This document shows positions 1 through 39,748 of a stretch of 39,748 nucleotides of DNA, piece by piece (positions within the stretch are counted from its first letter, which is position 1; every line of letters starts with the position of its first letter). Origin of the DNA: Polyangia bacterium (lineage in GTDB: Bacteria; Myxococcota_A; Polyangia; Fen-1088); NCBI GenBank assembly GCA_036268875.1, contig DATATI010000086.1, positions 1 to 39,748 on the forward strand. Reading direction: 5' to 3'. A program made the position numbers and the translations under genes. The notes under the pieces are model-generated. The model made no database searches and was not told the origin of the DNA. It was given only the letters and a program-made list of their open reading frames with translations.

Positions 1-138
1 AACTTCGTTTTCCAATCCGAGGCGCTGCGGCGGGTGTGGGCGGCCAGCCCGGACCACGATGTGGCGTGGCCAGCCTTCAGCGGCATCGCCAAGAAAGCCA
101 TCTGGCGCGGCTACGACATTCTCGCCGCCACCGAGTGA
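1..138 (+). CDS. 3' end of an unrecognised protein (truncated by window start)
   Basis: Open from the first base in frame 1 for 45 codons and closed by TGA. The visible tail begins NFVFQSEALRRVW and ends GYDILAATE. The composition is that of an ordinary soluble or secreted protein C-terminus with several aromatic residues and no anchor or membrane segment. I do not recognise the family. The cysteine-rich remnant that follows starts immediately after this stop in the same frame (reading STQCGM), so the two could once have been one longer protein, but there is no direct proof of that. Confidence is limited by the missing 5' part. Confidence 0.45.
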   Translation, partial: NFVFQSEALRRVWAASPDHDVAWPAFSGIAKKAIWRGYDILAATE

Positions 139-595
139 AGCACGCAGTGCGGGATGATCGCCGACACCTCGACGAACCACTTGACCACGGCCTACTGCTC
201 TGCGACGGGACGGGGCAATGCAAGGGTGTCTCGATTCATTGCGGCGGCAGCGCGAGCCTCTGCACGATCGACTCGACTACCGCGTGTTGCAACCACGACG
301 ACAACTACACGAGCACTCCGCCCGTGTGCACCACTCCGCGAGACGGTTGCCACCAGCAGGTCAACGACTCCAGCGAGAACTGCACCGACTCTGCGGACTG
401 CCCGAGCGGCATGGTCTGTTGCAATGACGGCAGCTTGGGATATTGGGTCAACGAGTGCCTACTCCCCGGCGAATGCGCGGGGAAATGAACGCCGGCATTG
501 CCTGCGATGGCCGCACGCCCTGTCCGTCGCCGAAGACCTGCGCTCAAGACCTCGACTTTTCCTTCGCCAGCAGCATCGTCAAGACTTGCCAGTAG
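139..595 (+). pseudogene. Cysteine-rich secreted-protein remnant spread over three frames
   Basis: Cysteine-rich coding character runs through this stretch but changes frame twice. Frame 1 at about 139-215 reads STQCGMIADTSTN then AYCSATG. Frame 3 at about 215-488 carries CKGVSIHCGG, TACCNHDD, CTDSADCPSG, MVCCNDG and ECLLPGECAGK. Frame 2 at 485-595 carries IACDGRTPCPSPKTCAQ and ends VKTCQ. The C-x(4-6)-C and CC spacing resembles the small disulfide-rich domains common in myxobacterial surface proteins. No single frame gives a start codon with a signal peptide, which a disulfide-rich protein should need. The second switch is an ATGA overlap, so the last 36 codons could alternatively be a coupled small gene. 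I prefer a frameshifted remnant or sequencing indels. Confidence 0.45.
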
Positions 596-906
596 GCGCG
601 CGCCACGGTGGACGCGGACTACCCTCGCGAGGTCCAGGTTCCACTCGCCGGACGCGCTACGCGTAGGCGCGCCCCTCGTTCAGCCGGTCGAGAGCTGATC
701 ATTTTGATCGACTAGGAATTTAGCCGACTCAAGATCGAACGCTGGAAGACGAGCCGATCTTGTGGGGTGATCGCTCGCCGCGGCGGATCGACTTCTCATC
801 GGTGCTGTGCTCTCGTCCGAGCACGCAATCGCGGTTGTGGACGAATATCTCGACGAGGTAAGGCCGCGGCATACGTCGCATCTATCGACGCTTGGAGCGC
901 AGGCGC
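596..906. other. Intergenic stretch without a supportable gene
   Basis: About 310 bp between the cysteine-rich remnant and the 3' end of the minus-strand propeller gene. All open frames here are short, lack a ribosome-binding site and have no recognisable protein character. I see no strong hairpin plus T-run, no tRNA and no repeat. Confidence 0.5.
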
Positions 907-2724
907 TTACTGCGGAGACCAGGAGCAAAGTTTTCCGTCGCCGCCCACGACGATGTGCCCCTTGACGGCGATCGGGGTCGTCCACTGGCGAATCCCCGTG
1001 CAGTTGCCGCCCTTGTAGAGGACCGCGCCGGTCTCTCCATCGACGCCATAGAGCAGGTTTGCCGTCGTGCCGGACGCGGTCTGAGACATGGACCCTGCGA
1101 CCCACACGATCGGGTTCGCCTTGCCGTCCGTGGTCGTGACGAGAGGCGAGCCGCTACGATTCTTGACCGTGCCCTGGTCGTTCTGCGATGGACCCCCGAT
1201 GGTGGTGCACCAGTTTTGGGTCACCTTGATGGGATTACCCGGGGTCACGGTGAAGCCCATGAGGACGGCCATGCCGGGGTCCGCAGTCGAGCTGGCCGGA
1301 CACCCCATGTACGGCCCGCGATCGACGGTGAGGGCGACGTGAATTCCGCTGGCGGTGGTGTAGGACACGGGCGAAGTGCGCATAGAGTGGTTCGACGGCG
1401 AAAGAGTCAGGTCGATGATCTCGCCGCCTCCGCCTGCCGTGCCAAGCATCGTGCTGTTGACGAAGTACAGGTGGGCGTCCTTCGACGCGCTCACCCCGTA
1501 ATTGGCAGGGGTGGCACCGGGGACGTTCAGGAGCATGACGCTGGACGCGCCGAAGTCTTGGTCGTTGGTGTCGAGATCCCTCCAGCGCGCAGGGTAGTAC
1601 GCATCGCTCCGAGTCAGCGCGCTCGGCATTCCGGTCAGCCGAATGATTGACTCGGTGTCTCCGTACATCATCGGAGCCGTAAAACTGCCGGGCCAATAGT
1701 TGCCCGTCGTGATGATCACGCCGTTACCATCGGAGGCAAAGCCGCCCGGCGACCAAATGGCGCCGCCCGGGAGACGCGTAGACCACGCGCCGATGGTCGC
1801 TGGGCTCATCGTGTCGACCGCGATGACCCAGCCGTAGTACATCCCTATGTCGCCGAAGGGACCTCCGAATCCGACGTAGACGATTCCGTTGACCAGTGAC
1901 AGCGCCGGACGCTGCCCCTCGGCCGTCGGGGTGAAGGCGCGGTTCAATCCGTCGTTCTTGGCCATGACGGTGCCGTCGAGCTTTGCCGGCCAACCGGCAC
2001 GCTCGCTTCCATCTTTCGCGGAGATCGCGTGCAACTCGTAGTGATTGAAACTGCCACCTGCGGTTGCGCCGGCCGGGGCGCACGCATAGATGGTCGCGAA
2101 TCCGTCAGGACCAGCCGTGGGGTCGATGACCGGCGTGCTCATGATCCCCGTTGGAGGGAAGGGTCCCCCCCCGGGAAGCGTGCCAAAGCTGCGGGTCCAT
2201 GCTGGCTTTCCCGTGTCATCAAAGGCCTTCACGTCGTTGTTCGTGGTGGCGGCAATGAAGATCCCGTTCCCGCCAGGGCCATTGGCGAGATAAAGGGGCG
2301 AGGAGTACATCTTTCCGGTGAAGGACGCGCTCGCATTGAACGCGGTGTCGGGCATCACCTTCGCCGCCGCGGCGGTGGTGAACTTGGGCTGGATATAGTT
2401 GCCGTCTTTCGAAGGGCGCTTTCCCTTTTCGAGCACCGACTCGTCGGCCGCCGCCGCGCCGCCTGTGCCCGCATCGCCCGCGCCCGCTTGGCCCCCGCTG
2501 CCCATCGCGGCGTCCGGACCCGAAGTCCCTCCACTACCAGCCGTCGTCCCGCCGGTGCCCTGGCCCCCCGTACCGGTCCCTCCGCCGGTGCCCGTAGCGC
2601 CACCCGTGCCGGCACCCGCTGCTCCGCCGGTCCCTGTGTTCTGCGTCCCAGGTGACGACGAGCAGGCGAACAGTGTGAGGACTCCGGCGATCCCTACGGA
2701 CGCTTTGATCAACTTCATGGTCAT
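907..2724 (-). CDS. PQQ-like beta-propeller lipoprotein with Gly/Thr-rich stalk
   Basis: A 605-residue probable outer-surface or periplasmic lipoprotein. Residues 1-21 form a lipoprotein signal (MTMKLIKASVG... with lipobox LFAC, acylated Cys21). Residues about 25-94 are a flexible stalk of GTGG/GAGG repeats, and the rest is a propeller-like body with repeated blades such as SSPLYLANGPGGNGIFIAAT, KAFDDTGKPAW, STPVIDP, LYGVDGETGAVLYKG and a closing HIVVGGDGKLCSW. Blades of this kind (hydrophobic strand, turn, A-x-D-x-x-TG-x-x-x-W) are known from PQQ/quinoprotein-like and BamB-like propellers, often without cofactor. An enzymatic function is not supported: I see no complete PQQ-binding site. An ATG lies 6 bp inside the chosen start and would be equally usable; GAGG sits just upstream. 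It forms a minus-strand run with the next two secreted proteins, but gaps suggest separate promoters. Confidence 0.8.
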   Translation of the reverse strand: MTMKLIKASVGIAGVLTLFACSSSPGTQNTGTGGAAGAGTGGATGTGGGTGTGGQGTGGTTAGSGGTSGPDAAMGSGGQAGAGDAGTGGAAAADESVLEKGKRPSKDGNYIQPKFTTAAAAKVMPDTAFNASASFTGKMYSSPLYLANGPGGNGIFIAATTNNDVKAFDDTGKPAWTRSFGTLPGGGPFPPTGIMSTPVIDPTAGPDGFATIYACAPAGATAGGSFNHYELHAISAKDGSERAGWPAKLDGTVMAKNDGLNRAFTPTAEGQRPALSLVNGIVYVGFGGPFGDIGMYYGWVIAVDTMSPATIGAWSTRLPGGAIWSPGGFASDGNGVIITTGNYWPGSFTAPMMYGDTESIIRLTGMPSALTRSDAYYPARWRDLDTNDQDFGASSVMLLNVPGATPANYGVSASKDAHLYFVNSTMLGTAGGGGEIIDLTLSPSNHSMRTSPVSYTTASGIHVALTVDRGPYMGCPASSTADPGMAVLMGFTVTPGNPIKVTQNWCTTIGGPSQNDQGTVKNRSGSPLVTTTDGKANPIVWVAGSMSQTASGTTANLLYGVDGETGAVLYKGGNCTGIRQWTTPIAVKGHIVVGGDGKLCSWSPQ

Positions 2725-2774
2725 TTTGCCTCGTGGCTAAAGAGCGAAAGGGGGAGAGCGGTTTTCTTGCTTTA

Positions 2775-4298
2775 CTACATTGGGCAAGCAGCGATCGAGT
2801 TTATCCACTGGCTGATGAGATCGGTGGCCTGGGTGTCGACCACTTGGCTAGCAATCGCCGGCATTCGTCCGGTGGCTCCGTTCATCGCGTTGCCTGGCGG
2901 AGCGTGCATCCGCAGCCACATGAGAGAGCTCATCGGGTTCTTTGGCGTGAGAAGCGTTGCTCCCATCACGCCCAGGTCGCCTTTACCCGGCAGGGCATTG
3001 CACATGGCCGTGCTCTTGAGCGGGACGTCGTAGCGAACGTCGAACCCACTCCATTTGCCGTCCGGGCGATGGCAGAAGGCACAGTTCGCGTGCAAGTACG
3101 AGCGCGCCTTCTGCTCGAGCGACGCTCCTGCCGGAGGCGATCCTGCTTGTCCAGGATACGGTGTCACCAGGGCCGCCTTGTATGGCTGAGCAGGCGCCGT
3201 TTCGAACATGGCCAATGCGGCGAACTTGTCGATCTGGTTCATCGTGTCGCCCGCTGCGACCCGGTTCATCTGAGCCGTCTCGGGCCCCAGCGTGTAGCCA
3301 CTGGTCGGCGTCGTCGCGGGCGTGATCGCTGTGTGGCACGTGTTGCAATCGAGCCGGCTGGGGTAATCCCAAGTTATCGACTGCGTGGCGGCGCCCATCG
3401 TCGGCGCGACATGAAACATGGCGCTGACACCGATGTCGCTGCCGTCGACGAGGGTGCCGATGATGGTGGCGTCCGTCTGGGCATCGTCCCACTGGTAGCC
3501 GTAGCCGACCCACTCGGTGCTCACCCCTTGCACCTGTACCTTCTGGTCCATGTGGATGAAGAGTCGCGTTTCGACGAGCTTGTATCCCGAGGGTCGGCCG
3601 GCATCCGGAAACATGAAGTTCTTGACCATCACGGTGCCGACGGGGAGAACCCACTTGCCGTCATCTGCCGTAGGTGCACAACACTTGAGGGTGTTCGGAT
3701 CGAGCACTTGGCACTCGGTTGGATTCTTTGCGCAGTCCTTGACGTGAATCTTTCCCGTCGTTGGCAGCCTCATACCGCGGGTCTTGAAGGCGCCATCGGA
3801 CCAAAGCGGACTGTTGACCTCGTAGGGGACGACGACGCTCGCCATCTTGATGGGGATTTTTGCATCGCTGAAGGGGCTGGAATCGATGCAGCCGGTTTGG
3901 CTGAGCTTGGGGTACGGGCACCGGATGTCCGCTGGTGGCGCGCAGCTTCCCGGGACGGGCAGGCTGGGACACGCGAAGGGCCCGCTGTCGGCGCCGCCGC
4001 TGTCGCTCTTGCCGCTGTCGATTCCGCCGTCGCTCCCGCCGGTCATCCCGCCGCCGCCGCTGCCGCCTCCGGTACCCGGGGCGCCTCCGCTCCCTCCGCC
4101 GTCGGCGCCACCCGTCGAACCAGAGCTGCCGCCGCTCCCGCTTCCAACTGTCATGCCGCCCGATCCGCCGCTCCCGCCGTTGACGTCCTGGGAGGTGCCG
4201 CACCCCATGAACAAGAGGAGAGAAAAAGGTACGGCGAGCCGTCGATCCAATTGCGCCAATCGCGCGCCCTGCTTGCCGGTCATAAGGTGGTGTTCCAT
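2775..4298 (-). CDS. SO2930-like di-haem c-type cytochrome lipoprotein
   Basis: A 507-residue exported lipoprotein. The N-terminal segment RRLAVPFSLLLFMGC is a lipoprotein signal, followed by a Gly/Ser-rich stalk to about residue 105. The body has IPIKMASVVVPYEVNSPLWS followed by KTRGMRLP, which resembles the start of the SO2930/HNE_0200 family of di-haem cytochromes. Two CXXCH haem motifs are present, CNTCH at 318-322 and CAFCH at 406-410. The C-terminus carries LLTPKNPMSSLMWLRMH and IASQVVDTQATDLISQWI, a layout shared with haem proteins whose methionines serve as distal ligands. It therefore probably carries electrons at the cell surface, partner unknown. A second in-frame ATG at 4283 would give a shorter n-region and is a reasonable alternative start; neither has a good ribosome-binding site. 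Confidence 0.8.
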   Translation of the reverse strand: MEHHLMTGKQGARLAQLDRRLAVPFSLLLFMGCGTSQDVNGGSGGSGGMTVGSGSGGSSGSTGGADGGGSGGAPGTGGGSGGGGMTGGSDGGIDSGKSDSGGADSGPFACPSLPVPGSCAPPADIRCPYPKLSQTGCIDSSPFSDAKIPIKMASVVVPYEVNSPLWSDGAFKTRGMRLPTTGKIHVKDCAKNPTECQVLDPNTLKCCAPTADDGKWVLPVGTVMVKNFMFPDAGRPSGYKLVETRLFIHMDQKVQVQGVSTEWVGYGYQWDDAQTDATIIGTLVDGSDIGVSAMFHVAPTMGAATQSITWDYPSRLDCNTCHTAITPATTPTSGYTLGPETAQMNRVAAGDTMNQIDKFAALAMFETAPAQPYKAALVTPYPGQAGSPPAGASLEQKARSYLHANCAFCHRPDGKWSGFDVRYDVPLKSTAMCNALPGKGDLGVMGATLLTPKNPMSSLMWLRMHAPPGNAMNGATGRMPAIASQVVDTQATDLISQWINSIAACPM

Positions 4299-4482
4299 GC
4301 GGATATCGTCTGCTCCCGTGCGCCTAGCCTAGCGCATGCACAGCGGTACAACGTATCTGACGATTCAAGACCTCGTCGCGAGGCAGATCGTCGACCGGTG
4401 AGCGCGGCGTTGATGCCGGTGACGCCGTTGGCGGGATCGTTGTGATTTCGCAAGACTCTTTGCACAATGCAGTCGCAACTGA

Positions 4483-4504
4483 CGGCGTCCTGTGAAAAAC
4501 GCCG
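4483..4504 (-). terminator. Hairpin downstream of the FG-GAP gene, possible weak terminator
   Basis: CGGCGT (4483-4488) pairs perfectly with ACGCCG (4499-4504) around a 10-nt loop, 29 bp after the stop of the minus-strand FG-GAP gene. There is no T-run behind the stem on the minus strand; the T-rich stretch lies in the loop. It may be a processing or pausing hairpin rather than an intrinsic terminator. The remaining 4299-4532 sequence holds no gene I can support. Confidence 0.25.
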
Positions 4505-4532
4505 CCAGCTTTTGGAGACTCTGACCTCGTCT

Positions 4533-6293
4533 TTACTGCCCGAGGAAAACGGCCAGGCCCACTTTTGTGCCCACGCAGATGTCCATGATGCCGTCGGTGT
4601 TCACGTGGCCGACGGCCAGCTGGCGGCCGACGCCCATTCCGCCGTCCGTGGTGCCGGGTGCCTTGGTGGGATCGCCGTCCACCAGAATCGGCTGCAGGGT
4701 GATGGGCGATCCGGTCTTCGCGTCGGGCGTGGCGACGTTCTTGAACACGTAAAGGTACGGCGTGCTGTCGCTGTCGGGATCGCCATAGCCGTGCGGGTGG
4801 GCAAAGCGCATCTTTCCCGTCACGACGTCGGGGCGTCCGTCTCCGTCCATGTCGACGACCTGGAGCGAGTGTGGCTCGGTGAAGCCCGCTCCCCACTTGG
4901 CTGGATCGCCCGGGGCGTCGAGGGCGCTGTCGCCCATGAACTGGTACTTGGTGAACTGACCGTTGTTGCCCTGCTTGTACCAGTACAGACCGACGCCATG
5001 GGCCCAGTTGGCGGCCACGATGTCGACCTTGCCGTCCTTGTCCATGTCGACGGCGTACATGTGCGAAGCGCCCTTGTTGCCGTCGGCGTCCGGCAGGCCG
5101 TCGTAAAGATTCGTTTTGATCCAGCCACAACCAGCCGGGGTGTTCACACCCGTGCAAACGGTCGAGTTCCAGGTGGGGCTGGTAGCAGTTCCCTGCGCCA
5201 GCCAGACGCCGCCGCGTTCGAGGAGGTCGGGCTTCCCGTCACCGTTGACGTCGCCCGCGCCTAGCCCGTGCAACCAACCGGTGCCGCTGAACGGGAACGT
5301 GTAGGGGACGGTGACGGAGTGGAAGGTCCAGGCGGCGTTGGGGTTGTGCGGATCGCCCTGATAGTAGCCCTTGGTCTCCGCCGGCGTGCAGCCTTTGCAC
5401 GCACCGTAAATTTCGGGATAGCCGTCGCCGTTCATATCCACCAGCCCGTGCTGCTCGAGGCGCACGTCAGAGTGCATGAGATGGGGGACCCACATGGGAT
5501 CGCCGGCCTGTGCGGCGACGCTGCCCGGATTGTGGTACCAGACCGCCGTCGCGTGAACCTGGACGGTTCCGATCTTGTTGGTGGTGTACGTGATCTCGTC
5601 GACGTCGCACTGGGCGACATTGATGATGTCGGTCCAGCCGTCGCCGTCCATGTCGAAGGGATAGTCCGCCCAGTCGTCGGAGACGCCGGTGTTGATCTCG
5701 GGGCCGTCGCCGTTCGACGGCAGGACGCCGTGTCCGGAACGGAACGTGTGCTTGGTCGTGAAGTCGGGGCCCTGGTACCAGATACGGCCCGATGAGACGT
5801 CCGGAATTCCGTCGTTGTTGTAATCGCCGATCGAGCAGCTCTCGGCGAGGAACTGGTTGTGGATGACCTTCTTCGTGAACTTGAGCGTGCCCGGGTGCTG
5901 GGCGATGGCCACGGGCTCGGTGGGGAAGGTTCCGCTGACTTCGTAGTTCTTGAATGTTCCCATCATGGCCATGCCGCCGCTGCCGGAGGCGCCGCCCATG
6001 CTGGTGGTGCCGCCGCTGCCCGACATCGGCGTGCCGCCGCTGCCGGCGCTGCCGCCCATGCTGGACGCGCCGCCGCTGCCGGTCTCGGTCGATCCGCCGG
6101 AGCCTGGGCCGCCGTTGGTCCCGCCGCTGCCCGAGGCGCCGGTCGCGCCGGACCCGCCCGTGCCCCCCGACGTGCCGCCGGTGCCGGACGCGCCGCCGCT
6201 GAAGCCACAATGGATGGAAGCGACGCCCGCCGCGCAACACAGCAATGACGTCACGATGAGTGAGCGAGATTTCGAACTCACGACACGAAACAT
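4533..6293 (-). CDS. FG-GAP/VCBS repeat (integrin-like propeller) secreted protein
   Basis: 586 residues. An AGGAGGT ribosome-binding site five bases upstream fixes the start. Residues 1-29 form an export signal ending in a cysteine (VASIHC), a poor lipobox, so lipidation is possible but not certain. A GTGG/GSGG stalk covers about 31-110. The body contains at least six calcium-binding-like loops of the D-x-[DN]-x-DG-x-x-D type: DYNNDGIPD, DMDGDGWTD, DMNGDGYPE, DVNGDGKPD, DMDKDGKVD and DMDGDGRPD, plus a degenerate HVNTDGIMD at the end. These are the hallmark of FG-GAP/VCBS repeats that fold as a seven-bladed integrin-alpha-like propeller, used for adhesion or as a scaffold in enzymes such as lyases. 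No catalytic domain is visible, so adhesion or ligand binding is the safest reading. Confidence 0.88.
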   Translation of the reverse strand: MFRVVSSKSRSLIVTSLLCCAAGVASIHCGFSGGASGTGGTSGGTGGSGATGASGSGGTNGGPGSGGSTETGSGGASSMGGSAGSGGTPMSGSGGTTSMGGASGSGGMAMMGTFKNYEVSGTFPTEPVAIAQHPGTLKFTKKVIHNQFLAESCSIGDYNNDGIPDVSSGRIWYQGPDFTTKHTFRSGHGVLPSNGDGPEINTGVSDDWADYPFDMDGDGWTDIINVAQCDVDEITYTTNKIGTVQVHATAVWYHNPGSVAAQAGDPMWVPHLMHSDVRLEQHGLVDMNGDGYPEIYGACKGCTPAETKGYYQGDPHNPNAAWTFHSVTVPYTFPFSGTGWLHGLGAGDVNGDGKPDLLERGGVWLAQGTATSPTWNSTVCTGVNTPAGCGWIKTNLYDGLPDADGNKGASHMYAVDMDKDGKVDIVAANWAHGVGLYWYKQGNNGQFTKYQFMGDSALDAPGDPAKWGAGFTEPHSLQVVDMDGDGRPDVVTGKMRFAHPHGYGDPDSDSTPYLYVFKNVATPDAKTGSPITLQPILVDGDPTKAPGTTDGGMGVGRQLAVGHVNTDGIMDICVGTKVGLAVFLGQ

Positions 6294-6694
6294 GAAGGAC
6301 CTCCTAGCGAGCGCGTGTCGGGCGGGCGGTTAAAATGCTAATTGAACCGGGGCCACCTAACTACCAATCGATTTTATAGCTTAGTGGAGCGGGAAGGGCG
6401 ATCTGGCTTTTTTACCACTTCAGGACGCGAAATTCTCGCGCCGGGCGCCCGAGCAAGCGCCGCCACCATACACCAGGGGCGGCCGAAACAAGAAATCGCG
6501 GCTCAACGCATACAAGGTCAGTGGCGTTTGCTGGCCGCGGTCGATCACGAAATCGACGCCCAGCACTTTTGCGCCTTTTAAGGCCGAGGCGATGTTATAA
6601 CGCGCCGGCTTCTGCTTCGGATTTGTGTGCCCTCGTGGGTTCGGGAAACTGCATTGCCTCCCGAGAATTGGGAGGTCGGAAAGGGGACAGCCCA
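6294..6694. promoter_or_regulatory. Divergent intergenic region between FG-GAP gene and porin
   Basis: About 400 bp upstream of both a minus-strand secreted-protein gene and the plus-strand sugar-uptake cluster, so it should hold both promoters. It is visibly richer in A and T near 6335-6420 than its flanks. A -10-like TATAAC lies at 6596-6601, about 100 bp before the porin start, but no convincing -35 is spaced correctly. AAGGGGA at 6681-6687 is the porin ribosome-binding site. No clear palindromic operator and no regulator gene were seen. Confidence 0.35.
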
Positions 6695-7987
6695 ATGAAA
6701 CGACTCCGGACATGGACCATGAAGTTCGCGCCGATCGCCGCAATCACCGCCGTTCTGGTGAGTGCAGGCTCGGCCCGCGCGGACGTGACGATCTACGACA
6801 AAGACGGATGGTCGTTTTACACGTCGGGGCTGGTCGCCGCTCACTATCAGCTGGTGAAAGGCGGCGCCGACCCGATGTTCAAGGGCGGGCTGCAACCAGC
6901 CGGCGGCCTGGTCCTTGACGAGCGCAGCATCAGCGACGTGCGCGACAACACGATCACGCTTTCTGATGTGCGCAGCGGCTTCATCGGAACGCAGATCGGG
7001 TTCGGGGTGAACCGCCAGATAAGCGAACGGGTGCGGGTGACGTCGTTCTTGGCGATCAGCATGAACGGGCTCAACAGCAACCGCGGGCAGAACTATCAGA
7101 AGGACGTCGATTATCGTGAAGGCTGGGCGGCCGTCGAGAGCCCCTATGGCACATTCAAGTTCGGCCGTATGTTCGGCCTGTTCGCCTCAAGCTCGGCCGA
7201 GGTCATGCTCATGGCCTTCCACTACGGCGTGGGTGATCCGTGCGTCATCAACAGCTCCACGATCGCCTGCGGATCATCGGGCGCCGGGCCGCTGTACGCT
7301 GGTTTCGACGCCGCATTCCGTTACTCGTCGCCGCGGTTCGCGGGCCTGCAGTTCCAGCTCGCCGTCGCCGATCCGGACGCCGGCGTCGGCCTGCAGATGA
7401 CGCCGTACCCGCGCGTCGACGCGGAGGTGAACCTCGACCAGACCTTCGGGCCGGCGCGCCTTCGTCTGTTCGGCCAATCCATGTGGGATCGGATCGAGAC
7501 CAGCATGATGGGCCTGGCCGGGATGCCCGGCACCCTGATTTCGCACGACGTCTGGGGCGTCATGGGCACCGGCCTGCTCAACGTCGGCGGCTTTGGGCTG
7601 GGTGGCGGGGGGTGGACGGGCAAGGGCATCGGCGAACGCGTCCCCCTGGAGGCCACCGATCCGGCAAATCCCCTGTCCTTCGACAAAAGCCCGAACAAGG
7701 AGCTGCGACTGTTTCGCGGCTTCTACGGGAACGTTCAGTATGACTTTCAGGGGACCGTCCTGACTGGCGGCGGCGGGGTCCTGTTCGTGCGTCCGACCGC
7801 GCTGGACGCCAGCGACATGGCGGTCAACGACGTGCTCAAACAGCAGTTCGAGTATCACGTGACGCTGAGCCACAAGTTCGACGCCATCGTTCTGAACGCC
7901 GAGTACATGCGCTGGACGTCGGAGTGGCACAACGGCGAAAAGCAGGTCCTGAACTTCATGGGCGCCGGCGCCAACTACGTCTGGTAG
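6695..7987 (+). CDS. Outer-membrane porin heading the sugar-uptake cluster
   Basis: 430 residues from the ATG preceded by AAGGGGA; upstream in-frame codons lack secretion features, so this start was chosen. Residues 1-29 are a Sec signal peptide with cleavage after SARA. The mature part alternates polar and hydrophobic residues as in a 16-strand general porin, with typical pieces WSFYTSGLVAAHYQL, RVTSFLAISMNGLNS, YGTFKFGRMFGLF (the porin loop/strand motif), VQYDFQGTVLTGGGGV and FEYHVTLSHKFDAIVLNAEYMRW. It ends NFMGAGANYVW, and a terminal aromatic residue is the usual BAM recognition signal. It is followed 24 bp later by a lactonase and then an ABC importer, so it probably supplies the same small sugar or lactone across the outer membrane. 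Substrate specificity cannot be read from the sequence. Confidence 0.85.
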   Translation: MKRLRTWTMKFAPIAAITAVLVSAGSARADVTIYDKDGWSFYTSGLVAAHYQLVKGGADPMFKGGLQPAGGLVLDERSISDVRDNTITLSDVRSGFIGTQIGFGVNRQISERVRVTSFLAISMNGLNSNRGQNYQKDVDYREGWAAVESPYGTFKFGRMFGLFASSSAEVMLMAFHYGVGDPCVINSSTIACGSSGAGPLYAGFDAAFRYSSPRFAGLQFQLAVADPDAGVGLQMTPYPRVDAEVNLDQTFGPARLRLFGQSMWDRIETSMMGLAGMPGTLISHDVWGVMGTGLLNVGGFGLGGGGWTGKGIGERVPLEATDPANPLSFDKSPNKELRLFRGFYGNVQYDFQGTVLTGGGGVLFVRPTALDASDMAVNDVLKQQFEYHVTLSHKFDAIVLNAEYMRWTSEWHNGEKQVLNFMGAGANYVW

Positions 7988-8011
7988 GGAGCAGGGCGAA
8001 ATCGCGCGCCC

Positions 8012-8884
8012 ATGGCGATGAGAATCCAAAGGCTGGACGTTCCGCCTTCGGTGCTGGGCGAGGGGCCGGTCTGGTCGGAACGTGACCAGTGCCTTTACTA
8101 CGTCGACATCATCGCGTGCCGATTGCAGGCCTACTGGCCGCAAACCAAGGCCTGTCGCTTTTGGCAGTTCGATGAATTCACCGGGTCGCTGGCCGAGTGT
8201 CGCAGCGGCGGCTTGATCCTGACCCTGCGCGATCGGATCGTCCGGTTCGATCCGCAGAGCGGTCGGGTGGGCGACGAGATCGCCGTCCTGGAACGCGACC
8301 GCCCGGCCAATCGCCTGAACGACGGCAAGACCGATCGCTGGGGGCGTTTCTGGGTCGGGTCCATGCAACACGACGAAGCGCTGAACAATGGCCGCTTGTG
8401 GTGCGTGACCGGCGACGGAAAGGCGCGGGCGTTTCGCGACGGCATCGGGGTCAGCAATTCGATCTCGTTCGACGATCAGCGCGGGCGGATGTATTTCGCC
8501 GACTCTTTGTCGCGGTTGATTGAGTATGCGACCTGGGACGATGAAAAAATTCCAACTGATTGGCGGCCCTTCGCCCACGCAGGCAAGGGCGCACCCGACG
8601 GAAGCTGCAGCGATGCCGATGGGTATCTGTGGAACGCCGAATGGTCGGGCCACCGGGTGGTTCGTTATGCGCCGGACGGTCGGATTGATCGGGTGATCGA
8701 GATGCCCATGAGTCGACCCAGTTGTTGTACGTTCGGCGGCGCTGACTACCGGACGCTCTTCGTGACCTCGGCGCGGTACTTGATGTCTGCCGAAGAGCAA
8801 CAGCACGACGTCGACGCAGGCTCGCTTTGCTGCGTTGACCTGGAAGATGTACAAGGACTGCCGCCCCACCTTTTCGCCCTCTGA
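8012..8884 (+). CDS. SMP-30/gluconolactonase/LRE-family protein (first copy)
   Basis: 290 residues, no signal peptide, hence cytoplasmic. It shows the SMP-30/regucalcin six-bladed propeller signatures: LGEGPVWSE near the N-terminus with metal-ligand Glu17, CLYYVDI, the RPANRLNDGKTDRWGRFWVG block, SNSISFDD with the metal-binding Asn, and GSCSDADGYLWNAEW with the conserved Asp. The family hydrolyses sugar lactones (gluconolactone, arabino-, xylono- or galactonolactones) using one divalent metal. It sits 24 bp after the porin and 12 bp before the binding protein, so it is in the same transcription unit, and a related enzyme closes the unit at 13756. A second ATG 6 bp downstream is an alternative start. 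Ordinary lactonase function is likely; the exact lactone is unknown. Confidence 0.87.
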   Translation: MAMRIQRLDVPPSVLGEGPVWSERDQCLYYVDIIACRLQAYWPQTKACRFWQFDEFTGSLAECRSGGLILTLRDRIVRFDPQSGRVGDEIAVLERDRPANRLNDGKTDRWGRFWVGSMQHDEALNNGRLWCVTGDGKARAFRDGIGVSNSISFDDQRGRMYFADSLSRLIEYATWDDEKIPTDWRPFAHAGKGAPDGSCSDADGYLWNAEWSGHRVVRYAPDGRIDRVIEMPMSRPSCCTFGGADYRTLFVTSARYLMSAEEQQHDVDAGSLCCVDLEDVQGLPPHLFAL

Positions 8885-8896
8885 AAGGACATCCCC

Positions 8897-10102
8897 ATGC
8901 TGAAGAGACAACTGCTGGTCGTGACCGGAGCGTTGGTGATGAGCGCCGCCGTCGTTGGGTGTCAGAAGGAAGCCGCGCAGGCCCCGGCGCCTGCCCCGGC
9001 CGCCGAGACGCCCAAGCCGGCCGCGCCCGCCGAAGAAACCAGCAATGGTCCGAAAGTGGTTCCCGGTCCCGGCTACCAGCCCGAGTGCTTTGCGCCGTGG
9101 GACGCGAAGACGAAATATCTGCAGTGGCCGGCGAAGAAGCCGCCCTTCCGGTTGGCGCTGGTCAACGGCTACGTCGGCAACGCCTGGCGCATCCAGATGG
9201 TGAAGACGGCCAAGGCCTTCGCCAAGGATCCGGCGGTGGCGCCGCTGATCAAAGAGTTCAAGGTCGTCTCGACCGGCACCGACATCGCCGCGCAGCTGGG
9301 CGCCATCGAGGACTTCATCAATCAAGGCTTCGACGGCATCGTCACGCTGGCGGTCAGTCCGGAGGGTTTCGATCGCGTGATCCGGCTGGCCGACAAGAAG
9401 GGCGTGGTCATCGTTCCCTTCGACAACGTCCTCGACACCGACAAGGTCATGGAGGTCAACGAAGACCAGCTGTCGATGGGCAAGCAGTGGGGCGAGTTCC
9501 TGGACAAGATCCTCAAGGGCAAGGGCAAGGTGCTGGAGGTGCGCGGTCTGCAGGGCAACTCGACCGAGCGCGATCGCCACAATGGCTTCCGGCAGGTCAT
9601 GGAGGCGCCCGGCAAGAAGTACGAGATCACCGAGGTGGTGGGCAGCTGGGATGACGGCAAGGCGCAAAAGGCGGTGGCCGACGCGCTGGCCGTGCACCAC
9701 AAGTTCGACGCCATGATGGTCCAGGGCGGATCGACGGGCGCCATCCGCGCGCTGCTGGACGCCGGCCACAAGCCGATTCCGGTGGCGACCGAAGCCGAGA
9801 ACGGCGCGCGGAAGCTTATCGCCAAGTATCACGACAAGGGCATGAAGGGCTTGTCGCTGGGCCAGTCGCCCGGGTTGGCGGCCATCGCCATGAAGGCGGC
9901 CATCGAAGGTCTTCAGGGGCGCGTGCTGCCGCAGAAGATCTCGGTGCCGATCCCGGCGGCGGATCAGACCACTTTGAAAGACGGCGACAACTATTACTCG
10001 AAGCTGTCGGACAACTTCTTCACACCGAACGAGTTCCCGCCGTGCGGGGTGAACATCTCGGGCGTCAAGATCATGAACGAGTCAGAGACCGACGTGAAAT
10101 AG
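8897..10102 (+). CDS. Sugar ABC transporter substrate-binding lipoprotein
   Basis: 401 residues behind an AAGGA site. Lipobox VVGC puts the acylated cysteine at residue 22, followed by an Ala/Pro/Glu linker to about 55. The mature domain is a type I periplasmic binding protein of the ribose/rhamnose cluster (Peripla_BP_4): PPFRLALVNGYVGNAWRIQM at the hinge start, AIEDFINQGFDGIVTLAVSP, GVVIVPFDNVLDTDKVMEVN, RGLQGNSTERDRHNGF and DAMMVQGGSTGAIRALLDAG. In this family the ligand lies between two Rossmann-like lobes and the loaded protein docks on the permeases encoded just downstream. About 50 residues of linker before the fold would let the domain reach the membrane transporter. Ligand identity is not visible, but the two flanking SMP-30 enzymes point to a sugar that is oxidised to a lactone or is imported as one. 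Confidence 0.9.
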   Translation: MLKRQLLVVTGALVMSAAVVGCQKEAAQAPAPAPAAETPKPAAPAEETSNGPKVVPGPGYQPECFAPWDAKTKYLQWPAKKPPFRLALVNGYVGNAWRIQMVKTAKAFAKDPAVAPLIKEFKVVSTGTDIAAQLGAIEDFINQGFDGIVTLAVSPEGFDRVIRLADKKGVVIVPFDNVLDTDKVMEVNEDQLSMGKQWGEFLDKILKGKGKVLEVRGLQGNSTERDRHNGFRQVMEAPGKKYEITEVVGSWDDGKAQKAVADALAVHHKFDAMMVQGGSTGAIRALLDAGHKPIPVATEAENGARKLIAKYHDKGMKGLSLGQSPGLAAIAMKAAIEGLQGRVLPQKISVPIPAADQTTLKDGDNYYSKLSDNFFTPNEFPPCGVNISGVKIMNESETDVK

Positions 10103-10110
10103 AGTTGAGC

Positions 10111-10143
10111 GCGCGGGCAGGGTGTGCCACGGCCCTCCCGCGC
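10111..10143 (+). promoter_or_regulatory. Stable hairpin between binding-protein and ATPase genes
   Basis: GCGCGGG (10111-10117) pairs with CCCGCGC (10137-10143); after one bulged C, AGGG (10119-10122) pairs with CCCT (10133-10136), closing on a loop of about 10 nt. It fills most of the 56-bp gap that is the largest inside the transporter genes and has no U-run. In other binding-protein-dependent importers such hairpins shield the upstream mRNA from 3' exonucleases, so that binding protein is made in excess over the ATPase and permeases. That role here is inference from position and structure. Confidence 0.55.
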
Positions 10144-10158
10144 TCCACAAATCCGACG

Positions 10159-11733
10159 ATGGAAACAGGCGCCACACATTTTCTCGAACTGCGGAACGTC
10201 TCCAAGAACTACGGGGGCGTGGTGGCGCTGGATCGGGTGAACTTCGGGTGCGACCCGGGGACCATTCACGCCATCCTGGGCGAGAACGGGGCGGGCAAGA
10301 GCACGCTCATCAAGATCATCGCGGGCGTGGTGCAGCCGACGCAGGGCGAGATGCTGCTGCAGGGCCAGGCGGTCAAGTTCGGGCATCCGGTGGATGCGAA
10401 CGCGGCCGGCGTGGTCTGCGTGTTTCAGGAGCTGTCCCTGCTGCCGACGCTGTCGGTGGCGGAGAACATCGGCATCACCATGCCAACCAACCGCCTGGGC
10501 ATGTACGATCGCAAGGCCCAGCACCGCAAGGCGGAGGAACTTCTGGCCCGCGTGGGCTGCGAGGACATCAACCCGCGCGCCTGGGTCAACAGCCTGCCGC
10601 TGTCGCGCCGCCAGATGGTCGAGATCGCCAAGGCGCTGGGCAAGAACCCGCGGCTTTTGATCCTGGATGAAGCCACGTCCGCCCTGACCAGCGCCGACGT
10701 CGAGAAGGTGATGCGCATCCTCGGCAAGCTGCGCGACGATGGGCTGGTGCTGCTGTACATCTCGCACCGCATGCACGAAATCAAAGAGCTGGCCGACGTG
10801 CTGTCGGTGTTCCGCAACGGGCAGCACGTCGAGACCTTTCCCAAGAACCGCCACAGCGACGACGAGATCGTGCAGTTGATGATCGGCCGCGATCTGGGCC
10901 AGGTGTTCCCGCCCAAGCCGCCGCGGCCGGTCGCTGACGTCGCGGCGCCGGCGAAGCTGGAGGTGAAGAACCTGCGCTGGGAGAACCAGCTCAACGACAT
11001 CTCGTTTCGCCTGGGCAAGGGCGAGATCCTGGGCCTGGGCGGCCTGGACGGTCAGGGGCAGAAAGAATTGCTGCTGGGATTGTTCGGCGTGCTGAAAGAT
11101 CTCAGCGGCGAGATCAAAGTGGACGGCCAGCCGACCAAGATCGGCTCGCCCCACAAGGCCAAGTCGACCGCCCACCGCATCGCCCTGGTCCCCGAGGATC
11201 GCAAGACCGAAGGCTTGATGCTGCCGATGGGCGTGGGCACCAACATCACCATCGCCTCGCTGCAGAAGCTGCGCAAGGGCCTGGGCCTCGATCAGGAGAA
11301 AGAGGCCAGCGCCATCGCCGCGATGGTCAAGCGCATCCAGATCAAGGTGTCCAACCTGGCCAATCCAGTTTCATCGCTCTCGGGCGGCAACCAGCAGAAG
11401 GTGGTGCTGGCCAAGTGGCTGATGACCGAGCCGCAGATCCTGATGCTGAACGATCCCACCCGCGGCATCGACGTCGGCACCAAACAAGAGCTGTATCAAC
11501 TGCTGCGCCAGCTGGCCGACGCCGGCACCTCGATCCTTTTTTACAGCACCGACTATGACGAACTGATCGGCTGCTGCGATCGCGTGCTGATCCTGTATCA
11601 GGGCCAGATCGCCCGCGAGCTGGTGGGCGACGAGATCACCGAGACCAACATCGTGGCCAGCGCCCTCAACATCAACACGACGGCTCACGTGAAGGCCGTC
11701 GCCCCGCCAGGACAAGGACCGACGCCGCCGTGA
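10159..11733 (+). CDS. Sugar ABC transporter ATP-binding protein, double NBD (RbsA/XylG-like)
   Basis: 524 residues with two fused nucleotide-binding domains, the usual size for CUT2 importers. NBD1 has a full Walker A (GENGAGKST, 41-49) and Walker B (LLILDEATSAL, Asp170-Glu171). NBD2 has a degenerate Walker A (GGLDGQGQKELLLG, no GK[ST]), an intact signature LSGGNQQ at 407-413 and a Walker B reading LMLNDPTRGID, where the usual Asp-Glu is Asn431-Asp432. Degenerate NBD2 Walker A is typical of the family; the Asn-Asp change is less standard and may mark a subfamily. The start METGATHF was chosen because the first beta-strand begins right after it. Its TGA overlaps the GTG of the next permease by 4 bp, showing translational coupling. 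It powers import through the two following permeases. Confidence 0.92.
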   Translation: METGATHFLELRNVSKNYGGVVALDRVNFGCDPGTIHAILGENGAGKSTLIKIIAGVVQPTQGEMLLQGQAVKFGHPVDANAAGVVCVFQELSLLPTLSVAENIGITMPTNRLGMYDRKAQHRKAEELLARVGCEDINPRAWVNSLPLSRRQMVEIAKALGKNPRLLILDEATSALTSADVEKVMRILGKLRDDGLVLLYISHRMHEIKELADVLSVFRNGQHVETFPKNRHSDDEIVQLMIGRDLGQVFPPKPPRPVADVAAPAKLEVKNLRWENQLNDISFRLGKGEILGLGGLDGQGQKELLLGLFGVLKDLSGEIKVDGQPTKIGSPHKAKSTAHRIALVPEDRKTEGLMLPMGVGTNITIASLQKLRKGLGLDQEKEASAIAAMVKRIQIKVSNLANPVSSLSGGNQQKVVLAKWLMTEPQILMLNDPTRGIDVGTKQELYQLLRQLADAGTSILFYSTDYDELIGCCDRVLILYQGQIARELVGDEITETNIVASALNINTTAHVKAVAPPGQGPTPP

Positions 11734-12782
11734 AAGACTGGAAGCTGCAGTTGGATCAAAGCCGGGGCCTGCTGCTGGCCATCGGCCTTTTCATGGTGTT
11801 TTACTGCCTGTATTCGTCGCAGCACCCGCGCGGGTTCACGGCGCCGCTGTTCGGCCAGAACGCCAACGAATCGTTCGTGCTGGCCACGGCGGCGATGGCG
11901 CAGACGGTCCCCATCATCACCGGCGGCCTGGATCTGTCGGTGGGCGCGGTGGTGACGCTGGTGGATTGTCTGGCCTCGCACCTTCTGCACGGCACCGGCG
12001 GACAGATCTTGCTGGGGATTTTTCTGTGTCTGCTGGCCGGCACCGCGTGCGGCCTGGCCAACGGGTGCCTGGTGGTGTACGGCCGGCTGCAGCCGATCAT
12101 CGCCACGCTGGCCTCGGGGACGATCTTTCTGGGGTTGGCCTTGTTCCTGCGGCCCACGCCGGGCGGCAACGTCGACGGCGATCTGGCCTTTGCCATGACC
12201 TTCGACGTCAACGAAACGCTGGGCTACTTTCACCTGGCGCCGAAGGGCGCGCTGGGTTTCGTCGGCAAGATCCCGACCCCGCTGCTGTTGCTGACGGCGC
12301 TGGCGTTGAGCTGGGCGTACTACAAACGCACGCGGCTGGGCCTGGGCACGTATGCCATCGGCGCCTCGCCGGAGGCGGCGTACATGTCCGGCGTGCGCAT
12401 CAAGCGGGTCAAGGTCGGCGCCTACAGCATGGCCGGCTTCTTTGCGGCGGCCGGCGGACTTTATCTGGCCATGCAGACCGGCGCCGGGAACGCGGACATC
12501 GAACAGGCGGGCGCGTACACGCTGAACTCGATCGCCGGCGTGGTGATCGGCGGGACCTCGCTTTACGGCGGGATGGGCGGCGCGGTGGGCTCGATCTTCG
12601 GGGCCCTGGTGCTGCGGGCGGTGGCCTTCAACTTCCGCGTCTTCGACGAGAAATCGGCATTGGGCTTTCTGGCCAACCCGCTTTATCAACCTTTGTTCGA
12701 AGGCCTGATCTTGCTGATCGCGGTCTGCGCTGGCGCGTTCTGGGTGCTGCGGTTGAAAAACCGGCTGCACGTGTTTCGGTGA
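11730..12782 (+). CDS. Sugar ABC transporter permease, first subunit (BPD_transp_2)
   Basis: 350 residues from a GTG that overlaps the ATPase stop by 4 bp. It is very hydrophobic, with about ten membrane segments. Family signatures are ITGGLDLSVGAVVTLVDCLASHLL in the first third, LANGCLVVYGRLQPIIATLAS, YAIGASPEAAYMSGVRIKRVKV (the cytoplasmic loop that contacts the ATPase) and LNSIAGVVIGGTSLYGGMGGAVGSIFGAL near the end. These identify RbsC/XylH-type CUT2 permeases. It probably pairs with the second, different permease downstream to form a heterodimeric channel, unlike RbsC homodimers. Its stop overlaps the next start by 4 bp, giving three consecutive coupled genes. Confidence 0.92.
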   Translation: MKDWKLQLDQSRGLLLAIGLFMVFYCLYSSQHPRGFTAPLFGQNANESFVLATAAMAQTVPIITGGLDLSVGAVVTLVDCLASHLLHGTGGQILLGIFLCLLAGTACGLANGCLVVYGRLQPIIATLASGTIFLGLALFLRPTPGGNVDGDLAFAMTFDVNETLGYFHLAPKGALGFVGKIPTPLLLLTALALSWAYYKRTRLGLGTYAIGASPEAAYMSGVRIKRVKVGAYSMAGFFAAAGGLYLAMQTGAGNADIEQAGAYTLNSIAGVVIGGTSLYGGMGGAVGSIFGALVLRAVAFNFRVFDEKSALGFLANPLYQPLFEGLILLIAVCAGAFWVLRLKNRLHVFR

Positions 12783-13747
12783 CCGTCGTGAACGCCACCC
12801 TGAAAAGCCGCCTGGCCGCCACGGAGAAATCGACCTGGTACACCCTGGCCTCGATCGGGTTGATCCTGGTCGTCGGATCGATCTTCACGCTGGTCACGCA
12901 GGGGTCGCTCAGCTTTTTGAACCCGCTTTACATCCTGCAGCAGATGCAGATCGCGTCGTTCCTGGGCATTGCCGCCACCGGCGCGATGGTGGTGATCCTG
13001 CTGGGGCACATCGATCTGTCGCTGCCGTGGGTGGTGGCCACCAGCGCCATGCTGTCGGCGGCGCTGGGCGGCTGGTCGGCGCTGCCGGCGGGGATCTTGA
13101 TCGGCGCGCTGGCCGGTTTGGTGAACGGCCTGGGCGTGGCGTTCCTGCGCGTGCCGTCGATGATCTTCACGCTGGGCATGAACACCGTGCTGCAGGGCTT
13201 GATGGTGGTGTTCACCGGCGGATTTGCCCCGCGCAGCGAAGCGCCGCACTGGATGGAAGTGCTGGCCATCGGCAAGACGCTGGCCATCCCGAACTCGGTG
13301 TTCGTGTGGATCGCGGTCGGTTTCGCGGCGGTGTTCCTGCTGACCAAGACGGCGCTCGGCCGCTTCATCTACGCGGTCGGCAACCAGGAGCAGGCGGTTT
13401 TTCTTTCGGGCGTGCGCACGCCGTGGGTGCTGGTGGCGGGGTTCGTGGTGTCGGGGATCTGCTCGGCCATCACCGGCATGTTGCTGGCTGGGTTTTCGCA
13501 CAAGGCTTATCAAGCGATGGGGGACGGCTACCTGATGTCGGCGATTGCGGCGGTGGTGATCGGCGGGACGAACATCATGGGCGGTCGCGGTACGTATCTC
13601 GGCACGGTGCTGGGCACGATCTTGATCGTGCTTTTGCAAAGCGTGCTGTCGGTGATGCAGATGCCCGACGCCGGCCGGCAGATCATCTACGGCGGAATCA
13701 TCATCGCCATGTTGCTGGTGTACGGCCGTCAGGCTCAGCACGGTTAG
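12779..13747 (+). CDS. Sugar ABC transporter permease, second subunit (BPD_transp_2)
   Basis: 322 residues; the GTG at 12779 overlaps the preceding TGA and is favoured over a second GTG nine bases later because coupling would use it. The open frame extends far upstream but those codons are antisense-like and overlap the first permease. Features are WYTLASIGLILVVGSIFTLV (TM1), MVVILLGHIDLSLPWVVATSAML (the family motif with ILLGHIDLS replacing the usual GGIDLS), LVNGLGVAFLRVPSMIFTLGMNTVLQG, YAVGNQEQAVFLSGVRTPWVLV (ATPase-contact loop) and MSAIAAVVIGGTNIMGGRGTYLGTVLG. It is the partner subunit of the transporter. A good AGGAG just before its stop serves the following lactonase gene. Confidence 0.92.
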   Translation: MTVVNATLKSRLAATEKSTWYTLASIGLILVVGSIFTLVTQGSLSFLNPLYILQQMQIASFLGIAATGAMVVILLGHIDLSLPWVVATSAMLSAALGGWSALPAGILIGALAGLVNGLGVAFLRVPSMIFTLGMNTVLQGLMVVFTGGFAPRSEAPHWMEVLAIGKTLAIPNSVFVWIAVGFAAVFLLTKTALGRFIYAVGNQEQAVFLSGVRTPWVLVAGFVVSGICSAITGMLLAGFSHKAYQAMGDGYLMSAIAAVVIGGTNIMGGRGTYLGTVLGTILIVLLQSVLSVMQMPDAGRQIIYGGIIIAMLLVYGRQAQHG

Positions 13748-13755
13748 GAGGCGCC

Positions 13756-14673
13756 ATGAACCGGACCAACTTGAAGCACGAGATCGCGCCCACGCCGGTG
13801 GAGATCACCTGCGTGGTGAAGGCCATGGCCTTGATCGGCGAAGGCCCGATGTGGTCGGCGGCCGAGCAGCGGCTTTACTGGGTGGACATCGTCGGGCAGC
13901 AGCTTTACGTGTTCAACCCGGCCGACGGATCGAACCAGGCTTTTGCCATGCCCGAATTGATCACCTCGGTGTCGCCGCGCCGAAACGGGGGGGTCATCCT
14001 CACCTTGCGCAACAGCTTCGCGTTTTTTGATCTCGCGACCGGCGCGCTGACCAAGCTCGGCGATCCAGAGCCTGAATTGCCGGGCAATCGTTTTAACGAC
14101 GGCAAGTGCGATCGCCAGGGCCGGCTGTGGGCCGGCACCATGGGCGACGTCGACTGGGATTCGCCGATCGGCAACCTGTATCGCTTCGGCGCCGACCGCA
14201 AGCCGGCGCGCATGGAGCAAGGGATCTGTTGCTCGAACGGGCTTGGCTGGAGCCCGGACAGCAAGACCATGTATTTCACCGAGAGCTTCCGGCACCGCAT
14301 CTTCGCCTACGACTTCGACGCCGCATCGGGGGACCTTTCCAATCGCCGCATCTTCATCACCCTGGATCCGCACGAAAGCGCCTTCCCCGACGGCATGACC
14401 GTCGACGCCGAGGGCTTCGTGTGGTGCGCGCAGCCGATGCTGGGTCGCATCGTCCGCTACGATCCAAAGGGCGCCATCCGACGCATCATCGAGCTGCCGG
14501 TGTCGCGCGGGACCGGCGTGATGTTCGGTGGTCCCAACCTGGACGTGCTGTACGTGACCACCATGCGCGCGACACTGACCGACGAACAGCTGGCGCAAGA
14601 GCCGCTGGCCGGCAGCCTGCTGGCGCTGCGTCCGGGTGTCCAGGGCGTGGCCGAGACGCCGTTCGCGGGTTAG
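13756..14673 (+). CDS. SMP-30/gluconolactonase/LRE-family protein (second copy)
   Basis: 305 residues, started at the ATG six bases after AGGAG; frames open further upstream are shadows of the permease. SMP-30 signatures: LIGEGPMWSAAEQRLYWVDI, TSVSPRRNGGVILTLR, LPGNRFNDGKCDRQGRLWAGTM, CCSNGLGWSPDSKTMYFTES and FPDGMTVDAEGFVWCAQ, which cover the metal-binding Glu, Asn and Asp positions. It differs clearly from the copy at 8012, so the two are paralogues with probably different lactone or step preference rather than a recent duplication. Lack of a signal peptide places it in the cytoplasm. It is 8 bp after the permease and is the last gene of the uptake cluster; the next gene at 14731 is a secreted protein with its own ribosome-binding site. 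Confidence 0.88.
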   Translation: MNRTNLKHEIAPTPVEITCVVKAMALIGEGPMWSAAEQRLYWVDIVGQQLYVFNPADGSNQAFAMPELITSVSPRRNGGVILTLRNSFAFFDLATGALTKLGDPEPELPGNRFNDGKCDRQGRLWAGTMGDVDWDSPIGNLYRFGADRKPARMEQGICCSNGLGWSPDSKTMYFTESFRHRIFAYDFDAASGDLSNRRIFITLDPHESAFPDGMTVDAEGFVWCAQPMLGRIVRYDPKGAIRRIIELPVSRGTGVMFGGPNLDVLYVTTMRATLTDEQLAQEPLAGSLLALRPGVQGVAETPFAG

Positions 14674-14730
14674 TGATCGTTCTTTGCGCCGAGATCCCAC
14701 TCCGTAGAAATGCCCCTGCGGAGGAACGTC

Positions 14731-15693
14731 ATGTCGCAATTCGAAGGCAAAAAAAGAAGGTTCTGTCGTGTGGCGGCTGTTTGTTTTTCGACATCGGCAA
14801 TGCTGTGCCTGGTGGCCGGCGCCGCGCAGGCGCAGCAGATTGTGGCGTTCGACGTGACCTACACGGCGTCGACCACCACCACGAAAGACGCGCATTTTGA
14901 CGTCAAGCCGCGCGCCGATCAGCCGGCCGACTGGACCAGCCCGATCAACTACTCGACCGGCACCGTCTATATCCATCAAGAGGTGACGAGCAAGCCCAGC
15001 GCTCAGGACACCATGGTGGACATCTGCTTTGACGGCGACCTGGAAGGTTACGGCTGCATCGGCACCGATTTTTACACCACCACCGGCGCCCACGAGACGG
15101 TCGAGAAGATGAGCACCATGTGGCAGTACAACAAAGTGGCGTGGAACAAGAAGCGCACGCTGTTTCAGCTGATCGTCAAGGATCGCGGCAACCACAACGG
15201 CGGCCTTCCGGTGAGCGACTTCATGCCCACCACGATGCGCATCGTGCTGACGGTGGTGCCGACCGGCGGGACCTACGTTCCACCGGCGTCGAGCACGGGT
15301 GGCGACGGCGGCGTGGTCGCGGATGCGGGCGGCGGCATTGGCCTCGACGCCGCCGCCGACGCCGGGATGGCGGCGACCGGTGGCAGCGGCGGCAGCGCCG
15401 GCGCGATGCCCTCGGGCAGCGGCGGCTCATCCAGCCCGACACCCTCGGGCAGTGGCGGCGCGTCGGCGGCGGACGCCGGCCCGCCGACAGGTTCGTCGAC
15501 GGGCGGGGTCTCGGGCGCCGGCAACGGTGATCCGTCGTCGACCAGCGGGGGTTCCACCAGCAGCGGCGGGTGCGTGCTGGCTGGCGATTCATCCGGTTCC
15601 GGCGATCCCGGCTTGCCGACGCTGGCGGGATCCGCGGCGGTTGCGCTGGCGCTGGCCGCGCGCCGGCGCGCGCGTTCGGCTGATCGTCGCTGA
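14731..15693 (+). CDS. Secreted protein with C-terminal Gly/Ser stalk and MYXO-CTERM-like anchor
   Basis: 320 residues, started at the ATG six bases after GCGGAGGA. Signal peptide 1-34 ends AQA. The globular part (about 35-180) is unrecognised; pieces include QIVAFDVTYTAS, DICFDGDLEGYGCIGTDFY and TMRIVLTVVPTGGTYVPP, suggesting a beta-sandwich with one disulfide. A Gly/Ser/Ala-rich stalk of about 100 residues follows, then GGCVLAG, a hydrophobic stretch LAGSAAVALALAA and RRRAR. Cys before a short hydrophobic helix and an Arg cluster is the layout of MYXO-CTERM sorting signals, which are known to be cleaved and attached to the cell surface. Here the stalk lies next to the C-terminal anchor, the mirror image of the lipoproteins in this window. 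The function of the domain is unknown. Confidence 0.75.
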   Translation: MSQFEGKKRRFCRVAAVCFSTSAMLCLVAGAAQAQQIVAFDVTYTASTTTTKDAHFDVKPRADQPADWTSPINYSTGTVYIHQEVTSKPSAQDTMVDICFDGDLEGYGCIGTDFYTTTGAHETVEKMSTMWQYNKVAWNKKRTLFQLIVKDRGNHNGGLPVSDFMPTTMRIVLTVVPTGGTYVPPASSTGGDGGVVADAGGGIGLDAAADAGMAATGGSGGSAGAMPSGSGGSSSPTPSGSGGASAADAGPPTGSSTGGVSGAGNGDPSSTSGGSTSSGGCVLAGDSSGSGDPGLPTLAGSAAVALALAARRRARSADRR

Positions 15694-15758
15694 TCTGTCG
15701 CGGCACCGTCGCTGCGATCTGCTAAGAAGGGCCGGCCGCGAATCGGCGCGGCGCCCGC

Positions 15759-16991
15759 ATGCTGCTTGATCTGTCTCCGCTCCGTCGCCACCGCGATTTT
15801 CGCCGGTTATTCGTCGGCCAGTTCGTCTCGTTCTTCGGCAGCATGATCACGTACGTGGCGGTGCCGTATCAAGTGTACCAGCTGACCTCGTCCAGCTTGA
15901 TGGTGGGCCTGCTGGGCACGGTGCAGTTGATCCCGCTCTTGCTGTTCGGTCTGTGGGGCGGCGCCTACGCCGACGCCCTGGATCGCCGGCGCCTGCTGAT
16001 CACCGCCGAAGCGCTGCTGACGCTGGTCTCGCTGGGCCTGGCGGTGAACGCCTGGATGGCCCGACCCAGCGTGCTGGTCGTCTTCGTCCTCAGCGGGCTG
16101 ATGTCGGCGATCAACGGCTTTCATCGCCCGACCCTGGAGGCGATGTCGCCCCGCCTGGTCGAGCGCGACGAGCTGCCGGCGACGGCGGCCCTGGCGTCAT
16201 TGCGTTCCAACTTGGGTGCGCTGGCCGGCCCGGCGGTGGGCGGCGTGTGCATCGCCGTCTTCGGTTTGGGCGCGACGTACCTTATCGACGTGGCGACCTT
16301 CGTGGTGTCGCTGGCCGCGCTGGCCATGATGGCGTCCATGCCGCCGTCTGCCGAGGTGAGCAAGCCCAGCTTGCGCAGCATCGTCGAAGGCCTCACCTAC
16401 GCGCGCCGCCGTCCCGAATTGATCGGCACCTACGTGGTCGACATCGTGGCGATGACCTTCGCCATGCCGATGGCCCTGTTTCCGGCGTTGGCGCAGCGGT
16501 GGGGCGGGCCGACGGCGGTGGGGTGGCTGTACTCGTCGATGTCGATCGGCAGCCTGGTGACGACGTTGTTCAGCGGCTGGACGAAGAAGGTGGCCCGTCG
16601 AGGCGCGGCGGTGGTGCTGGCGGCGGCATCGTGGGGCGTGGCGGTGGTGGCGCTGGGTTATGCGCCGAATCTGCCGGCGGCGGTGCTGTGCCTGGTCCTG
16701 GCCGGCGCCGCCGACATGCTGAGCGGCCTGTTCCGCATGACCATCTGGAACGAGACCATCCCTGCCCACCTGCGTGGTCGGTTGGCCGGTGTCGAAATGA
16801 TCAGCTACATGACCGGCCCGCTTTTGGGCAACGCGCGCGCCGGTTGGATGGCGTCGCTGCGCTCGGTTTCGTTTTCCATCGTCGGTGGCGGCGCCATCTG
16901 CGTGGTGGGCGTGCTTCTGTGTATTCCATTGTTGCCGGCGTTCTGGCGCTATCGTCCGCCGTCGCTGCCGCCGGCCGAAGACGGCGCCTGA
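15759..16991 (+). CDS. MFS transporter, EntS/DHA3-like exporter
   Basis: 410 residues, strongly hydrophobic with about twelve membrane segments. It opens LLDLSPLRRHRDFRRLFVGQFVS, typical of EntS-like transporters, where a short amphipathic N-terminus with R-x-x-x-FR-x-L-x-x-G leads into TM1. The loop between TM2 and TM3 reads GLWGGAYADALDRRRLL, an MFS motif-A variant (G-x-x-x-D-x-x-x-RR). TM4-5 region carries ATAALASLRSNLGALAGPAVGG. EntS-type proteins export siderophores or drugs by proton antiport. No biosynthetic cluster is adjacent, so the substrate is unknown. No clear ribosome-binding site precedes the ATG. It is convergent with the VOC-family gene, 66 bp apart. Confidence 0.85.
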   Translation: MLLDLSPLRRHRDFRRLFVGQFVSFFGSMITYVAVPYQVYQLTSSSLMVGLLGTVQLIPLLLFGLWGGAYADALDRRRLLITAEALLTLVSLGLAVNAWMARPSVLVVFVLSGLMSAINGFHRPTLEAMSPRLVERDELPATAALASLRSNLGALAGPAVGGVCIAVFGLGATYLIDVATFVVSLAALAMMASMPPSAEVSKPSLRSIVEGLTYARRRPELIGTYVVDIVAMTFAMPMALFPALAQRWGGPTAVGWLYSSMSIGSLVTTLFSGWTKKVARRGAAVVLAAASWGVAVVALGYAPNLPAAVLCLVLAGAADMLSGLFRMTIWNETIPAHLRGRLAGVEMISYMTGPLLGNARAGWMASLRSVSFSIVGGGAICVVGVLLCIPLLPAFWRYRPPSLPPAEDGA

Positions 16992-17057
16992 GCGTCCTTC
17001 ATCAAGCGCTCGATCTGCATGCAGCTGTGGGCAACCGGGACGAACGCCGTTCGCGCT

Positions 17058-17531
17058 TCAGCCTTCGTACGCGCGCTTGAGGCCGGCGATGTCCAGTTTG
17101 CCCATCGCCATCATCGCCTGCATCACGCGCTTGGATTTCGCCGGATCCTTGTCGCTGATCAGTTTGAACAGCATCGCTGGCACCACCTGCCAGGAGACGC
17201 CGAACCTGTCCTTGGTCCAGCCGCACGGCCCGGGCTGACCGCCGTCGGCGGACAGTTTCTCCCATAATTCGTCGACCTCGGCCTGCGTCTCGCAGTTGAC
17301 GAACAGCGAGATGCCTTGCGAGAAGGTGAACGACGCACCGCCGTTCAGGGCGAAGAACTCTTGTCCCTCCAGTTCGAAGGTCACCGCCATGACCGAGCCC
17401 TTCGGTCCGGGCCCGCCCTCGCCGTATTTGCTGACGGTGAGGATCTTCGAATTCTTGAAGATCGACGTGTAGAGGGTGGCCGCTTCCTCGGCCTGGTTGT
17501 TGTAGGTCAGGAACGTGGTGATCTTTTGCAT
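17058..17531 (-). CDS. VOC-superfamily PhnB-like protein
   Basis: 157 residues with GAGAGGA upstream of the ATG. It begins MQKITTFLTYNNQAEEAATLYTSIF and contains SVMAVTFELEGQEFFALNGG, FSQGISLFVNCETQAEVDELWEKL and PCGWTKDRFGVSWQVVP. This is the 3-demethylubiquinone-9 3-methyltransferase-like / PhnB subgroup of the vicinal oxygen chelate fold, usually dimeric. The name methyltransferase for this group is historic; the actual activity of most members is unknown. Family members are often close to stress or sugar genes. It lies 61 bp downstream of the GH15 gene on the same strand and may share its transcript. Soluble, no signal peptide. Confidence 0.85.
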   Translation of the reverse strand: MQKITTFLTYNNQAEEAATLYTSIFKNSKILTVSKYGEGGPGPKGSVMAVTFELEGQEFFALNGGASFTFSQGISLFVNCETQAEVDELWEKLSADGGQPGPCGWTKDRFGVSWQVVPAMLFKLISDKDPAKSKRVMQAMMAMGKLDIAGLKRAYEG

Positions 17532-17592
17532 GGGGTCCTCTCGTCCTTCTCAAGTCGTCGTCTGCGGTCTTTTTGGCCCGCGAATTTCCGAT

Positions 17593-19362
17593 TTACGAGC
17601 CGAAGTCCGACCAGCGCGGCGAGGCGGCAAAAGCCGCGTGAATCAACCCGACGTGCGAATAGGCCTGCGGGAAATTGCCCCACATAAGGCCGGTGTCGGG
17701 ATCGAAGTCTTCCGACAGGAGGCCCAGCGGCGACTGGATCTCACGCACCTTGGCCAGCACCGCCTGCGCCTCTTCCGTTCGGCCCAGGCGGGCCAGGGCG
17801 TCGACCAACCAGAACGTGCACAGGGTGAAGGCGACCACCGGAGTGCCGAAGCCGTCGTTGGTCCGGTAGCGTTTCAACCAGCCGTTGTGGCCGAGATCAG
17901 CGCGCACCGCCTTGACCGTCTCGTGCATGCGCGGATCGCTGGGCGGTAAAAGGCCCAGCGTGATCGCCTGCAACAGGGCCGCGTCGACCTCGTGGCCGCC
18001 ATAGTCGGCCACCAAACAGCCGCGTTTGGGATCGACGGCCTTGGCCAGCAGCTCGTCGCGGATCTTGGTGGCGGCGGCGGCGAACTCCTGGGCGTCGGCG
18101 GGGCGGTGGCGATGAGCGATGTGGCTCATGCGATCGGCGGCCGCCCAGCACATGAGCGAGCTGAACGTCTGCGGCTTCCATTCGGAACGAAACTCCCAGA
18201 TCCCTGCGTCAGGCTGGCCCGCCACCGCGACGGCGCGCCGGCACAGACGCGTGGCCAGATCCATCACCGGCGCCGTCACCTGCTCGCGAAAGCGCGCGTC
18301 CAGAAACAGCGGCGTCAGCGCCAGGATCATCTCACCGAAGACGTCGTACTGTTTGTGCACGGCCGCGCCGTTGCCCACTCGCACCGGCTTTTCGCCTTGG
18401 TATCCCGGCCAATCGGTCAAGATCTCTTCGGCCAGGTCGGATCGTCCGTCGATGCGATAAAGCGGCGCCAGATCGAGATCAGGCGCCGCCGAGGCCACAT
18501 TCAGCAGGAAGCCCAGGAACTGCTCGCGCTCTTCAAAGTGCCCCAGCAGGCGAAAGGCGTTCAAGGTGTAAAAGGCGTCGCGCAGCCAGCAATAGCGATA
18601 GTCCCAGGTCCGTCCCGATCCGGGCGCCTCCGGGATCGACGTGGTCAGCGCGGCGACGATGGCGCCGGTGTCTTCGAAGCAGTGCAGCTTCAGCGCCAGC
18701 GCCGACCGGATGACCTCTTCTTGATAGATGGGCGGGATGTCGCAGTGCTTGACCCACTGTTGCCAGTAACGGGTGGTCTCAAGCAGGAATTGTTCACACA
18801 GCGCTTGCAGCGGTTCTTGCACCGGCGCGCCCCAGGCCAGCACGAAGTGGCGGGTTGCGGTCAGCGCGAACGGATCGCCGGTCAGGTAGGTCAGCGGGGC
18901 GTCGGTGGTCAGGCGCAGCTCGTCGCTGAAACCGAGATAGCTGACGTGGTGCGAGCCGAACTCGGGCCGCGGCCGTTTTCGCGACCAGCCGAGGATCGGA
19001 TCGCACAGCACCCGGATGCGAGGCGTGCCCGACAGCGGTTCCACGATGCGCACCAGCTTGGTCGGCATGAAGCTGCGATCGTGGCGAATAAAACGCGGCG
19101 CGAAATCAATCACTCGAAACGCGCCGTCGGGGGCGTCGAAGCGCGTCTCCAGCACGTTCGTGTTGGGGATATAGCGCTGCACACCGGGCACCGGCGTCGC
19201 CGGGCCGATCAGAAATTGCCCGCCGTCGGTCTCGTCGAGCAAGGCCGCGAACAGCGGCGGCGAATCGAAGCGCGGCATGCACGACCAGACGATGGCGCCG
19301 TCTCGCCGTACATGCGCCGCCACCCGACAGTTCCCGACAATGCCAAGGTCAGCCAACGCCAT
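17593..19362 (-). CDS. Glycoside hydrolase family 15 (glucoamylase/trehalase-like)
   Basis: 589 residues from ATG 19362. A TTG at 19428 would add 22 residues, but MALADLGIVGNCRVAAHVRRDG aligns with the usual N-terminus of bacterial GH15 proteins, so the internal ATG is preferred. Features: N-terminal beta-domain with WSCMPRFDSPPLFAALLD, a linker, then the alpha/alpha-barrel with SGRTWDYRYCWLRDAFYTLNAF (the GH15 substrate-binding WDYRYCWLRD block), YGGHEVDAALLQAI and GTPVVAFTLCTFWLVDALARLGR near the end. GH15 members of this length hydrolyse alpha-1,4 or alpha-1,1 glucosidic bonds; several from actinobacteria and others are trehalases. Head-to-head orientation with the trehalose synthase/phosphatase fusion, start codons 149 bp apart, supports a trehalose or maltooligosaccharide role. 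Cytoplasmic, no signal peptide. Confidence 0.88.
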   Translation of the reverse strand: MALADLGIVGNCRVAAHVRRDGAIVWSCMPRFDSPPLFAALLDETDGGQFLIGPATPVPGVQRYIPNTNVLETRFDAPDGAFRVIDFAPRFIRHDRSFMPTKLVRIVEPLSGTPRIRVLCDPILGWSRKRPRPEFGSHHVSYLGFSDELRLTTDAPLTYLTGDPFALTATRHFVLAWGAPVQEPLQALCEQFLLETTRYWQQWVKHCDIPPIYQEEVIRSALALKLHCFEDTGAIVAALTTSIPEAPGSGRTWDYRYCWLRDAFYTLNAFRLLGHFEEREQFLGFLLNVASAAPDLDLAPLYRIDGRSDLAEEILTDWPGYQGEKPVRVGNGAAVHKQYDVFGEMILALTPLFLDARFREQVTAPVMDLATRLCRRAVAVAGQPDAGIWEFRSEWKPQTFSSLMCWAAADRMSHIAHRHRPADAQEFAAAATKIRDELLAKAVDPKRGCLVADYGGHEVDAALLQAITLGLLPPSDPRMHETVKAVRADLGHNGWLKRYRTNDGFGTPVVAFTLCTFWLVDALARLGRTEEAQAVLAKVREIQSPLGLLSEDFDPDTGLMWGNFPQAYSHVGLIHAAFAASPRWSDFGS

Positions 19363-19510
19363 GATCGGTTCGTCGCAAAGATTGGGGTTTTTCTGGAGGA
19401 GGTCAAGAGCCGTCAGACCCGGCTCCAAAAATATTCATCAGGGGGTTCCCTTGGCGGGAAAAGGTCCTAGATTCGGGAGGGCACCTTTAACAGCCCCCGG
19501 TGAGGTGTCC

Positions 19511-21739
19511 GTGCGTCGGGTCATTCTGGTCTCCAATCGTCTGCCCGTCGCGGTGAGCCGTCGTGACGGTGTGCTGTCCGTCGACCGCAGCAGCGGCGGG
19601 CTGGCCACTGGCCTCGGGCGCGTCCACAACCAGGGCGACAGCGTGTGGATCGGATGGTCGGGTTACAGCGACGCGCTGGACGCCGCCGAGCAAAGCGCGC
19701 TGGACCGCCAGTTCGAAGAGCTGCGGGTGGTTTCCGTGCCGCTGTCGCACGACGAGGTCGAGCGTTACTACGAAGAGTTCTGCAACGGCGTGCTGTGGCC
19801 GCTGTTTCATTATCTGATCGGCCAGCTGCCCCCCGATGTGCACGGCTTTGAGCTGTACGAGTCGATCAACCGCCGGTTCGCCGACGCGGTGGTGGCGCAG
19901 TACCGGCCGGGCGACGTGATCTGGATTCACGACTATCAGTTGATGCTGGTGCCGCAGATGGTGCGCGAGCAGCTTCCCGGCGCGCGCATCGGATTTTTTC
20001 TGCACATCCCTTTCCCGGCGTCGGACGTGTTCCGCACGCTGCCGTTTCGGGATCGCCTGCTGCAAGGCCTGCTGGGCGCCGACCTGGTAGGGTTTCACAC
20101 CGCCGAATACATGCGCCACTTCGCCTCGGCCGCGCTGCGCATCCTGGGCGTGGGCACCGACGTCGACTGCCTGCGCTGGGATCAGCGTTCCGTGCGCCTG
20201 GGCGTCTTCCCGATGGGCGTCGACGCTCAGCACTTCGCCGAGCTGGCGGAGTCGCCGGGCGTCAAGGAGCAGGTGCGCGTCCTGCGCAACGGAGGCCAGA
20301 CCCAGCTGCTGGTGGGGATCGATCGCCTGGACTACACCAAGGGCATACCGCGACGCCTGATCGCCTACGAACGCCTGCTGCTCGAGCATCCGGAGCTGCG
20401 CGAGAAGGTCCGCCTGATCCAGGTGGCGGTTCCTTCGCGCACCAACGTCGACGCCTACCAGACGTTTCGCGAGCAGGTGGACACGATGATCGGGCGCATT
20501 CACGGCGCCTTCGCCACACCGAACTGGGTGCCGATCCACTACATCTTTCGTGGCCTACCAGAGGACGAGGTGGTGGCGCTCTATTGCGCCGCCGACGTCA
20601 TGCTGGTGACGCCGGTTCGGGACGGCATGAACCTCGTGGCCAAGGAGTTCGTCGCCTCGCGCAACGACGACGGCGGCGTGCTGGTGCTGAGCGAGTTCGC
20701 CGGCGCGGCCCACGAGTTGGCCGAGGCGGTGCACGTCAACCCGTTCGATTCGGTGGGCATGGCCGAAAGTTTTGCCCGCGCCCTGGACATGCCGACCGAC
20801 GAGCGGGCCACGCGCATGCAGGCCTTGCGGCGACGGGTGTTCGGGTTCAATGTGCACCGCTGGGCCGAACTTTTTCTGTCGCGCCTCGACCAGGACACCG
20901 AGGAGGCCACCGCGTCTGCGCGCGTCCTGGGCGAATCGTCGATCCGTGAGCTGGCCAAGCAGATGGCCGCCGCCCAGCAGCTGATCCTGCTGGTCGATTA
21001 CGACGGCACGCTGGTGCCCATCGCCAGCACGCCCGAACTGGCGCGTCCCGACGCTGCGGTCATGACGTTGCTGGCCAAGGTGGCGGCGCGGCCGGGCACC
21101 GAGGTGCACGTGGTCAGCGGGCGGCCGCGCGACACGTTGGAGCGCTGGCTGGGACGGCTGCCGATCTATCTTCACGCCGAACACGGCTCGTGGTCGCGCG
21201 CGCCTGGACAGCCGGGCGTGGCCCTGGAAGAAAGCTTGCCGGCGCCCTGGCGCGAGAAGGTCCGGAGCATCCTGCGCGAGTACGCCGATCGCACGCCGGG
21301 CACGCTGGTCGAGGAGAAACCGACCGGCCTGGCCTGGCACTATCGGATGGCCGATCCGGAGTTCGGCCCGCTGCAGGCCAACGAGCTGCGCGTTCACCTG
21401 ACCGAGCTTCTGAGCAACACGCCGGTGCAGATCCTGTCCGGGCGCAAGGTCATCGAGCTGCGCCAGCACGGCGTGCACAAGGGTCTCGTGGTGGCGCCCA
21501 TTCTGGCGCGTCACCCCGAGGCGTTGATGGTGGCGATGGGGGACGACACCACCGACGACGATCTGTTCGCGTCGCTGCCGCCGAACGCCATCAGCATCCA
21601 CGTCGGCCCGGCCGAGTTCCGTTCGACGCTGCGCATGCGCAGTCCAAGCGACGTGCGGTTGCTGCTTAGCCTGATCGCCGAGGTGCCGCCGCCCGTGCCG
21701 CCGCTCAAGACACCAGTCGCTGCGGTGGTGGCGACCTAG
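19511..21739 (+). CDS. Trehalose-6-phosphate synthase/phosphatase fusion (OtsA-OtsB)
   Basis: 742 residues. Start GTG 19511 gives [13 protein letters not shown], the standard OtsA N-terminus; a GTG two codons upstream is possible. Residues about 1-475 are a GT20 glycosyltransferase: [26 protein letters not shown] (typed here [13 protein letters not shown]), GVFPMGVD, and the donor site [10 protein letters not shown] where Arg272 and Lys277 match the UDP-glucose/phosphate-binding pair of E. coli Ots[14 protein letters not shown] closes the active site. Residues about 485-735 are a HAD-type trehalose-6-phosphate phosphatase with motif I DYDGT (496-500) and motif [10 protein letters not shown] (677-684). 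The fused protein would make trehalose from UDP-glucose and glucose-6-phosphate in two steps. Such fusions are common in eukaryotes and occur in several bacterial groups. Confidence 0.92.
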
Positions 21740-21808
21740 CGCTTGTCGCCGACTTGCGCCCGTCGCCCGCCGACCCCAGGTTTCCCCCTGCCTTCCCCGA
21801 AGGCGACG

Positions 21809-23524
21809 ATGCGCTACCACGTGCTTGCCTCCGACTATGATGGGACGTTGGCCAGCGACGGGCGCGTGGAGCCAGCGATGCTGGCGGCGCTCGAGCGGGT
21901 GCGGGCGTCGGGGCGCAAGGTCTTGCTGGTCACGGGCCGTCAGGTCGACGATTTGCTGACGGTGTTTCCCCAGGTGACGCTGTTCGATCGGGTCGTCGCC
22001 GAGAACGGCGCGGTCATTTACAACCCGACCACCCGTGAACGCCGGGCCCTGGCCGAGCCACCGCGCGCGGACTTTGTCGCGCTGTTGCGCAAGCGGGGTG
22101 TCGAGCCGTTGGCCGTGGGGCAGGTCATCGTCGCCACCTGGCAGCCGCACGAAGCCACCACGCTGGACGTGATCCGCACGCTGGGGTTAGAGCTGCAAGT
22201 CATCTTCAACAAGGGCGCGGTGATGGTGCTTCCGTCCGGCATCAACAAAGCGTTCGGCCTGCAAGCGGCGCTGGCCGAGCTGGGGCTGCACGCCCACGAC
22301 TGCGTCGGCGTCGGCGACGCCGAAAACGATCACGCCTTCCTGGCCGTGTGCGAGTGCGCGGTGGCGGTGGCGAACGCCTTGCCCATGCTGAAAGACCGCG
22401 CCGATCTGGTCACCACCGGCGCGCGCGGCGACGGCGTGCGCGAGCTGTGCGACGCCCTGGTCGACGGTGATCTGGCGGCGGTCGGCGCCCGTCTCGGACG
22501 GCACGACTTGACGATCGGCCACACGATTCCCGACGGACAACCGGTCAATGTGGCGGCGTACGGACCGCCACTGCTTATCACCGGGACCTCGGGCGGCGGC
22601 AAGTCGACGCTGGCCACCACGCTGCTGGAAGCGCTGGGCGGGGCCGGTTACCAATATTGCGTCGTCGATCCGGAGGGCGACCACAGCGAGATCGGAGGCG
22701 CTGCGGTGTTGGGCGGCGCGGGTCATCCTCCCGGCGTCCAAGAGGTGCTGGAGGTTCTGGCCACCCCCGGGAACAACGCCATCGCGAACCTGGTCGGTGT
22801 TTCCTTCAGCGATCGGCCGGCGTTTCTCGACGCCTTGTTGCCGCGGCTGCAAGAGATGCGGGCCCGCACTGGCCGGCCGCACTGGATCGTCGTCGACGAG
22901 GCGCACCATCTTTTGCCGCACGATCGCCCGGAGGCTTCGTCAGCCTTCCCGGCGCAGCCGCACAACCTGGTCCTCATCACGGTTCACCCGGAGCACGTCT
23001 CGACGGCGGTCTTGCGTCCGGTCAGGCTGGCCATCGCCATCGGCGCCGAGCCGGCCCGCACCCTGGCCGAGTTCGCGCGCGCGCTGGGTGTGAGCGCGCC
23101 TGCGGTGCCGCTCGCCGAGCTGCCGCGCGGCGAGGCGCTGGCCTGGCGGCCGGAACAGAAGACAGCGGCGGTGCGCTTCAAGGTCGATCAGCCACGCGCT
23201 CAACGCCGCCGCCACATTCGTAAATACGCCACCGGCGAGCTGGGGCCAGATCGCAGCTTTTATTTTCGAGGGCCCGGCGATCGCCTGAATCTGCGCGCGC
23301 AGAATCTGGCGATCTTTCTTCAAGTGGCCGACGGCGTCGACGACGAGACCTGGCTTTTCCACCTGCGGCGAGGTGATTACGCGCGCTGGTTTCGCGATTC
23401 GATCAAGGACGCCGAGCTGGCCGGGGAAGTGGCAGCGGTGGCATCCAGCGCCGCCGATGATCCGGTTGCTTCGCGCCAACGCATTCGCAGCGCTGTCGAG
23501 CAGCGCTATACCGCGCCGGAGTGA
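21809..23524 (+). CDS. HAD-IIB phosphatase fused to HerA/DUF87-like NTPase
   Basis: 571 residues; ATG 21809 is used because MRYHVLASDYDGT places HAD motif I at its normal N-terminal position. Residues 1-235 form a Cof/sucrose-phosphatase-like HAD hydrolase: motif I DYDGT (Asp9, Asp11), VLLVTGRQ motif II, Lys in FNKGAVMVLPSGINKAFGL, and motif IV GDAEND (169-174). Residues about 250-470 form a P-loop NTPase: Walker A GTSGGGKST (259-267) and Walker B WIVVDEAHHLLP (Asp363-Glu364), as in HerA/DUF87 ATPases that couple ATP use to DNA or protein translocation. A C-terminal region (475-571) with FYFRGPGDRLNLRAQNL and HLRRGDYARWFRDSIKD is unassigned. It follows the OtsAB fusion by 69 bp, same strand. 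The substrate sugar phosphate and the role of the NTPase are unknown. Confidence 0.85.
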   Translation: MRYHVLASDYDGTLASDGRVEPAMLAALERVRASGRKVLLVTGRQVDDLLTVFPQVTLFDRVVAENGAVIYNPTTRERRALAEPPRADFVALLRKRGVEPLAVGQVIVATWQPHEATTLDVIRTLGLELQVIFNKGAVMVLPSGINKAFGLQAALAELGLHAHDCVGVGDAENDHAFLAVCECAVAVANALPMLKDRADLVTTGARGDGVRELCDALVDGDLAAVGARLGRHDLTIGHTIPDGQPVNVAAYGPPLLITGTSGGGKSTLATTLLEALGGAGYQYCVVDPEGDHSEIGGAAVLGGAGHPPGVQEVLEVLATPGNNAIANLVGVSFSDRPAFLDALLPRLQEMRARTGRPHWIVVDEAHHLLPHDRPEASSAFPAQPHNLVLITVHPEHVSTAVLRPVRLAIAIGAEPARTLAEFARALGVSAPAVPLAELPRGEALAWRPEQKTAAVRFKVDQPRAQRRRHIRKYATGELGPDRSFYFRGPGDRLNLRAQNLAIFLQVADGVDDETWLFHLRRGDYARWFRDSIKDAELAGEVAAVASSAADDPVASRQRIRSAVEQRYTAPE

Positions 23525-23526
23525 CT

Positions 23527-25023
23527 CTAGACGATGCCGATGGACATCGGGTCCAGTGCCTGCGGACCGGTGAAGCCGTAGAGCGATCCGGTGATCGGCC
23601 CGCTGGGCGTGGTCCGCGTGATCTGATCGCCCGGCTTCACCATGCCCATCTTCTGGGCGATGATAGTGAGCAGGGGCGAGTGTGACATGTACCGCAGGCC
23701 GCTGTGCAAGCCGCCGCTGTACGCGGGAACGCCGTTGGTGAAGTTGATGGCCTGGCCCAGCTTGAAGCCCAGGTTGCGGCCGCCGATGAACACGAAGGGT
23801 ATGCGGTCAGTCTTGTGCGGTCCACCGTCGCCCAGCTCGGAGCAATGAAAGATGATGGTGTTGTCGAACAACGTCGTCCCGGGCATGTCCGGGTCGGGCG
23901 TGGCCTTCATGCTGGTCACGAACTGGGCCAGGCGCTGCGCGAACCACTCGCGGTAGTTGCGCCAGGCGGTCAGCTTGGCGTCGACCTGCGCAGGGGTGGC
24001 GTTGCCGACCAGCTGGCCGGGAGGGGCGTTGAAGTGCGAGGCGTCGTGCACACCGAACGGCCCCAGCCCGGTGATGGGGTTGTGCGCGTTGGTGTGGCCG
24101 TACAGCAGCGTGATCACGCGCGTGCGGCCGCAGGCCAGGGCCAGCCGTGAGATCTCCATCTGCAGATCCGCCACCGTTCCCTGGCCGGCGGTCTGTTCGT
24201 ACGTCGACTGGGTGAAGTCGCTGACCTGCGGAACCATGAAGTGCGTCGGGTTGAAGGTGGAGAAATCCGTGCACATCGCCGAGTTCGACATGTTCGCCGG
24301 ATCGGTCAGGCGCATCTCCAACGTGCGGACCGCGTCGGTGTACGACGCGATCTTGTTCTTCTCCGAATTGGGGAGCCGGCTGGTCAGCGAGTTCAGATCC
24401 GCGGTGGCGATGTCCAGCACGCTCTTGCGCTGCTTGGCCAGCAGCATGGCCGCCTTCATGGCGTCCGCGCTGTTGTTCATGGTGGCGGGTGCGCCCGAGC
24501 CGAACACCGAGCTGAAGGCCGCCAGTGGGTTGTCCTCGGCGAACACCTCGTGCGCCAGGGAGATGCGCGTGAAGTGCGGGTGCGGCACCGTCGGCGTTCC
24601 GCCCTTGCTGATGCGCGTCTGCACGCCCAGCTCCAGCGACGAGATCGGCGTCAGGGCCTTCAGGAAGTCGCCCAGTTGCAGGTCCAGCGTGGTGACGTCC
24701 TTTTCATCGCCGGCCAGCATCTGCTGCGAACCGCCCTGGTGGTCGTTGAGCGGCACCATCGAGATGCCGTCCATGAAGATGCAATCGGAGGCGAAGGGCT
24801 GCAGCGGTGCCGACAGCCGTGGCAGGGTGAAGGTCGCGCCGGTGTCCGTGGTGTGCCACATCGGCGGCTCCACGCCGCACGGGGTGTAAAAGAACACCAC
24901 CTTCGGCACCGGACCGGTGGTGGCGGCGCGTCCGGTGTGCATCCGGAACGCCTGCGCCAGCGGCGCCGCCAGGGCGCTGGCCGCCAGGCCTTTGATGATT
25001 CCTCGCCGTTTAATCTTTTTCAT
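23527..25023 (-). CDS. DUF1552 secreted protein with Tat-like signal
   Basis: 498 residues. The N-terminus KKIKRRGIIKGLAASALAAPLA carries a twin arginine followed by a hydrophobic core, consistent with Tat export of a folded protein. The body matches DUF1552: VPKVVFFYTPCGVEPPMWH, DCIFMDGISMVPLNDHQGG, DLQLGDFLKAL, ELGVQTRISKGG, NTIIFHCSELGDGG and FVFIGGRNLGFKLGQAI. The fold is thought to relate to alkaline-phosphatase-like DUF1501/DUF1552 proteins, common in Planctomycetota and Myxococcota, with unknown substrate. The start codon overlaps the stop of the upstream DUF1592 gene (ATGA at 25020-25023), so the pair is translationally coupled. Its 3' end meets the HAD-NTPase gene with a 2-bp gap, with no room for a dedicated terminator. 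Confidence 0.9.
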   Translation of the reverse strand: MKKIKRRGIIKGLAASALAAPLAQAFRMHTGRAATTGPVPKVVFFYTPCGVEPPMWHTTDTGATFTLPRLSAPLQPFASDCIFMDGISMVPLNDHQGGSQQMLAGDEKDVTTLDLQLGDFLKALTPISSLELGVQTRISKGGTPTVPHPHFTRISLAHEVFAEDNPLAAFSSVFGSGAPATMNNSADAMKAAMLLAKQRKSVLDIATADLNSLTSRLPNSEKNKIASYTDAVRTLEMRLTDPANMSNSAMCTDFSTFNPTHFMVPQVSDFTQSTYEQTAGQGTVADLQMEISRLALACGRTRVITLLYGHTNAHNPITGLGPFGVHDASHFNAPPGQLVGNATPAQVDAKLTAWRNYREWFAQRLAQFVTSMKATPDPDMPGTTLFDNTIIFHCSELGDGGPHKTDRIPFVFIGGRNLGFKLGQAINFTNGVPAYSGGLHSGLRYMSHSPLLTIIAQKMGMVKPGDQITRTTPSGPITGSLYGFTGPQALDPMSIGIV

Positions 25024-26732
25024 CGGTTCAAAGCCTCCACGGACCGACGAGCGGTGAACGAATCTTGAAGGGCCACTTGCACGAACAGCTCGGGCAAATC
25101 GAGATTGTTGGTCACGAAATCCTGTCCCAACTTTTGCACCGCATTGCCATCGGCCGGGTCACCTGTCTGTTGCGGATCGAAGCCGCGGAGGTATCGGAAG
25201 TAATTGGTTGCCAGACAGGCCTGGGCGTCTTTGCTGCCGGCGACGATGTTGGACAGCTCCTTGGCGCCGTTGAAGTTGATCGGCGCGGCCGTGATGCCGT
25301 TGATGGTCCCTGAGGTATCCACCATCTCGCCGTGGTCCATGGTGCGCGGCTGGGCAGCGCCGTCGAATCCTTCCAGACCAAAGCCGATGGGGTTCATCAG
25401 GCTGTGGCAGGTGTTGCACATTCCGCTGCCGGTTAGCGCCTGGATCTGTTCGCGGCCAGTATTGCCGGGCGTACCGGCCTTGATGGTCACGTCGACGCCG
25501 GGCGGTGGCGGCGGCACATCCGAGCAGAACATGTTGGCGCGAATGGCGTGACCGCGCTGGGTGGGCGAAGACTGATCAGCGCGGGCGTGGCCGAACAGGA
25601 ACATGCCCATCGTCAAAAGCCCGCCGCGCGCCGAGCCCGCGCCCAGCGAAACCTTGCTGACGTTCGCGCCCGAGCCGGGCGTCGGCAGGCCGTAGTACGT
25701 CGCAAGCTGATCGTTGACGAAGGTGTAGTCGGCCGAGAAAAGCTCGCTCCACTTCTTGGTCGAGTCGAAGACGATATTGGTGATGAAGGCGTCTTCTTCG
25801 GCCTTCATGGCGTTGACGATGGCGGCGCTGGTGGGAGCGTCTTTCAACGCCGGGAAAGTGGCCGGGTCTTTGGTCGCCACGTAAGCGCGCGAGGCCTCCA
25901 GCCATTCACCGGCGAACGCCGCCACCCGGGCGCGCCCGCGCGGATCCGCCAGCAAGCGGCGGACCTGCGTCTCGATCTCCTTCTTGTTGGCCAAGGCGCC
26001 GCTTTGGGCCGACGAGAACAGCGCATCGTCCGGCATGGTGCCCCAGTAGGCGTAGGACAGCGCCGAGGCGATCTCGAACGGCGACAGCACAAACTTACCG
26101 CTGCCTTTGTCGTCGCCGAGCTCGCTGCGCATCAGGAAGAACGGCGAGATCAACATGGCCTTGATCACCAGGCCGACGCCGGTCTTGAAGTCGCCGCCGG
26201 TCACGCTGGGGTCAAACAGCGTCAGGTAACGGGTCTGCTCGTCTGCCGGCAGCGGACGCCGGAAGGCGCGCAGCCCGAACTGCTGCACGAAAGTGGTGGC
26301 GCACGCCGTGTCCTGGGTCTGACAGGAGACCAGCTTGCTGAACGATTCTTGAACCGCCCGATCGGCCAGGGCGTCGCCCACCGACTGATACTTATCGACG
26401 TTGCTCATGTCGACGAACGCACTGGCGGCGTTGGTACTGTACCCGCGCACCGAAACGTCAGGCGGAATGTCCGTGGTGTTCGGGGCGCTGATCTGCAGCA
26501 AGTCGGCGACCGTGCTGCGATACTCATTGGCGGTCAATTGCCGCACCAGTCGGGGGCTCGGCTGTTCGGCACCGATCGGTTGGTTCGAAGAACCGCCACC
26601 GCCGCCGGTGGTGTTCGGTGGCATGTTATTGCCGCCGCCGCTGGTGGTGCCGGTGTTGCTGCCGCCTATCTCTCCGGAGCAGCCCACCGAGCCGATTGCG
26701 ATCAACGTCCAAACAAACGCAGTTGCCCGCAT
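25020..26732 (-). CDS. DUF1592/1588/1595/1585 haem-motif lipoprotein
   Basis: 570 residues from ATG 26732, giving MRATAFVWTLIAIGSVGC, a lipoprotein signal with Cys18; an upstream in-frame start at 26768 would add 12 polar residues and spoil it. A short Gly/Asn/Thr stalk runs to about 50. Domains in the usual order are: LVRQLTANEYRSTVADLL (DUF1587), FGLRAFRRPLPADEQTRYL (DUF1595), FVLSPFEIASALSYAYWG (DUF1592), RGGLLTMGMFLFGHA and TQRGHAIRANMFC (DUF1588) and a C-terminal DUF1585-like tail. One CXXCH motif, CNTCHSLMNPIGFGLEGFDG, is at 439-443, consistent with a single covalently bound haem. The family is always encoded next to DUF1552 proteins and is probably part of a surface redox or carbohydrate-processing complex; actual activity is unknown. 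Confidence 0.9.
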   Translation of the reverse strand: MRATAFVWTLIAIGSVGCSGEIGGSNTGTTSGGGNNMPPNTTGGGGGSSNQPIGAEQPSPRLVRQLTANEYRSTVADLLQISAPNTTDIPPDVSVRGYSTNAASAFVDMSNVDKYQSVGDALADRAVQESFSKLVSCQTQDTACATTFVQQFGLRAFRRPLPADEQTRYLTLFDPSVTGGDFKTGVGLVIKAMLISPFFLMRSELGDDKGSGKFVLSPFEIASALSYAYWGTMPDDALFSSAQSGALANKKEIETQVRRLLADPRGRARVAAFAGEWLEASRAYVATKDPATFPALKDAPTSAAIVNAMKAEEDAFITNIVFDSTKKWSELFSADYTFVNDQLATYYGLPTPGSGANVSKVSLGAGSARGGLLTMGMFLFGHARADQSSPTQRGHAIRANMFCSDVPPPPPGVDVTIKAGTPGNTGREQIQALTGSGMCNTCHSLMNPIGFGLEGFDGAAQPRTMDHGEMVDTSGTINGITAAPINFNGAKELSNIVAGSKDAQACLATNYFRYLRGFDPQQTGDPADGNAVQKLGQDFVTNNLDLPELFVQVALQDSFTARRSVEALNR

Positions 26733-27001
26733 GAAGGTTGGTACCCTGAGTTCGGCCGGACGGTCCAAAAAGTCGAGTTATTTACATGAATTTATTTGAC
26801 GAATATGGTCCAATCAGTTGCCTGCTCTACAAGCCGGTTGGGCCAATAAAGGACGCGAGCGATGCGCGATCGGTTATCTATGCGGGACAATCGTTTTTTC
26901 CATTCGCGATCCGGAAACCGTTTCACTAAAATGGCTCAGCCGGTTTCGCGCTGTTGTTGGCGCGACGGGTCTCAAACGCCATTTCTGGATCGGGTGGTGC
27001 A
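26733..27001. promoter_or_regulatory. AT-richer divergent promoter region
   Basis: About 270 bp between two divergent secreted-protein genes, clearly richer in A and T (for example around 26775-26810 and 26885-26935) than its surroundings. Both promoters should lie here. A -35-like TTGACG is at 26796-26801, but no -10 sits at the right distance, so I do not assign a promoter. No small gene is supportable. Confidence 0.3.
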
Positions 27002-28117
27002 ATGACGTCGACCCCTGCTCGTGGGTTGTTTTCGCTCGTGGTTTGTTCCGGCCTACTGGCGGTTGCCGGCCCTGCCAAGGCGACCGTGTCCTGGACCTCG
27101 ACCTTTGAAAAGGGCGATCTGTCCGAGTGGATGCCCGGCGTCAACCCCACCAAGGGGACGCGCAAGAACGTCGAGGTGCTGGGCGAGCAGGTCTACACCG
27201 GCAAGTACGCCTGCAAGATCACCGTTCACCCCGACGATCTGTTCGGCCAGTACGTCCAGGACCGCGTCGACATCCAGCACCAGAGCAAGCTGACCGGCGA
27301 AGGCATGGACACCTGGATCTCCGGCCATTACATGATGCCCGCCGACGCCGGCATGCGGAACGAGTTCGCCTTCTGGGAATCGAACAGCACCTCGCAAAAC
27401 GTCATGGATTTCTGGGTCGCGCCGAAAGGGGCGGCTGGCGGTGGCACCACCATCAATTTCGGCGTTGGTTTTCTCGGCGCCACCAAGTTGTGGACGGCCG
27501 ACTTCACCATTGGCAAGTGGCACCAGGTGGCGATGCACGTCCATTGGTCGACGAACGCGCAGCTGGGCAGCGTCGATGTCTGGTATGACGGACAGCAGGT
27601 GGTGACCGCCCACAAGGCGCAGACCAAGGCGGACAACAACAGCCTGTTTTATCAAAATGGCTTGCATCGAATTAGCCCGGCGAATTTTGTCGACACGATC
27701 TACTTCGATGATTTCATCGAGGCCGACACCTTGGCCGAGGCGCAGATCGCGGCGCCGATTCAGCCCGGCGGCGACGGGGGCGTCGCCACCGACGGCGGTC
27801 CGATGGACGACGCGGCGGCCGACGGCAACGTCACCGGCAGCGGCGGCGCGGGTGGTTCCGGCGCCGGCGGCGAGAGCGGGAGCGGCGGTTCCAGCGTCGA
27901 TGGAGGAGCGGGCGGCGCGTCCGGCGCGGCCACCGGCAGCGGCGGTGCACGGGTGATGGGCGGTGCGTCGGGCGGCGGCGGTAGCGGGGTCAGCGGGGGC
28001 GGCGTCGCGACCAGCCACGGCTGCCTGGTCTCGGGCCGCCGCCCTCCGACCATGTCTTTGCTCGGTTTGCTGGGCCTCGGCGCGGTCGTTCTGTCGTCGC
28101 GGCGCCGCCGTCGCTGA
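27002..28117 (+). CDS. Polysaccharide-lyase-like secreted protein with MYXO-CTERM-like anchor
   Basis: 371 residues; ATG 27002 opens directly into signal peptide 1-27 (cleavage after AKA). Residues about 30-250 are a concanavalin-like jelly-roll resembling heparin-lyase/alginate-lyase (PF14099-type) proteins: STFEKGDLSEWMPG, GKYACKITVHPDD, WISGHYMMPADAG, NEFAFWESNSTSQ, DFTIGKWHQVAMHVHWS, DVWYDGQQVV and DTIYFDDFIEADTL. The last piece is the closing strand of many such lectin/lyase domains. A stalk of GSGG repeats (about 256-345) leads to SHGCLVSG, LLGLLGLGAVVLSS and RRRRR, a MYXO-CTERM-like anchor. The protein should be surface-attached or released and act on polysaccharide. Lyase activity rests on fold similarity; catalytic residues were not identified. 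Confidence 0.75.
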   Translation: MTSTPARGLFSLVVCSGLLAVAGPAKATVSWTSTFEKGDLSEWMPGVNPTKGTRKNVEVLGEQVYTGKYACKITVHPDDLFGQYVQDRVDIQHQSKLTGEGMDTWISGHYMMPADAGMRNEFAFWESNSTSQNVMDFWVAPKGAAGGGTTINFGVGFLGATKLWTADFTIGKWHQVAMHVHWSTNAQLGSVDVWYDGQQVVTAHKAQTKADNNSLFYQNGLHRISPANFVDTIYFDDFIEADTLAEAQIAAPIQPGGDGGVATDGGPMDDAAADGNVTGSGGAGGSGAGGESGSGGSSVDGGAGGASGAATGSGGARVMGGASGGGGSGVSGGGVATSHGCLVSGRRPPTMSLLGLLGLGAVVLSSRRRRR

Positions 28118-28188
28118 AAGCGGCGCTGGCAGGCACTCCCGAGGTTGATCGATTGGCTTGGCCGGTGTCTACCTACCTAAAGACTGCC

Positions 28189-28210
28189 AACCAAACACGG
28201 CTGGTTTTTT
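28189..28210 (+). terminator. Possible weak intrinsic terminator
   Basis: AACCA (28189-28193) pairs with TGGTT (28202-28206) around an 8-nt loop and is followed by four more T residues, about 70 bp after the stop of the lyase-like gene. The stem is short, so termination would be weak. Confidence 0.3.
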
Positions 28211-28304
28211 GCGGCGGCGTCGGGGTCAGCACTTTGTCCCGGCTCGTGAAAGCAGGGGTGACCGTTCGCCTGCTTGCGAGCCCCAACCTTGGAGCACGTT
28301 CGCA

Positions 28305-29453
28305 ATGACTCGTCATTTTTTCGGCTTTCTGGGCGCTGGCTTGTTTCTTGTGGCCGTCGCCGGAGCGGGATGCTCCAGCAGCGACATCGGGGCCGGCAGC
28401 GGTGGCGCCGGCGGTAGCACCGCCACCGGCAGCGGTGGGTCCACGATGATCGATCCCAGCGGCAGCGGCGGCTCTGTCGTCACCAGCGGCACCGGTGGCG
28501 CGGACACCTCAGGCGGCAGCGGCGGCGCGGTGGCGCCCGTGGACGCCGGATCGAGCGACGACAGTGGTGTCGTGCCCAAGGACGGTCCGGTGGCCGGCGA
28601 CGTCGATACCACCAAGGGCGCCGTTCGGTTGGTCGCTTATCTGCCCAATTACAGCGGCAGCTTCTCGATGTGGGCGACGAAGGTGAATTTCTCCAGGGTC
28701 ACGCATTTGAACCTGGCCTTCGCGCTGGCCACCGCCACCAATGGCTGGAACATGGGCGCGTCAGACGCTGACGTGAAAGCGATCGTCGACGCCGCCCATG
28801 CGGCCGGCGTCAAGGTGTTGCCGTCGCTGGGGGGCGGCGGCGGCGATCAGTCGGTGATTGGCCGTTACAACACCGCCAGCAACGTCGATCCGCTGGTGCA
28901 GAGCCTGGATGCGTTCATCGCCAAGTACAACTTCGACGGCGCTGACATCGACATTGAAAGCCCGGCCAACCTGGGCGCGAATTTCTCCAACTTCGTCAAC
29001 AAGGTTGTCGCCAAGCTGCGCCCGGAAGGCAAGCTGGTGACCGCCGCGGTCGCGCAATACCTGCAGGAAAACATGCAGGACGCGACGCTGCACCAGTTCG
29101 ATTTCGTCAACGTGATGATCTATTCGGGCCTGACCCAAACGATGAAAGACATCACGTACTACTTGAACACCAAGAAGGTGCCCAAGGATCAGGTCGTGCT
29201 CGGCGCCGGTTTCTTCGGGACCGAGCCGGGCGACAAGGAGATCTCGTACGCCAGCATCATCAAAGCCGACCCCATGGCCTGGAGCAAAGACAGCACCACG
29301 GTCAGCGGCCAGACGGTCAACTACACCGGCATGGACACAATGAAAAAGCTCACCGAGTACGCCAAGACCATCGGCGGCATCATGGTGTGGGATCTGACCG
29401 AGGACACTTACGACGATCACTCCCTGATGAAGGTGATTCAGGGCGATCTATAG
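28305..29453 (+). CDS. GH18 chitinase-like lipoprotein
   Basis: 382 residues. Lipobox GAGC gives acylated Cys23, followed by a GSGG stalk to about residue 95. The catalytic domain is a GH18 TIM barrel: VRLVAYLPNYSGSFSMWA (strand 1), THLNLAFALAT, GVKVLPSLGGGG (strand 3, the SxGG motif), YNFDGADIDIESP with the D-x-x-D-x-D-x-E signature at 211-218 and Glu218 as acid/base, FVNVMIYSG and GGIMVWDLTEDTY at the end. GH18 enzymes cleave beta-1,4-N-acetylglucosamine linkages by substrate-assisted catalysis, so chitin or peptidoglycan-like glycans are the likely targets. The domain of about 285 residues is compact and lacks the alpha+beta insertion, as in small bacterial endo-chitinases. It may be used for predation or scavenging at the surface. 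GGAG lies 10 bases upstream of the start. Confidence 0.88.
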   Translation: MTRHFFGFLGAGLFLVAVAGAGCSSSDIGAGSGGAGGSTATGSGGSTMIDPSGSGGSVVTSGTGGADTSGGSGGAVAPVDAGSSDDSGVVPKDGPVAGDVDTTKGAVRLVAYLPNYSGSFSMWATKVNFSRVTHLNLAFALATATNGWNMGASDADVKAIVDAAHAAGVKVLPSLGGGGGDQSVIGRYNTASNVDPLVQSLDAFIAKYNFDGADIDIESPANLGANFSNFVNKVVAKLRPEGKLVTAAVAQYLQENMQDATLHQFDFVNVMIYSGLTQTMKDITYYLNTKKVPKDQVVLGAGFFGTEPGDKEISYASIIKADPMAWSKDSTTVSGQTVNYTGMDTMKKLTEYAKTIGGIMVWDLTEDTYDDHSLMKVIQGDL

Positions 29454-29747
29454 GCCTAGCGTTCGATCCGCCCGCTCTTCAGTTCGCCGACCGCAGTGGT
29501 GGTTGGTGATGATCAATCCGTCCGCGCGCAGAGGATCGCCCAGCGTGGCCGGATCCAGCGTCAGGCCAGCGGCGCGCAGCGAAGCCGCCTGCGCCGCCAG
29601 CTGTTCCGGCAGCCACATGCCGCCCGGATTTTCGAAGCGCGGGCGCGCGGCAGCGACGGGGACGGGGAACGCCATGGCGGCGGCGACGGCGGTTTGCGCG
29701 GGTGCGGCAGGACGACAGGCCGCCAGCAGCACCACCAACGCCGGCAA
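29454..29747 (-). pseudogene. Decayed N-terminal fragment of an S46 dipeptidyl peptidase
   Basis: The frame opens at a TTG and reads a short lipoprotein-like leader (LPALVVLLAAC) then GGMWLPEQLAAQAASLRAAG, LTLDPATLGDP and DGLIITNHHCG. GMW-x-x-x-QL, the L-x-L-DP-x-x-L-x-DP block and TNHHCG with its catalytic His are hallmarks of family S46 (DPP7/DPP11-like). The normal segment between the DP block and the DGL strand (about 20-25 residues containing GGC-SASFVS) is missing, and all of the protein after NHHCG, several hundred residues including the catalytic Asp and Ser, is absent. The frame runs out at 29448 inside the end of the GH18 gene. It is a truncated, internally deleted relic. Confidence 0.7.
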
Positions 29748-29913
29748 CGATCGCCAGCCGCGGCTGGTCGCCTGCCGTTGATCATCATTGGTCGCGCATC
29801 ATACTGGCCGGCATCCGCGCGGCGGAACTTCCGGCGTCGATCGCCTGATCGGTCCAGCCGATTCGGCGCTTTCCGGCGGCGCTTCGTGCTTCCTTTGCCA
29901 AAGCGCGGACACT

Positions 29914-29919
29914 TATAAT
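29914..29919 (+). promoter_or_regulatory. Perfect -10 (TATAAT) six bases before a start codon
   Basis: TATAAT at 29914-29919 ends six bases before ATG 29926, so transcription would begin at or next to the start codon and the mRNA would be leaderless. No ribosome-binding site is present in that gap, which fits. TTGCCA at 29895-29900 is only 13 bp away, too close for a standard -35. Confidence 0.4.
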
Positions 29920-29925
29920 TGCGCA

Positions 29926-30921
29926 ATGAAGGTAACCACCGGCTTTTCGCGCGGACCCTTTGTTTGCAGTCTGGCTGCTGCGTTCGTGTTTGCGGCGTGC
30001 GCCCAAAGTGACAAGGCGCCGCCAGCCGCATCAGGCAGTGGTGGCAACAGTGGTGCCGGCACCGGCGGAGCAATTTCCGCCAGCGGCGGTGCCGGTGGAT
30101 CCGTCGGCGGCGCGGGCGGCAGCGGGAGCGGAGGCGCGCCGGCCGGCAGCGGTGGCGCGGCGGCCACCGGCGGCGCCGCCGGCGTCGACGCTGCGCCGGA
30201 CAGCGTGTCGTCGGCGGGGTGCGTGACGATGGGCAGCGAATTCTGCGACGACTTTGAAAGTGGCATGCTGGACATGCAGAAGTGGAAGCAGGACAAGCCC
30301 TCCGCATCGGCGATGATCACCGTCGATGGTGCGCACGTCCACAGTGGCAAATTCGCCGCTCACATCAAAGTGGTGGCCGGTCAACAGAGCACGGCCATGA
30401 TCAGCGAAGCGGTGACGTTCCCCGCCACGCCGAATTTGTTTTACGCCCGCATGTTCGTCTACTTCAGCCCCGACATTCCGGTGGCGCAGGGCGCGGACTA
30501 TCACACCGGATTTTTGATCGGCAACGGCAACAACAATCTTGGCAATGTGCAGGTGGGCATGGGGATGATCGGGTCGGCCAAGCAATGGCTGGGTTATTCC
30601 ATTTTCTACGCCAATCCCAAGCTGGAGTTCGGGCCTTGGTCAAAGACGTTGATCATGGCCAGCCAGTGGCAGTGTGTGGAGCTTTTCGAAGACGGATCAG
30701 ATCCCACCACCGAAAAACGCCAGGTATGGATCGACGATCAAGAGCTGACCGATCTGCGCAGCAGTTCCGCCACGTCCGCCAATGGCAATGCCAATCATTT
30801 GCCGCCCAAGTTCAACAGCGTGTCGTTCGGGTTGTGGGAGTACCACCCGACGCCCACGCTGTCGGACATGTGGATCGACGACGTCCGGGTCAGCAGTAAG
30901 AAGATCGGCTGCGGCAACTAG
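29926..30921 (+). CDS. Lipoprotein with concanavalin/Cip1-like carbohydrate-binding domain
   Basis: 331 residues; ATG 29926 is chosen because it opens straight into the lipoprotein signal with lipobox FAAC (Cys25). A Gly/Ser/Ala stalk fills about 30-85. The domain starts CVTMGSEFCDDFESGMLDMQKW and includes VHSGKFAAHIKVV, NLFYARMFVYFSPDIP, DYHTGFLIGNGNNN, KLEFGPWSKTLIMASQWQCVELF and MWIDDVRVSSKKIGC. This is the beta-jelly-roll layout of Cip1-like and polysaccharide-lyase-related proteins in myxobacteria; two cysteines near each end could form a disulfide. It is probably a surface polysaccharide-binding or cleaving protein, third in a row with the lyase-like and GH18 proteins. Catalytic residues cannot be assigned. 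Confidence 0.75.
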   Translation: MKVTTGFSRGPFVCSLAAAFVFAACAQSDKAPPAASGSGGNSGAGTGGAISASGGAGGSVGGAGGSGSGGAPAGSGGAAATGGAAGVDAAPDSVSSAGCVTMGSEFCDDFESGMLDMQKWKQDKPSASAMITVDGAHVHSGKFAAHIKVVAGQQSTAMISEAVTFPATPNLFYARMFVYFSPDIPVAQGADYHTGFLIGNGNNNLGNVQVGMGMIGSAKQWLGYSIFYANPKLEFGPWSKTLIMASQWQCVELFEDGSDPTTEKRQVWIDDQELTDLRSSSATSANGNANHLPPKFNSVSFGLWEYHPTPTLSDMWIDDVRVSSKKIGCGN

Positions 30922-31422
30922 ACGCCTCGCCGCGAGAGATTGGGGGATCGGCTACCGATATCTGTTCCGGCAAGAAGGCCGGACCGCAGCAGCAGGCCGC
31001 ACTCGGCTGCCAACGTCATCAGCGAACGATTCGAGCGGCCTGCGGCGAGGACCGAACGGCGCGGCATGGAGGCGCAATCTCCTCGGAGGATCGATCCGCG
31101 ACGATCTGGGGTCGCCAATCTTCTATGGCCCGGCCCGCGCGCGGCACAGTGCGAGCGCGTGGCGCGGATCGCGAGTCTGACTCACGAGTTCGACGCCGTC
31201 GCCGCGCCATCCGGTCCTCCCCCGAGGCCCTAAAGGTTGGGGTAATGTCGAGGGTAAGCTGGGCCTCGGGGTCCGGTCCGTTCTTTCCGAAGAATCGGCC
31301 TTCGTTTTTGTACTCGATTCCATCGCGGCCGATCCGGAGGCGTAGGTGGTGGTGGGTGGTACGGCAATGGCACTTTCGACCTAGCAAGGTGTCTGCGATC
31401 CACGATACATTCAACCGCCCAC
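30922..31422. other. Boundary region before the CRISPR-Cas locus
   Basis: About 500 bp between a high-GC lipoprotein gene and cas3. The cas promoter should be near its right end, but I find no convincing -35/-10 pair. The only open frame with some coding character is on the minus strand at 31019-31414, listed separately. No tRNA, integrase or direct repeat marks an insertion site. Confidence 0.4.
31019..31414 (-). CDS. Unrecognised 131-codon open frame or gene fragment divergent from cas3
   Basis: ATG 31414 lies 9 bp from the cas3 start, divergently. The first 65 codons look protein-like: HHHLRLRIGRDGIEYKNEG, RFFGKNGPDPEAQLTLDIT. The second half turns into an Arg/Ser/Pro-rich low-complexity sequence usual for non-coding high-GC DNA, so a true protein may end earlier or be decayed. 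No ribosome-binding site is visible. I recognise no family. It could be the relic of a gene interrupted when the cas locus arrived, or chance. Confidence 0.2.
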   Translation of the reverse strand: MNVSWIADTLLGRKCHCRTTHHHLRLRIGRDGIEYKNEGRFFGKNGPDPEAQLTLDITPTFRASGEDRMARRRRRTRESDSRSAPRARTVPRAGRAIEDWRPQIVADRSSEEIAPPCRAVRSSPQAARIVR

Positions 31423-33660
31423 GTGTCTGCTACCCACTTCGCGCCTGGTTGGGCAACGATTAGTCCGGACGCACTGGCCCACGTCGCATCGGATGGTCGC
31501 GGGCATTCGCTTGCTGAGCACCTTCGGGCAGTGTCTGACGGCGCCGGCATATTTGCACAACCGCTCGGATGTTCTGAGGAGGCTCGGCTGGCGGGCCTTT
31601 GGCATGACCTAGGAAAGTATTCTGGCGACTTTCAGCGGATGATCAGGCTGGAAAACGGAATCGAAGCCCACATTGAGGGCGAGGGCAATGAACGCGATCA
31701 TTCTTCTGCCGGCGCCATTCACGCCTTCAAAAGGGGAAAACACCTCTACGCCGTGGCGGCGGCCATCGCTGGTCATCATGCAGGACTGGCGGATCAGGCC
31801 GATTTGCGGCAGCGGCTGATTCTGAAACAACACCTCTATGAGGCGGTTGTCGATCGTTTGCCCCCGGCACCGATCCTCTCGGCAGCGGTCCCGGACGTCC
31901 CCGAATGGATCGCTGACGCCAAACCAGGCGACGAGGCCGTTTTGCTTCGTTTGGAGATGCACACTCGGATGCTCTTCTCGGCCCTGTGCGATGCGGACTT
32001 TCTGGATACAGAATTGTTTTTCAGTGTCGAACGCGCCGAGATGCGTTCTGGCCGGCCGAGTGTATCGTTCCTGGCTGAACGGCTTGATCTTTATCTGCAA
32101 CAGAAGGAGGCCGTCGCACCACCGACAACGGTGAATGTCGTGCGCGGGGAGGTGAGACGGGCATGCGCGGCGACGGCTGTTGACGAACCCGGCATCTTCA
32201 GTTTGACGGTCCCGACCGGTGGCGGAAAGACACTCGCGTCGATGAGCTTCGCCCTGGAACACGCGCGGCTTCACCGACTTCACCGCGTCGTGGTGGCAAT
32301 TCCCTTCACCTCGATCATTGAACAAACAGCAAGCGTGTTCCGTGATGTCTTCGGCGACGACGCGATCGTCGAGCATCACAGCGCTCTTGATCCGATTCAC
32401 GAGAAGGCGCGAAATCGCATTGCTTCGGAAAATTGGGACGCGCCCCTTATTGTAACGACGAACGTGCAACTGTTCGAGAGTCTTCTGTCGAATCGACCGT
32501 CGGCCTGTCGAAAGCTTCATCGGCTAGCCCGTTCCGTCATCATTCTCGACGAAGCCCAGGCGTTGCCCGGACACCTGTTGCCCGCGATCCTCGACGTATT
32601 GGCGCGGCTGGTTCAGCACTACGGCGCAACCGTAGTGATCTGCACCGCGACGCAGCCAGCCTGGTTCCGATCAGAACGTCTGCCGATGGGGTTTGCTGAT
32701 GTTCGGGAGATCTGTCCTTCCGACATGGATCTATTCGCGCGCCTGAGGCGCGTGGAAGCCACCGTCGAAAACGCGGACAAGGCGACGCCCTATGACGAGG
32801 TGGCGAGCTGGATCGCTGCGGAGCCCAATTGCCTTGCCATCGTTCATCGGCGCGACGATGCCCAGTCGTTGTGCCGAACGGTCGATGCCCGGCTTGCCGC
32901 GCCGTCTACGATCCACCTTTCAGCGCTAATGACTCCTGCGCATCGGTCGGAGGTGTTGGCGCAGGTTCGTCAATTGCAGCTGGCTGGCCGGCCCGTCCGT
33001 TTGGTGGCCACCCAATTGGTCGAAGCGGGCGTCGATCTCGACTTCCCGGTGGTATTTCGAGCGCTCGCCGGTCTGGACGCCTTGGCCCAGGCAGCGGGGC
33101 GCTGCAATCGCGAGGGACGGCTTGCTCGGGGAAGCCTGCGCATATTTATTGCGGAAACCGAACCGCCGCTTGGCGTGCCGCGGACCGGCCGCGACATCGC
33201 GCGAGTCATGATGGCCCGCCGACAGCTAGGGGATCTTTTCTCGCCCGCCGTTCAACTCCAATACTTCAGGGAGCTCTATGACCGCACAGACTTACGGCGT
33301 GGCCTGGAGTTGCAGAAACAACGGGCGAGCTTGAATTTCGCCACGGTATCCAAGTCTTTCCAGCTGATTCAAGACGGCTGGTCAGCCCCCCTGGTGATTG
33401 CGCACGGTGATGGAAAGTACCGTCTGGATGACCTCAAGGTGGCAGGACCGTCTCGATCCCGTCTGCGTGCCTTACAGAGATTCACCATCAATGTTCCTCG
33501 TCGTTTCCTGCTGAACTGGGTGAATGCTGGCGTGGTCAGCGTCGTTGCTGATTCGGTCCACGCCCTGGAAGGTCCCGCGCTGGCCAGTTACGACCCACGA
33601 TTTGGCCTGATACCGGAACGCATGGGCTATATCGATCCGACTCAATTGATCGTCGGCTGA
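31423..33660 (+). CDS. cas3: Cas3 nuclease-helicase, type I-C (HD + DExD/H)
   Basis: 745 residues from GTG 31423; no ATG gives the complete HD domain. The N-terminal HD nuclease has AGLWHDLGKYSGDFQ (His61-Asp62), a later His93 in RDHSSAGA, and AGHHAGLAD (His118/119), the metal ligands for single-strand DNA degradation. The SF2 helicase follows: Walker A PTGGGKT (264-270), VVVAIPFTSIIEQ (Ia), motif II DEAQ (376-379) in VIILDEAQALPG, CTATQPAW (III), and motif VI QAAGRCNREG (556-565). A C-terminal domain of about 120 residues ends the protein. Cas3 is recruited by target-bound Cascade and shreds the DNA. It is first in the operon, 12 bp before cas5c. Codon use looks less GC-extreme than the neighbouring chromosome. 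Confidence 0.95.
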   Translation: MSATHFAPGWATISPDALAHVASDGRGHSLAEHLRAVSDGAGIFAQPLGCSEEARLAGLWHDLGKYSGDFQRMIRLENGIEAHIEGEGNERDHSSAGAIHAFKRGKHLYAVAAAIAGHHAGLADQADLRQRLILKQHLYEAVVDRLPPAPILSAAVPDVPEWIADAKPGDEAVLLRLEMHTRMLFSALCDADFLDTELFFSVERAEMRSGRPSVSFLAERLDLYLQQKEAVAPPTTVNVVRGEVRRACAATAVDEPGIFSLTVPTGGGKTLASMSFALEHARLHRLHRVVVAIPFTSIIEQTASVFRDVFGDDAIVEHHSALDPIHEKARNRIASENWDAPLIVTTNVQLFESLLSNRPSACRKLHRLARSVIILDEAQALPGHLLPAILDVLARLVQHYGATVVICTATQPAWFRSERLPMGFADVREICPSDMDLFARLRRVEATVENADKATPYDEVASWIAAEPNCLAIVHRRDDAQSLCRTVDARLAAPSTIHLSALMTPAHRSEVLAQVRQLQLAGRPVRLVATQLVEAGVDLDFPVVFRALAGLDALAQAAGRCNREGRLARGSLRIFIAETEPPLGVPRTGRDIARVMMARRQLGDLFSPAVQLQYFRELYDRTDLRRGLELQKQRASLNFATVSKSFQLIQDGWSAPLVIAHGDGKYRLDDLKVAGPSRSRLRALQRFTINVPRRFLLNWVNAGVVSVVADSVHALEGPALASYDPRFGLIPERMGYIDPTQLIVG

Positions 33661-33672
33661 AGGGAGTCCTGC

Positions 33673-34329
33673 ATGTCGAAATCGAACAGCCGCAGCTTTC
33701 GTGTCTTGGTCTCAGGCCCCCTCGCCGTTTTTACGCGGCCAGAGATGAAGGCGGAGCGGGTGTCATATGAGGTGATGACCCCTTCTGCGGCGCGAGGCGT
33801 TTTGGAGGCCGTCCTCTGGAAACCGTCCATGCGTTGGGTGGTCACTGAGATCGCCGTCCTGAACGAGATTCGGTGGATGTCTTTTCGTCGCAATGAGGTG
33901 AACTCGAAGCTTTCACCACGAAGCCGCAATGACTACTTCGCCGACGAGGATCGGGCTCAGCGCAACACCGTGGCGCTTCGTGAGGTTGCCTATGAGATCA
34001 AGGCGCATCTTTGCCTGACGGAAAAGGCGGGCCCCGAGGAAACTGTCACAAAGTTCGAGGAGATGTTCGAGCGGCGGCTGGAGAAAGGGCAGACTTTCCA
34101 CCAGCCTTACTTGGGTTGCCGAGAAATGGCGGCCGACATTCGCGCGGCCGACGGGGAGAGAGAACCAATCAGCCTGTCAAAACCGCTTGGCCTGGTTTTT
34201 TACGATTTTGACTATCTGAGCGAGCCGCCACGACCTTTATTCTTCGAAGCCCGGCTGGATCGTGGCGTGCTTCGATTGCCTACGTGGGACGAAGTGAGGC
34301 GCGACAACCAAGGGAGAGCCGAGGAATGA
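33673..34329 (+). CDS. cas5c: Cas5c (Cas5d), crRNA-processing endoribonuclease, type I-C
   Basis: 218 residues with GGGAG upstream. It starts with SFRVLVSGPLAVFTRPEMKAERVSYEVMTPSAARGVLEAVLW, the subtype I-C Cas5 signature, followed by EIRWMSFRRNEVNSK and YLGCREMAADIRA and LGLVFYDFDYL. In I-C systems there is no Cas6; this protein cuts the precursor CRISPR RNA at the 3' base of the repeat hairpin and stays on the 11-nt 5' handle in Cascade. That agrees with the array here, whose repeats end in an 11-nt tail after the hairpin. Its TGA overlaps the ATG of cas8c by 4 bp (ATGA). Confidence 0.95.
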   Translation: MSKSNSRSFRVLVSGPLAVFTRPEMKAERVSYEVMTPSAARGVLEAVLWKPSMRWVVTEIAVLNEIRWMSFRRNEVNSKLSPRSRNDYFADEDRAQRNTVALREVAYEIKAHLCLTEKAGPEETVTKFEEMFERRLEKGQTFHQPYLGCREMAADIRAADGEREPISLSKPLGLVFYDFDYLSEPPRPLFFEARLDRGVLRLPTWDEVRRDNQGRAEE

Positions 34330-36080
34330 TGCTCCGTGCCCTGGTCGAGTTGGCCACACGCGAAGGCCTCGTCGAGAGCGATGACTTCGAAAAAAAGCGC
34401 GTCGATTTCGAGATTCAGATCGACGATGACGGGCGATTCGTCGGACTGATTAGTTTGCAGGGTGAAGACGGGAAAGGGCAGCGGATGTCCGTCCCTCGAT
34501 TTCCATCGCGAACAATGCAGGTGGTGCCTGGGTTCATGGTCGATAACGCGAAATATGTCCTTGGTATTGGTGACCCGAAGAAAGACAAGTCAGAGCGGTT
34601 GGCCAAATGCCAAGCTGCCTTTATCGGACTGATCAAAGATGCATTCACCGCGACGAAGGATCCGGGACTGTCGGCCCTGCTCGCATTCTATGAACGAATC
34701 GCCGACAATCTCGCGTCAGTCTTGCGCGACCGATCCGCTGACAAATGGTCAGGCAGCGAGATTCTTTTCTTTTCGGACCCAACGCTGGGCAGATTGCATG
34801 ACCGACCGGCCATTCGTGAATATTGGGCAGCGTTTCGAAACGCAGAAACCAACGATGGCGGCTCAACCGAGCGAGCGCGCTGTCTGGTCACAGGACGCTA
34901 TGACGTGATCGAGCGGTTGCACCCGATGCTCAAGCGGGTTCCAGGTGGCCAGTCGTCCGGCGCCGCCGTGGTCAGTTTCAATGCCGACGCGTTCGAATCT
35001 CATCACCTTTCGCAAGGCGACAACGCACCTGTATGTCGCTCAGCAGCGATCGCCTATACGACAGCGCTAAATTGGCTCCTCGAAAAGGTCGATGATCGTC
35101 CCCATCGGCACGGCGTTCGAATCGGGGACGATGCAGTTGCCCTCTATTGGACGACGGCGCCCGACAAAGCCTTGTCATTCTTTGCCGATCTATGGGAAGG
35201 ACCACGAAAAGAGGAAGCTGAGCGCTTCTTCGAATCGCCATGGAAGGGCCAACCGCCAGCCGATCTTGACCAGAATCGTTTCTATGCGGTCACATTGGGC
35301 GGCAATGCGGCGCGCGTCGTCGTCAGGGATTGGTTCGAGACGTCGATTGGCAAGGTGAAAGAAAACCTGAGCCAGTATTGCGATGATCTCGCCATCGGGG
35401 CTGTGCGACGACCGTTCGCGATCTGGCAGCTCTTGGCCGCCATCGATCCGCCGGGCAAGGCAACCGCTCCGCCCGACATGGGGGCGCGGGTTTTTGCCGC
35501 TTCCCTGAAGGGAACGCCGCTGCCACGGGAACTCCTTCGTCACGCACTTCTCCGTATGCGTGTGCCGGGGAAGAAGGCCGAAGCCTTTTGGGTCCTTGGC
35601 GCGCGGGTCGCGCTGATCAAGGCAACGCTCCTTGGAATTGGTAGGACGGACCAAAACAAGACGCACTTGAAGGAGGTCACCGTGTCATTGGATTCAAACA
35701 GCAACCTAACGGCCTATAACCTTGGCCGCCTTTTCGCCGCATTGGAGCGGGCTCAACAAAACGCCCTGGGTGATGTGAACAGTACCATCCGCGATCGCTA
35801 TTTCAGCGCCGCGACGATGACGCCGGCCCTGGTATTTCCCCGGTTGCTCCGAATGGCCCAACACCACATCGCCAAGGCCAAGGCCGAGAATCGAGAGTAC
35901 GGAATCGAACGAACGGTGACCGAAATCGTGGGCCGCCTTCCCGCGACCGGTTTGCCATCGCTGTTGACCCTTGAGGATCAGGGGTTGTTTGCCGTGGGTT
36001 ACTACCACCAACGAGAAGCTTTTTTCACAAAACGCAAGACATCTAATCCCCCCGCTGCTTCTGCTGCAGGAGAGGAGTGA
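34326..36080 (+). CDS. cas8c: Cas8c (Csd1), Cascade large subunit, type I-C
   Basis: 584 residues, the usual I-C size. ATG 34326 overlaps the cas5c stop and is preferred over the upstream open frame. Characteristic Csd1 segments are [122 protein letters not shown] and [21 protein letters not shown]. Cas8c recognises the PAM and stabilises the R-loop; in I-C an internal start in this gene is known to make a separate small Cas11c subunit from the C-terminal part. A possible internal start here is not resolved by eye. It ends 4 bp before cas7c. Confidence 0.95.
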
Positions 36081-36084
36081 CACC

Positions 36085-36984
36085 ATGTCCGACCTGAAGA
36101 ATCGATACGACTTCGTCATGCTCTTCGACGTCAAGGACGGAAACCCAAACGGAGACCCGGACGCGGGCAATCTGCCCAGGATCGATCCCGAGACCAGCCA
36201 AGGGCTGGTGACGGACGTGTGCCTGAAGCGAAAGGTTCGCAACTATGTGTTGCTGTCGAAGTCTGGACAGCCCACCTACGACATCTTCGTCAAGGAGAAG
36301 GCGGTCCTGAATAACCTGATTGCGGGCGCATATGCCGCACACGGAATCAATCTTGACGAACCACCAAAGGGTAAGATCAAGCGGGCCGAAAAAGGGCATG
36401 GCGAGGGAGGCGAGGTCGACACAGCGCGGATGGAAATGTGTAAGACGTATTTCGACGTCAGAACATTCGGCGCGGTCATGTCGACAGGCCCGAACGCCGG
36501 GCAGGTTCGCGGCCCGGTACAATTCACGTTCGGCCGTTCAATCGACCCCATCGTGACCTTGGAACATTCCATCACCCGGATGGCGGTGGCCACGGTCGAA
36601 GAGGCCGCCAAGCAGGGCGGCGAAAACAGAACCATGGGACGAAAGAACACCGTCCCTTATGGCCTGTATCGCGCCCATGGTTTTATCTCTCCACAGCTAG
36701 CGGCTCAAACCGGCTTCACCGAGCAGGACCTATCTGTGTTGTGGGAGGCTCTCGAGCACATGTTCGAGCACGACCGGAGTGCCGCGCGCGGTCTGATGTC
36801 TCTCCGCCGTTTGCTGGTCTTTCGCCACGCATCCGCATTGGGAAATGCTCCAGCCCATCGACTTTTCGATCTGATCAGGGTCGAGCGAAAGGACATGTTG
36901 CGAACGCCTCGCGATTTTTCCGATTACGCAGTCAATATTGCCGCCGCCCCCGCTGGCGTCGAACTTTTGGATCGCAGCTTCTGA
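36085..36984 (+). CDS. cas7c: Cas7c (Csd2), Cascade backbone subunit, type I-C
   Basis: 299 residues, ATG 36085 after AGGAG. It carries the I-B/I-C Cas7 hallmark [31 protein letters not shown] and [16 protein letters not shown]. Other typical parts are [61 protein letters not shown] and a C-terminus of [13 protein letters not shown]. Several copies line the crRNA spacer and set its length; the RRM-like fold binds RNA without cutting it. It lies between cas8c and cas4 with gaps of 4 and 15 bp. Its high copy need in Cascade suggests strong translation, consistent with the good ribosome-binding site. Confidence 0.95.
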
Positions 36985-36999
36985 ACCGGGCAGCTGAGC

Positions 37000-37641
37000 A
37001 TGGAGGTTGACGACCTCATTCCCATCTCGGCGCTTCAGCACCTCGTTTTCTGCGAGAGGCAGGCAGCCTTGATCCACGTCGAGCGTTTGTGGCGCGATGA
37101 CACTTCAACAACCCAGGGCCACCTTGTTCACGAGCGACCTGACACCCCGGGCTCCGCATTGCAGGCAGGCGTCAAGGTGGCGCGTGCTCTGCCTCTGGTC
37201 TCGCGCCGTTTGGGCATCTTTGGCGTGGCGGATATGGTTGAACTGCACAGGGATCCTCAGGCGCCCAAGGGATTTCGGCCAGTTCCTGTGGAGGTCAAGA
37301 AGGGGAGCACAAAGAACCTCCGCGCCGATCAGGTCCAGCTCTGTGCGCAGGCGATCTGTTTGGAGGAGGAGTTCGGTGTCCGGGTAACGTCAGCCTGGTT
37401 ATTTTATTCAGCCAGCCACCGGCGCAAGCTGATCGAATTGGACGATGGTCTGCGAGATCAAACAGGCAGGGTCGTAGAACGACTTCGCGAAATCATCGCG
37501 AGACATCTGGTCCCGATGCCGCTGGTGTCGGAGAAAGTCTGCGCCAAGTGTTCTCTTGAGGCGTTATGTCTTCCGCGTGCAACCCGTGATCGAGATAGAG
37601 CTCTTCGTTATGTCGAGGCGCTGGCAAGGAGCCGGGAATGA
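37000..37641 (+). CDS. cas4: Cas4 exonuclease, type I-C adaptation
   Basis: 213 residues. RecB-type nuclease core: Asp78 in FGVADMVEL and Glu98-x-Lys100 in PVEVKKG. Four cysteines suitable for a 4Fe-4S cluster are present: Cys18 (LVFCERQ) and Cys181, Cys184, Cys190 (CAKCSLEALC). QLCAQAICLEEEFGV follows the core as in Cas4 proteins. In I-C systems Cas4 trims prespacers and, with Cas1-Cas2, selects the PAM end for correct orientation. Its stop overlaps the cas1 start by 4 bp (ATGA at 37638-37641), matching the physical Cas4-Cas1 association in this subtype. Confidence 0.95.
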   Translation: MEVDDLIPISALQHLVFCERQAALIHVERLWRDDTSTTQGHLVHERPDTPGSALQAGVKVARALPLVSRRLGIFGVADMVELHRDPQAPKGFRPVPVEVKKGSTKNLRADQVQLCAQAICLEEEFGVRVTSAWLFYSASHRRKLIELDDGLRDQTGRVVERLREIIARHLVPMPLVSEKVCAKCSLEALCLPRATRDRDRALRYVEALARSRE

Positions 37642-38669
37642 CAGCCCAGGCTCAGAACGTACTGTATGTGTTGAGCGATGGCGCGTACCTCTCGCGCGAT
37701 CACGACACGGTCGTGGTCAAAGTCGACGGGGAACGACGCGCTCAGGTGCCGATCTGCCAAATTGAAGGCGTCGCGGTACTGGCCAGGGCGGGCGTCTCGC
37801 CGGAACTCCTGGGTGGATTGGTTGATGCGGGCGTATTCGTTTCGTTCTTTGGTTACGGCGGTCGGCTGTTGGCGCGGGTTGATGGCATTCCGGGGGGGAA
37901 CGTACTTCTACGAAAAGCACAGGTTCGTGCATCAGACAACGCCGCAGCCACGTTGGCGCTGGCCCGTTCCTTCGTGATCGGAAAGGTCGCCAGTGAGCGC
38001 GGCCAAGTTCGGCGTGCCAGCCGCGATGGCAATGGCGAGAGTGCGGAAGTGTTTGGCGCGGCGGCAGATCGCCTGGCGATCTTCAGTCGTCGAGCATTGG
38101 AGGCGGACAACCTCGACGAACTACGGGGCATCGAAGGGGGAGCCGCGCGCGAGTACTTTCAGGTGTTCGACCGCTTGCTGAAGACCGACGAGGCCGATCT
38201 GCGGTTCAATGGTCGGTCGCGAAGGCCACCTGCTGATCCGATCAACGCGATGCTGTCTTTCGGTTATGCGCTGCTGATGCGCGATTGCGCCGCAGCGCTT
38301 GCCGGAGTCGGCCTGGACCCGGCTATTGGTTTCTTGCATGAGGATCGCCCCGGTCGGCTTGGCCTGGCACTTGATGTCATGGAAGAGCTGCGAGCACCCG
38401 TGGTCGATCGGTTGGTGATCGCGTTGGTCAATCGCCGGCAGATTGGCGCCGCCCACTTTAGGAAGTTTGAAGGGGCTCGTTGGGAGATGACCCACGACGG
38501 CCGGCGGTCGTTTATCGCTGCATATCAAGCGGCTAAATCTGACCAGATCAAACATATATTTCTTGAACAGAACGCAAGCTGGGGCTTGGTCCCCCACCTG
38601 CAAGCCAGGTTGCTGGCCAGAACCCTAAGGGGCGACATCATTGCCTATCCGCCTTTTCAGCTCAAGTGA
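37638..38669 (+). CDS. cas1c: Cas1 integrase, type I-C
   Basis: 343 residues. N-terminal beta-domain opens NVLYVLSDGAYLSRDHDTVVVKV and includes VPICQIEGVAVLARAGVSPELL, typical of I-C Cas1. The catalytic helical domain has Glu166 in GIEGGAAREYF, His234 in IGFLHEDRPGR and Asp246 in LALDVMEE, the metal-binding triad. NAMLSFGYALLMRDCAAALAG lies between. Cas1 with Cas2 inserts new spacers at the leader end of the array. Coupled to cas4 by overlap and 7 bp from cas2. Full length, no disruption, so adaptation genes appear intact. Confidence 0.96.
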   Translation: MTAQAQNVLYVLSDGAYLSRDHDTVVVKVDGERRAQVPICQIEGVAVLARAGVSPELLGGLVDAGVFVSFFGYGGRLLARVDGIPGGNVLLRKAQVRASDNAAATLALARSFVIGKVASERGQVRRASRDGNGESAEVFGAAADRLAIFSRRALEADNLDELRGIEGGAAREYFQVFDRLLKTDEADLRFNGRSRRPPADPINAMLSFGYALLMRDCAAALAGVGLDPAIGFLHEDRPGRLGLALDVMEELRAPVVDRLVIALVNRRQIGAAHFRKFEGARWEMTHDGRRSFIAAYQAAKSDQIKHIFLEQNASWGLVPHLQARLLARTLRGDIIAYPPFQLK

Positions 38670-38676
38670 GTAAGAC

Positions 38677-38967
38677 GTGTTGGTCCTCGTTTGTTACGAC
38701 GTGTCCACCGTAACCGCCGAAGGCCGGCGCAGGTTACGCCGGGTTGCGGATCTCTGCGAAAACCATGGCGTACGAGTACAGTTTTCATTGTTCGAGTGTC
38801 CAATCGATCAAATGACGTGGCTAAGGTTACGACACGATCTTTTGCAAACGATGGAATCTGATGAGGACAGCCTACGCTTTTACTTCATCGACGAAGACGC
38901 CAAGCAAAAGACAGAGCACCATGGAGTTCGGAAGCCATTGGATCTACGTGGACCGCTGGTGTTTTGA
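38677..38967 (+). CDS. cas2: Cas2, type I-C
   Basis: 96 residues from GTG 38677. VLVCYDVSTVTAEGRRRLRRVADLCE is the ferredoxin-fold first strand with conserved Asp8, followed by GVRVQFSLFECPIDQMTW and SLRFYFIDEDAK, matching I-C Cas2. As a dimer it bridges two Cas1 dimers and measures the prespacer. It is the last gene of the operon; the leader and array begin directly downstream on the same strand. Confidence 0.95.
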   Translation: MLVLVCYDVSTVTAEGRRRLRRVADLCENHGVRVQFSLFECPIDQMTWLRLRHDLLQTMESDEDSLRFYFIDEDAKQKTEHHGVRKPLDLRGPLVF

Positions 38968-39159
38968 GGTTTCTCGTGTTCCGCGAACCTCAATCATTGC
39001 ACCCCTTCACTTGGAAATCGCGACACGGGCAAAAGGCTGGTAAAGGCGGAGATTCACCGCTTGCTGGTTCGATCTTTGAAAACAAAAGAGTTCTCATTGG
39101 TGACGGTCCGCGAATAGCCCGTAGAATAGGTATTGCCGCCCAGCACTTAGGTGGGCGGC
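38968..39159 (+). promoter_or_regulatory. CRISPR leader
   Basis: 192 bp between cas2 and repeat 1, richer in A and T in its middle (39075-39100) than the cas genes. It contains a candidate promoter, TTGGTG (39097-39102) and TAGAAT (39122-39127) 19 bp apart, which would start transcription about 25 bp before repeat 1. Its last 25 bp form an inverted repeat listed separately. Integration of new spacers occurs at this junction. Confidence 0.7.
39135..39159 (+). repeat. Perfect inverted repeat abutting the first CRISPR repeat
   Basis: GCCGCCCA (39135-39142) and TGGGCGGC (39152-39159) are exact reverse complements around a 9-nt loop. The right arm ends at the last leader base, so it touches repeat 1. 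In DNA it may be an anchor site for the adaptation complex; in RNA it would place a hairpin before the first repeat hairpin. Confidence 0.8.
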
Positions 39160-39748
39160 GTCCCCGCCGTCTTCGGACGACGGGGTGGATTGAAACAAGA
39201 TTGCGGTCGCCGTGAAGGCGGGCGTTGTTGGGAGTCCCCGCCGTCTTCGGACGACGGGGTGGATTGAAACCACAAGATGCCCTACGTCGACGTCAAGCAG
39301 TACGAGCGTCCCCGCCGTCTTCGGACGACGGGGTGGATTGAAACAGCTGCAGCCGCGCGGATCGTGACCACAGTCCCCGCCGTCTTCGGACGACGGGGTG
39401 GATTGAAACCAGAGCTGGGCCCGCTCTCGGGCCAGGCGTGCGCGTCCCCGCCGTCTTCGGACGACGGGGTGGATTGAAACCTCGCCAGCGTGGAGGCCTC
39501 GGCCACACGCCGGCGAGGTCCCCGCCGTCTTCGGACGACGGGGTGGATTGAAACAATCCGTCGCCGGTCAGTTGCTGCAGCCTTTGCTCGGTCCCCGCCG
39601 TCTTCGGACGACGGGGTGGATTGAAACTTTTCAACGACTGCGGTCACCTCGGTCGTCGAATGTCCCCGCCGTCTTCGGACGACGGGGTGGATTGAAACTG
39701 CCTATCTGAAAGATCCCGTCGCCGCAAAACTTGTCCCCGCCGTCTTCG
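39160..39748 (+). CRISPR. Type I-C CRISPR array, eight full repeats plus a truncated ninth
   Basis: Identical 37-nt repeats start at 39160, 39234, 39308, 39373, 39444, 39518, 39591 and 39662; a ninth starts at 39733 and is cut off after 16 nt by the window end, so the array continues. Each repeat is a leading GT, stem arm CCCCGCCGTC, loop TTCG, arm GACGACGGGG and the tail TGGATTGAAAC; the stem is 10 positions with one C/A mismatch. The 11-nt tail is the handle length left by Cas5c cleavage. Spacers 1-8 are 37, 37, 28, 34, 37, 36, 34 and 34 nt, all different. No repeat degeneracy is seen, as expected near the leader end; the distal end lies outside the window. Confidence 0.98.

Follow-up and report, generated by a model that had tools for sequence, protein, structure and literature searches.

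Organization of the locus

The window analysed here is the whole 39,748-nucleotide stretch of contig DATATI010000086.1 from a Polyangia bacterium. Its positions 21809–23524 (forward strand) form an open reading frame that encodes a protein of 571 residues, with an ATG start codon at 21809 and a stop codon at 23522–23524. The frame itself is open from a TTG codon at 21743, and the start methionine at ATG 21809 is common to the homologues. The reading frame and its translation confirmed the ORF and the phosphatase and NTPase motif sets that an earlier note on this DNA had described. The OtsAB fusion that it had placed beside this HAD–HerA gene was confirmed as well: a gene for an OtsA–OtsB protein (GT20 and TPP domains; 19277–21739, forward strand) lies directly upstream, at a distance of 69 bp, and the two genes may be co-transcribed in the Polyangia genome. 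A GH15 trehalase-like gene (17593–19428, reverse strand) is divergent from the OtsAB gene. On the other side, tandem genes for a DUF1552 protein and a DUF1592/1588/1595/1587 protein (23527–26768, reverse strand) are convergent with the HAD–HerA gene, and the type I CRISPR genes for the Cas3 helicase and Csd1 (31423–36080, forward strand) are located ~8 kb downstream of it.

Domain architecture of the HAD–HerA protein

The gene product is a three-domain protein of a widespread bacterial family, composed of a HAD phosphatase, a stripped HerA core and an OrfY/DUF5752 module. The AlphaFold model of the protein had a mean pLDDT of 92 and a pTM of 0.81. The HAD-IIB phosphatase domain with a short C2b cap comprises residues 1–224 (21809–22480, forward strand). 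It matched PF08282 with an E-value of 2.8e-24 and scored 95.7 bits against the HAD-IIB profile TIGR01484, above the cut-off of 41.8. Motif I, DYDGT (residues 9–13; 21833–21847, forward strand), contains the nucleophile D9 and the acid/base D11 and is conserved in 71/71 homologues, and motif IV, GDAEND (residues 169–174; 22313–22330, forward strand), contains D170 and D174. The catalytic motifs are kept, as had been read from the sequence: D9, D11, T13, K147, D170 and D174 are invariant in all 71 aligned homologues. The nearest fold to the model is that of PH1421 (1wr8; VIA Z 27.6 across 221 residues, with an rmsd of 2.5), and TA0175 (Z 23.4) and the sugar phosphatases YidA and YbiV (Z about 24) also matched. 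From sequence and model, the HAD half is thus predicted to be an intact short-cap HAD-IIB phosphatase. Its scores remained below the cut-offs for archaeal phosphoglycolate phosphatases (TIGR01487, 99 versus 122.75; PRK01158, 87.7 versus 198), so the profiles do not fix the substrate. The trehalose-6-phosphate phosphatase family PF02358 was absent among the Pfam matches up to an E-value of 1.

Residues 229–467 (22493–23209, forward strand) form a HerA-type ATPase core, with fold matches to the HerA structures 9x1m (VIA Z 21.5, rmsd 2.8 over 224 residues) and 4d2i (Z 21.2). In the protein from the window, PF01935 (DUF87) is sub-threshold (18.7 bits versus a cut-off of 23.2); the best match among the homologues has an E-value of 1.3e-10. 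The assignment of the NTPase to the HerA/DUF87 type in the earlier note is supported by this significance in the homologues and by the clear HerA fold of the model. The NTPase motifs that it listed, GTSGGGKST (residues 259–267) and VVDEAHH (residues 361–367), are likewise kept. In Walker A (GTSGGGKS; 22583–22606, forward strand), G259, G264 and K265 are found in 71/71 homologues, and in Walker B (IVVDE; 22886–22900, forward strand), D363 is found in 69/71 and E364 in 70/71. The β2 aspartate, D287, is invariant in the 71 homologues, so that Walker A, the Walker B glutamate and the β2 aspartate of the HerA translocase are all present.

The protein was aligned with genuine HerA proteins from the phylum of the window (L167 and L169) and compared with the defining features of HerA (PMC10853773), in which a HAS-barrel is accompanied by a helix bundle inserted after β2 (PMC9960219) and full ATPase activity depends on K154, D176, E356 and R381 (PMC4351679). 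The first three of these residues have counterparts in K265, D287 and E364. The HAS-barrel is absent: the N-terminus is the HAD domain, and the HerA matches begin at approximately model residue 230 and at chain residues 118–152. The helix-bundle insert after β2 is also absent, as the distance from D287 to N327 is 39–41 residues in all 71 rows, with a gap relative to HerA. At the position of the HerA sensor-1 motif SQRP, where core strand 4 ends, the family has TVHP (22979–22990, forward strand), in which the glutamine is replaced (position 392 is V in 64/71 and position 393 is H in 60/71). The arginine-finger segment (EGRK), located in HerA just upstream of strand 4, is deleted, and arginine occurs in at most 7/71 homologues at every column from 368 to 390. 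Where HerA L169 has RIAKEGRKYGVSLLVVSQRPSDVSRTILSQC, the family member L031 has FPQELHGMVYITVHPDHVSRTILSSVD; the paralogue L163 (MREGGFGVVGYRPSQVAPSVL) looks intermediate and keeps a more HerA-like YRPSQV motif. Since these defining features of HerA/FtsK motors are absent, a hexameric motor is unlikely from both the alignments and the model. The NTPase is a stripped HerA core, and its role is more likely that of an ATP switch than that of a motor. R336 is invariant in the homologues and could act as an arginine finger supplied from elsewhere, which would make an oligomeric ATPase possible.

Because HAD matches occupied the fold search with the complete model, the C-terminal part was folded and searched separately (pLDDT 90). 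The C-terminal 95 residues had been noted as unassigned, but they can be placed. Residues 470–571 (23216–23521, forward strand) gave a profile match to OrfY of Thermoproteus tenax (4cso) with an E-value of 0.0021, the next match being at 0.28, and 4cso was also the top fold match (VIA Z 10.7 across 95 residues, with an rmsd of 2.4), followed by ViaA (7.3). In hhalign comparisons, the domain matched the two halves of DUF5752 (4.7e-6 and 1.8e-5) and the middle domain of receiver–PPDK_N proteins (1e-8). PF19027 (DUF5752) is below its cut-off in the protein from the window (15.4 bits versus 23), where a single unit rather than two tandem units is present, and the divergent member L115 just passes it (23.2 bits versus 23). 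The C-terminal part is best described, from profile and fold, as one OrfY/DUF5752-type unit.

The context of DUF5752 itself was examined in seven genomes with a strong match, and in all seven a DUF5752 gene directly adjoins a treT-like gene (L110, L111, L112, L113, L119, L180, L181 and L182, one locus being split over two contigs). The other DUF5752 copies are 52–73% identical to that of L112, whose treT-like protein has matches to the trehalose synthase structures 6zj4 (2.5e-129) and 2x6q and scores below the Thermococcales-specific NCBIfam cut-off. The adjacency in 7/7 genomes makes DUF5752 look like a standard partner of TreT and suggests that it is dedicated to this enzyme. The trehalose operon of T. 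tenax is given as tpsp-gt-msc in a part of the source that does not mention OrfY (PMC3634074). Through its C-terminal module, the HAD–HerA family thus has a predicted domain-level link to the trehalose synthase TreT, which is separate from the context of the locus.

Distribution of the family

Relatives were sought by a genome scan with peptide patterns from the HAD half, and the best 80 of at least 513 loci that encode them were kept. In 80/80 of these best loci, the match is full-length (residues 1–570), with about 48–58% identity; because the patterns came from the HAD half and only the best loci were kept, this number says little about the frequency of HAD-only forms. Tblastn searches of plasmids yielded 11 records with full-length matches (41–51% identity), from Synechococcus, Nonomuraea, Aminobacter, Sinorhizobium, Paraburkholderia, Caballeronia and Agrobacterium. 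The domain order is the same in the 80 best homologues and the 11 plasmid copies. This is the two-domain order that the earlier note had proposed to look for in other genomes, and its recurrence rules out that the fusion is an assembly artefact.

The homologues come from at least 14 phyla, and 14 named phyla are represented among the 71 sequences of the tree. Most sequences from acidobacteria, cyanobacteria and actinobacteria form clusters by phylum, and those from Planctomycetota, Pseudomonadota and Nitrospirota are mixed. The sequence from the window groups with Polyangiaceae, with moderate support (80/95). Within the phylum of the window the gene is patchy, the NTPase domain of the family being found in 10/379 genomes. 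The three-domain order is retained in the divergent members examined, L154–L165, of which L162 is cut off by the contig edge before its first residues; L166 is fragmentary and duplicates a portion of L157. Six NTPase-domain matches with diverged NTPase motifs (L157 and L162–L166) were observed in a single genome, G398, where one protein lies beside a partial copy. A HAD-only relative is encoded by the Nostoc plasmid pC052_B (L029, positions 12001–12666). It is 62% identical, has intact catalytic motifs and stops at residue 221, and no remnant of the NTPase was found in the 24.7-kb locus. This natural variant indicates that the phosphatase can stand alone.

Gene neighbourhood

The HAD–HerA family as a whole shows no fixed association with trehalose genes. 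The trehalose context described earlier holds for the window, in which OtsAB adjoins the gene and GH15 adjoins OtsAB, but it is a local trait: otsA is within reach in 2/96 homologous loci and GH15 in 1/96, the association with the OtsAB fusion is not conserved across the homologues, and the nearest relative (55% identical) has neither otsA nor GH15 nearby. These neighbour statistics rule out a trehalose operon as a trait of the family. Among 150 immediate flanking genes, no flanking family recurred, with no Pfam family present in more than 3/75. As a raw observation, genes with stress or carbohydrate functions (Dps, hemerythrin, universal stress protein, CBS, PRC-barrel and GT4) are often present in the annotated flanks of the plasmid copies. 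The Aminobacter plasmid locus contains otsA, an amylo-glucosidase and a GT4 gene.

Proposed function

The explanation that we favor, at a probability of about one half, is that of a soluble metabolite phosphatase under the control of a nucleotide (ATP) and a partner protein. The ATP-controlled phosphatase suggested in the earlier note is thus retained as the most plausible option. The HAD half would dephosphorylate a small metabolite, either of the phosphoglycolate type or of the sugar-phosphate or glycerate-phosphate type. When the HerA-derived domain binds ATP or slowly turns it over, its contacts with the cap or with an oligomer interface would change, and these altered contacts could gate the phosphatase by energy state. 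The C-terminal module may be a docking site for a metabolic partner, a role that DUF5752 probably plays for TreT. The catalytic site, the ATP site and the C-terminal fold on which this proposal is built are derived from conservation and models. The proposal agrees with HAD motifs that are invariant in 71 homologues and a family that extends over at least 14 phyla, with metabolite phosphatases as the nearest structures, with the natural HAD-only variant, with an ATP site that is kept while the motor features are absent, with the recurrence of the C-terminal module in receiver–PPDK_N proteins and of its duplicated form beside treT, and with the fusion of the three domains even in divergent paralogues. 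Against it are the scores below the phosphoglycolate phosphatase cut-offs, the lack of a conserved metabolic partner in the immediate flanks and the possible oligomeric ATPase with R336 as its finger.

The HerA fold would also fit a HerA-type ring that acts on nucleic acid and uses the HAD domain as an effector, as in the SIR2-HerA or DUF4297-HerA anti-phage systems. A profile match to the NTPase chain 8j4u (3.8e-7), matches to the PADLOC mad8 and HerA models and the type I CRISPR locus ~8 kb downstream point in this direction. However, the HAS-barrel, helix bundle, arginine-finger segment and sensor glutamine of such rings are absent, the mad8 match is generic (144/144 genomes searched and 14/14 control genomes), no defence neighbours recur, and no viral or phage copies of the family were found. 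We consider such a machine improbable, and a defence system was rejected as a candidate because the mad8 match is generic and no phage or viral copy was found. The PADLOC model PDLC04140 (mad8) picks up FtsK/HerA-type ATPases in all genomes tested, including the controls, so a match to it should not by itself be taken as evidence of a defence gene.

We give little credence to a bifunctional enzyme in which the P-loop domain is a kinase opposed by the HAD domain on one metabolite, a kinase-like activity having been raised in the earlier note. The stretch from Walker A to β2 does match APS kinases best (7yq0, 2e-5), but beyond such weak P-loop matches no positive support emerged: the fold of the whole domain is that of HerA (Z about 21), with the Walker B glutamate and a HerA-like strand order, and neither an acceptor site nor a lid was identified. 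A dedicated enzyme or regulator of the trehalose pathway, such as an additional trehalose-6-phosphate phosphatase or a protein that controls OtsAB, is quite unlikely as well. It is suggested by the position of the gene, which follows otsAB after 69 bp on the same strand, by the Aminobacter plasmid locus and by the occurrence of the OrfY/DUF5752 module next to treT, yet otsA and GH15 are found in only 2/96 and 1/96 loci and in neither case in the nearest relative, PF02358 (TPP) is unmatched, and OtsAB already has a TPP domain.

A broader and more tentative extension of the gated phosphatase is that the family may represent a widespread class of phosphatases that sense energy state. In these, an ATPase from a DNA motor, reduced to a nucleotide switch, would be combined with a HAD-IIB domain and with an OrfY-type docking module. 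This module would also act for TreT and PPDK-like proteins and would be a common regulatory adaptor of sugar and energy metabolism. The NCBI names for the proteins are 'HAD-IIB family hydrolase' or 'HAD hydrolase family protein', and no papers that describe the architecture or are relevant to DUF5752/OrfY were found in the open literature, outside of which many subscription journals lie. The parts are known, and their combination and the stripped HerA core appear to be undescribed. The ATPase core of HerA has apparently been co-opted away from DNA translocation in a protein of at least 14 phyla. If ATP gates the phosphatase, this would be a new way to couple energy state to metabolite dephosphorylation, and the family offers a clue to what the unexplained OrfY/DUF5752 proteins do.

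Comparison with known systems

The HAD half shares the short-cap fold and the full catalytic set with the archaeal HAD-IIB phosphatases PH1421 and TA0175 (TIGR01487). However, those enzymes are stand-alone proteins, whereas the protein from the window is below the TIGR01487 cut-off and carries two extra domains. With the hexameric translocase HerA (4d2i and 9x1m; DUF87), it has in common the RecA-like core, Walker A, Walker B and the β2 aspartate; the HAS-barrel, helix bundle, sensor glutamine and arginine-finger segment of HerA are all missing from it. The C-terminal domain has the fold (Z 10.7) and motifs of OrfY (4cso) and DUF5752 (PF19027), but OrfY/DUF5752 is a free-standing duplicated domain and the protein from the window contains one unit, fused to an ATPase and a phosphatase. 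An OrfY-like module is also found in the central position of receiver/OrfY-like/PPDK_N proteins of about 900–1000 residues (L118 and L128–L134; hhalign E-value 1e-8). They differ from the HAD–HerA protein in the partner domains of this module, namely a response-regulator receiver on the one hand and a PPDK_N domain of the ATP-grasp type on the other.
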